In this document: positions 1-64,000 of the stretch, in pieces
How positions within the stretch are numbered: position 1 is the first letter of the stretch
Layout: each line of letters begins with the position of its first letter
NCBI GenBank assembly: GCA_003342815.1
Contig: PTEX01000013.1
Span: forward strand, 1,790,214 to 1,854,213
Source of the DNA: Eudromia elegans
Lineage: Eukaryota; Chordata; Aves; Tinamiformes; Tinamidae
Direction: 5' to 3'
DNA length: 64,000 bases
Made by a program: the position numbers and the translations under genes
The notes under the pieces: generated by a model
What the model was told of the DNA's origin: nothing
The model's input: only the letters and a program-made list of their open reading frames with translations
Databases searched by the model: none

Positions 1-374
1 AGGCCGCCTCGCTGCTGCTGCAGCAGCCGCCGCCGCCCGCGCCGCTGCCCTTGGACGGAGCGGCCGCCGCGGAGCCGCCGGCCGCCAAGGAGGCCGCGCC
101 GCTGCTGCCCAAGGAAGAGGAGGAGGAGGAGGGAGAGGCGGCCGCGCTGCCCGCCAGCAGCTCCGCCGGCAGCGCCGCCGCCGCCAGCCGCGAGCTCGAA
201 GAGCGGCGCGCGCAGCAGGAGGACATCGAGGAGCTGGAGACCAAGGCGGTGGGCATCTCCCCCGACGGCCGCTTCCTCAAGTTCGACATCGAGATCGGCA
301 GAGGCTCCTTCAAAACTGTCTACAAGGGCCTGGATACGGAGACCACCGTGGAGGTCGCCTGGTGCGAGCTGCAG
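1..374 (+). CDS. WNK1: WNK1 coding exon 1 (3' part): N-terminal tail end and glycine-rich loop of the kinase
   Basis: WNK1 is a cytosolic Ser/Thr kinase that senses chloride and osmotic stress and activates SPAK/OSR1, which control NCC, NKCC and KCC cotransporters. The frame is open from base 3 to the window edge with no ATG, so the start lies upstream (TTG at 51 is an internal Leu). The 124 visible residues begin with a Leu/Gln/Pro/Ala-rich stretch, then a run of six Glu, then an Ala/Ser-rich stretch. The conserved block [10 protein letters not shown] leads into the kinase domain. The glycine-rich loop reads [11 protein letters not shown]; its Lys (codon 312-314) corresponds to WNK1 catalytic Lys233. 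The segment ends VEVAWCELQ, with Cys (363-365) where other kinases have the subdomain II lysine. The exon ends on a whole codon before GTAACC. It is very GC-rich, typical of a CpG-island first exon. The unconserved residues before [10 protein letters not shown] cannot by themselves separate the WNK paralogues; later exons do. Confidence 0.95.
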
Positions 375-560
375 GTAACCCACCGTAGCGGTAGGAATAG
401 CAATAAAAGTCACCACGCGCACAGGCGTGTGCCGTGTGCCCAGGCGAAAGGTCTGCGTGCTCGAAGGGGGTGAAAATCCATTGACCGCAGGGCAGCTCTA
501 TTCAGGGAGGGCTCCGCAGGCTTCCCCGGGCCACTCCTGTGGAAGGAAGGTGCAGCCTTT
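1..560. promoter_or_regulatory. 3' flank of a CpG-rich island over exon 1
   Basis: Bases 1-374 are dense in GCC/GCG/CCG, and elevated GC with scattered CpG continues to roughly 560, after which the sequence becomes AT-rich intron. This fits the downstream edge of a promoter-associated CpG island of a broadly expressed gene. The promoter and transcription start themselves are outside the window. The boundary was judged by eye. Confidence 0.5.
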
Positions 561-3500
561 CCTTGGAGCCTGCCTGGCTGTTAGTTCTTTTAAAGACTCT
601 GCACCCTGAGAATATCTTTCAGCCCTTTGTCCTCAAAACCTGTATTAAGACACTTTTTTACCACATCCTACATCTTGTGCCTCCAAAATGTAGCTTGGAG
701 GGTTGTAAATATACAGACTTCAGGGGGGTTAAGAGAGAATATGCCCATTGCAGTGTAGGTGAATGCTATGGTGAGGTAAATGTCAGATTTCAAAATGTGT
801 TTAAGCTTAATATTCTTCTTTAAAAACATTTTTCCCCCCCCCAACAGGCATTTATTGTATTTATGGCAATAGATTGTTGTAGGAGGCAGTCTTAGAATAT
901 ACACAAAGCCATGTAGCGTGTCATGTTTAGTTTTTGCAAACTTACCCTTTTCATTAGAAGTTCTAGGGTACTGCAGACACTGGGAAAAGAGCATTTGCCC
1001 CTTTTCTGCAGCTGTAAAAAGCTGCAGCTCAGCATTTCCAGCTGAACTACTCTTTTAGGAAGTCTCTGGACTTCAGCAGCAGCAGAGTTTAGTAGGGCCC
1101 TTCTCTGGTGATGGCCAGAACATTCTTGGTTCTGTGTGTGTCAGCTTGTACAACCAAGAGACAGGTTACTGTGCAACAAGCTTAAAAGGAGAAGGGAGAG
1201 CTTGGAGTGCCAGTAACAAGTCTCTGGTGCATGAGTTTGCCTTCAGAGGGAGAAAGTGCTTAAAGTATCCATCTCTGCTTTCAGAGATGGATTTCTGCAC
1301 AGTTCTAGAAAAGGGGTTGGTAGTGCAGGTTTGGGAGGGATTGCCTATGTTCACACTGAATTCAGTATAGATGACAGGAGAGCATTGAGTGAACATCACA
1401 GAAATTTCTGGGAGATCTAAGCAGTTAGTTGCTCATGAATGAATAGTTGCAGTAACTTATCAAAGCTTTCCTCCCCTGCCAACAATATATATTTTTTTAA
1501 ATATTCCTCTCAAAAATGAGAGGACTTTGATATCTCCCAGTTCTTAGTCGTACTTGCTTTTGGGTGACTGCTCAAGCTTTGTGCCAGTATCTTGGTATTC
1601 CTACCTGTTATGTTATTGTTATTATGCCACCCTTTGTGACTGTGGAGGTAAGCTTCCAGTTATGTTTGTGAGCATTGAGCATGCCCCCTTCCTCCATGCA
1701 AGCCATGTAATTGCTGTGGTGATCTTCTTGGCAACACTTTTCAATAAAAATGTGAAATGATCTGCTTCTGCATATGCAGACTCTGCTGGGAGGAGATGAA
1801 TAATCCACCAAAATGATGTGGCTCTTATTGAAATTTTAGTCTCTGGAATTATAGAGTTCCTTGACTTTTAACCCCAATTTCATTTTTTTTTTAAATTTTT
1901 TTAATCCTTGTGTTATATTTGCTGATCAGAAACCAATGTCAGCTTGGTATCAGTCACTTCCCACTAGTGCTCATTCTTTTAAAATGTCCTAACCATTCTC
2001 AATACCATGTGAACAAGGCGTTTAAAGAGCACCTTTTTTGAAGTAATTTAATGTACATATTTATAAATAGCATATTGCCCAGCCTTCAGCTGATTAAGAA
2101 ATTCTATAAGTCTCAGGAATGACAATGGGATTACAAAAAGCACAAATGAAAATATCTGTAAGGGACAAATGGTTGAAGTTTTGCTTGGAGGTTAGCAGTA
2201 CTACAGGAGTCCGTAGCAGTTTAAATTACTTAAAACTGCAGCTTTCCTGTCATAAGGAGACTGCATACAAAATGGCAATTTTGAGATCTGACCATGAGTT
2301 TCATAGCTGTTAAAGTATTTGCTAAAGGAGATAGGCTCTAGTTAGTAGGATATTAAATGTTAAGTGATGTTTTATTGTTTGCTCTTAGTAGTAAAAGGAG
2401 GAACTTAGTAGTTGGTGTGATAGGTGCATCTTCCTCTTTCTCTAGGCTACTGGCAGCTGTTGGCAGGTTGGTGAAAGTACTTATACTTTACTTGTAACAA
2501 AATATAGTCTCAATTCATGAAGACAGACAAGGACTTAGGTGTTGTGCTGTTTTCTCCGGAATGCTGTGGCTTGAAGACTGGTGAACCTTCAAAGCACACG
2601 TAATGTCTGATGAAAGTATGGTTGATTTTCTTCCATGCCATATAAACACTCACCATAACTAGTTCCTACTTACTTTAAATCACCTTGAGATGACTTCTTT
2701 GGTAATAGAACAACTTTTCCAATCTGTTGTTCATGCCAGCAAGTATGAGTGTCCTGGGTGTCTCATCTTTCTGGAGTCTTTTCCAGTGCAACTGTACTAT
2801 TGCCAGAGTAAGGCTGCTCAGCATGGTTGTGCAACTTACGTTGTGCCTCTCCTTGTTCAGGGTTGGTAAAGGTGTATCACAGGTTTGATTGCAAGACATA
2901 CAACCCATTTATTTTCCATCGGAAAATAAAAATTCCTACTTCCTAAGCAGATTCTTTGGGTTTTCTAGCATATTGTAAGTGCTTCAATTTCTTGAAGATC
3001 TCTGCAGTTTGGAAGGAAATAAGAAGCTTGCTGCTTTTAGTTCAGTTAAATTACGGTGTTTGAATATCAGAAGAAACTTGGTTGTAGGAATCTTGCAGAT
3101 CAAGGAGCTTACATCCCACACTAGAGAGTCTGTAATGGTCTCTGGTCAAATGACTTTTCTGCTATGGGTAATGCAACTACACCTAGCTCTTAATACATGA
3201 GAACTTCTTAATACATAACTACTAGGTGTAGTACATACGTACTACTTGGAAGTAAAGGTTAAGATCAAGGTGTTTTGGTGGTTAAGTCTTACTCTTCAAA
3301 TACATTTTGACTTCCTAAGTTTCTGAGGAAAATTTGGAGGATGCTTCTCCAGACTACATTTTAATGGTTCTTATGCCTGGTGTAAGGCATTATAGATCAA
3401 AGTGAAGGAGAACGAGTTGAAATTCTCTGTGTGGTTTAATGACACTTTTAGTACATCTGTGAGGGAAGTCCTGGACGAGACAGTAATTTGCCTCGCTTCC

Positions 3501-4644
3501 ATGAGGGAGATGGGAGGAAGATATCAAGTGTTTCAAGGTTGCTCACAGATGCACAATAAAATCCTAAGGAAGGTAAGGATAGACTATCCTAGTTTATAGA
3601 CTATCCTAGCTTAAGCAGACCACAAATTAAACTAGCAGATTGTAGACGGCCTAGTTTAAATACTAGATGCAAGTATTTAAATTTGAAATAGCTGCCTTGC
3701 CACAAATATAGTGGAAGTATGAAGAGCTGATGATTAAGTACTTGGGGTCAGTGCTCGGCTTCAGGCATGGCAAGGAAATGGCTAATGTAGTCTCACCTTT
3801 CAAATACTTTTATTTCTATTGTGTATATTCAATTCAACTCTAGTTACTGAGTCAAGTGTGCCTCCTACTGTTGTCATTAGCTCATCTCATAAATCCAGTG
3901 AAGGTTACAGCTTTAATGAATGGCAAGTACACAGAAATCAGCCAAAATACCTAGTGCCACTGTTTTCTCTTTTAATTGAAAATCTCATTCCATACAATCA
4001 TGTCTTTTCAAATTACATTCTTGAGCAGTAAGTCTTGTCACCTGTTTGTATAGCTCAGGTAACATTGTGGCTAAAATGTTATTTAGTAGAGTTAAATTTA
4101 ATGCAAAGGGAATACTTTGGTGTCAAAGGAAGTAAGTGTCACATAGTTAGCTGTAAAAGCCAAATTGGAGGTGTCATGTGTCATCTGCTAAGGCTCTGTT
4201 TCAGTTTGAGTTAGAGTTGAAGTGATAGTCAATTTAAAACTGTATTTTAAGTAATAGTGACTGGTACATTCACTTACTGGACTACATAACTGTGCATGGG
4301 ACTGTTGCTGTGGGTTCTGTCATTCACATTGCTGGCTCTTCAGATATGAAAGCAAACTTGATATCATGGAAGGAAAACTGAAATTTTTGAACTTTTTTTC
4401 AAGCCTTTTTTTATTTTTAATGGAATTTTCTCTTATAGGAAACATGATTTAGATACTGTTGCTAGAAGGTTCTTTAGGTGAAGCCAAGATTGCTGATAAG
4501 CCATCTGCTGGACTCCTTCTACACTTGTCTGGATTAGAGCTGTAGAGATGTATCACTTCTGTCCTTTTCTTTGGAAAAGACAGGTTAGTCAGTGCTTAAA
4601 ATTCATGAATGTGTCTTCCTGCTAAGTCATTTTGCCATTTGGAC
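375..4644 (+). other. WNK1 intron 1, first segment
   Basis: The donor is GTAACC at 375. After about 200 GC-rich bases the sequence is AT-rich non-coding DNA. Short open frames here have no recognisable protein character and no coding-like composition. I see a C9 run at 834-842 and a perfect-but-one 17-bp tandem duplication at 3580-3613. Nothing else is supported. Confidence 0.8.
3580..3613. repeat. 17-bp tandem duplication
   Basis: Two adjacent 17-base units, each beginning TAGACTATCCTAG, at 3580-3596 and 3597-3613 differ at one base. This is a local intronic duplication without evident function. Confidence 0.85.
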
Positions 4645-4905
4645 AGTGGCATCAGGGCAGCATAATGGGTATAAATTGAAACACAGGAAGTTTCATCTCC
4701 ATGTGAGGAACAACTTTCCTGTGAGGGTGACAAAGCCCTGGAAAAAGGCTGCACAGAGAGGTTGTGGAGTCTCCTTCTCTGGAGATCTTCCAAACCTGTC
4801 TGGATGCTGCCCTGTGCCCTGTGCTCTGGGTGTCCCTGCTGGAGCAGGGGAGTTGGACTGGATGAGCTCTGGAGGTCCTTTCCAGCCTCAGTGGTTCTAT
4901 GATTA
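4645..4905 (+). mobile_element. CR1 LINE 3' fragment, sense orientation
   Basis: This shows the standard CR1 3' order: a block around AATGGGTATAAATTGAAACA, then TGTGAGGGTGACA, then GTGGAGTCTCCTTCTCTGGA, then GTTGGACTGGATGAGCTCTGGAGG, ending near GGTTCTATGATT. It is a 5'-truncated copy, as is usual for CR1. The 148-codon minus-strand open frame over it is antisense of the repeat and not a gene. The left boundary is approximate. Confidence 0.92.
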
Positions 4906-7900
4906 GGTGGCTTATTGTGCTGAAGTGCTACTGCAGGTGAAGAGCTGCTGCAGGGGACCAGGAGGCTGAGTGCTGTCCCCGGGCAGGACACAAAGGCACA
5001 GCTCCTCAGTGCCAGGAATGACCTCCAAAGAGAATGGTGCAACAGTGTGTTCTGCTAACCGCTGCCATAGGAAGGGACGCTGAATGTGAATTTGGTTATC
5101 TTTTGTTAAAGGTATTCTAAGTGATGGCTTGTACGGGGTCATAAAAGTGCAGTTCTGCTGTAGATGTTAACTAAGTCATAGACCAAGTGCAGTGTGCAAG
5201 ATGCTCCGACTTTGCAGTGGTTTTTGCTTTGCATAAGCAGTAACTATGGAAAAACAGGTAAAAATAGATTATCATACCTGAGTGTGATCCATGAGATTCT
5301 CCACTGCAGTCTAGTAGAAATGATAATGCAACTGATTCTCACTTTTAATGACAGGAAGTAGTAATGTGCTAAATAACATTTCCGTATTTCAGAATGACTC
5401 TGACTGCGACAATGCATGAAAGGTGGCTTCTTAAAACTCAAAATGTAATAGAGGTTGTTTACCATGAGACACATTTTATGTTTTAGTGACATTTCAAAGT
5501 AAACTATATCTGTCTTGTCTCTTAGAGCTATAGCTATATTTAATGTTGAGATTTAGGTCAAGAGACAACACCGGAATGTAGTTCTTGTGCTCCAGACTAC
5601 AGACTCTGCTGGAAACACACGATAATAAATAATCAGCCTATGGAAGTCAAAATATAATTCCTAAAAATCACTTTCTGGACTGAGTTGGGAATACTTTAGA
5701 AGCTGTACATCCAAGCCTGACACCTGAGAAAGGTCTTATATCACATAACTGTGGCATCCTGTAGTGGCTTTTTTTAAAACTTGTTGCACATTGCTCACTG
5801 TGAGACCTGATTGCAGAGATAGTAGCTCTGATGCATGGTCTTAGCTGCATTAAAATAAACTGAAAAATCAAAACCTTTACGTGGTGAGAGGAAGTTGAGC
5901 AGTGTGGACCTGGAATTCATCTGTGAAGTTACTATTGGATAGGATTCTGTTGGTTCTGGAGGCATGGTCAACATCCTGAAATAAACATAAGCCTTCTTTA
6001 AAAACTGTATTTGTTTTCAATGAGAATGCACTTTTCTCATAAAACTCTAACTGAAATGGATCAAGCTCAAGTCTAATCCTTTATAGTGATTCCCATGTCT
6101 ACTTAAGGATCTTAGTGTCCTGCAGTTTAGATCTGCAAATAATATACTTTTAATAGTTTGTGAGCATAACTATATCTGATTATAACCATTGTAACAGGCA
6201 ATACATGTTCAGTTCACTATTTCTTCAGGCTCAGATGCCTATTTGCCACAGGTGCAGGTTAATAAAGGAGCCATATGGAAAAACACTTGTGAGCTTCATT
6301 CTGTTCTTATTAGCTCTTTTCCTCTTTTCTACAAATCCCGAATTACTGAAAGCAAGAAGTCTAAAATCATAGATGTATAGTCTGTTTATAATGCTTCCAG
6401 GTCACACCAGATTTCCAAGGGCCTTCAAGTGAGTGCAGATAGAGAGCTTGACGTATTTGACAATTAAATGTAAATTTATTCTCTGCTGTTTTTCCAGGTG
6501 ATAGGGCAGAACAAGTTACTTGTACTTTAGTGCCTTTAAATCTCTGATGTGAAAACTCCTCTTCTGGCTAACGAATATATAGCAGTCATATTCCTGAGTG
6601 CTTGTGTATAATTGATACAACTGACAACTTGATAAATGGCATGGGAAAGGAGCCAAACTAATTACCTGGGGAAGGATAAACAGGGATCGGGCTTGCCCAC
6701 ATTTTATAAAGGTAACCCTGGTAGAGAAGGGAGTTTGGAAGTTAGTTTTGGAGCTGCAGCTGTTAGGAGACCCCTGCTTAGGAAATTAATCTTGCCTTAA
6801 AGGGATATCATTTTGAGGTATGGCTACAGTTAAGTTTATAACCAGGTTGTTGTGAGACAATAAAAAGCACTGCATGTAAGGAAAAAGAAATATATATAAC
6901 AAACATTGCATTACAAAGATAAGAAACACTACATTTTCAGAAAGTTCTCATGGAAGTAAATATATTCCTGTTTGTCAGTTGAGGTGGGTTAGAGGAAGCT
7001 ACAGAATGTAGATAAGTTCTTCCCTTGAGACTTGTTTTGGGCTACTTTCATAGAAAGTAAAAATTCTTGACTTCATAAGTAAACTTTTGAAGGCTAAAGG
7101 AAAAATATTAGGACTATAATCTTTCCTTAAAAGAAAAAGCTGCTGATAAGGCTCCTTGGAGACCTTCAGCATGTTGTCCTGTGAGAGCCGTCTAGCAGAG
7201 TAATAAATAAAACAAGCAGTGATAGCTCTTTGGTACTGTTTCCATGGATGCAGAGTGTGGTGCAGTGTGGATTTGGCTGGTAGCTTCCCTTGGGAGCACA
7301 CTTCCTTTTGGTTTGGTTTTTCATTTCCTTAGCTTGCTGAACAGTGCAGCGTCAACTCTCACCCATGTTCTGAAGCTGGATGTGGCAAAATCTGTACTAA
7401 GCAGCAGCTGCCTAGGTATTTCCCATCATACGTATCTTCAGAAACTTGTACTTCCTGTAAAGGTTGACAGCCCTGTTTTTATTTCCTCCTTTCTTTCTAT
7501 GCCCTCTTGAGATCACTAAGTATTTCTCCCCAAATCATGACCAAGTTAGAATAATACTTCAGTAATTTCCCATTTCAATCTCTAGATTCGTATCCTCAAG
7601 CTTGTTTCAGTCTTCAGAGTTATAAGCCTCCGAAAACAGAGAAGGGGGAGGAGGGGAAGAAAAAGGGAAATGCAGATAAAATGGCCGTAGTATTTGGGCT
7701 TTCTAAAGGCCGAGTTTCTAAATGTCATGCCAGTCGAGAGTACTTCTGCAGTTGGGCTCAAGACATTTTCTTGTTTGAGCCTGTCTTTGTTTCTATTGTA
7801 GAGAGTATGAAGTTCCTATTCTTGACTCAAGGTTTGGGTGATAAGTTAAAACCATGAAGTTATCAGGCCAAATGTGTATACCATGCCTGGAAGAATCTTC

Positions 7901-10900
7901 ATTCTATGGTTGTAACATACAAATCCTGTCTTAATTAGCAGAATTTGTAGTGCTGTTTGCAAAACAGCTTCTCGGAGTAGTCAAAGGTTTTTATCTAACC
8001 TGAGGCATTGGCAGTTCTTTTCAAATACACTGTTAAACTTCTAGCTCTAATGAATGAGATTTGACTTTCTTATGTTGGTATCGTAAGTATTTTCACGAGA
8101 GCTTCTCAGCCTCATCGCTTTCTCTTATAGCAGCTTTTGAAGCTAGTTTAGGCTCTCCACTGATCTTTAAACAGTGGTTTAGTGTCTCTAGTGAAGATAC
8201 TACTGGTATCTGTATTCAGTTCTTATATCAAACCTACTCAGCGTGGTGAAAAACTCTCATGCCAACAGTTTTTAATGTATGTGTTTGGTTCCACTCAGGA
8301 TGGGCCTTAGGGGGAGACAGGGGATGTGACCAGATTTGAATCTGCGGTTCACGGCGAGGGAGTTTGCTCTGTTCTTAACTTGTGTAATGCGCACAACCTC
8401 CAGGCCTCACCTTAGCTATGTACCCTAAAGGATGAACTTTTTGTTAATGATATTCTATGCTGTGTGATGCTTCCTCTTAACCTAAGAGGAGATCATTGCA
8501 GCAAGATGATCACAGAGGCTGCTAAATCTTCTTTTCTCCTCATAAACCAGAATAAAATAGCTGGGAGGGGAAACAGTAACCAAAAGAATCCAGTTAGGAC
8601 TTGGGAACTTTATCGCAGTTTTCATTTTCACCTGGTTGTGACAGGTGCATGGTGCATTTTCAAATAGCATGTCAGTATTTGCCTGAATAATTCCTAACTG
8701 TGTAATGTTACTTTGCTTGGATCGCATGCAGCTTCATATGTTCTTAGTTCGTTCTTCAGCAAAGAAAATTCCAGCCCACTAAAAATAGGTTTGCATTGGT
8801 ATTTTTTGTTTTTCAGAAGCTATTTAAATACGAATGTCTGTCTAAAGCAGTAAGGACTTTTTACAAGGATAACATATTCTACAAAGCTCAAGGAGACAAA
8901 CCTACGAAGTTTGGCTATATAATTCTGTCTCTAAGCTGAATGTTTGGAATTGCTACCTATATATGCTATCAGAATTTAGAAATCCTGCAAAAAATGTATT
9001 TGATTTGTCCTAGATGGACATCTGGCTTATGGCTAAAGTATTTGAGCTGTTAAGTGATGTGACAGAGACACTGAAACTAGTGTTTTGCCCACTGCAGAGT
9101 GTTTTAATGTAGGGGGTGCCATTTCTGATCATACTTAATGTGCCTGAGGTCCTACGATACTGAAATAATCTAATCCATCTATTTACACTAATCTGGACAG
9201 TAGCTGTTCTCAGGACAAGATCACTATGATATTTTCTATGTTCTCTCATTTCTTAAGTTATTAGCAGCACTCCATGTTCCGTGTTATGAACAAGACTGAA
9301 AAGAAGAGGAAGCCTTGGTAACTCGGCTAACTTGCGCTGGGGATACTGTTTTGAGCCGTAGTCCAGGACAACCAGATCTTACGGCTTCTGTCAATAAACC
9401 GTCTTTAGGAGATGGGAAAAAATGTTATGATATGCTGCTTATTGGAGGGAGAAGCTCTGTAGTTTCTGTTTGATTGTAATATATCATCTTTTTAATCTGT
9501 GTGGATTCAGTCATTCCCCACTTCATTGCATTGGTGGCTGAAGGTTCTGATAGCAGAAGAAAGCAGGCACCCACAAATGGAAGAACTCACCCGAGTAAGT
9601 GAGAGTTTATTGCCTCCATTTAGAAGAATATCAAATATAGTCAAGCCTATTTTGCATCAGTAAAAAGAACAGGAGTATTCATCTCCATGTAATTGGGCTA
9701 AATCAACAGCTATATACGGATGCTAATCGGATGGTACAAGACTAATATAATGAAGTACATTTTTATATGGTTTTAACCAGTTAGGGTCATCCCTGGATGG
9801 TGCAAGTCTGTCCAGTTGGTGGTGTTTCTCTGTTTATGTTTGTTTTTCTTGCTAGGCATTTTTTTTCCTCCTAAAATAAGCCTGTGTAGCCATTGCTTCT
9901 GTTTTGCTGACTGATGCTGGTAATTTGTGACTCCAGTATGAATGTATTTTGACTGTAAAAAGAGTTTCTATTCTGGCAAAGACTAATGACATAACAACAA
10001 TAACCCACAAATATTGCTATTGAAAGCTTTATCCAGGCTGATTACCTTAAGGATCTGTAAATCTGTGCATGGTTATGTAATAAACATCTGTTAATGATTT
10101 TTTTGGACTGTTGGCAGGTTTTGGTTAAATGTTACAAAATGTTAGAGCATCTCTTCCAATCTACTTCCTATAAAATGAGGCTTTTATTCTTAAGGATTCC
10201 TCCAAATGCAGCCAATGCAGCCATCCTTGGTTTGCCTCTTCCTTTATTCAGCTGCTTACACTATACCTTTACTTGGGAAATAAAGATTGTGCCTGTATAT
10301 AAAATGCAAGATGTTAATTTGATGTGCTGTATTTTACTAGAATTGATTTGGACTGAGGGGCTTCCCTAAAGACAAATTATAACATGAGAAACAAACCTTG
10401 AATTAGTCTATTCAGGTATCTCATAGTGAGAAATTGAGAAATCTTGACTGAACAGTGTCTGAAGTGGGTTTTTTTTTTCCCCCCATTTTTAGGAGTTGCC
10501 CTATGCTGGGTATAGAGACCAATAAAGAGCAGGAGATTATAGAATGGCCTTTGATGACTTTATTAGCATTCATCCTGTTTTGGGGCTTATTGCATTGTTA
10601 GGTTTGCCAGGGACCGTGTGCTAAAAATGGAGAAACTACAGAAATGTCTGATACAACAGTAAAACTTTTAAAGTTCACTTTTAGAATGTTTCTTTTGCGG
10701 TTTTAACTACTTCCTTTATGTGGAGCTTGACATTTTGATTTGCAGACAAGCAGCTGAAAAGTTTAATGCATTTTAGGTTGTCTGCATCTGGAGGGGGAAA
10801 ATTACACATGGCACTTGAATTTGAATATCTTTTCTCTTGATGGCGACTTAGAGCGGATTCAGGTGTTAATTATTGTTATTTTGCTGTTCTTATTACACAA

Positions 10901-11734
10901 ACCCTTCCTTTTCTGAGAGGTTCAGCAACCCTCTAAGAGTCAGAAAGTGAAGAGATCCAAAGGGTTGCTGCTGAAGTGTTAAATGTACCAGTACATTAGC
11001 AGATTGTTAAGATCTGTCTCTAAATAATTATATTTAGTCAGGTAGTCCTCTAGCAAAAAGCATCTCTGTTTCTCTGTGTGCCCCGTTTGGTTTTGTAGAC
11101 TACCCACTTGAGAAGTCTTGAGAAGGAGGAAGAATAGGGAATTTGGGCTTCTCAAATTGTGGGGATCACGATGTATCCCCAGAGAGGGAAAGATCCCAGG
11201 GAGCAAGTTGCACTTGTGCCAAGAGTGAACTTGATATGCAGAACAAATGCAAGTAGTTAACACCCAAAGCTTTAGGGATTATGATTTTTTTCCCATCTGT
11301 GTAAGAGTGAATCTTTTCAGTTGCTTTAGATTATGATGCAAATATTTAAGAGTTTCCTTATAGCTTATGTTTTGTGCCTTCTATCTGGGTATTAGTAATG
11401 ACAATATTAATCTCCTCATTTATTCAGGGATCAGAATGGTCTTCAAGCAGAAATGCCTATAAAGCAAAATTTGCTGCTCTCAATCTGAGCTGATGTAGGT
11501 TAATACTATATATATACACTTCCCTTTCCTTTTTTTAATCAGATTGGTGATTTTTCTTACAGTTGTTACCCCTGGTGTTGCTAGAGTATCTGCATGGTTG
11601 CATCAAGTAGGATACAGCACTTGTCATGAAAGTGTACGTTTTTGGCGGAGGGGAAGGGAAGAAGAAAGGAAGTCAAAGTGCCCCAGCAGTAGTGCAGCAC
11701 TAATTATGGCATATTGGACTTGCTCGAGGTGTAG
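4906..11734 (+). other. WNK1 intron 1, second segment
   Basis: AT-rich unique-looking intronic sequence with homopolymer runs only. I read both strands through the open frames (longest about 100 codons) and saw no protein family, no RNA gene and no identifiable repeat. Confidence 0.7.
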
Positions 11735-12366
11735 CACAGAATCACAGAATGGTTATGGCTGGAAGGGACCTCCAGAGATCATCCAGTCTAAGCCCCCTGC
11801 TCCAGCAGGGACCTCTAGAGCACCAGACACAAGGTGTCATCCAGGCATGTTTGGAAGATCTTCAGTAAAGGAGACTCCACAGCCTCTCTGGCAGCCTGTT
11901 CCAGGGCTCTGTCACCCTCACAGGAAAGAAGTTCTTTTTCACATGGAGATGGAACTGTCTGTGTTTCAACTTGCACCCAATTACCCCTTGTCCTATCACT
12001 GGCCACCACCAAGAAGAGTTTGGCCCGCTCCTCCCTAAGGTCTCTGCTCAGATACTTATATATATTAATCCAATCAGATCTCCTCTCAGTCTTCTCCTTT
12101 CTAGACTAAACAGGCCCAGCTCGTTTAGTCTTTGCTCATACGATAGATACTCCAGTCCCATAATCATCTTTGTCACTTTGCATTGGATCCTCTCCAGAAG
12201 CTCAATGTCCCTCTTGTGCTGAGGAGCCCAGAAGTGCACCCAATACTCCAGGTGTGGCCTCACCAGGGCTGAGGAGAAGGGTGAGATCACCTCCCTTGCC
12301 CTTCTGGCAACGCTCCTCCTGATGCAGGCCAGGATCCCGTTGACTTTCTCGGCCACGAGGGCACGT
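11735..12366 (-). mobile_element. CR1 LINE fragment, antisense orientation
   Basis: The left edge carries two CACAGAAT units (reverse complement of the CR1 3' terminal ATTCTRTG repeats), followed by the diagnostic GGAAGGGACCTCCAGAGATC. On the minus strand a frame ending near 12048 encodes the C-terminal part of the CR1 reverse-transcriptase ORF, including [26 protein letters not shown] and [10 protein letters not shown]. The copy is truncated upstream of that point and is not capable of mobilisation by itself. The + strand 164-codon frame at 11544-12038 overlaps this repeat and is spurious. Confidence 0.95.
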
Positions 12367-15300
12367 ATATAATAGCACTTTCTGCAACAGGAAAAAATAC
12401 CCAGTTTCTTGTCTATAATTTGAGAGTTGTGTTGAAACAAATGTTTTTCTTCCTGCCGGTATGAAATTTTATCAAATTTGAGAATCCCAGAAAATTACGC
12501 AGAATTGATGTCTAATTTATTGGTGTTGGAGATGCTTATATCTTAATATTCTTAAGTGATTTTTCTTTACTCTGAGAGCTTTCAATCTTCTTGGCTTTGA
12601 GAGTTGAAACGGCATTTAAGGTAGAGTAGCAACAACTCAATTCTTAGCTTATGTAAATTATGAATTGTAAAACCTTAGGGCTATGCACGGTTACTTCTGA
12701 AAATTGCCATTGCTATGATCCATTTGCTCCTGAAAGTAACCTTAATATAATGAAAGTAGCCTCACTGTAATGCTGAAGTTTGTGCATTTCATCGTTACTT
12801 CTTGCCAAAAACATCTCTCTTTCTTTTCTTAATTTAGTAATTCCTCCTTGAATAAGCTACCTAACCTTGATATGCATCAGTTTGTAATTTATTTTGCAGG
12901 CTTGTTGTGGATTAAATATTTATGAAGCATGCTGATCATGAGAAGCCATTCAATACATGCTTTCAGATTGAGTTATAAAATGGCAGTAGCCAGCGCTGTT
13001 GAGAGCTCCTGCTATTTGTGTGAGTGGTTTTTTATTTTACTTTATTTATTTTTACTGTTTTGTCATGTGTTATGAAACTGCACAGCTTGTGTGTAAGGAA
13101 AAACTTTATGATCATAATTTGGATGTTTGAAAGACTTTTCAGAATGGGAAGTCAGTCCCAGAGCAGTATCTATGACCTGTTTGGTGGTGGATGACTTACT
13201 CTTCCAGATGGCTTTCTGGGTCTGTTTTCTAATGGTAGTTATCAGGTGTATAGATAAGAGCTGCAAAGTGTGGAGATGGGTGGCCGTGAGGAAAGCTTTG
13301 TATGTGATTCTGTCCCAAGCGTAGAGATGTGAGGAAACTTACAATGCACCAACCTGGTAGATAGTTTCTGCATTTGGTAGATTGGTATTGGTGAAACACA
13401 TCTATTCCTTTGCAACTGGGGTAAAATATTCTTGATTTCTACACCATGTCAGTGATAAGACTTTGAGTTTCAGGTTGTTGCTAAAGTGGTTCAAAAGAAT
13501 CAGCAGGAGCCCTGATTGTCTCTTTGCAGATGTGAACCTGTGACAAGTGAAAGCCGAACAATTGGCCTGGGAATGGTGCAGCAAGGAAGTGACTCAGTTG
13601 TGTGAAGAAAGCATAAGTAGCTTTAGATTAGGAGAGGTGAAGAAGGGAAGTATGTCAGCATCTGCTGTACTTTAATCAGTAAAATAGATCCTAAAATTCC
13701 TATTATGGCAGTCCCTGGCATGTAACGTTATTGCCAGTGACTGGGTAGTGGGCTGAATTATTTAGCTGAGTGTATGTGTCACTGAAGCTCATCAGTGATT
13801 TTGTTATCTGTCAAAAAGCTGTTACGGTGTCTAATATGGCAGCTTATGCGACAGTGCTAAAATTCTGAAATACACTTGTGTTCTCCTTGACTTTGCTGTC
13901 CTACTGTATCCAACAGTGCATGTTTCTCATCTTAGTGAGTTTTTGCACCATGTGGCTTGACTGGCCTGTAAAAATTTGAAAGAATATGTCTATTCTATAT
14001 AAAATCACTGATAATTGCTAGGTAATGGCTCAAGTGATGTGCATGTTAACTAGGTAGCTGTGGCTGGCTGCCAGAAAAGAAAAAAGAAAACTGCAGGCTA
14101 TGGGGAATCTGATGCGTTAAGTGTGTTTTGACAATTAAAAAGGATATAAAATCTGAGGAAGTTGACACTGGAATTTAGAATGGGGGGAAAAAAAAGATAT
14201 TAATGTATAGAAGTATTTTGCATTTCCCTTTGACTTCTAGGTTTTTTTTTCTTGGGCAATAATTTGTAGGGAAACGGCATCTGTTTTTCTTCTTCCTGTG
14301 AGTAAGAATTGGTAACTGTTCCTGCCGCTTACCTGTTCAGGAAATACTCTTTTTTTTCTCCATCCTCTCTTCAAATAAACAAAACCCTGTGTGTCAGTCA
14401 TTGCCCATGTATCTATCTTTGCTTTGCTCCCTAATTTTAGGGCCTTTCTGGATCTTCATGTGGTCCTTGTATATGCAATCTGGTGCAAATTTCTTTTCTC
14501 TTCCTTTTACTTTTTCCTTTATCACTTGTAAAAGACTGCTGATCAGTCTGTATCTAAACTCTATCCAAATTTATACTCTTAGAGATGCTTTCTTCCTAAC
14601 TTTTTTTCCCTCCTTTTTTCCACATCTGGTAAATCAGTCTTATCCATGGAAATGTGCTTGTGATTCTCTTAGGAATTTGTCTTATACCTGAGCCTTTTTT
14701 CTCCCCCTTCTAAGGCAAAAATCTCTTTTCAGGAAGAGGAAAAAAAAAAATCATGGACTAGATTGAGCTTCATCTGAATGGAGTGTCTCGTTTCAGATAT
14801 ACTTTCTGTTGCTTCTCAGATGACCAAAACATAAGTGACGGCTGAGTAGCCTGTTTGTGTGGTAGGTCAAGGGCAGTTCCAACTCAGCAGTTTCCCTTTC
14901 CTCTTCCCTGAGTTTTGTTTGGAAGCAGTAGTGATTTGCTATTCTATATAGTCAGCCCTTTGACATGAAGGCCAGATGGAAATACGTCAGTTGTTTCATG
15001 TATAAATACTCAGTTCAACAGCTGTGAATCTATCAGGAGTGACTGGGATCACAAGTTGGTGAGCGAATTGTTGCTTTAGGGGGTTGCAAGCATTGCTCTA
15101 ATTTGAAGTAAGTGGAGTCACAGGATGTCTGGGAGAAGTTCTGTACCATCAAACTGCTAGAAAAAGTTTTAGGACTAGCAAGATTCATTGAATGAAGAAG
15201 AAATGAAGCTGAACCACTTAAATGTGAATTCCATTTTCAGGTGAAGTTTTAAGTGTTTTTCTGGGTATTACAGAAGTGCTCTTACAGTAATGATCATAAT

Positions 15301-18300
15301 GTAGCTGCTGATGCTGGTTGCTCTGGTGCCGTTCCAAGAGCATCTAGAAGGATCGTCTCCTTCCTCGTAGTAGCTTTATTAGGTCTGAGCGTTCATCCCG
15401 GCTTTTATCCAGTAGTCTTGTGGCAACCTGATTTCTAGCCAAAAACAGGGATACCTGATGTGATCCCAGCTAACAGCGAGTCAATTGTAATGAGATTCTT
15501 AATAAATCCATGTGACAGTGCTGCTTATTAAAGGGGTTAACTTGACTTTGCAGTTTGCAGAGCTTTTGCTGCTGCCCGTGTGCAAGCCTTGATTTATTCC
15601 GGTAATCTAGGGGGTAGTGGTGGAAGGCTGCCAATGGGCATTGGCTGTGTGGTTGCAAAATGCAATGTGTTGCATGGGCTGCTGAGCATAATGTGAAACA
15701 AAGTGCCATAAAAAACTTAAGTACTAAGTAAATGACTGAAAAAACACTTTAATGGGAGAGTGGGCATGGTCATTAACTTAGAATAGCTTCTTTGCAGAAA
15801 AGCTTTTATAGAGGGAGATGGTAATTTTTGGCCAGTGAAAACTGCAATGTGCAGGACTAAAACTGAATTGGAGATAAAGGAATGAAAACCTGCAAAAACA
15901 ACTTTACTGTTTAGGGACTTATCCTAAAAAGCATGGAAATTAGAAACATCTTAGCTGAGTTATCTGCTTGTGAAACCTTGAGAGGAGCTGTGCAGTGGCT
16001 TTAAGAAGGAAAGAAGTTCAAACAGGGTATTGAAGATATTTTGGACATCTGTGGTTAGATATTTTTTAAAATGAAATAAGCTATAAATGCGACTGATGAC
16101 ACTGTCACCCACTCAGTTCATTGGCAAGCAATAAAAAAAGGAGTGTCTGCTTGGGTCATTTTGTCTGCATAGGGCTCACTTTTGCTAGCATTTACATCCT
16201 GTGCTTCAGAAACAATTTTTTTTTTTTCTGGCTTGTAAAGCTCATTAATGCAGTTGCCAGTACTATAGGAGCCAATGTGAAACGGATGACTTCCAGCTCT
16301 TGAAATTTTGAGAGGAGGGCCTAATGGGAATGAGTGAGGCTAAAGCTGCTCTGGAATCTTCTACTGAACAGAAGGACTTTGTGGTCTTGAAATTGACTGT
16401 GTCCTTCATGAAAGCTTCTGTTACCATTTACATCTGTGTGGTTGGTCCTGATGCTGATGACGGAGAGGATGCCTTCCACTGTCACACTGTCAAAATTGAT
16501 ATATTTAAGATCTGCAAGAAAGTTGCCTCAGAGCCATGATGGGCTTCAGTTCCTGCTTTTCTCTTTTCTGTAAATAGATTAGTTTTCTGGAATAGATCAG
16601 TTTGGGGTAAATGGCAGGAGTTTTACAGTCATGTATTAATTTGTGATAATTTCTTCTCCTGTTAAAACATGAGGAAATCTTTGTGACTGGAACCTCACCT
16701 GAGCATCAGTTTTCTAGTTTATCAGGTTTACAGTTTGAGTATCTTTGAATATTTCCAGTCCATACTCCTGGAAATAGCAAGTGTTGCTGTTAACCTGGCT
16801 GTCTTTGGTGGGTTTTTAACCGTCTGTTAGACATGGTAGGATAATAAAATATCTTGAGTCTTGAATTATGTCTTCTGTGTTACTTGTAGCACAGGAGTCA
16901 AGGGTCATGGCACTACGTATGTCATCACACCTGAGAATAAATTCACCAAAGATAACAAAGGTTGACTGTTTTATTGGGGAAAGAAGACTGAATCACTTTA
17001 TCTTTCTAGCACTTTAGTTTTACTTTCTTTTCTGTGGCTGTTGCATTTGTTTTGTTTTTATTTTCCTTTAGGAGTAAAGAGGCTATTGATATCTAACCAC
17101 ATCCCGCATTACCTTTGAGTATCCGTTGGGGCTGTGCCTGATGACATGACTCAAGTCATGGGCTCCAAGTAGTAGTAGATAATGGTGTTTTGTTGCTGTT
17201 GAAATGCTTGGATTTTTTTCCCGATGTTTCTGCAAGACTTCCCTGTAGTGTCTATATGGAATGAAGTCTGCTCATGTGAGGAGTCTTGGTTTCAGCTATT
17301 TTGTGTGGTACCTTGGTTTCTACTTGGATGTTTGTGATTAGCGCTAATGATACCATATAAGCTAGTGCTAGGGACTGAACTGGACCGTGACAAATACACC
17401 CCTTCCTCTGAAATAAGTGGCTTAGAGGAAGCTAGGACTCAAAAAAAAAAAAAAGGCATAGCAGTAGACTTTTGCAGCACTGCTGATAGTTGCTACTGGT
17501 GTGGACTCATTTTAGGTTATTGTTTCTTGTAGGCTGTGGAGCTGAAAGTGATTTTTGGATTCTGAAGGTCAGGCTGATGTTGTGTATTGTCTAGTTTCCT
17601 ATCTATCTTGCTGATTCCTCTTATCCTCTCCTGAAGAAGTGGACTTGCATTGCCAGTTTATTTGTAGATCTAACTTGTATATTGCAGCTGTGGAGCGTGT
17701 ATAGAAAATACCTTCCCAAGTTATCAGTTATAAACAATTGGACAAAGAACTGAGCTTCATGTGTTCTGTATTGTACTTTTAGAAAACGCAACTTGTTGAG
17801 CAGCAGTAGTTTTCTAATTTTATTCAGATAAATGATCTGCAGTTGAAATAACAGTTCCTGGTTACCCTTTCTGATTAAGTCTTTTAAAGAAATTGGAAGA
17901 GGAACATGCTCTTATGTGCTGAATAAATATAAAAACAAACATCATGGTAGCACTGAGAGGAAGAGGCTGCAAAAGGAGAAAAATACTTTCTAGTATGGGG
18001 ACATGAAGAGACCTCTTATTGTTGCAGCTCTGTGTGGCTGGCAAAAAATGCACCCAAAACAATTTTAACTTTTGGATGCTCTGAGGAAGACTCATAATGA
18101 CAATTCCTTAAATGATGGTCAAAATTATTTGCAAGCTGTATATAGTGTATGCCTGTATGATGTGCAAGTTGATATTCATTCTGCTTCCTGCAAAAGTATG
18201 AAAACCTGTTTAGCAGTCCTTCAGGTCAATGATGAATTCACTTTCTTCAGTACAGTGATGAGGATACAGCTGCGCTGGAAATATACCATGAGACTGTTTG

Positions 18301-20972
18301 ACTTTAACCCAGGCTCTGATGAAATGAAAGCTCTCTGTTGTCAGAGAGCTCAAAACTGAAAATTCAGTTGTATCCTGTTGCAACGTTGCATGTGCTTAAA
18401 CATGAATTAGATCTTTTTTCTGTGGTAGTGTGAGGACCTCTCAGTCACTCTATGTTGGGGAGTAGCTTGCTGAACTCTGTTACTGCTTGATCAACAGGAC
18501 AGCCCAAAAAGTATGGGTTAAGAGAGGTCAGCTTCAACTTTAGAGATAAATGCTTAGCTTACCTGGAGTTTGCATATATAATTGTCTGATTTTGCAAGCT
18601 GGCTATGGAAGAAAGGTGTTGCTAATATTCCAGACTTCTAAAGTAGTGAACTACTGCTAAATTCTTCACTAAGGCACCTAGAATTGCTATGTTATTTAGC
18701 ACTACTTAAATTCAGTTGGGTTTTTCTCATGAGATCCTGCTTTCAGTTGCCTAACCAGCATGCCTTAACCACCTGGGCTGCAAATTTCTATGCCATTTCT
18801 TGGCATGGAAACATGCTTAATTGCTCAGGGAGCTGCAGCCAAGAAGGTGCTGATGCTTCGGAGGGAAGAGCTGAAACATTTGTTCCTTTCCAGAGCTCTT
18901 GTATTTCAGAGTTGTGATGCAGGGGCCTGAAAAGCCGTGTAGAGTCAGGTGGCCTTTACACTGAGGAAGTGTTTGCGTGTAAATATTCCTTAGATAGTAA
19001 AACTCGAAAACAGGAGGTATTTTCCATGTCAGATTTATTTCAAAATACTCTTTTTTAAACTCCAGAGACTTGATCAATGCAAGCGTCTTTGTATTAGTAT
19101 CCACATGATGTCCTTGAAGGTGTTTTTTGTTTACCATTTTAAAACTTAACTAATGATGGATTTTCATGCAGCATATGCCTGTCAAGCCATCAGATTGGGA
19201 AACGCAGGGCGGAAGGCTGTTTGTGTAGTACAGTTCAGTTACCTTCTTTGTGGCAGCAATTTAAATTATGTATGATATCCTCAGAAAAGCCTTCATGAGT
19301 GCATGATCACCTTCTCTGGAGGAGCATGGTCTGAGGATTTCAGGTAGAAAATCTTTTGTAGACTCTTTTGTAGCCCCTACTGTTGTAGAAGCTGGAAAGG
19401 CAGCAACTCCTAACTCAGTCTTCAAATGATGGAGGACTAGCTTTGGTTTCTGTATGTTGCAGGTAATTCTGGTTTATGAAAATTATGGCTCAGTTGCCTT
19501 TACTTCTAGTATATTCAGGTCTTGAAGACCTTAAAAAAACAATCAAACAAAAAGCCTCATGATTTTTGTTTTAAAAGCAGCTACTCCTGTCACTCTATCT
19601 GCTCTCTCACATGTCTGAGGCAAAGAGGTTTTGCATAAAATGGATTTTTTTTTTAATAGATTGGGCAATTGTCTTTAGGAAATCCTTATTCAATCTGATG
19701 TATTTTTAAAATACCAGGGTTTGTGTGTTAAATACCTTTTGGATTTTTTGCATTGTTAGACGATGTGCAGAGTTTAAGTGCAAAAGGACCACCAGCAAAT
19801 GCTGTTGCTATAGAAACTGCAAGATTATGGAAAAAAATGCCTATTTTTTGTATAATAATAGTTGTTAATGATTTTGCAGAGAAAAAAAAAGGTGTAGAGA
19901 AACATACATAAATGAAATAAGTGCAAAAAAATCCAAGCAGTATAAACATAGCTGCAATGACAGGAGTACTTGACTTTTTTTAGCTTCCTTCTAGTGTTTA
20001 GAATCTAACACATGGTTTGAGCTAATTAAAAAGGAATTTGCATGCAGAGCCGGCTCTGTGCTGTGGCTGAGACTTGTCCCTCCCGGGGAGAGTAGACTTG
20101 AAGGTGCTTCAGAAGAAAGAGCCCGTCGGAGCTTATGAGAAACAAAGACACAGTTATCCTGCGCTTGCATTAGTTGGGCATTGATCCTTTCTGATTTTTA
20201 TCTGATTCTGATTTTTATTCCAGGTATTTGTAACCGTAGTATTTTGTACTGTGCTGAGATTTTTGTCATGTTTTTGCAACTGACATTGTCTTGCTCCACC
20301 ATTTAGCTTTGGAAAGAAGATGCGTGTTTAGAAACAGGCTGCGTGCCTCAAAACTGAGCGCTGCTGGCTGATATTTCTGGTAAAGTCCTTGTCTACGTGC
20401 AAGGATTTTGAAGTCGGTTGAGGCAGGAAGAAGTTCACAGTGGGGCAGAAATCTGTTTCTATGTTACAGCATTATATATGTGACTAATATATATATGACT
20501 AATTCTGAAATGCAGTCATTTGCACCATGTCAGCAGTTTAGTAGGCTGAAGGTGTTTAGGTTATCTTGGTTTCACCTACATTGAGCATTATTTTGATCTG
20601 TGGATAAGGGCAAAAACAAATCGTTATATGTACTTTCAGCAGCAGATACTGACGTGCGGACTGGGTCTATCTGAGAAGGGATGTTAGAAATGGCAAGGCC
20701 CCGGAAAGGTTTTGTGAGACTCAGTGTGTGCTCAGAGCGTAGGGGAGATGAAAATATTATCAGAAGAAGAGCACTGAGTGCTTGGGGCAGCAGCAATGAG
20801 CAGTATGGCAGCGTTCGTTTGCAGCACCTCCTCTGGGGTTTAGTGCTCGCAAAGTCAAACCATAACGGGATGGCTGTTTCTGATGGACAGATATATTGCA
20901 ATTAATTTTGAAGAAGCCATCCGATAGTATTTTTCAGCCTGCTAACAGCTTTGCAGGTAGGACTCTGACTTT
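12367..20972 (+). other. WNK1 intron 1, third segment
   Basis: AT-rich intronic DNA. It contains short A and T homopolymers and two neighbouring open frames around 16121-16539 whose translation I do not recognise. No exon with both convincing splice sites and conserved coding sequence was seen. Confidence 0.65.
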
Positions 20973-21042
20973 CACACAGAATGACAGAATGGTTGAGGTT
21001 GGAAGGGACCTCCAGAGATCATCTAGTCCAACCCCCCCTGCT
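20973..21042 (-). mobile_element. CR1 3' terminal remnant, antisense orientation
   Basis: About 70 bases run from two ACAGAAT units through GGTTGAGGTTGGAAGGGACC and TCCAGAGATCATCTAGTCCA. This is the extreme 3' end of a CR1 on the minus strand, and it stops in a C-rich run followed by unrelated sequence. Confidence 0.9.
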
Positions 21043-21622
21043 CAATCTGAGGCTGATTAATCAGTCCTACTTATGTCTTTTGGACAGCCCACTGGTTTTG
21101 TTCTGCCTTCGCAACTGCGCAGTATTGAGAATCGATGGTGATGAAGTTGACCATAAATTTTCAGTTTTAAAACTTACTATTTTGTACTTTACTGCTGGCT
21201 GTTTGGAGCGTATTGCCTTTATTTCTGCAGCATTGCAACAGCAGGTGCTTATTCTTGGCTCCCATTTTCTGGTAAACAAATAAAATAGAAATTGATAGGG
21301 TACTTATTGTTCCCTTTCTGACTTTTTTGGTAAGAATTCAGTTTTGTGGTCCAAACTAGGGGAGTGAATGGAAAAAAAAACCTCAGGCTACCTCTTGCTG
21401 GGATGGAAGAGATGAGAATTTTGGATAGTGGCACTATGTGAGCAGTGCTCCTTTTCCTTGCAACAGCAGAACTTAGAGTTGTCCCTGCTCACCTTCTAAG
21501 CCTTTTTTCATTGGCCAGTCATGATTGCTGCTTTCCTACTTTTCTGCTGTTCTTTCTTCAAAAAGAAGTTTAAAAATGGAGCAGAACCATTAAGAAAACT
21601 TACTTGGGGATTTCCAGGTTCT

Positions 21623-21625
<3 letters not shown>

Positions 21626-21656
<31 letters not shown>

Positions 21657-21657
21657 N
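21626..21657. repeat. Poly(T) tract ending in an undetermined base
   Basis: Thirty-one T residues are followed by a single n at 21657. It is the only ambiguous base I saw. It suggests a homopolymer whose true length was not resolved by the assembly. Confidence 0.95.
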
Positions 21658-24600
21658 TAAGCCAACATAAAGTATTATGTAATGTGTTGTAGCTTACAGC
21701 TCTAGGCACAAATCCCTGTGGTGGTAACATGATGGTTGTCTTGAGAAATTTCTAGTGTTTTGAAGAGATAGAGCTTTCTTACCACACTTGTACTCTTTGG
21801 TGCCCTAGCACAAGAGATCTGAGAATTGGGCACTTGGGAGACTGCTTCACTGAACTCGCCTTTGAAGTATGAAGGTTTCTATTTGGATGAAAGCAATTCT
21901 GTGAAAAAGTTATTTTATACTGTGTTTCAAGGAGAAAAAAAAATCGTAACCTGTTGCTCTTCAGATGGAACTGGTGACATTCAGGCACTGCTGATAACTT
22001 TGATAACAAAGTTCATATCATTCAGGTTATTTCTGAGTTAGTTGAATGCTACAATATGGGCGGTGGCAACAGCAGATGGGCAAAGGAGCTGATTCTGAGA
22101 CAATTTCAGACTAGAAGTTGCTGCCTGCGTGGATCACTTTTTGTTTGATTGCTACCCTATTCTTAATAGATAGACAAAAAAGAATCTCATTTTGAAAACG
22201 AGCATGGTAGCCGTGTCAGGAAGCTGAATCCTGTTTCTTCTGTAACCCGAGTTGTTCTAAGAGCAGGGAGGTATAAATCTTTATTGCCCTTCCTAGTGAG
22301 AGTAAGACTGTGGACTTGCTGAAGTAGTAAATAGTAGATGTGGAGCTTAAACTGCCTTTGATTGAGTGTCTAGTATGTTTATGGTACTGCCTTTTGCTTA
22401 ATTACAATTGTTTTATTGCAATTTTGTTTGGAGTTATACAGTAGGGCAAGAAGAGAAGTATGTATATTTATGTATATATATAATGTAAGAGAAGTACAGT
22501 TATACGAAGTTTTTCTAAATCCACTCGGCCTCTCTTATCTCCATGCAGCTGCAGCACTGAGGCAAGGTGTGTAGCTTTTCTGACAAGCCACTTGACATAG
22601 ACTACCTCTGCTGCCTCTTCCTGTGCTTGCAGACTTGCTGAATGTGCAAGAAGGACTTTTCTTGATGCTAAAAATAAGATTTTCAGATGATTTTTTTGTC
22701 TAGATAAACTAAGCTCTTCAGTTTAGTTTCAAAATGAAGTTCATTTTGAACTACAGGTAGAGTTCTTCAGTATGACAAAGTAGGAGGTAAGTTGAAAAGA
22801 AGGAAGTCTTTTTACAGGGTATGATAACCCATCTCAGGTAGGTCCTTTGGACCATGACATCCTCAGATGTTATGATATGTTTTGAAGTCCTTCAGAGTTC
22901 CTGTTCAAACAACTGAAGTAAACTGGCACCAGACCAAACACAATATGCAAATATAGCACAAAATAATGAAAAACAGGCTTTTTAGATAAACTATAAAAGC
23001 TTGAATAACTGGTTCTTGGGTAGTTTGTCTTGAGTATCTCAGATCTTTTTAGGTCACATTTGGTCTCCTGGCTATGCAGGGTATTCCCAGGAGCTTTCTT
23101 CAGTGAACGACACAAACACAGTAATCCTGATAATGGCAGTGCTACCATACATACTCCCTAATTACAAAGACAAAATTCACAAATATTCATCCTAAACTGT
23201 TAGCTTTTTTTTTCTTTTTTAAATCTGTCTGCCTTGAAGCAACTTAAAAAACGTCACTGATAATTTTTCATCTCATCTCAACTAGAATAATACTCTGTAG
23301 TTTTCAAATCTTTTTCTTGCAGGCCAGTCAAACACTTGAAAGGATATTTTTCCCCTAGTTTTTATAAAGATAACTCTTCTACAACCAAGATGTCAATATT
23401 GTTTACCTTGATTAACCTTCTCCATGTATTGTGTTCTGAACTGCTTTAGGTAAGAGTTAACGGGTTCCTCCAGCTGCAATTTTCATACACTTAAGTTTTA
23501 ACTCATTATACAGTTATTCAGACTTAGACTTAAACTTGAAGGCTAGGCATACTTTTGGATACTATATTATTGATCATGCCAGTATTTTTCAGTTCTTCTC
23601 ACTCCATGCAGTGTCAGTGGTAAGCATAAGTATCTTTATCATTTATGTCATCATGAAAGTCCACTATAAATACGGTTGATAGAAGAACTCAAAAAAATGC
23701 TACTGCCTTCTTTTATGAGAAGCTTGAGATAGAAACTGTGGTAGATCTAAGGTGGAACTGAGAGAAAGCTGGTAATGCTCCTGTGGTGTGCTACAGAGCT
23801 TGCATGTGTGTGAACCACTAGTACTAGTGCTAGTATTTATGCATGATATATCTGAGACTTCATTTAAAAACAAATTTTGATTATCCCAGAAGGCTGCCCA
23901 GTGCTGGAACTCATTAGACTTTCCCTTGAGGAGATCCCTTTTTGGTTTCCTCCATCTTTGAAGAACATACAGAACATCTGGCAGATGCTTGAGGGAGTCA
24001 TGAATGATCCCAAAGTAAAACAAGGAGATTTTCTCAGGGAAGTTTCTGTGATTATGGGAGGATTCTCTCTTGGCTGCTTGTTGTCCTGTCCTTTTTGAAA
24101 ACTAACTGCATTTTTTTTCCAGATGCATTTGCAGGAAAAGAGGCAAAGTTAGGAAAAATAAACTTTTTAATGCAAGAAAGATGCATATGCAGTACATATG
24201 TATGTACTCATACTTACCGCTAACATGTATGTAGACTGATGTAAGTTTGTTGTACAGACTTGTAGGGAATGCTGTAGAATAGCTATTTAAAGTTAGCTAC
24301 CTCTAGTTTTTGTGCTAGGATTTTTAAGGTAACTAATCAGTGGAGCAGGAATGCTCCTAATCCTTGTGCACTTCCAACTTTTGTTGTTCTGCTGTAATTT
24401 GGATCTTTGTTAGTAAATCTTTGCAGTCACCTTGACTCTCTTCCACACTTCCCAGCCAGTGTTTTCATACTCACATTTCTGTATGCATTGTACAGATGGC
24501 TCTCTTGTCTGCCACTAACTTTGTGGAGTATCTAGAATGTATTTTAGTATGTTTTTAATTCTCTAAATTGAATTGCCTTTATAAGGATTTGTTAAGGATG

Positions 24601-27600
24601 GAGGGGTAGGCGTATACCTACTCTAAGGATTCTTGGCACATAAGAAAATGTAAAATGAAAACAGAACTACAGCTGCTCTTTTGGTGCAGCAAGCTAATAG
24701 ATGTGTAGGTAAATGGGCAGGGTTGTGGAGGAGGCTGTTTTCTTGTGTTATTGTTCCCACCTAAATGGAAATTGTGTTTCCACAGTAAAGTTGAAGTGAA
24801 ATGGCTGAATGTACCCTCCCTCATGCTGACAAAACAATCAATTCACCCAAAATGAGAATTGACGCGCGCTCCAGAAAACTTTTAATGAGGCGTCTGAGCC
24901 AAGTGACAAGATGGTCCAGCTGGTTAATAGCTCATCAGGAATTCAATTCAGCTAGCACTTCAACTTGGTAATCATCCATATGTAATAAACATGCCGTATT
25001 GTGAACTTGTGTTAGATAGCAAACTAACCCATTTTTCTTCCATGGATCAAATAGCAATTCTAAGTGAAAATAAATGGGTGATTTCTCTGCTCTGACACTG
25101 AGTATCCTTCTATAGCATGACATTGTGATTACTGTCCCTTATGTTCAGCTTTTTGGGATGAATAAATTGAATGAAATGTTCAGCCATCTCTTGTTCGCAC
25201 TTCTGTGCAAGGAAACACAAACGCTGCTTAGAACAAGCCTGGAATAGAAATGACTGAAGCCCAAACAGTTGCTCGCCATTCTTAGACTGGATTCCTGAGG
25301 AACTAGGAGATTCCAGAGGAGGTCATGCCAAAGCCATGCCCTTCGCTCTGATCTTTCATATTTGTTTCTCTTACTAGTTTTGTAGAAAGCAAAGGAAAAA
25401 TATATAGCTGATTTGATAAAAGTGTGAGTATTCTTTTCCATAGCTTACTCTGAAGCTATGTTATAATTTTCATAGCTCTGTTCTGAGGTATGCAAGTGAA
25501 ATACTTAAGATTTCCCAGTGGAAATTTGAGGATTTTGCATTGTGCTGATTAGTTGTAGTCATTGTTTTCTGCAGAAGTGGAGTTTTGTTCTTATTTGGAT
25601 CAGTTCATGAGCCTGGCTTCCTTACTTTGGCCAATGCTTTTTTTTTTCTGCTGACATGAGAGAATGGGGAGAGGGGTAGGATAGGCTGTATTAGTGTCTG
25701 TCCTCCTGCTGTTCCAGTACAGCTTTGCAACAAGCTAGTACACTGATAAAGCTTCAGAGGTGAAACGGTTTTGGTGATGTTTGACTTGTGTGTGAAAAGC
25801 TAGGTCTGATCTGCTGGGTCTGCGCTTAGCTTTAAGTTGTGACAGAACAATTCAGACAGTGCTGAGTTTTTGGAAGCCTCCCAGCCAGATTGTTTTAGTG
25901 CTTTGTGGATTTTCAGGTTCTTTGCACAGATTTGGAAATGGCTCTGCCTGCATCTTCCTCTGGCAGACGCTAGGCAATGGCCTAGTATGTGTACGTCGTA
26001 TTGTCCATGCACCAGTGTAGCAGGATACATCCTGGGTGCTGCAGAAAGAAGAAATGCCCTTGGTGCTGCTATAATAAAAGATAAACTTTGTTTTGGGGAG
26101 TCATGCTTGATGATTTCTTGTGACCTTGCCCGCATGAAGAGGAAACATTCTGATCAACTGCCGTCCTGCAGAGCCTGACATGTTTTCTGCTGTGGCTTTC
26201 ACAAGGCTTGTTGCATTTACAAGTTCCTTAGGCTTCCGATGCCACTTCTGCCATTAGTTCAGCGTGAGGAATTGCTGCAGAATGGCTTAGTATCTTAGGA
26301 AGCTGATGAGCTTTTCTGTGATGTGGTGGTCACTTCCTTTTTTATGGGAGCATCTTGGGCTTTGCATGTTGTAATTGTTCCTCACTCCCTGCTTCCTGTA
26401 CAGCAAGAACAGTACAAGCAGTTGACTCATTCACATCCGCGTTATGGGACCTTGAAAGTTTGAGAAAGCCAACTTTTCTTTTCTAGCTGAATGTCCATCA
26501 GGACCTTTTAATTGTGACTACTTAAAAGTTGGTTCTGTTTAATGATGCTAGACCTTTTGGTGCAAGCAATGATGGACTTCGAAGCTGATGCCTGATCTGT
26601 CACCAAGGAGTGCCTCAGTGAGGTGACAGGCCTCACAGAGTGAGGCCTCTCTCCTGTAATGGAGGCCAAGCCTATGACATTGCTGCCCCCAGGTGTCTTA
26701 GGTGCTGCAACTACTGCTGCTGGCATAGGTGCCACTGCACACGTGGAAGTGGGAGGAGACGGTGCTGGGGAAGTTGAACTGTTGTTCCTGTGCGGCCTTT
26801 AGAGCTTCATCTAGACTGATGAGCAACTGCAGAAAAAAAATGAAGAGTGGTGCTCATTTCTTTCAGTCAGTTACATAAGTTCCGGTTGCAGATGTTCCCC
26901 TTTTGTGCAAAGGGAAAGTCACTTTTATTTTCTAAGGCTTACACGGGCATTGCCTCTTTCAGGATGTATGTAATTGTGGCCTTGGAGGTAAATCCCTTGA
27001 GCCAGAGCATCTTCCTTTTGTGTGTCTATGTGTGTGCCTAACTTTTCAAGCGTGGCATTTATTTCTATAAATTTTGTTTTCTAGTACAGAGTAAGAAACT
27101 ACGAGTGCTTTCAGCAGATGTTCCTTATGGAGTTGTGATGTGGAGACAGAAAAGAGCATAATTTGCCCCACACCACCATGGCTGTGTCCAGTACCTTGTC
27201 ATCTTCAATGTGTTTGCAGGAAAGTTCAGTTGTGCAAGGATATGAACACCTCCGAGTGACATCTGTCTTTGCTTCTGAGCCATGTGCTCCACCTTTTACC
27301 AGCTTAGATGCGCCTGTGTGTTTTGGGGGTGTTTTTTTTAAAGAATGAACCTGAGGAGCCCTGTGGTGTCGAGCCTTGAATTGGTAATCAGATCTCCTCT
27401 GAAATACAAGTCAACAGCGAAAGCCTAGAACTGTTCTTAATGACCTATTTTTTTCCGTTGAATCACCAGAATATTTGAACTTGCGGAAGAAGAATTTATC
27501 AACATTTTTCCTGATTCAGGTATTCTGTTGCAGATATATCATCTCTCCTCTTTTGATTGTTAAAAGTCAAAGTTGCGTTCGCCTCTTCATTTTCCTGCCA

Positions 27601-30600
27601 TCTACCCAAGCATTGTTTCTGTCCAGACATGTATTACCCACTTCTTTCATTGTGTCCTTTGAGCAGCAGTGCTAAATTTGTGCATAGATTTGTTGTGGCA
27701 CTTATCTTTGTCAACGGCAGGAGAAAGACCGAGAATCAATTCTATGATGTATTTATTTATTTTTCCTTAACAAAAGGGCTGCATCTTCCGCATGTATGCT
27801 GTGCTACTCATGAGAGATCTGTCCACTAGAATACTAGAAATGAATATGCAAAAGTTACTTTTCACTAGGCAACCATACAACTAATGGAAATGATCCCATA
27901 ACATTTGAGGTTGATTGTTTTTCTACTTTTTTTGGAATCTAGAGCATTTTTGAACATCCTATCTGAGTTAGGAAGAAGTCTTCATAAAAATAATTACCTT
28001 TCTAAGTTTAAAAGGTATAATCATCACCTATTTTAATCATACACCTTTTTGTTGTGTAGAATATGTATATTATCTTTGTCCATTATCTTTATCAAGATTA
28101 TTTGCATATTGCACTAAAACTGTGTAGCTTTTGAAACCTGATTCTTTTTGCAGTAACTTTCCAAGCAGCAGCATGAAATAGTTGGTACCTTCAGAGAGTG
28201 CTTCAGGAAGTCTCCTCCCCATCCCTAAGACCTTTCTCTTTCATCTTCAAACTAGGATGAGGAGGGAAGAGATTGAAAAATTTTGATTAGTAGCATACAG
28301 AATATATCTGAGGAATATTAATTTCCTCAGATTCATTTATCTATTAACTATCATTTCTCTTATTTAGATGATTACCTGTTTTCCTTTGGTTACAAGCCTT
28401 TGTGTTGAGACTCTACAGCCCAAGATCAAGGAGAGGGTGTACATTATATTGTTTACTTGCAAACTATGTGACTCTATGGGTGCAAAGATTGACCTTTATT
28501 CTAAATCCTCTATCTGTGAATAACGAAGAAATACTAAAAATTAGCAAGTAAACACTTTGCTGCAAGAGTTTTCTGGAGGTCTTTGCAGAGTAGTTTCTGG
28601 GATGAGGGTTCTGTGCTGATGAGATAGCTATGGAATTTCACATTTGTGAGTTACCTAACCTTTGGAAGGGTTGCAAGTGTTTGCGGCTATGCAGCTCCAT
28701 GGCAAGAAAATTAACTTTCTTGTTGTCTTTCCCTTAAATTTGCAGGTAGGTTTTTTGATTTTAAATAATCTCTTGGCTGATGCCTGTATATTTTTGAGGG
28801 AAATAACATTTGATTTCTCTAAAGAGCAAGCAATGTATGCCCATGCAATCCATTTTAGTAATTACTCTCTCTATATATGTATGAAGTGCAGTCTGGAAGC
28901 ACTGACAGCAGTGCTTTGGCCGTACTCAGTCTAGTGCATTTCTGTACTTCTTCAGGATATCCTTTTCTGGCATACGTACTCCATAGCCCCTATTTTAATG
29001 TGTTGCTTTTCTTAAATTTTTCTTATTCAGTTAATTGGCAGTTTCCCCAAGGTGTGCTGAGAGCCTCCGAGTTGTTACGGTCAAACTCAAATTTTGGAAC
29101 CAAGCCCTGGGATTAAACTGTGGAGACTTGATGTGAAAGTGAGGACTATAGGAGGGTAGGAGTTTTAGTGAGAAGCAGACACAAAGTAGGAGTTGCCTGA
29201 AAATTCTAAAAACTCTTGCTAGGTGCATAGATCTGACTCCTAATTCTGTGCTTAGCACATGAACCTGTATAGGCATGATGCTGGGAAGCTTTCAAACAGG
29301 GTACACTGAATATTTGGGAAACTAAATTAGATCAAATGAAGAAAAAAAAATCAGCTTATCTTTGGAACAGCAACTGTTTACCTGCATTCTTTTTTTTTTT
29401 TTTTTTTTCTCCCCATATTCTGTAGTTTATAGACAGATATATTAGTGGAAGGAGCTATGGAGAACCTTGATCAATTTTTAAGCCTGTTACTGTACATATG
29501 CTTGTAACTATCTCTTTCTCCTTCCTTCCATTTGCTTTCTTCATTTGCCTTTAGCCTTTTAGCACTGGAAAGCTTGCAGTGGCTTAGGGTTGGCAGAGAA
29601 AAGTAGCTGCAGTTCTTGTGCACTTAGGCTTCCATTTCTGGGTACCAACTGCATAGCACTCTAAGTGGTTTTTAAGCTCAGTAGATTCTTTGTTCACGTT
29701 GGGTTAATCTCGCTCAGTGCTTGCTGTGCTTATTTTTCCTCTTAACTACTAGATTTTTTCAGGATGAGAACACTGCAGCCCACAAAGCCTCGGTTCCATT
29801 AGCAGCTCTGAATATCAGTGCGCTGTCTTGCTGCCTTCTCCTCTGATGACCCCTCATTAACCTTGCCTGTGAAGCTCGGGAAGCCTTTCTCATGCGCTGC
29901 AGAAATGCACACAGAAGATTGCTTGTCTTCTCTATACGCTTCTTCCTCTACAGAACGGGCAAGAAGCACCAGTGGCTTCCCCTCAAGCTGCCAGGCATAT
30001 GAAAAGCTTGATACAGTGCTCTTTGATGTGATTTCAGCACAGCTCAGTATCCTACCTTGGTTAGGTAAAGGTTGGTTAGGTCAGGATCTGTGTTTTAGGG
30101 GCACTTTGGAGTCTGTCATTGCTCCATGTTTGTGTAGTGCATCGTATGAAGATGGTGCATTCCTTCTGATTTTTCTAGTGTTTCACCTCTCCCTTGAACA
30201 GAAGCTAAATGGTGTTCTGGTGTAGGTTTCTAAAAAATTTAGGTCAGACAGCTTTGCTGTGATACAGGAAAACTGCTGCCGAAACTACAGGAGGTTAATA
30301 ATGAAGACTGAAGTGAGAAACAGCAAACCGACCAGAGCCCATTGGGTGGTGCGGAAGCAGCCCATTTGAAACCTAGTTTAGGCATCAGGAATGGTATTCA
30401 CTGTCCTCAGCTAAGATGCGGGCTGAGTAGACCTTAAGTTATAAAGGTTCACCAGATGAGAGTATAGACATTGTATGTTTAAGTCTTGGTATTTTTTAAT
30501 TGTATTTTCATGGGGTTTTTTTTGAAGCTTGGACAGCAGTTAATTTATTCTGTGTTTATCTAAAGCACCTTAGCACAGGAATAGGAGGGTGATAGTTCTG

Positions 30601-32270
30601 TGTGTAGCTCTTCCACCTGTGAATTAAATTCAGGAGTGAAAGGGTGAGCCTGTACCTGGCTCACCATGAATGACGAAGAGTCTAGTTTTAGGCTAAATAA
30701 CATAAATAGCTCCAGAGCTGCCTTCTGACCAAAAGAAACGGGAGGGAAATGCACGGACGAATACAACCTGCCAAGAGCAGATTATTGAATGGTGCTGAGC
30801 CACGCGGTTGTTGCCTTTGCTGCCTGCTCCCGCTCAGGCCCTGGCACCGCCAGGGTGTTTGTCACGTGCTGGGAAGCCTTGCTGTTTGCTCTGGCTTGTC
30901 AGAGCAATTCACTGGAGGTGGAAAGGAATGAATGAAATGAGCGGAGTGGGCTTGCTGCATCTGTTGCTGTTTGCTCCAAGCAGAGCCTGGTGACTGGGAT
31001 GCAGTTTCTAAGCTCTCGCAGAGAGAAGCTGTTGGTTCGGGAGGAGCAGTGCCCTCCCTTTCATGCGACGGCTAAATCCATTTTAGGAGGCGATCTTGCC
31101 CACAGTTTGGCAGCTTGTGTGTTTAAGCGCTTGGACTATCTAGGCTCAGCATGTGCCAATTGGGAAAGGGAATGCAATTGCTTGCTGACTTTGAGGATTA
31201 GAGGCTTGTCTTGTCAGCCTAAAACTGCATCATGAGAGGCTAAGAAAATGGTTGGAGGAAGAGGAGGAGGACAATTCCCTTTTTTGGGGGGGATGTTACT
31301 AGTAGGGATTTCAAAACAAACTGATTCCAAAAACAATCTTTCTGAAGGACAGGATATGTCAAACTGTAGACCACAAACTCTTCTTGAAGTGATTTCTTCT
31401 CTTTGTAAAGTTGGATACATTTTCCAGTCTGAAAGCATCTCATTTGTCTTTTATTTTTTAATTTCTAGCTGTTTGATTTAGAAAATAAAAAGGAGGAAAC
31501 ACAGCATTAAACTGGTTCAACTCATCCCACAGGTTTATTACTGGAATGTTCAAATTTGAAACCTGGTTTTGTTACTGGAGCAAAACAGCAAATCCCTGCG
31601 GGTATGATGCCACTGTTAATACCTCTCTGGATCCCACAGGAAAAAGACTTTAGGGGACAGGTCTGTTTATTTGAACCACCACTGAATAAAGCAGCTGAGT
31701 GTAGTAGCTTATTTTGAATATTATGCCACAAACTCTCTGGAGGTGGGGTTAGAGCTGGGGCGAAAGGTGGCTGTTGCCTTCCTGTAGGGTTCTGCTGTCG
31801 TGTGCGGTCCATGGGGAATCTCAACAGTACCCTGGGTAGGTAGGAAAAGGTAGAACTGGGATTTTGAATGTGCCTCTTGGTGAGGATGATGACAGCTCTG
31901 TTCTTCCCAAATTCTTGAAAAACATCCTTTTAAATCCTCTTTAAGGGATTACAGCTTTTCTTCTTTATACTAGTGCTCTCTTGCCCAAAATGCATGCGGT
32001 TTCTTTACAATAGCAAGTTTTTGTTCTACTGCTTTTCCCCCAGCAATTTCTACCTAACGTGGGGTGGTAACAGCATTTTTCAGTCTTACAGATTAAATGT
32101 GCCCTTCCCTTTCTTTGCCTCTTTCAGTGTTTTAGTAGCTGCAGCTGCATAAGCGGCACGTTCATACAAGTAAGAGGAACTCCTGCTTTAAAGAAAGAAG
32201 TTGTCCTGTTTGTCTACACTGGCAGCTCAAAGGATGCCAAAATGTGTTATTTGACAGGGACTTTGTTCAA

Positions 32271-32312
32271 GTCCATCTGTAAACATACAGGGGGAGTCCA
32301 TCTGTAAACATA
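32271..32312. repeat. Duplicated 17-mer, 25-base spacing
   Basis: GTCCATCTGTAAACATA occurs exactly at 32271-32287 and again at 32296-32312, separated by a G-rich octamer. It is a local duplication inside intron 1. Confidence 0.85.
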
Positions 32313-32796
32313 TGGGAAATCTTGCTGTAGAAGTAATGGGTTACAAAGTTTTGGGAAATGAAATATTCAGATTTTGAAAACATACTCACAACTTTCCTTT
32401 AAATCATTAAGCTGTAGAAAACTTTTCAGGTTTCAGTGACCATGTGATCTGTGTAACTGGTCATTGTGTATGCCAGCACATTTTGGTGGTATAACTGTAT
32501 GTGTGTTCTTTAAAATTAGTTTTTTATCTATCTAAATTTTTAAAAGAAAGCTGGCATTTGCTTTTCTCTAGGGAAAAAAACATTGACATCTCAGTTATGG
32601 ATGTGTTTTTGAGCCAAGTAGCCAAGGAAATGACAGTTGTTGAAGCTAATGTGTGCTACCAGTTGGGTGAAACAAGTGGCTCTTCTGTCCTCTTTATCTT
32701 TAGCTACTGCAATATGCTACTGTGAGATGCTGTATCTCCTTGGTTGCAAAAGCAACCAAAATTGGAGCTGTTGCCTCATGTTTGTGTTCAAACAAT

Positions 32797-34258
32797 TGCA
32801 GAATGGTTAAGGTTGGAAGGGACCTCCAGAGATCATCTAGTCCAACTCCCCTGCTCCAGCAGGGACAGCTAGAGCACGTGACACAGGGTGGCATCCAGGC
32901 ATGTTTGGAAGATCTCCAGAGAAGGAGACTCCACAGCCTCTCTGTGCAGCCTGTGCCAGGGCTCTGTCACCCTCACAGGAAAGAAGTTCCTCCTCACATG
33001 GAGATTGAACTGTCTGTGTTTCAATTTGTAGCCATTACCCTTTGTCCTACCACTGGCCACCACCAAGAAGAGTTTGGCCACCTTCTCCCTACATGTTAAT
33101 CAGATCCCTTCTCAGTCTTCGCTTCTCTAGTCTATACAGGCCCAGCTGGTTTAGTCTTTGCTCATACAATAGATGTTCCAAATCCTTAACCATCTTTGTT
33201 GCTGTGCACTGGGCCCTTTCTAGGAGCTCCACATCCCTCTTGTGCTGGGGAGCCCAGAACTGCACCCAATACTGCAGGTGCGGCCTCCCCAGAGCTGAGT
33301 AGAGGGGCAAGATCCCCTCCCTTGACCTGCTGGCAACGTTTCTCCTGATGGAGGCCAGGATCCCATTGACCTTCTTGGCTACAAGGGCACATTGCTGCCT
33401 CACAGTTAACTTGTTGTCAACTAGGATTCCCAAATCCCTCTCTGTGGAGCTGCTTTCCAGCAGATCAACCCCTAATCTGTACTGGTCCCTGGGATTATTC
33501 TGCCCAGGTGCAGGACCCTACACTTGTCCTTGTTGAACCTCATGAGGTTCCTCTCTGTCCAACTCTCCATCCTGTCTGGGTTCCTCTGAATGGCAGCACA
33601 GCCCTCTGGAGTGTTGGCCGCTCTGCCCCGTTTGGTACGGTCAGCAAACTTACTCAGCGTGCACTCTGTGCCCTTGTCCGAGTTGTTGATGAACAAGTTG
33701 AACAGCACTGGGCCCAGCACCGACCCCTGGGGGACACCACTGGCCGTAGACCTCCAACTAGACTTGACCTTGTTTATCACCACCTTCTGAGTTCTGATAT
33801 CCAAGCAGGTCTCGATCCACCTCACTGTCCATACGTCTAATCCACACTTCCGGAGCTTCCCTATGAGGATGTTATGGACGACTGTGTTGAAAGCCTTGCT
33901 GAAGTCAACATTGACAGCTCTCTCATCATCCATCAATCCAGACACTCCATTGTAGGAGGCTATTGGGTTTGTTAAACACGACTTCCCCTTGGTGAATCTG
34001 TGCTGACTAGTTCTGATCACCTTCTTTTCCTTAATATGCCTAGAGAGGATCTCTAGGATGAGCTGCTCTGTCACCTTTCCAGGGATAGAGGTGAGGCTGG
34101 TGGACCTGTAGTTTCCTGGCTCCTCCCTCTTGCCCTTTTTGAAGACTGAAGTGATATTAGCTCTCTTCCAGTCCTCCCTCACCTCCCCTGCTCTTCATGA
34201 CCTCTTGAAGATGATGGAGAGCATCTGAGCAAACTCCTCCCACTCCACTGGGGCAGGG
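32797..34258 (-). mobile_element. CR1 LINE, 1.46 kb antisense copy with reverse-transcriptase remnant
   Basis: This is the longest repeat in the window. Its 3' end is at the left (GGAAGGGACCTCCAGAGATC) and its RT-coding region extends right. The minus-strand frame 34182-33472 reads as the CR1 RT palm/thumb: [22 protein letters not shown], then [11 protein letters not shown], then [20 protein letters not shown]. The catalytic F-A-D-D motif reads FADR, so an active-site Asp is lost. A second frame, 33433-33089, continues the C-terminus ([23 protein letters not shown]) in another phase, showing at least one frameshift. The copy is truncated and inactive. Confidence 0.95.
33472..34182 (-). pseudogene. 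Decayed CR1 reverse-transcriptase ORF fragment
   Basis: The open stretch of 236 codons in the CR1 copy encodes RT fingers, palm and the start of the thumb. It lacks the endonuclease domain and the N-terminal RT region. The conserved aspartate pair of the palm (normally FADD) is FADR here, and the frame breaks before the C-terminal segment, which resumes in a different phase at about 33433. It is a fossil of a non-LTR retrotransposon, not a host gene. Confidence 0.92.
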
Positions 34259-36496
34259 TGACTTCCAAAGAAGTGCTGAATTATTTAGCATTGCTTGGCT
34301 CGTTTTGTCTGTGCGTGTTTTAAATGCTGCCCTTCAAGAGTTGAGGGTTGTTTCAAATGTCACAGATAGGTTTGCAGGAACATGATGATACCGTTGATGT
34401 GACCAGAAAGAGAGATGACTTAAAATTTGCATGTCCTCTAGGGGCCTGATACTTGATAAGAGAGATTAGCACTTGGTAGTTGCTATCAGGAACTGGTAGT
34501 TTAGGGGTAGAGAAAACTGAATGAGGTCCTTAGCAGGAGGATTAGATTTAGCTACTTAAAATGAGAACTTAATGTCAAGTGTAGCCTAAAAATAGCTAGC
34601 AGTATTTGTGGGACATGGCTTGTTAGCACAAAATAAAGGAGACTTAGTCCAAATGTGCATCTAAAATCTAGCTTGTGGATCAAAACGAACACAAGAATTC
34701 ATAGTACCCAACTAAATTTAAAAGTAATTTAGAAGTAACTTCATTATTTTAAATTGCCATGTATGATGGTTGGGTTTACAGGTGTACACTAGTTTTAAAA
34801 CGTGAGTTTAAAATGCTCCGGTGCAGAATCTGAGAATGCTGTGCTGTTTTTACTGTAAAAAAATGTGTTTTTTATTGTAATTTTGTGTTCTGTTTGATGT
34901 ATGGAGAATTTATTTAGAAGTCTGTGTGTATGGTAGGCTGGCTGATGCATCTCTAGCAGCTCACTGCTCTTCTGTCTCAGAGCTGCAGGTAATACTGAGT
35001 TAACTGCTCTTGAGCAGAACTTGTACTGCCTGGTGTATTGTGAAGAAAAGAAAGGTATTTGGGTATGTAAGGCAGCTCAAATGGAAGGACTACCTCTCTC
35101 ATTCAAATAACCTAAGCAGGCATAACTACCTAAATAAATGTGCGTACTGAAGGTTTTAAAAAACATATCTGTGTGTATATATATATATATATACACACAC
35201 ATATATATACTGCTCAATTAAAGCTTATATTTAAGTATACTTTCCTAAGAGTGAGATGGAATTGTAAAGCTCATTTCTGCAGAGGGAAGTAGCTGTAGGT
35301 TTGGTATCTATAGATTTAATTTGTGGCACTTAAGACTTCAGCGTTTTCCTGACCAAAGCTGTAGAAGTGCATGTGTGATTGATACTTATAAACACTGATA
35401 AGTTATTCATCCCAAAGTAAATTCAAATCTATTAGCAAACTTTTAGCCAGAAATCTTTTAAAATTCTGGAAATAGGGTCTTCATTTGAAAATAATCCAAG
35501 ATTGTCTGTGCCCAGAGATGCTCTGTAAACATCTGGGAAAAAGTTAATACTCTAAATAAATAGAGGATGGTTTAGATATTAGTATGGCTGAACAGTATTG
35601 AGAAAACACATTTACTGGTAACAAAGGAAGAGGAATTGCAGCCCTGGGGGACAATAGGAGGTTGCGAACAGTGTAAGTTAACTCTGCGTATTCATAACAG
35701 CTCCTCTTCACTGGAAAGGAAGTAGGCATTGAAGTGACCTAAAGTTCTCTGTGGGATTTGACAAAGGAACTCACCAGTTATTCATAAACCATGCTGGAAA
35801 CAATAATTCTAAAATCCTATGGGTTTTTAGCATATCCTGAAATATTTTTTAATACTACCTACGTATGGATTCACCTTATGCCGTTGCGTGACCTGATGGT
35901 GATGAGGCATTTCCAAATTGAGTAACCCACAGAGTTCCCAGAGTTCCTTGGAATGTGCGACTGAGGCTGGTGAGAGCAGGTCCCTGTTCCAGCCATACTG
36001 GAAAGCTGGCTCTTGTGATGCAGTAGTGACGTACAGGGAATGCTCTTTAATGGTACGCCTCTTGCCAAAAGATTGCTGTCCATCTCTAGGGCAGTTTTCT
36101 TTGGTACTGGATTATAGGAGGAACTTCCTCGGCAAAGAGGTTGCACTTTTAATTAAAATCTAACCCAGATTTGCTTGTTCTATTTAATGTTATATCCTTT
36201 GTGCTAGGAGTTAGGTACTTTTCTCTTGATGTGGAGAGTGAATGCAGCCTGCTACTTCTGGTCTGGATATCGTATGCATAGAAATAATAAAAGGTCTTTT
36301 AAACATACATACATATGTATGTGTGAGTGTATAAAATATATATTTATAAATTATATAAACTTATATGTAATTATGCACACACGCTCTTGGAGAAACATAT
36401 TGTAGAAATAAGTAAGAATTGTCAATCTGTTTTTCAGGTTACTGCCCTCTTTGGCTAGAAAATAAAGCAAAATTTTTACTTTTTCTTTCTCACTAG
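34259..36496 (+). other. WNK1 intron 1, last segment and acceptor
   Basis: AT-rich intron with two TA/TG-type microsatellites (35171-35211 and about 36303-36360). The intron ends in a pyrimidine-rich tract, TTTTTCTTTCTCACTAG, immediately before exon 2. No gene or CR1 was seen in this stretch. Confidence 0.75.
35171..35211. repeat. (TA)n/(CA)n microsatellite
   Basis: Alternating GT, TA and CA dinucleotides form a compound simple repeat with internal dyad symmetry (GTGTGTATAT on the left, ATACACACAC on the right). Confidence 0.95.
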
Positions 36497-36669
36497 GATC
36501 GGAAACTGTCCAAGTCAGAACGACAAAGATTTAAAGAGGAAGCTGGGATGCTGAAAGGGCTCCAGCATCCCAACATTGTCCGGTTCTATGATTCCTGGGA
36601 GTCTACAGTCAAAGGGAAAAAATGTATTGTTCTGGTGACGGAACTCATGACATCTGGAACACTGAAAAC
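36497..36669 (+). CDS. WNK1: WNK1 coding exon 2: kinase N-lobe, alpha-C to hinge
   Basis: The exon follows a CTAG acceptor and starts in phase 0 with [12 protein letters not shown]. It encodes the rest of the N-lobe: the alpha-C helix region ([20 protein letters not shown]), beta strands 4-5 and the hinge ([14 protein letters not shown]). It ends two bases into the Thr codon, before GTAAGT at 36670; the 173-base length gives the phase needed by exon 3. The second Glu of KEEA aligns with the alpha-C glutamate that pairs with catalytic Lys233. Two residues later this gene has Gly (GGG, 36545-36547), whereas mammalian WNK1 and the WNK2 and WNK3 sequences I recall have Glu, an odd difference treated under findings. 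[10 protein letters not shown] fits WNK1 better than WNK2 or WNK3, which have FWES at this place. Confidence 0.96.
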
Positions 36670-37555
36670 GTAAGTTAGCATGAGCACATAAACATACATG
36701 ACAAAGAACACTGAAAATAGGTCATATTCTGGGATAAGTTAGGACAGAATCCTTCTACTGAGGACTGGAGTTACCTAGGTCGATTTCTGGTCGAGAAGAG
36801 GCTGACAAGCCAGCTGCTGGTGTAGAGAGACATCCTGTAAGGGAGCAGGCTCATCACGTCCCTGCTTATAGCTTCCAAGAAAGCACATACAGGAAAACTT
36901 CCAGCACGCAAGAGTTGAGGAGGGCAGCGCTGGCTCTTCACTTCTCCCCAGATCTTTCATTTTATTTCCAGCTGCCCTCTGTTCGGGGCGTAAACTGCTT
37001 TGTAAAGCTCAAAGCCCTTTCTAGTTCATCTCCTAGTGTTGGGTGTAACGACAGCACAAATAATATGTGCAGAGAAGAAAATTAATTTAACTTGAGCTCT
37101 ACAGAGTAGTACCTAGCAAAAACATGAAATCACTGCTGAAACTCAGGCTGATGCATGGAGTTTGAAATTGTGAAGTAGCCGAGTGAAACAGGATCTGTCT
37201 TTTTTAAAAGAGTGTTAAGGAGACCCTAGGAAATTAAACTGCTGCGAGAGCCCTCTAGTGGTAGCTAGAGCTTTCAGGAAGGCTGCCCTGAATCCTGCAT
37301 CTTTGCTTGCACTCCAGAAACTTTCAGGGCTGGGAGCTTACTGGGAACATCGAGTTACAGGTAATCTGCTGGAAACAAAACTCACCACAGCTTGTAATTC
37401 AGGAATTGTCGGGCATTTGTTTTAATTCAGTGCCATTTATGCCTGTGAGAGGCATTCAGAGCAGCCTGTAGAGACTGGAAAGAATTTGCAATCCATTTGT
37501 ATAAATAGCCTGAATGTCCTGTGGGTTTCTTGGTGTGTTTTTTTATTTTTTCCCC

Positions 37556-37594
37556 CCTTGGCTTTCTTTTTTTTTTTCTTTTTTTTTTTTTTTT
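37556..37594. repeat. Interrupted poly(T) tract
   Basis: A T-rich stretch following a C-run and GGC, with T11 and T15-type runs broken by single C residues. It is simple sequence. The Lys-rich minus-strand open frame over it is an artefact. Confidence 0.9.
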
Positions 37595-38130
37595 GGTGAT
37601 GCTTATTGATAGCCACAAATGGACATGCCTAAAGCAGGAAAAAATGTCCTTGGGGATTCTGGGCTGCAATTATAGGGAACTGTTTTTCTCTTGAAATAGT
37701 GCTGGAGAGCTAAAAGACACAGTAATTTTCTGTATATACGTAGGTTCAGGGAAGAGTTCTTGAAGTTTATTTTTAAGATACTTAAAGTAATTGATTCACG
37801 TCTTGTGCTCGGGGCAGAAATAAAGATTTTACACCTCTTTACGGATTCAGCTATTTAAAGATGGAATTTGTTCATTATGCCAGCTGTGCCATATTGCTAG
37901 ATTTATACTGCAACCTTAGTTTTTGTTATGAAGTTCAACTAAGTATCACTTCCATATTTTTCAATATGTTTATCATATTTTAATTCAAATGATATTTTCG
38001 TGTTTTTGAGGTGTGGGACAAAGGCACTGTAGCTGCTTGATGGAGGAAAAGTTATCAACACAAGAAAAGTGTGGTGGCATGTTGAAGAAGCTTTTTCTGA
38101 TGCTTTGTTATTTTTGCGTACTTCTATTTT

Positions 38131-38226
38131 TATATATACATATATTTAAATGTGTATGTATATATGTATAAATGTGTGTGTATATATAAATGTGTATGTG
38201 TATATATATACACACATATGTATAAA
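38131..38226. repeat. (TA)n(TG)n compound microsatellite
   Basis: About 95 bases of imperfect TATATA, TGTGTATG and CACACATATG units. Both strands give Tyr/Ile/His/Thr-rich spurious open frames. Confidence 0.95.
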
Positions 38227-38762
38227 TAACATAAAAGATACTGTGGAATCATCCTTTGGGGCAAATTTCTATTTTTACACAAAATTTTCATGAACTTCTG
38301 CACAGCAATAGAAAAACACACAACTATTGTACAAATTTAATTACTTACTGGTAATGTGTACTAGCATGGAATTAAAATATTGGAAAAAAAATGAATTCAG
38401 TTGTTCGTTTTGGTTTTCATAATACTACAAATGAGGGTAATGATTTCTTCTCACTTCAATCTCAACCACAAGTCTTTTCTTCTAAGGCTCCTGTAGTGTG
38501 TGTTCCTATTCTGCTTTAGGTGGATGTAGCAGTTTTCTGGTAGGACACATACTTTCACAGCTTTCTCTGCTCACTTATTAGCATTTCTCTGGCTTGCAGA
38601 GATTAGAAGTTACCATAGACCAACAGCCTTCAGGCTAAGAAAGAGAATGATGGAGAAAGCCAAATTTTAGTTTCCATTTATCTCCATTCGTTGAAGCTCC
38701 AGTCTAACCTCCTAATTCGTTAAGAAAGCCTTTTGTTCTCATCTTGCTTTTATTTTGTGGGA

Positions 38763-38881
38763 AGATACATACATACATACGTATGTATATATACACACAC
38801 ATGTGTACATAGATACATATGCATATACATATATATACATATATATACATATAAATATATACACACACACACACATATATA
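38763..38881. repeat. ATAC/ATAT/CA compound microsatellite abutting a CR1
   Basis: CATACATACATACGTATGTA is followed by TATA, CACA and TACATATA units, ending in a (CA)n(TA)n run directly against the CR1 at 38882. It is highly biased simple sequence; overlapping open frames are spurious. Confidence 0.95.
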
Positions 38882-39050
38882 TGGAACAGATTGCCCAGAG
38901 AGGTGGAGTCTCCTTCTCTGGAGATCTTCAAAACCCACTTGGACGCAGTCCTCTCCCACATGCTCTAGGAGACGCTGCATGTGCAGGGGGGTTGGACTAG
39001 ATGACCTCTGGAGGTCCCTTCCAACCTTAAGCATTCCGTGATTCTATGAT
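38882..39050 (+). mobile_element. CR1 LINE 3' fragment, sense orientation
   Basis: The copy begins at GGAACAGATTGCCCAGAGAG and runs through GTGGAGTCTCCTTCTCTGGA and GGGTTGGACTAGATGACCTC to ATTCCGTGATTCTATGAT, which retains two terminal octamer-like repeats. It is severely 5'-truncated. Microsatellite DNA lies on both sides. Confidence 0.95.
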
Positions 39051-39053
39051 ATG

Positions 39054-39135
39054 TATGTTATTCACTGCTATATTCTAAAATACATATATATATGTATGTA
39101 TATGTATGTATGTTGTTCACTGCTATATTCTAAAA
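39054..39135. repeat. 27-bp duplication flanking a TATG microsatellite
   Basis: A 27-base unit (TATGTTATTCACTGCTATAT plus TCTAAAA) at 39054-39080 is repeated with one difference at 39109-39135. Between the copies lies a short TA/TATG microsatellite. Likely a slippage or unequal-exchange product next to the CR1. Confidence 0.9.
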
Positions 39136-39149
39136 GAGGAGCAGCGTAT

Positions 39150-39598
39150 GTTAAATGGGAGCAAGCTCAGCAGTGGGCTGCCAAGATGGCCAGGGACTGA
39201 TACACTTCCAGTGTGGAAAGAGGCTGAGGGTTCTGGGCTTACTGGAGAGATGGAGCCTCGGGGAGACTGAAGAGCAGTCCAGCCCCCACAGGGAGGTCAA
39301 GAAGACTGGGTCAGGCGCTTTACATTGCTCCGTGGTGGGGGGGTGAGAGGCAGTGGTCGTAAATGGAAACAAGATTGGTTCAGATTGCACATAAGGAGAA
39401 ACCTCTTTTAAATGGGGATGGTCAGGTAGTGGAGCAGGTTGCTCAGAGAGGCTGCACTGTGTTCATTCCTGGCAATTTCCGAGATCTGACTGGATAAAGC
39501 CATGAGCAACCTGATGTGACCTCATGGCTAAGCCTGCCTTGAGCAGGAGATCACCCTGGAACCCTCCTGAGGTTCCTTCCAACTTAAGTTATTCTGTA
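39150..39598 (+). mobile_element. CR1 LINE 3' fragment, sense orientation (more diverged copy)
   Basis: It resembles a CR1 3' region through GGAGACTGAAGAGCAGTCCA-like text, a block GGTTCAGATTGCACATAAGG, AGTGGAGCAGGTTGCTCAGA and the ending GAGGTTCCTTCCAACTTAAG then TTATTCTGTA. It differs more from the other copies and probably belongs to another CR1 subfamily. Boundaries, especially on the left, are approximate. Confidence 0.8.
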
Positions 39599-41306
39599 CC
39601 TGTCAGAAAAAAGAAAAAGTGCTAGCTGATCTTTTGCATTCATATATTTATGCATGATTTCATTTTGAAATATTTTTTGCCTTAAGTGACATGTGACTTG
39701 GTTCATGACAATGTTTTGGAAAACTTACAGCAGCACCAGAGGATACTGGGTGATGATCGGGGCCCAGGTCCTTTAAGAGTGAGAAGCTGGCAGTGGACTA
39801 GTGTGTTTGAAACCAAGAATGTAATTAGGGATTCCAAATGCTGAACTGAAGTGCCCTTGCCATGTGATCCTTGGAACGGGCTCAAGAGAGATGAATGAGG
39901 GTTGTGTCAATAACAAAAATTCAAGTGGTAGTTGATGGGATCCAGAGCCTCCTTTGGTTTGTCTCCTTCCTTGGCTTGGCTTTTTTCCTGCCTTTCTTTA
40001 CATTTCTGTTTTGTGATTTCTATTTGGAACTCAATCTTGATTGCTTTTACAGATCTGTTTCCACGTCAAGATAACTTCTAGCAACTTAGTTTCTAGGACT
40101 GTCTTTGAACTGGAGAAATTTAAAATAGCAGGGATTACTAACATCTTGAGTTTTTGTGTTGGCATTAGTCCAAGTGATTTCATCAGGATTTGTTCTCCTC
40201 ATCAGGAGGATATGTAGAGAACAAACACTGCCATGGGCTAATGTACCTGCCTTGGTTTTACTCTAAGATTATGACTGTTAAACTTCACAGTGGTGACAGA
40301 ATTTGCCACCAGTCTTACTGTATTTTAAGACTGGTTAGACTTGAACTAAGCACTGTCAGCTGAATAAGATTTGAAGTCTTCTCTGTTCAACTTTTCAACA
40401 ATTCCTTTTCTGAATGTATTTTCGTTCACGTTTTTAAAAAGGAAGAGAGGAAGGAGAAGGAGTTCTTTGCTTTAAATGGCTGTTCCCAGAGAGAGAGTGT
40501 GATACTGTATCAGCTTAAGACACGTTCATTACCTGCTGTACAACCAGAAGACATTTGGATGCTCTGGCGGGCTGATTTTATAGCATCTCTAATCTGTTGA
40601 AGGAGGAGTAGAATAAGATAGTACTGTTATGTCACAACCACTGGAAAATGGAACAAATTTAACCTACCAGCTGTGGATTTTAAAAGAGGTGATGTTAGCG
40701 CAGTTTTGGGTCATGTTCTTCCTGCAAAGAGACACAGTGTCTTCATGCAGAAATTGTTCCGTAAGATCTACTTTGCTTCCGTCTTTTTTTTCCTCCCTCC
40801 TCGAGCTCTATTTCTCTGAAGCAGTGAGCAGTGTCAGTCCAATTCAAGTGATCAAACCCTCTCCTCCACTAGGGAAGCGATCTCTGGGAATTGCTAAATT
40901 GCTTGACTAACCTCAGTAAGTAATTTTGAAGCAGCCCTCAAGTTCAGGCAGGAATCCTAGACAAAGGTGCTCAGACTAATATTGATAGGTCAGTCTTGGT
41001 TGGTCTGGCTTGATAACTTTTGCACCATTTGCAACAGCTCCTTACTTCCTTGGATCTTTAGTGCTTGTTTGTTCTTTTCTGCCTCTTCCTTCCCGCCTCT
41101 TTTATTTAGTCAGGGAAAATGCTGTAACTGCTTAAAGTGCTTTGGGCATTAAAGGTTGAGCAAACTCTTAAATGAGTCGATAATGTGATATCATGATGAA
41201 TACCGTTTTAAGTATCTGTATGCTTCTCATCTTAGCAAGGCAGCTGCCTGCATATTGCAGTAACCAACCTTTGAGTATGTATAACTTACTCTCATATTTT
41301 CTTTAG

Positions 41307-41527
41307 GTATTTGAAAAGATTTAAAGTGATGAAAATCAAAGTGCTGCGAAGCTGGTGCCGTCAGATACTGAAAGGCTTGCAATTTCTACACACGCGCACT
41401 CCTCCCATTATCCACAGAGACTTAAAATGTGACAACATCTTCATTACTGGCCCCACTGGATCCGTCAAGATTGGAGACCTGGGTCTGGCAACGCTGAAAC
41501 GAGCTTCTTTTGCCAAAAGTGTGATAG
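41307..41527 (+). CDS. WNK1: WNK1 coding exon 3: catalytic loop, DLG motif and activation loop
   Basis: The first base completes the split Thr codon; the exon then reads [20 protein letters not shown]. The catalytic loop is HRDLKCDN (41413-41436), with the catalytic Asp at 41419-41421. The metal-binding motif is DLG (41476-41484) rather than DFG, the WNK-specific form whose Leu, with the next Leu of GLATL, lines the inhibitory chloride site. The activation loop contains RASFAKSV, whose Ser codons at 41506-41508 and 41518-41520 align with WNK1 Ser378 and Ser382; Ser382 is the main activating autophosphorylation site. The exon stops one base into the Gly codon, before GTAAGT. The 221-base length is phase-consistent. 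All catalytic residues are intact. Confidence 0.97.
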
Positions 41528-43552
41528 GTAAGTCTCTCTTGTCCTACAGGCTGGTGAGCCAGTCCATCTACTTGGAAACTTGAGTCTTTTAAGAAATTGT
41601 TTAAAGGTACATGGTCAAAGTCCCCAAAAGTGCAGGCTTTGTTCCTGGGCTGTTGAGGTCATTCTGTATTTCTTATTATATGCCGAAGTTATGGTTGTGC
41701 TTTTATATGTTGACATTATAAGTATTTTGGATATATGTTTCTTCTCTTGCCCAATGGTTTAGTGCAACATTGTTGATAAAACCAGTCTTGCTTCAATACA
41801 TGTAAATCTGAGCAATGTTTCTTCAAGAAATGTACAGCTGTGTTTTGGTGACATAGCTCCTTTTTCTAATAACCTTTTGATGTTTAGCCTAGCATTAATT
41901 TATATGGCCGAATTCTTTGAATTGTCACCAGGCATCAATATTCCATCTGTTATGCTTTAGTTTGCACAGAGGCAGAAACTAAAGTTTTCAAAGTCAACCA
42001 AAACTATTAAATACGAAGAGAGTAATATGTTGTCATCTTCAGGAAGTCCCTAGAATGTGGATTTCTGTAAGTTAGCAGGATATATTGGGGAAGTATTGCC
42101 TTATGTTTGCTCTGTTCTCTTCCTTAAACATTCACTAATGGCCTGTTGTCAAAGGGCTGTTGGGTGGATGGAAACAGTCTGGTCATTCTTGTGACTCCTG
42201 TAAAGAATCGGTTTTATCAGCTTTGTTTTTGTAGTTGTTTGAGTAGGCTGCAGGGATTGAAGTTGTTCTTCGTGCTCCTAATATTTAAAGCTTGCTAAAA
42301 TGCAAAATTGCTCAACAGTCCTATATTGAAATCCTTGATGGGATGAATGATAAACACTTGTAAATTGTGTTGCGAACTATCACTAAAATATTTCCTGCTT
42401 CTTAACCAGGTGGAACTATTGATAGAAATGAACTATATGCCGTATCGATACATTAAATTTTCTTAAACATATTCATCTTATCCTCAAACTTTTAATTGGA
42501 AGATTACCACTTCTTATCTTGTTAACCATCACTGGTTAGCTTTTGGATAACTGACTACAGTTGCATTCTGTTTTAGCATGGTGAAAACAAGCAATATGAT
42601 TATACTGAGTGAACGGCAAATTGTCTTGAATCTGGTATCTGCAGGAAATAATTCTGTGCTTAAATTTGCAAAAAACAAACTCTCATCTCTGGCTTCAAGT
42701 AAATCTGATCATACAATGCCATCTCTTTGCTTACAGAGGGGGGTGCTCTGATGCTTCACTGGGCAATAATTTCTGCAAACTATTTAAATGGGACTTGTTG
42801 AATCTCACGCTCTGTGCCTGTAACTCAATCTCTCTGTATTTCTAAGTATTTTTGACTGTAGGATGTCCCTCACTAATGCCTGTATCTGCAGTAGGCCTAT
42901 AAATATACTGCAGGTGGGAAGGTAAGTATATGAAGAAAAGGGCTCTGGTGAGTGGCCTTTGCAGAAAATTCCTTTATCTTCTTTCTCATGAAGATTTATA
43001 ATTTTAAGAGTTTTTCATTGCAAGGCCTTTCCTGAACCGTTCTACTTAAAAAAGTAAGTGGTGAGCATGAGGTCAGAGACTAGCTGTGGGCTCCTACCAA
43101 TGCTACTTCTTTTGCAGCAGAGGACCGTGAGGTAATTTTTGAAACAAGGTTTAATATGCCTCCTTTTTTACAGGGAGAAAAGGTAAGTGTCTTAACTCTC
43201 CTTAGTATTTGGTTTGCAGCCTATGGCTAGTCTGACTGCTTTCCCCTCTTTCTATCCCCACCTCTCCATTTGACTCCAACTCGATCCAAGCTGTTTTGGT
43301 GATGGCATTGACTAACATGCATAAAGCAGGAATTGCCTCAGCACTTCCATGACATCTGTAAAGGCCTTGCAATGCAAGACTCTCAAAGTATCTTGATGCA
43401 ACAGAGTGACTAAGGGTTTCCTCCCTCTTTTTTTGCCTCCACTTTCTCTTGTCTCACAGGTCTGCCCAGCCGCTTCTTCCTGCGGTGAGTAACGCCAGCA
43501 GCCTCTGCTCGCTTTGAGACATTTAGAGTCTGAATCGTTCTTTTAATTTAAG
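41528..43552 (+). other. WNK1 intron 3
   Basis: The donor is GTAAGT and the acceptor TTTTAATTTAAG. The last 450 bases contain several unused-looking splice-site pairs: 9 bases bracketed at 43174-43182 and 25 bases at 43460-43484 (see findings). No repeat family was recognised. The short open frame running on from exon 3 reaches a stop at 41581-41583 and is read-through only. Confidence 0.85.
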
Positions 43553-43710
43553 GTACCCCAGAGTTCATGGCCCCCGAGATGTATGAGGAGAAATACGATG
43601 AATCCGTTGATGTATATGCTTTTGGGATGTGTATGCTAGAGATGGCCACGTCTGAGTATCCTTATTCTGAGTGCCAAAATGCTGCGCAGATCTACCGGCG
43701 AGTGACCAGT
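43553..43710 (+). CDS. WNK1: WNK1 coding exon 4: APE motif and C-lobe
   Basis: It begins with the two bases completing the split Gly codon, then [20 protein letters not shown]. This covers the P+1 loop and the APE motif of subdomain VIII, the DVYAFGM segment of subdomain IX (with the structural Asp) and a helix through [20 protein letters not shown]. It ends on a whole codon at GTAAGT. The 158 bases keep frame with exons 3 and 5. In the long isoform it joins exon 5; in the exon 4A isoform it is skipped with exons 1-3. No substitutions disrupting the fold are seen. Confidence 0.97.
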
Positions 43711-44927
43711 GTAAGTTCCCCCCACCACTTCAGATTTTAAAGCTGCTACAGCTGGCAAAGGAGTACAGCTGGCTGGCTTGGCACTGCACAAGAGTGGGGA
43801 GAAAGACAAGCTGACAGGGATTTGGGGCACAGGAAGGGGTTGGAAGGGAGTCAAATGAATCAACTTACCAAACAGCCAGTCAGAAGCTTGTAAAAAGTGA
43901 GTGGAATTGAAATTCCATGTGTGTTAATGCTTCTTCAGTATATAAATAGATAATGTGTAGAATTTAAAGAAAAAAAAAAGAAACAAAAACAAAACAAAAA
44001 AACCCAAGCAAAACACAAAAGAACACACAATCACATAATTTTTGAAGCTGTTGTAGTTCTCTAAATGCTGGTTAAGTGTTTTGGTCTTCGAGATTACCTG
44101 GTAAGTTTGTTCACTGAATAACGCTGGATCACACATTCAAAGCACTGTGTCTTAGCTGCTTGCTGAGGCAAATCAGAAGGTGTTCCTTACACTGATTTTA
44201 AATTAATAGTTTACCAAATTCTAGGTGGTCTCCAATTACTGCATGACAGGTGCACTTCTTATTAGCCAGTAGAAACACAGGGCAGATAGAAGGTAAGTGT
44301 TCACACAGGAAAAAAGCTGGTAAGTGCAGTGGTGTAGGTGTTGCTAGTAAAACCAAATAAAGATAAGGAGAAGGAAGAGATTTGAATTTGCTTGTACGAC
44401 TAGGCTAAGTGGAACCTACAGATCTTGAACTTGTAAAGGCTACAATGCTAAAAAATGTTTCAGGATGTTTACGGATGGACGTACTTTGTGGTCTCTAAAA
44501 TAGTATCATGAAAACTGAATGTGTAAAACTGTCTCATCTAGGCATTCAGAAAGAATTGTGAAGTGGCCGCTTGGAGACGCAAAGTCTTTTTTATGTTGGA
44601 ATTTCCAAAATGCCTGTGCACACATGCACAGGAGGATAAGGATTTTCCTTTATCCATGGATAGGAGACCAAGTATTCCCATTTGTCTGTCAGTGTGTCCT
44701 GTCTTTGAGAAGTTGAGGATTTAATAAAAAGACTTGCTTAGCTTTGGAAAAATAAAATGCTTTCTTATTCCTAATGCATTCCTGAGGCATTTTAAAAGAC
44801 GGACGTAATTGCTCATTACAATTAGTAGTGAATTATGGAGGTAGGCTTGGTGAAATAAGAGAATTCTCCTTGTTTGAAGGGGAATATAGTTAAGGCACAA
44901 GAGCTGTAGAAAAAAAAAAAGACTTGG

Positions 44928-44928
<1 letters not shown>

Positions 44929-45003
<75 letters not shown>
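44929..45003. repeat. Uninterrupted 75-base poly(T)
   Basis: Seventy-five consecutive T follow an A11 run (44910-44920) and an 8-base spacer, GACTTGGC. No target-site duplication or recognisable retrocopy is evident next to it. The length may be partly an assembly artefact. Confidence 0.97.
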
Positions 45004-45004
<1 letters not shown>

Positions 45005-47720
45005 GTATAATAGTGAACTGCCATCCTTAGTTTTCTAAACTGAGAAACAAGGGTAAAATCTAGCTCTTGCTCTGTTTACAGCAGAATCTGATATCCAAGC
45101 AATCTTGATCAGTGAAAGAACAAAAAAGCCTGTAAAAACAGTTTTATTGTTGTCCTTTGGTATCCTTATATGTGTATCTTAGCCAGAGCCAAAGAAACAT
45201 TTCTGGTGTAGAGCTGGTGGATGTGTTTCCTTGGAGTAGCGTAGCATGTGAAGTGGATCCAACTGCCCTGCCTATCTTTAGTGCTAGGAACTGAGTTGTG
45301 CAGAGAAAGAATTGCTCATGAGACAGGGCTTGGAAGTGCCTGAATCTTAATGAGCTGCTGGTTTGCAAAGTTCTTAGGAAGTGGAAGGTTTTAGAGGGAC
45401 TGTTAGCAAAGAAACTTACCTAAAAACTTACCGTGATTCAAGTTACCCCTTTTTTGTTTTATTTTTGGCAACTTTGTTAGGTCTTTATTTCCCATCATTT
45501 CTAGTCAACTGTTGAACTTCTGAGTAGTTGAGAAGCACTGAGTGGTCCAGGATATTGTTCAAAGCAGGGTGAAATTCCCTTACTGAGTCCCTCTGAGAAG
45601 AGTTTTTATGTCACTCTTCTATTGATAATACAAAGATTGCATTTAGATTTTGAAGTCTTGAGTTTTCATCCACCACTTTTGAGAGAGATCTAAAATCTCC
45701 TTTGGTGTGAAATGAAGAAAATACTGTTTCCTTTCTCAAGGAAAAAGGATTGGAAGATAAAAGGAAGCATATGTGTGACTATGTCTAGGCTATTTATCTT
45801 CTTAAAGTCAGAAAGCTGTTTCCTGGTTAAAAACAAAAACAAAAATAAGTTCAAAGGAATATTTTTTAATGAAGAAAAGACAGTCATCTTGAGGAATAAA
45901 GCACAAACCTGTCTTCACTGAGCTTGGAGAGTTCAGGGTTTCTTCCATAACACGAAATGCATGATCATGTTAAGAAACTGGAATGAAATACTATTTGTAT
46001 TTTTTTTACCACTCCATGAAAGCTCTGCAAACCTATAGAAAGGCCCTTAAGGTTTTCTATTCTTATTCTTTGCTTAAGAAAACAAGATTTTCTTACTGTC
46101 CTTTGAAAAAAGATTTTAGGGGTCAGACAGTATCTATAAGTGTGAGTGAATCAGACAAGAAATTCAGTACTTAAAAATACAATGTATAAAACATCAATGA
46201 CAGAATGTAGTCAGAAAACGTCCTATATGGGTGAACCTTGGGAGCGTGGGGAGTATTTGGCAATGCATTTCCATGCCTCTATCCATCATAAGTTAACCTA
46301 AAGTTATAGCATTTCCAAGTCAAGTCTCCAGTCTGTTATTTTGCTAGTAATGTTTAGGAATATTTTGAGGTAGGAACTGTAGCCCTGTTGTGCCTCAAAT
46401 TAAAGGGTTATTTCTATCCAGGAGCATACAGAAAAACCAGAAGGAAATATAATAATGATGGGCTGTCATTGACTATGGTGAAAAAATATCTGATGTAGGA
46501 GCCAAAAACCACTGAACCCCCAGAGGCAGTAAGATCAGGTTGTGCAGCTACACTCTGCAGGAGATAGGTATTTAAACTGATTTTCCTCTCTCCCTTTTTT
46601 ATGCACCATTAGGCTTAGTTCAAAGGATAGTTGCTCCGTTAACTTAAATTCTAGCCATTGTTTGAGTCAGAAACTTGTAGCAAGTGACTCAGTGTTTCAG
46701 AGCATCCTCTCAGGACTAGACTCAGTACGACAAACTTTAAATTCTTGCCTCCTGTTTTGTCCATGCTTTGGTTTCACTTCCTCCTTTTGTTGCTGTTCTA
46801 ACTGATGCCCAGATGGGATGTTAGCATTACTTAAAATATTCAGTTATGTATTGTGCCTCTTCTGTTCAGGATCTTTCCTGTTTTGAGCAGTTTTCTAATT
46901 AAATAATGGAGTTAGATTTGATACCTAGACGTTTGCTTGCCTAAGAGCTGAACTTCCTTCTTGAGTTAAGATGCTCTTTAGCCCAGCCAATTTCTGTTGC
47001 TTTGTCTCTTGAAAGCAGGACTGCTGTGCAAAACTATGGTGTTCAAGATGACTCTCTTCACTGTTCACATAACCTCGCTGAAAAGTTCGAATTTTTCCTT
47101 AGCAAAGGAGTGTTGGGGCAATATTCCTGAATTTTCCATGTCCCAAAAGAAAAAAATGGGATTTTATGGCTCATGTTGAATAGAAGGATTCTTCTTTCAG
47201 TAGAAGAACCTGCCTACATACCTAGTTTAAAATAGCTGCTTTTAGTTTTTAAGGATCAAGGTATTAAGGTAGAGTTGTTTTACAATTCTGGTAGAGACTC
47301 AGCAGGCTTTTGTGACTAAGTACATGCACCCTCCAGTGTGCTCCATCTAGGCCTGTTCACTAGCAGCTTCTTTTGAATGGAACATGATCTCTGCATGTCT
47401 TCACACTCCAGTATAAAGGAGCTTGGGTTTCCTGTGATTTTTTTTTTACCTTTCTGTTTAAAACAAACAACCCAAAACCGTCCAAATTTTAAGCATTATT
47501 CCATTTCATCTAGGTTTGAATATATCCAATGTTAACTTTGGTAAAAACACCTAGGCCTGTAATTAACTGAAAATGATAAGCTGCACTATTCAAGTAGCCT
47601 TGCATGTTCCCATGACTTTTCTCTCACCCCCTGGTCTGTGCAGAGACAGTTGCTTGTTTAGGTGCATGATGCCCCACTAGGTTAGGGACCGGGCAAGTCT
47701 TCACCACATTACAGCAATTA

Positions 47721-47870
47721 AAGATAACTACCTTTACAAAGGAAGTTGTAAAGGTAACTACTTACCTAAAGTAGTTACCTAGTAGGTAGTTACCTTACTA
47801 ACAGGTAGTTACTTTACCTACGTACAAGTAAGGTAACTATAACTTCACTACTAAGTAAAGGTAACTACCC
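47721..47870. repeat. Palindromic cluster of AGGTAACTAC-like units
   Basis: About 150 bases are built from imperfect direct and inverted copies of AAGGTAACTAC. Forward copies lie near 47751, 47829 and 47859. Reverse copies (GTAGTTACCT or close) lie near 47771, 47786 and 47805, with a variant AACTACCTTTAC near 47726. Intervening bases are variations such as CTTACCTAAA. It matches no repeat family I recognise. Confidence 0.85.
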
Positions 47871-48589
47871 CTACTACAATACAAAATGTAGCAAAGATGT
47901 TAAATTCTGTTTTATACTCTCTAGCACAAAAAAAAGTTTACTAAAACTTGAGAAGGATTTCCAGTATATCTGCTGTCAATCCTCGATGTGAAGAATTATT
48001 CCTCCCTTGACTTGTTTTATGCATATTTATGTTAATTTTTCACAGAAATATTTGGAATATATATTTCAGATATGTAGTTGTAGAGTGGATATCTTAAATC
48101 TAATATCTTAACTTAGCCTGTTCAGGAAACAGTACATTGGAGGCACAACTACAGTAGCTTCAGCTGCTTTTTCTGAGATCTTGAGACCTATGTAATGCCT
48201 GTTGTTGCCCCAAAGGTTAGGTTGTTTTTATTTTTGCTTGTATTTTGGCCATCACTTTCATATGCAGCATAGACTTCATTTGCCTCTATACCATATTTCT
48301 TTAGAGCTTTCTTTTCTCAGCACAGAGGTACAGATTTACCAGATTCCAATGTTGTGGTTTCCAGATGGTTTGCCCTTCTGGCACTAGTCTCAACATGATT
48401 AACAAGGTTTATTAGACAGGTTTAAGTCATTATTCCATATCTGTCACTGAAAAAAAATCTGAAAAAAATCATTCCGTAAAAACTAATAAGAACTGTCCTC
48501 AGTTTGAAATATATTGCTTATCTAAACAGAGTATGAATAGAAGACGTTCCCCCACATTGGATAAACATTCCTTTCAATTTTCTTTGTAG

Positions 48590-48665
48590 ACTTACATATA
48601 TGTTATGTATATACTGTGCATATAAATAAAGAATGAATATATATAGAATATATATATGTATATAA
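48590..48665. repeat. TA-rich microsatellite
   Basis: Imperfect ATATAT, GTATATAC and ATAGAATATA units, with no coding potential. Confidence 0.9.
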
Positions 48666-51600
48666 AAATACATACCTATATTTTTCCATACTTTGTCAAA
48701 GTCCAGTTTTGTCCTTGCTTTCACCAAAAATCCAGTCTCTTCCTTATGAAGAAAAGTCTCCCTTCTGGCTGGCCTTAGCATGGGAAAGAAAAAAAAAGCA
48801 TTTTGCATTTTTGACTTAAAACCAGTTCTGCCATACTGAAGTGTTCCGCAGAATGGGCACCGCTTTTCTTCTCTGCTCTACAGAGCTTAAAAAAAGCCCT
48901 GGAGGAACAAGGTACATAATGAATAACCTGACCAGGCAGTGTCTAACTAGTTTTAAAATCTTTAATTTCCTTGGCTTGTGGGAACTGAAGCTCACTGGTT
49001 AGATCAAGGTCATTCTCTTGGCTGGAAAGCAGTTGGTTACTGAGATTTGCACTTTGGTCAGTTGAGATGAAATTAATCTTTGTAGTAATATAAAAGTTGA
49101 GCAATACAAATTGTCTAACCTAGTCATCTAAATTTCCTTTACTTTCACCAGAGGAAAGTGGGCAATTCAGTCCATCTGTCTCCTGGTTTGTGCTGGGGTG
49201 TCCTGGGCAGCACACGTTGATGCCTCATCTTTGGACTTTTGGTTAATCTTACCTATAGTGTGTAATGAATGTTCATGAATACCAGCATGTCTAAAACGAA
49301 ACAATCTGTGGAAGAGCTCTTAGCTTTTCAGTCACTGTTTAGGCATTTTTTATCTCTTGAAAGGGAGTAATTAAAGACATCGAAAGTTCGTGCTCTCTCT
49401 TTCCCTGCAGTTTTGCTATGAAGTATCTTTTTTGAATAGATACAAGTTGCTTGCTCTTTAATGCAAATTCCTCCCTTGATTTCTGTCATCAGTCTGTGAC
49501 TTATATTGCATTTGCAAAGCTCTGTTTCTTTACCTTCAGGAACTCTGTTTGGTTCAGACAGACCTAGAGCATACTCTTCCTAGCAAGTTCTCTAGTGGAA
49601 AAAGCATTGGAAAAAGACGTTAATGGGAAAAGCAGGAGAGGGAATCTTCAAAAGTGCAGATTGTTAAATCACGTGATGAAAAACTCTGCACTTTCAACCA
49701 AATACAGGAAACAGGTCAACGGGCAACTTTTAATTGTATTAATTGAAAAACAGAAAGTAATGTTGCTTCACTACAAAAAGGAAGAAAATTGCACAGCAGA
49801 TCCAGTTCCTCAGTGTCACTCTGAGTAGACTAAGAAATACCTGTGCACTAGCCTCTGTGTACACCTCTCTCTGTTGTGTTTTGTGTATTTGGGGGATTTT
49901 TGTTTTTAAACCAGAGTAATTTTCAGCCCTTTTAATAAGGCTTTTGAGAAACATATAAAACAGCGAGGAGCCTTCCTGTGTGGAAGTTCCGGCAGTGACT
50001 CATCAATTCAGATGCACAAGCCTTAGGAAGGAAAGATGGAAAAAATGATGCTTTTCTTTTCTTTTTTCTTTTTCTTTTTTAGGTTTGCCTTTGTTTTAAT
50101 TAATATCTAGGAACGTGAAGGCTCAGTTAGATGTGTGAGTTGCAATGCAGTAGAGTTTTTATGGAGCTGTGACTGATTGAATCTGAAGGTGGAAGGAAAA
50201 ATGAATTCTCTCAAAGGAGCTCTTTCGAGATGAAGATCAGTTCTACAAATTAATCTTAGTGTTCATATTATCCCACATCAAAGATTTTAGATTTCAATGG
50301 TTGTGTTTTCAGTATTGGTGCTATGTAACAACCTTGGTGGGAACCAGAAGAAGAATTTTCCTTGGACTTGGACTGCTCATCCCTGAGCCTGGAATGCATG
50401 TCCTTACAATTTTGAACTAGATATAAATTTATATTTTTAGATTTAAATCACATCTAATATGTTTTAAAATTGTCATGAATTAAAGTATGGGAGAGGGGGA
50501 ACTGTGACTTTCAACTGAATTGTGTGAAATCAAGATCTAATGTGCATTAATATGTCTTCTCAGTGTGAAATTCTAGAACTTGCTTGTGGTTTTCCTAACT
50601 GTGGTGTATTTTTGTTTGGTTTTTTTTTAGATTCAGTATCATGCTAACTCATCTAGGCTTCTTTAGAAAAAATGAATATCTCTTAAGGGTGAGGCCTCCT
50701 AAAGCTGTGATGCTGTGAGACGTCTGTCTTTGTTCTGCCCTGTCCTGACATCTGTTTAGCTCTTACGAGGTTATATTAATCTAACAAAATCCTGGAGTTA
50801 AACTGATCTAACAAAAGACAGGAAGCCGACTCTTCTCTGGGGAACAAGGAGGTAGTCGGCGTTTTAAAATCCCCAGCTATGCACTGTTATCGTAACCATT
50901 AATGAATCACTGAAATGGCACGCTAATCATTAACTATGATATTTCAGTGTTATTTGTTATAGTACCATTATTCAAAAGTACCAATGGTAGCGGATGGGCT
51001 GGTATTTCTTGTCCTACCAATTGTTCTGCTCTAGTTCTGCAATGATAGAGGTGGGATGAGTCCAGGAAAGTTTTAGTCTTATGGAAGCTCAGGGTGGTGT
51101 TAGTCTCAAAATAGCATATTTTTTACTCCCTATGTGATTCATAGGCCAGAACTCCACCAGATTTTTTGTAAACTCTCTCTAATATCACCAGGTTACTCAC
51201 GGCCTTGTTCCTGAAACAAGGAATGGATGTGTGACTTACTCTTGTTTGTGCCCATATTAAAGATTGAAAGCTACTGAAGTTTAAAGTGATTTTGCAAAAT
51301 AATTGATTTTTAAAAGTGAAGAACCAGGCTAGAAAGTGTGTAGAAGAAATTCTGCCTGTCATGCAGAATATTTATTTCCTAAAGGAGCTGTGGACTTGTG
51401 ACATTCTTTGTAAGGAAATTTTCTTCAAAATGCTTCTATTTTGTCCTTTCTTGCCTCCAAGTTCACCAAGTGTAGCAGGGATACTTTTTTAGGACCTTGT
51501 TGAACATTTGGCACTCTAATAACAACCTTTCACAAGAAGGAGTTAGAATAAGTCACAAAACAAAGGGGTCAGTAAGTTTTGAGGAGTGTTTCCTGGTGCG

Positions 51601-53597
51601 TTGTCTGAATTTTGCATTATTTCCAGAATTTACAAAATTATCGTGGACCTGTTAGTATCCCTGTCTTATAAGGGATAGTCCAGATAGTGAATGTGCTTGA
51701 GGCCTATGGGAAAGATTTAATGTTGGATTAGTACGTGTATTTTTTTTGAAATACAGTTCTAGGTCCATCTGGACCTAATCTGAGACTTCAGAGTTAGTAG
51801 TGCTGTGTTTTTAAGATGGGTGCTAAGCGATATTTTTCTGTCAGACTGCTAGCTGTTAAAGCAGAGAACACAGCTGCTAAAAAATTTATGAAAAAATGCA
51901 TTTTCCGGACTGAAAGAAAACCAGTTATTTTTTCCTTCATGATTGTTTCATCATCACACTTCCAAATTTATAGTGCTGAAATGTGTGTAGGCATCTGTTT
52001 CCTTTTTATTTTCCTCCTTTTCTTGTAAGTAATTTCCAAGCTGAAGTGCCGGCTAAAGAGAAGCTTCATTCAGCTAGTTCCAAATTTATATAAATTTAAT
52101 ATTGCTGCATATTCTTGTTCAAAAAGCAAAGGCAAAACAACTAAGTGCAAGGGTAAGAACTGTATATGAAGATGATACCAATCCCGTCTTTACTCCTGCA
52201 AGAGTAAAAGCTGAAAAGTTTGTGCTCAGGCCACTTGTCTGATCAGTCTTTACCGTTGCATCAGTCCCTCTATTCTTATGCTACAGATTTCTGAACAGGG
52301 CACTTTCTAAGCACTAAGTGCAGCAACCGTGTCATTGCTCGAAAGCTGTTCATTGTGGCCTTTCAGGTACAGAATTTGCTCTTCTAAACCTCATCTAGTT
52401 TATGCTACCTGCTAGAGAAGGGTGCTGCAGTCACAGGCTGTCCTGTGAATTAGTTCGTCGACTTTTTAAACCAAACCCACCTTTTCGGAGAATGACAAGG
52501 ACTCCTGATTCTGACCTTTGAAATGGATTGCGGCTTGCATTACCGGGCCGTTCTGAAATGCAGAGGACTCACATTTCTAGAGTGAAAACTTAAAATGCCT
52601 GTGTCCTGTGCCAGCTACTTACTCAAGAGGTAGATGTAAGGCATGGTGTATATGCAGCGGTAGTACACGATGTAATTGGCAGTTCAGTGCTATCACAAAT
52701 ATAGTGGTGGTTTTACTTGCTTTGTTGTTATAACCTTTTACTTATGAGAGCTGGGAAGTATCACGGCCAGCAGGGTCTAGAAAGAATTAATAGCTATTCT
52801 TGTTAAGTTTAACTGTGTAGAAACAATGTAGCCCAAACAAGGGCGCCTTTGCCCAATGCATCTGTCTTCAATTGGCTTTGCTGATAAGATGGATTTTCAA
52901 ATACATCAAGCTATAGAACTTTTTACACTATAAATGTTTTGACTTTAATAGGTAAATATATAGTATTGAGTCACTAGCAAAGCTGTTGGAAAAGCAGGTA
53001 GTGCTCCTCAGCTTCTGGCCTTGGAGATGATCTGCAGAATACAAACATAGCGATGAGGAGGAGCCAGCAGTGATGGTTCGTGAACTGAGAGGAGTCTGTT
53101 TTCTTCTTTATACCAAAGATAAGCTCGTACAGATTGATAAATATGTCATTTCAAGAACCCTCAAAAATTTAAACTTCAGAAATAAGTTGCTATGCATCTG
53201 TTGATTATATTATAGATATACCTTGTGCATGTTACTCTTATCGTGCTGCACAGTTGGGAGTTTTTGTTGGTTTGTTCTTGCTGCTCAGTGTATCACTTGT
53301 CTTTTTAGGTTTATTAACACCTTAAAATTGTTTGCGAGTTAGTAGTACGTGGAGCAGGAACACCGTGTCCGGACTCTGCTCAGTCAGGTTGCAGCAGGCA
53401 GACCTGAGGGATCGCTGCCTCCCCCACGCTGCCTTTGCCTTGCTTTTGCAAAGTTTGGGCGTGCACAGCTCTCTGCTGCAAGTGTTTAAGGCTGCCGGTT
53501 TGGGAAAACATAAGATTCATTGCACTTGGATGGTTTAAACCGTGTTGAAAAGGATGAACTTTGTATCTCCAGCTCGTCCTGCCTGAAGATGGGCTGG

Positions 53598-53642
53598 CTG
53601 AGCTATTTCAGTGACACAGAAGAGCTCCCTGAAATAGCTGAG
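53598..53642. repeat. Inverted repeat, 11-bp perfect stem
   Basis: AGCTATTTCAG (53601-53611) is the reverse complement of CTGAAATAGCT (53629-53639), with a 17-base loop. Pairing may extend past one mismatch to 53598/53642. It could fold as a hairpin in the WNK1 pre-mRNA; function is unknown. Confidence 0.8.
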
Positions 53643-55479
53643 GGAGATGTTTTGGTCTGGATAATGGCAGATTAGTCAGTCAAGAAGTATCTTAAGTATG
53701 GTTCAAAAATGTGCGATCAATGTTTGTTTTTGATCAGAGGAGAAGAAAACTAGGCCTGTCCTCTCTCACAGTACCGAAATAGTGCCTCACAAGCTAAATC
53801 TAGCACTTTGCAAGCTTTCAAGTGGCCCTATTACTTGTATTGCAGTAATGCTGCCTACTCTATTTAGAATATTGATCTTGTGCAGCACTTTGCAGGTTTA
53901 ACTGATTTTGTTCTGGAGAGAATTATTAATTGTTCGGAGTTAAATGCTGCTGAAGTACCGTCATTTTTATTTCTATTATATGTATTAAACTGACTTTTTA
54001 ATTTCATTACCACAGTCTCAACTAGTATATCTTGGTTTTTAACATGAACAACGAAATCTAGCTTTTGTGGACAGCTTATCTGTCTTTAATTGAGCAAATG
54101 CTAAGCTGAAGTCATCTCTTTTTCATAAGAGATAAGAATGCAAGTGTTGAATTGAATTGGGATGAGCATTAAGCTACAGTCTAGATTTTTTGGCTATAGA
54201 TGTACTCTGGAATTAGAGAAGGGACTAAATTGGAAGCCTTTCTAACAAGGACACAGAATAGGGTGAAGCATGAAAGGTTGAGAAGGGAGGAAGTGGTTAA
54301 ACCACTTAAATGGTTAAAGGTTTTCAGGGCCAGGAGAAGTAACTAATAGCAGGTGGTTGTATTTAGAGGATCATGGGGTAAACCAATTTAAAAGCTATAT
54401 ATAGTGTTGCCTGGGGGCTTTTTTGAGAATATGAGGTAGAAGGTGGGTTCACTAGCTTGTTTTCCACGGGAATTTTATGTTCTCTCTGAATTCCTGGAAT
54501 TTAATAGTTTGTGGCAGCCTGGGTCGAGTTCAAACTAGTTGGTAACAACTTAGCAAAAAGAAAGTATGGAGATTTTAATTGCTTTGTTTTTGTGATTTGA
54601 CTTTGCAGCTGATTCTATTAGCCTCTGTACTGCAAAGTCTGAACATTTTGTTTGAGAAGATTAATCAGTTACGGTAGGATTCCTTTCCAGCTCCAAAGCT
54701 AAAGCACTTTGGGAAAGAGGGTGAACATGTTTAGATAGGGGCATTTAAAAGCTGAAACTCTTGATACCTCCTGTGCAACTTGTGCAGTGCCCCCCAGAAA
54801 AAGGTAGCCCTAAGAGGTTAAGTGTTAAGAGTCTGTTCCTGCAAAGCAGATCTGGGTTTGTTCTGCCCCCAGTGTTTCAGTTTGTTCTGAGCACAACAGT
54901 AGCAGTAGCAACCCAAAAAATGGTAAGCAATGGCAAGAAAATTCCACTGTCCTTTATTCAAGGTAGCAGTAAGCACTACTAAGAGTAAGATGATAATCAA
55001 AAGGTAGTTGATGTGCAGGTGAAAATTTCTAGCTTGTAGTTTCAGGTATCAAAAAGTGCTGGTTTGTAGCACTGGTATTGCATGGTCTACTAACATGAGT
55101 GTTACTATTCTGTACTTGAGGAGCTAAGTAGTGTGTTATGAGAGGGTAAGAAGCGATCTTGAAAATTTAAGAACGTGAATTTTATCACAGTTTATCCTCA
55201 CTGATTGGTCAGATTTTTTTTTGCGCACTTCACACCTTCGATCATGTGTATGGTTTTCCTGTGTCATGTCCTTTAAAATGAAAAGAAACAAAAGCCCTGA
55301 GTGTGTAGACAATTTGTTTTATTAGTGAGCAATTTTTATAATGTCTGTTTGAAACTATATAGCAGGAAAGAGGGTGTGAGACTTGAGCAGAACAAGGAGT
55401 GTTATAAAATGTAGCTCCGCAGGCTCACAAGCAGTGGGAAATAGGCAATGATGCTCCTTCCTACCTTTCTCCAACACTT

Positions 55480-56218
55480 TGAAAATCACCTTAACACACC
55501 TTACACTAAGCACACAGCGAGAGAGCGGCAGATGACAGTGCCAGTGGTAGCAGAGCGTGGTTGTCAGGAGGGAGAGAGGTGCAATATGTTGTGTTATCCC
55601 AGAGCTGAGCTGCCTACATGGAAAGTACTGATCTATGTCCTGCTAGGCGTGAAGAGAAGTTAGCCAGTTATAGGGATATTTAGGGAGTACCGTGGGATGA
55701 AGAGTAGAAGAACCTGCAGCCTTTCCCCTATTTCTTTTCCTCATTTCCCCAAGTGTAAAATTAGTGCCAGCACTCGTGTTCCGAACAGCCCCATTGCTGT
55801 CCCTTCAACATTACCCTTTGCCAGGGCATGAGTGCAAGCTGGATGATGATCTTGTGCACAACCTTACAGCTGGCAGACACCTGGGGTGGGGACTCTGCAG
55901 AGCAGGAGGCGGGGACATGCAGCCGCCTCCTCCTCCGCACAGGTAGCTGGGCAGGCAGAAAGGACCGGCCTTTTTTCTTGCTTGCATCCGTTTTCACTCT
56001 GCAGAGCCTGAGAGTGGCCAAAGCGGGTATTAAACTTGACTCTCTGCAGCCTCATGTACTGGACTTGGCGAAGTACAGGGAGTCTCAAAGAGCAAACGAT
56101 GCTGCCTTCTAGCCTTGATATCTGCTTCCCTTCGGCTGTGCGTTAAGGCAGCCGGGTAGCAACTTCCCTTTGGAAACGAGCACTCAGGTTGTTTCTGGTG
56201 CGTGTGTCTCTCTTCCTG
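55480..56218 (+). promoter_or_regulatory. WNK1: Putative internal promoter and 5' UTR region of the KS-WNK1 transcript
   Basis: In mammals the kidney-specific transcript starts from its own promoter in intron 4, just upstream of exon 4A. Here the corresponding stretch is clearly richer in GC and CpG than the flanking intron, for example near 55520, 55900-55990 and 56090-56190. There is no acceptor-like tract directly before the ATG, consistent with a first exon. A TATAAAAT string occurs further upstream at 55403, but its relevance is doubtful. The transcription start site cannot be placed from sequence; the boundaries given are only the GC-rich interval. Confidence 0.5.
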
Positions 56219-56308
56219 ATGGATTTCACAAGAAGAGAGATCTGTCCCGTCTTTGTAATTGTTAATTCCCACTGTTGTTGCTGCACGCAAAAGGATTGTG
56301 CCAAAGAG
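56219..56308 (+). CDS. WNK1: WNK1 alternative first coding exon 4A (KS-WNK1 N-terminus)
   Basis: A 30-codon exon begins with ATG, contains ICPVFVIVNSHCCCCTQKDC and ends on a whole codon (Glu) at a GTATGT donor. Exon 5 begins in phase 0, so the splice 56308 to 61063 is in frame. In mammals KS-WNK1 initiates at exon 4A in intron 4, which replaces exons 1-4 with 30 unique cysteine-rich residues. The product lacks most of the kinase domain, modulates full-length WNK1 in the distal convoluted tubule and nucleates WNK bodies through its hydrophobic Cys-rich motif. Residues 9-27 here hold six Cys (9, 19-22, 27) and a VFVIV hydrophobic run. The ATG at 56219 was chosen because it gives exactly 30 residues; a GTG or an upstream in-frame ATG would add residues without support. 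Expression is inferred, not seen. Confidence 0.88.
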
Positions 56309-58032
56309 GTATGTATGAATTTCACGGTATGGGATAAGTTTGTAAAGGCTTTGGGAGGTGAATCAGAATTCCTGACATACAAAACCACTCAGCTGGTCAG
56401 ACTTGGCATAAACTGGCTGTTCAGCTTGCAAAGGTGGCTGTACTTTTTCAGCAAGTTCTCTAAAAGCATAGACTGGAATTCTGAACGGCCAGTCTGGAGC
56501 AATCACTGTTCCTGCTGTTTCCTGTCATGATGATGTTTTTCACCTCACTTTTCTTTCAGTATAGCACTGCTGAGGAAGGGTATGTGCCACTTTCTGTGTC
56601 TTTTACTCTAGCTTGCTGTGATGTCAAAGTCACTCAAGGCTGTTTGTAATTCTCTTGTGAAGCAAATAATATCTGTAATACCTTTTGCATTGGGATGAGA
56701 TGATACAGCACTGATCCTGATGATCTAACTAATGCAAAATATTACATGTTTTTACATAAAAGTTGTTCAGAGGTGTCCTTGATAGCCTTTACTTTTGGCA
56801 AATACAAGTATTTTCAAGAGTACCTACATATATTTTTAATGGATCATACAACTGTTCAGGAATTATGTTAAATTTTGGAGACAAGATTTTTTAATTTGAT
56901 TACAATATGATAACATCTCTGATTTTTATCAGATGCAAGATTTGTCATGCAAAGTCTGTGCTTATGATTATGAGGACTGCAAGATCAGTATTTAGTTTTC
57001 TTTGGAATTGTTGCACTTTATGGTATCCACATACATAACCCTATTCTAAAGTTATGGACGTTCTCACAACATGTAACGTTCAGGAGTTGTCGCGTTTGTG
57101 GCAGCGCTGTGGCCTGAAGCAGCAGTTCTGCCCCGCTGAGCTCCTGGGCTTGCACTTTCCTTGCCTAAGCCCGAGAGCTCATGCAGCCTTGCAGTGAACT
57201 GCAAGGAAGGACTCTGTCCCATTGCAAGCTGATACGGCCTTTTTGTTCTGGGTTTCTTTTCAATTTGATAAGTAGCAAAATGTGGTTCACTTTTTTAACT
57301 TGTGCTTTTGCTTTAGTAAGTGCTTGTGCTGGCAAAAGGGAGAAAGTGGCGTGAGCATGGGAATAGGAGGTGGTTGACAGAAGTCAGTTGCTTTCAGCAG
57401 CAGCCTCAGTTTTTGCTGTCCATAATTTCAGAAAAAAAATGATTTTCTTATGTATCTGTGTTTATCTTTCTTGCGCATTTTTTCTTCCGTGTAAGATCTC
57501 TTCCTTTTTTTTCTCTCCTCTAGTAAATTCAGAAAAAAATGCTAACGTTAATGAAGTTTTTAGTTCTCTTTGAACTGCCACTGGGGAATGGGACCCATCA
57601 GTCTGAAGACTGGAGTTGTCCTGTGATTCTTCTGAGTGGTTTTGGGGTGCAAAGGGAAAATGGGGACAGGCATACAAGAACGTGACTATTTTGCAGTAAC
57701 TGTTTGAAGTGTTTGAAGCAGGAAATAGTGAGTAATCTCGTATGTCCTTGAGGGTCTTTGGATTTAGAAACCAATGAAAGCGCGTTTGGCTGCACAGCTC
57801 ATATGAGCTCTTAAGGACATGACAAGGTCATTTGGATCACAAGGCCTCCTTGGGTTTCTCTGTGATGGCAAGATTAAGCTGTATAGTCAGTTTAGGTCAA
57901 AAAGGGTTCATTGATTTCTTAAGTGCTATCACTGATACCTGGGTGAAATGTTTTAGTGAGTAAAACAGTCTTATCTCAGTCATGGGGTGTATAAAATAGT
58001 CTGACAGTATCACTTGAAGATGGGAAAAAAAA

Positions 58033-58083
58033 TTTATTTATTTATTTGTTTGTTTGTTTGTTTGTTTATTTATTTACTTATTC
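58033..58083. repeat. (TTTA)n/(TTTG)n tetranucleotide microsatellite
   Basis: TTTATTTATTTATTTG is followed by several TTTG units and TTTA units again, preceded by an A8 run. Confidence 0.97.
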
Positions 58084-59674
58084 TTTAAAGCTGACAATAC
58101 TGAAGTGGCCTGACCTTGAGGGTAAGGGCCTTTGGGCCTGTGCTGTAGACAAGGCTCAGACAGCCATTCCTTTGGGCTGTGGAACAACTTGAGAAGTGGA
58201 TGTAGCTGATTGTAGCGTATCCCATATTGGTTTTAGGCACTGGTGTGAGAATCGTCTTTTTTTTTTTTTTTTTTCTTCCTTTCCTGAAGAATAGCTAGGA
58301 TAATGGATTTCTTTTTTTTTTTAATTGAACTCCTATTTTGGAGTTCACAAAACAGCTTACTGTAAATTAGAGCCCGTGTGGCAGGGCCTAAAGGTTTCTG
58401 AACAGATATATGATGTTATTCAGGTTAGGGGATACATAAGCTAGCAGCTTAGATCATTGATTCTAAAATCTCTCCTTAGCATCTCCTTTTCAGACTTCTT
58501 GATGTTTTTAACCTAATACTTTCTTTTTTCTACAGAAAGCTTGAGTTCTGGTTTCCTTGTGTTAGTATTTTTCTTTACCAGTTGTCTGAATGCTTATCTT
58601 AGCTTTTCTGTTTTTCTGAAATAAGATTGTATCAGAGATTTCATATCTGCCTTTATTGTCCCAATGTAAACAAGCACATGGAGGCTGTTGCTACATCTGG
58701 GGTTCTATTTATTTAGGAGTCTTAGATGTGTTAAAGTTTAGACTTGTGTGGCAAATTTAGATACAAAAAATAATATAATCTCTATAAAAGTTATTCTTAC
58801 TGTATAGAGAGTGTTCCCTCTCTTTATATATACACATATAAAAAGATCTGTCTATTCACATATGAACCTGCACTTCTGCGCCCATTTTAAGCTTAGTCAC
58901 ATTTATTATGATGATCACTGTGACTAACCTCTACTGTATAAGCAGAGACAAATGCAACAGAAATTCAATTCAAGCAGTAAATGTTGAAACCAGTTATATA
59001 AACCGGCTCCTGTACTAGAGTGTAGGGCTTTGTGATGTCCAGCTGGAAAGCTGGAGGTTTACAGCATGACCTGGTTACTGTGTTTAAGCTCACTCGCACA
59101 AACTTTGGTCTGGTGTCTTATCAGCTGAGGCATTGGTCTTCAAAAGTCATCTGTTTGCTGAAGCTTGCATTAAGCTAATATTCACTGAAAGGCTGTGCTT
59201 CAGGGCTTATTCTTGTCACAATACACCCATCAGTTCTGTGAATCTCGGTTGCCAGAATTTCGTAAGAGCATATTCTAGGGCAAAGGAATGGATAATCCAG
59301 AACGCAGTTGTAAGCCGGGAGGGTTTTATCAAATGAGACCGATGTACTTCACTTACTGTCCTCTGCTGCCTCCCTTCCTTTGCATAACCACAAAGAGTAC
59401 TGTTGTTCACTGAAAGACTGAACTCTTGTACTCATCCTGTCTTGTTTTGGCACCTCTTGAAGTCCTGCCACTCCCATCAGAGTAGGGTACAGAGATCCTA
59501 GGCAGTGAACGTGTGAAGCGTCTGGAGAGAAAAAAGCCGGTATCTGAATAGAGGTGGAACTCAGTACCATAGCTAAATAAAGCTCTGTAGCTGTACCAGC
59601 TCTAGTTTGGAGACTTTCAGCCTTTACCTTTTCAGGACTACTTCTCTACTGGCAGTAGAAGAAAGATGATAACG

Positions 59675-59888
59675 GGGAACTCTGTCTGAATAGGAGGCAA
59701 AACTTCTTGGCTCTGAGGATGACAGAGCACTGGCATGGGTTGCCCAGAGAGGGTATAGAGTCTCCCTTGGAGAAGAAAGACTTTAAAGCCGCCTGGAGTG
59801 TGTTCTAGGTGATCCTCCTTGTGCAGGGGGCTTGTATTAGATCTCCAGAGGTCCCTTCCAGCCTCAACCATTTGGTGATTCTGTGTGT
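59675..59888 (+). mobile_element. CR1 LINE 3' fragment, sense orientation
   Basis: Recognisable blocks in order are GATGACAGAGCACTGGCATG, GGTTGCCCAGAGAGGGTATA, GAGTCTCCCTTGGAGAAG, GATCTCCAGAGGTCCCTTCC, AGCCTCAACCA and a terminal GTGATTCTGTGTGTG. It is a diverged, 5'-truncated copy. The left boundary is uncertain. Confidence 0.88.
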
Positions 59889-61062
59889 GAAGGGTCATGT
59901 CTTGATGTCCCTGCTTGATGGGAAGTGTTACTGGTTTGTACAATGGGAGCAGTACTGTGTGATCAGGACGCAAATCATATTGCTTGTGCTACAGCTACAC
60001 TTACTCTATGTTTCTGTATCTAAGATTCTGTGATATTTTTGTTGTTTGTTTGTTTTGTCCTTGTTTAATTGTGATTCACCAGTGACGCAGGATCACATGT
60101 ATCAAGTATATGAGATAATGAGCACTGTACACTAGTGCTACAGGCTTTTAGTTACTGGATTCAAGTGATACAAATGTCAAATTTGTTTGGTCTGAAACTG
60201 AGGCTCTTTAGATAAGATTATTTAAACATAATGGCTCCAGCCATTCTCCATCTGCCCTTTTAAAGGTTTCACTCTAGAGGCTGAGTCAAGTGAAATCGAG
60301 AGCCAATGTGCACAACTGTCCCGGAATGGAGATTCTGATTAGGAGGAAATTGTGGTGGTTTGGGCTGTCTGCCTGCCTGGTTTTGTAGAATTTCCAACTG
60401 CCCAGTACTTGTGATCTGTGTAGCTGACTGGTATGATCAGCTGATTTTGCTGTAAGAAGGGTTTGTAATGAGATTTTGTTGCCGCTGTCCCCAATGGCTT
60501 TATCATGCCTTGGAGAAGGGATTACGTGGTGTTGTTGAAAGGCTTTTGAAAAGGACCATGTTACAAAGTTCACTTTTTTTTTAACTCAAAGCAGCAACAC
60601 AGTGTGGTGTGCATTTAGTTGGTCTTCTGGCAAGGGTGAAGACATAAGAAAGTGTGTGTGGTGGGTTTTGGATTACTGGGTTTCTTTAATAATCTAGTTA
60701 GATGCTATCTTCTGGCTAACTTCATTTCCTGTAAAATGAATCTTTGTCCAAATTGTTCCTCTAACCAACATTCCTTCCAGAGGAATTTAAAGGTAGACTT
60801 GGCATAACTTAGTACCCAATTGCCAGAGCTTTTTGTCATGGAAGCGTCATTAAGAAACAAGGGAGAAAGGTCCACTTTTGTAAAAGTTGTGAACAAACAT
60901 CTCGGCAGTAAGGTTGGGGTCACATGTTGTTAGTTTGTACTACTAAGGATTTCAGGCCAGTGATTTATGGAGAAGTGGTAGTTCTGTAAATAAATATTTG
61001 CACAATCACAACTTAACCCAAGCGGGCCCTCCTGGTTCTCTGTTGTTACTTGTATGTTGCAG

Positions 61063-61151
61063 GGTGTCAAGCCTGCCAGCTTTGATAAAGTAGCGATCCC
61101 TGAAGTGAAGGAGATTATTGAGGGATGCATTCGGCAAAACAAAGGCGAAAG
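61063..61151 (+). CDS. WNK1: WNK1 coding exon 5: kinase C-lobe, common to long and KS isoforms
   Basis: The exon starts in phase 0 after TATGTTGCAG with [20 protein letters not shown], then GCIRQNKGE and two bases of an Arg codon. This is the subdomain X-XI helical region of the kinase C-lobe, including the Arg-containing IRQNK segment. It is the acceptor exon for both exon 4 (long isoform) and exon 4A (KS-WNK1), and its phase-0 start is what makes both joins productive. Human WNK1 has Asp in NKDER where this gene has Gly, a conservative-position surface difference. It ends at GTAAGT at 61152. Confidence 0.96.
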
Positions 61152-62737
61152 GTAAGTTCTTCTCAGTACCCACCAGTTTTGTAACTGTTATGATTAACTG
61201 TTTTGAGAAAAGTTAGAATGTGAATGCTACTAATTTGCAAGTTTGATTCTTTGGTAAGTTCTTGCTCAGTACTCCTATTGGAGGGTTATTTGCAAACACT
61301 GGTAGGAAAAGTGCTAACATTATAGCAACCCTCCTTATCAGTTTGTTCAGGAAGTACACCATTCTTACTTGAACTGTGAGCTAGTCAGTAAAACAGTGAT
61401 GGCAATCCTTCCAGGTTCCAGGTTTTGGATTGTTTGCTGGATTCCTCATTCTCTTCTGCTTGCTCTTCCCACCTCACCTCATCTTTTTGATTCTCTTGGC
61501 ATTTGATGACTGACCACTTCGTAGACTCTCGTTCTGACTTTTCTTTGTTCATATTAATTCCCAGTTTCTCTGAGGTGATTTCTACTTGAAGCACTTAATG
61601 TACAGATTTTCTGTAATATTATAGCTGTTATTTCATTTGTGAGTTTTTTTTTTCTGCTTTGCCACGGTTGTTGCTTACTGAAGGACTGGTTTAGGAATGC
61701 TTCAGCCTTGTGCCTTTCAGCAATACCCACTGTCTTCCTATCTGGCCCTCTGTCCAGAGTTTTTTGTCAGTTTATGGACAAGCTAATTTTGTGGCTGCAC
61801 ATCAGTCCTTGCCGTTGAGACTACTGCATTACACAATGCATGTGTAGGCTGTCTTTTAATTTTGTTGGTTAGGCAACTGGTAACCTTCACACTTGTCATA
61901 CACTGCTCACAAATCTTTAGAATTAGTATGACTGCAAGGCAAGCCTTGTCAGCTCTTTAGTACGCAGTGGTGGCTTTCCTCTAGTTAGGTCTCATACCTT
62001 AGTTGGTAGAGGATGTTGCTGTGTATGGACGTAATGGAAAACAGTGCTTCTGGAGCTATGTTAAGGCGTAGAAGTCCTAACTGGCCCGTATTAGAACTTA
62101 AATGCAAAGAATCATGAAATGAAAACTGATTCTCAGTATGTCTTTTTCTGCTACTTGAACTTTTCTGAAGCCTGTTATTGCCAAGCTCAGTTCTCAGTGT
62201 CAGAAGAAATACATAGCATTGCAAGTTCAGGACAAAGCTTCTGATTACACCAAAAAGAACAAGATGAAGTGATTCAGAAGTAAAGGGGAAGATCTGATGC
62301 TTAACCACTGCTGTAATAACTAGATGAGAATTTTGGATTCTGTCTTAAAGTATTTAATCTATTTAGAGGACTGTACTTATCTGGGGAAGAAAGGTTACAT
62401 ATTACATCTTAATCTTCAACAAAACTGAATTGTTTCTTCTAAGTTTTTTGTTTGTTATTTTAGTTAATACAGAACCTGTCAGTTCAGTTGGTGTAAAATC
62501 TCTTGACATTTCTGTTATATTGAGCAGTGTGTGCTTTTTGTATATCTCTAGTAGCATTCTGTTGAATTTCACACTTTAGAAGAGAAATTTCAACTATACA
62601 CTCCAAAATGATTAATGGGAGAAGCATGAAGTGTAGCTGGATAAATTTGTAGTGCTATCAATCAGTGATACTCCATTAGTATTTTGTCAAAACCTAATAA
62701 CTGTGTGTACTTTCTACACTCTTTCCCAATATGCTAG
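61152..62737 (+). other. WNK1 intron 5
   Basis: An AT-rich intron with GTAAGT donor and CAATATGCTAG acceptor. Open frames on either strand (up to about 107 codons) are not recognisable, and no repeat family was seen. Confidence 0.85.
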
Positions 62738-62957
62738 ATACGCTATTAAGGACCTTTTGAATCATGCTTTCTTCCAAGAAGAGACCGGGGTACGGGTAGA
62801 ACTAGCAGAGGAAGATGACGGAGAAAAAATTGCTATTAAGCTCTGGCTGCGAATTGAAGACATCAAAAAACTCAAGGGCAAATATAAAGATAACGAAGCA
62901 ATAGAGTTTTCTTTTGATTTGGAGAGAGATGTCCCAGAGGATGTAGCACAAGAAATG
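62738..62957 (+). CDS. WNK1: WNK1 coding exon 6: kinase end and PF2-like autoinhibitory domain
   Basis: The first base completes the Arg codon; the exon then reads [15 protein letters not shown], the end of the kinase domain. It continues into [20 protein letters not shown], then [20 protein letters not shown] and [17 protein letters not shown]. The latter part is the first PF2-like domain, which in WNK1 is autoinhibitory; its Phe-x-Phe pair (FSF here) is required for inhibition. The PF2 fold normally binds RFx(V/I) peptides, a role best known from SPAK/OSR1. The exon ends on a whole codon at GTAAGT. Residues before the split codon differ little from human. The minus-strand open frame here is a shadow. 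Confidence 0.97.
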
Positions 62958-63177
62958 GTAAGTGGTGACCTTACAAAGCACCTTGAAGGTACTGTCATTT
63001 CTCTGATAGCAAAGTGTGACCTGTCAACCTCTCTGTTTACTTTTTCTTTACTGTCTTGAAGTAAAAGCTCTTCTGAAGTTTAGAATGAGAAGTTAGTGCA
63101 AGGGAGCGATAAGCTCTATTGTAGCACTACGGCAATGACCATGTTTGACTGAATTCTGTGAATGTCTCTTCCTTCAG
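62958..63177 (+). other. WNK1 intron 6 (short)
   Basis: A 220-base intron, GTAAGT to TCTCTTCCTTCAG, with nothing else in it. The open frame continuing from exon 6 hits a stop at 63057-63059, so retention would truncate the protein. Confidence 0.95.
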
Positions 63178-63514
63178 GTGGAATCTGGCTATGTCTGTGA
63201 GGGGGATCACAAGACAATGGCAAAAGCTATCAAGGACAGGGTGTCTTTGATTAAGCGAAAACGAGAGCAGCGTCAATTGGTGCGAGAAGAGCAGGAGAAG
63301 AAGCTGCAGGAAGAAAGTAGTCAAAAGCAACAGCTGGAGCAGCAGCAACCGTCAAGCACTTCCCAGGCAGGCTCAAAGCATCCCCAGTCTGTCGCTGGTA
63401 CTGCTTCTGTCCCTACTACTTCAGCTTCAGTTTCCACACAAGTGGAACCTGAAGAGCCAGAAGCTGATCAACACCAACAGCTGCAGTTCCAGCAGCCCAG
63501 TATATCTGTTCTTT
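63178..63514 (+). CDS. WNK1: WNK1 coding exon 7: coiled segment and KLHL3-binding acidic motif
   Basis: It starts in phase 0 with VESGYVCEGDHKTMAKAIKD, then a basic/Glu/Gln-rich helical, probably coiled-coil stretch (RVSLIKRKREQRQLV onward). A Ser/Thr-rich linker follows, then EPEEPEADQH (63445-63474), then QQPSISVL. EPEEPEADQH is the acidic motif bound by KLHL3 of the CUL3 ubiquitin ligase, which sets WNK abundance; in people, mutations in this motif or in KLHL3/CUL3 cause familial hyperkalaemic hypertension. The exon ends one base into a codon before GTAAGT; the next exon is outside the window. The STQVEPEEPEADQH block followed by QLQFQQPSIS, nearly identical to human WNK1, is what identifies the paralogue as WNK1. 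Confidence 0.97.
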
Positions 63515-64000
63515 GTAAGTGTGTCAAGTGGTTTATTTTTGTGTCTTTCTTGTGCACATAGTGTTTTCCTGCTTTCCTCTTTTAAACTCCTGGTGGGTAT
63601 AGTAATAAATATCTTAAGATTTTGCTGACTCCTGAAGAACGTTAGCACACTAGAAGACATGGCAAGATAAAATGCATTTCTGCGCCTTAGCTGAGCCAAA
63701 TCATGGCACAATGCACAGTGTAGTGTCTTAGCACAAAGTTATTTTTCTGCATTTTACATTAATACAGTGAATTAACCAGGGCACCTGATATGTGAACAAA
63801 TGTCCTAATTTTTGCTGCCCTGCTGCTAAGGACAGTAACCTCAGGCCCTCTAAGCAGTTATCTCCATTTACTTCAGTGCAGTTAGAGCTGTCAGAAACCC
63901 CTTTTTGCTTATTAAATTTGTTTCAGGTAGCAATCAGATTGATGCAAAGAGTTTGGCTCATCATTCAGTTTCTGAAAAACTCTTTCATTTTCTATTTTGC
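63515..64000 (+). other. WNK1 intron 7 (5' part)
   Basis: The donor is GTAAGT. The remaining 486 bases hold no repeat or exon that I recognise. A TTGTTTCAG acceptor-like site at about 63927 is followed by sequence that does not match the expected start of WNK1 exon 8. Confidence 0.8.

Follow-up and report, generated by a model that had tools for sequence, protein, structure and literature searches.

The question raised by this locus is whether birds possess the small exon with which mammals begin a kinase-less form of WNK1. Excerpts of the mammalian literature describe a promoter in intron 4 that gives rise to this protein, KS-WNK1, as a scaffold of WNK bodies, and state that it nucleates these bodies, promotes the activation of WNK4 and NCC, and is degraded via KLHL3 (PMC12321387, PMC8174809, PMC11381001). 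We analysed a stretch of 64,000 nucleotides of DNA from Eudromia elegans, hereafter the window, and conclude that positions 56219-56308 are almost certainly an avian exon orthologous to WNK1 exon 4a, the first coding exon of KS-WNK1. The use of this exon of the window (exon 4A) as a first exon is well supported by its homologues.

A cysteine-rich coding exon in intron 4 of WNK1

Direct translation of 56219..56308 on the forward strand gives 30 sense codons from the ATG at 56219-56221, and the product, MDFTRREICPVFVIVNSHCCCCTQKDCAKE, contains VFVIV at residues 11-15, the run CCCC at residues 19-22, and six cysteines in all. The ATG lies in the context TTCCTGATGG, with C at -3 and G at +4. The exon is located in intron 4 of WNK1, between exon 4 (43552-43710) and exon 5 (61063-61151), and ends in the donor GAG/GTATGT in phase 0, the GT starting at 56309. 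Each of the elements named in the preliminary description, i.e. the start codon, the 30 codons, the cysteine run, the hydrophobic segment, the donor and the position in intron 4, is thus seen in the DNA itself. Exon 4 likewise ends in phase 0 (...RRVTS/GTAAGT) and exon 5 begins in phase 0 (...TTGCAG/GGT GTC AAG, encoding GVKPASF); therefore, either exon 4 or exon 4A can be joined to exon 5, and the in-frame junction of 4A with position 61063 that had been proposed agrees with both the frames and the splice sites. The assignment of 56219..56308 as the coding part of exon 4A rests on this translation, the phase-0 donor and the protein homologues described below.

Short open frames are common, and a chance frame in the intron has to be weighed: counting every ATG followed by 30 open codons and a GT on both strands of the window, we found 25 such frames (11 on the forward strand, 14 on the reverse), of which the exon 4A frame was the only one with either a hydrophobic pentad at residues 11-15 or at least five cysteines (1/25). 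A chance origin is nevertheless excluded, because nine public proteins that share the junction are homologous to the frame at E < 5e-7. Within the 944 Mb assembly, the peptide has one match (E 4.9e-15), and a search of the assembly for a second 4A-like copy found none. The 30 residues gave no match in the PDB at E values up to 10.

The surrounding gene and the predicted product

The exons of WNK1 were located by tblastn with a WNK1 kinase domain as the query, and all lie on the forward strand. Identity was 91.7-100% for exons 2-7; for exon 1 it was 61.7%, because the alignment extended beyond the exon. The part of exon 1 that encodes the start of the kinase domain and the glycine-rich loop (279..374, end approximate) belongs to L-WNK1 only. 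Exon 2 (36497..36670, tblastn ends) encodes the kinase N-lobe, exon 3 (41308..41529, tblastn ends) the HRDLKCDN catalytic loop, the DLG motif and the activation loop, and exon 4 (bounded by tblastn and a sequence scan) the region from the APE motif to RRVTS; all three are left out of the 4A isoform. From this exon layout, a protein started at exon 4A lacks the glycine-rich loop, the N-lobe, the catalytic loop, and the DLG and APE motifs, which bears out the earlier suggestion of a kinase-defective product with neither ATP site nor catalytic loop.

Downstream of exon 5, which was placed by tblastn and reading frame, exon 6 (62736..62960) encodes the end of the kinase C-lobe and the next conserved domain, and exon 7 (63178..63513) contains the intact acidic motif EPEEPEADQHQ; both exons have tblastn ends and were also identified by alignment with a KS-type protein from grouse. 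Binding of KLHL3 is the role ascribed to this motif in the excerpts of PMC8174809. The downstream WNK1 exons align with nearly the whole length of the grouse protein, where residues 309-451 and 977-1041 are covered only within alignments of 45-49% identity and the ten residues 1987-1996 are uncovered.

Two open frames within the WNK1 introns of the window, at 33472-34194 and 12048-12494 (both on the reverse strand), resemble remnants of a LINE-type reverse transcriptase, presumably of the CR1 family. Past the end of the window, an open frame of 488 codons occupies 5338-6801 of L026 (69338-70801 in continued window numbering) and resembles the nervous-system HSN2 exon of WNK1.

We propose that a promoter inside intron 4 would start the transcript in birds, and that the first coding exon (56219-56308) would be spliced to exon 5 at 61063. 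The resulting protein would open with 30 hydrophobic residues rich in cysteine, retain what is left of the kinase C-lobe, and continue through the entire C-terminal scaffold, in which the KLHL3-binding acidic motif lies; the ATP-binding lobe and the catalytic loop would be missing.

Proteins that begin with exon 4a

A search of 5.77 billion sequences with a long read-through reference as the query returned nine vertebrate proteins that start with a homologue of exon 4A (E 1.6e-7 to 4.3e-7). Eight of these are passerine entries labelled as WNK1 isoforms, and the ninth, from an alligator, is labelled hypothetical protein. A spliced query of 134 residues, searched over its region 1-40, yielded no candidate proteins, probably because the comparison was limited to proteins of similar length. 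A second search, with the full-length alligator protein as the query, gave 90 candidates. By name, these represent 12 bird and five turtle species, an alligator, a frog, and mammals, human among them; several isoforms represent the same species in places, and row P0069 is nameless. In all 90, the 4a sequence is followed directly by the start of exon 5, two of them having a partial 4a. The first residue is exactly the 4a methionine in 69 of the 90, and one further row, from a sloth, has seven extra residues before it. The retrieval was confined to proteins having short words in common with the query. Squamates, ducks and others are accordingly absent from the sample, and strongly changed or broken copies would have escaped it.

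The KS-WNK1-type reading of the exon is strengthened by this shared junction in proteins of birds, turtles, alligator, mammals and a frog. The preliminary description held that annotation would easily miss the exon; this does not stand, since records of birds and turtles from NCBI, named as WNK1 isoforms, start with exon 4A. The 'isoform X' names of NCBI denote computed models, and hence are no independent proof of expression.

The upstream region and splicing from exon 4

Twenty of the 90 proteins contain the kinase with the 4a sequence inside, and all are from mammals (lion, tiger, dog, fox, bat and rhinoceros). These raise another reading, in which exon 4A serves, additionally or alternatively, as an L-WNK1 exon spliced between exons 4 and 5, placing the cysteine-rich segment in a kinase-containing protein; indeed, the HRD motif is kept and 4a comes after exon 4 in these models of Panthera, Canis, Vulpes, Molossus and Diceros. 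All 20 cases are mammalian gene models, though, and not one of the 21 sauropsid rows is so arranged. In the window, we scanned the 11 AG dinucleotides at 56060-56218 and found none that permits a stop-free, in-frame splice from exon 4 to 4A: the sole AG in phase with exon 4 (exon start 56093) opens a frame that reaches a stop before the ATG. Splicing of exon 4A from exon 4 in the window bird is accordingly rejected (0/11 AGs workable), and we regard the internal exon as a very improbable account of this locus.

In 18 of the 20 mammalian proteins (P0039-P0046, P0051, P0055-P0059, P0070, P0071, P0073, P0075, P0088 and P0090), exon 4 (RRVTS) is followed by about six to seven residues, e.g. CILPFV, and then by the 4a methionine. 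P0088 and P0090 both lack the initial residues of 4a; RRVTS is joined inside 4a in the former, and the latter has a longer insert. Being gene models, these may represent a splice form or a prediction artefact.

For exon 4A as a first exon, a sequence scan marks 56026..56218 on the forward strand as a region that may serve as 5' UTR and core promoter, putative in both roles. A TATTAAA-like element at 56028, upstream of the ATG, is the sole promoter-like element seen. Two upstream ATGs, at 56054 and 56099, are both closed by the stop at 56144-56146, and four more lie at 55828-55917, upstream of the TATTAAA-like element.

Cysteine variation among sauropsids

All 21 sauropsid rows, which represent 18 species, have five cysteines, with the absent cysteine at one of four different sites, whereas six are found in the window, in the frog row and in the other 68 rows, comprising 67 that are named as mammals plus the unnamed P0069. 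Relative to the six of the window, the grouse has lost C9 (C9G), the alligator C21 (C21Y) and the turtles C27 (C27S or C27G), and a codon of the CCCC run is gone in the crane, ibis and passerines. A form of 29 residues is thus common to the ibis row, the two crane rows and the nine passerine rows, with isoleucine for valine at residue 11 (V11I), where the window has 30 residues and V11; the crane rows also both carry N16K.

To place the window bird, we built a tree from the shared part of WNK1 (15 rows, one gene), with exon 4A omitted. The window bird falls among the birds, outside a clade of the grouse together with the crane, ibis and four passerines (100/98); on the evidence of this one gene, it is probably a palaeognath. 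Grouping it with the grouse, the Galloanserae reading, is rejected (AU p 0.00285), in a test that is less strict because the group was named after the first tree had been seen. On this tree, two changes suffice for the number of cysteines alone (five or six); that there were four separate losses follows from the difference between the missing sites, and not from the cysteine count.

The absence of one of six cysteines from every sauropsid row, along with N16K in the cranes, could be taken to mean that the exon is a decaying relic, its sequence surviving in birds behind a silent promoter. Against this, the frame and the junction to exon 5 are intact in the 12 bird species retrieved (a sample that broken copies would escape), the copy in the window is intact with both splice sites present, and a silent exon of 90 bases would probably not have stayed unbroken for so long. 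We consider decay highly unlikely.

Another possibility, which we offer tentatively and think on balance doubtful, is that the exon 4a motif is conserved in its number of cysteines rather than in fixed partners. If so, nucleation of WNK bodies would need roughly five thiols close to a hydrophobic strand or helix, and not specific disulfide or metal pairs, and the bird lineages would be natural mutants of the cysteine motif. Among the KS-WNK1 and WNK1 papers listed, none deals with this cysteine variation, judging by titles and the opening of abstracts; the alignment in Boyd-Shiwarski 2018 may contain it.

Partner genes and the probable role in birds

A lack of WNK4 or NCC in the window bird would make the exon puzzling; this is rejected, as a WNK4-like locus and an N-terminal exon of SLC12A3 are both present in the assembly. 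The former, on contig C90, carries EPEEPEADQHQ, and we assign it provisionally to WNK4 from sequence signatures and a neighbouring gene, COA3. The NCC gene itself appears to be present: an NCC N-terminal exon at C642 has SLC12A3 structures as its best match, and for the other two SLC12 loci the best match among solved structures is SLC12A2. Three loci for WNK kinases were found in the assembly (contigs C25, C3 and C90), including WNK1 and the WNK4-like locus; the one on C3 carries SEEPEADQH and is perhaps WNK3. A fourth locus (WNK2) was not seen in the assembly, which may reflect absence, a gap or the limits of the search.

Because the WNK4-like locus and the NCC exon are present, operation of the mammalian mechanism in birds is the simplest reading. 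Most likely, bird KS-WNK1 acts like the mammalian protein in the distal nephron, where it would be expressed in the kidney and would be expected to form WNK bodies.

Comparison with known exon 4a

Conservation of exon 4a from coelacanth to human is already in print, according to the excerpts of PMC8174809; the origin before the split of mammals and birds that had been proposed from the window was thus already published there in a stronger form. Among the matches listed for birds and WNK in the literature, none names KS-WNK1. For this conservation, Boyd-Shiwarski 2018 is reportedly the primary source. Given the published conservation and the bird isoforms in NCBI-sourced records, what was noticed in the window is correct but ordinary: exon 4A is a genuine bird copy of a unit that was known before. 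Its retention in a bird that is probably a palaeognath fits the published view of KS-WNK1 as a potassium-sensing scaffold with an early origin among land vertebrates. In practical terms little is gained: a bird copy that has all six cysteines, and natural cysteine variants of sauropsids that could be used to probe how the exon 4a motif works.

Excerpts of PMC12321387 and PMC8174809 describe mammalian exon 4a as 30 residues long, with a hydrophobic stretch of five (Val-11 to Val-15) and with six cysteines, two of them outer. Exon 4A of the window has every one of these features, and the human row, WNK1 isoform X47 (P0080; MDIKKKDFCSVFVIINSHCCCCPQKDCINE), is identical to it at 19 of 30 residues; therefore, we assign it as exon 4a of KS-WNK1. 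The human sequence shares with the window its length, six cysteines in the same places, VFVI followed by V or I at 11-15, and the junction to exon 5; the window differs from it in P for S at 10, E-I for D-F at 7-8, and AKE for INE at the end.

A mouse amphipathic helix is reported for exon 4a (PMC12321387/PMC8174809, in excerpt), whereas a single-sequence AlphaFold2 model of the 30 residues of the window shows two short strands (11-15 and 18-22) and a short helix (24-29), with a mean pLDDT of 71; the model was built with neither an alignment nor the kinase remnant, and carries low weight.

The start, motif and junction of the window recur in the grouse (P0018), crane (P0021/P0022), ibis (P0019), nine passerines, five turtles and alligator (P0002). 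Of the 30 residues, 24-25 are identical to the window in the grouse, in the alligator and in three turtle rows out of four compared; the fourth, Gopherus, has 23. In the WNK1-like protein of the frog Discoglossus pictus (P0091), a cysteine-rich start with six cysteines is joined to exon 5 as in the window, but it is 27 residues long and has VIVIL instead of VFVIV.
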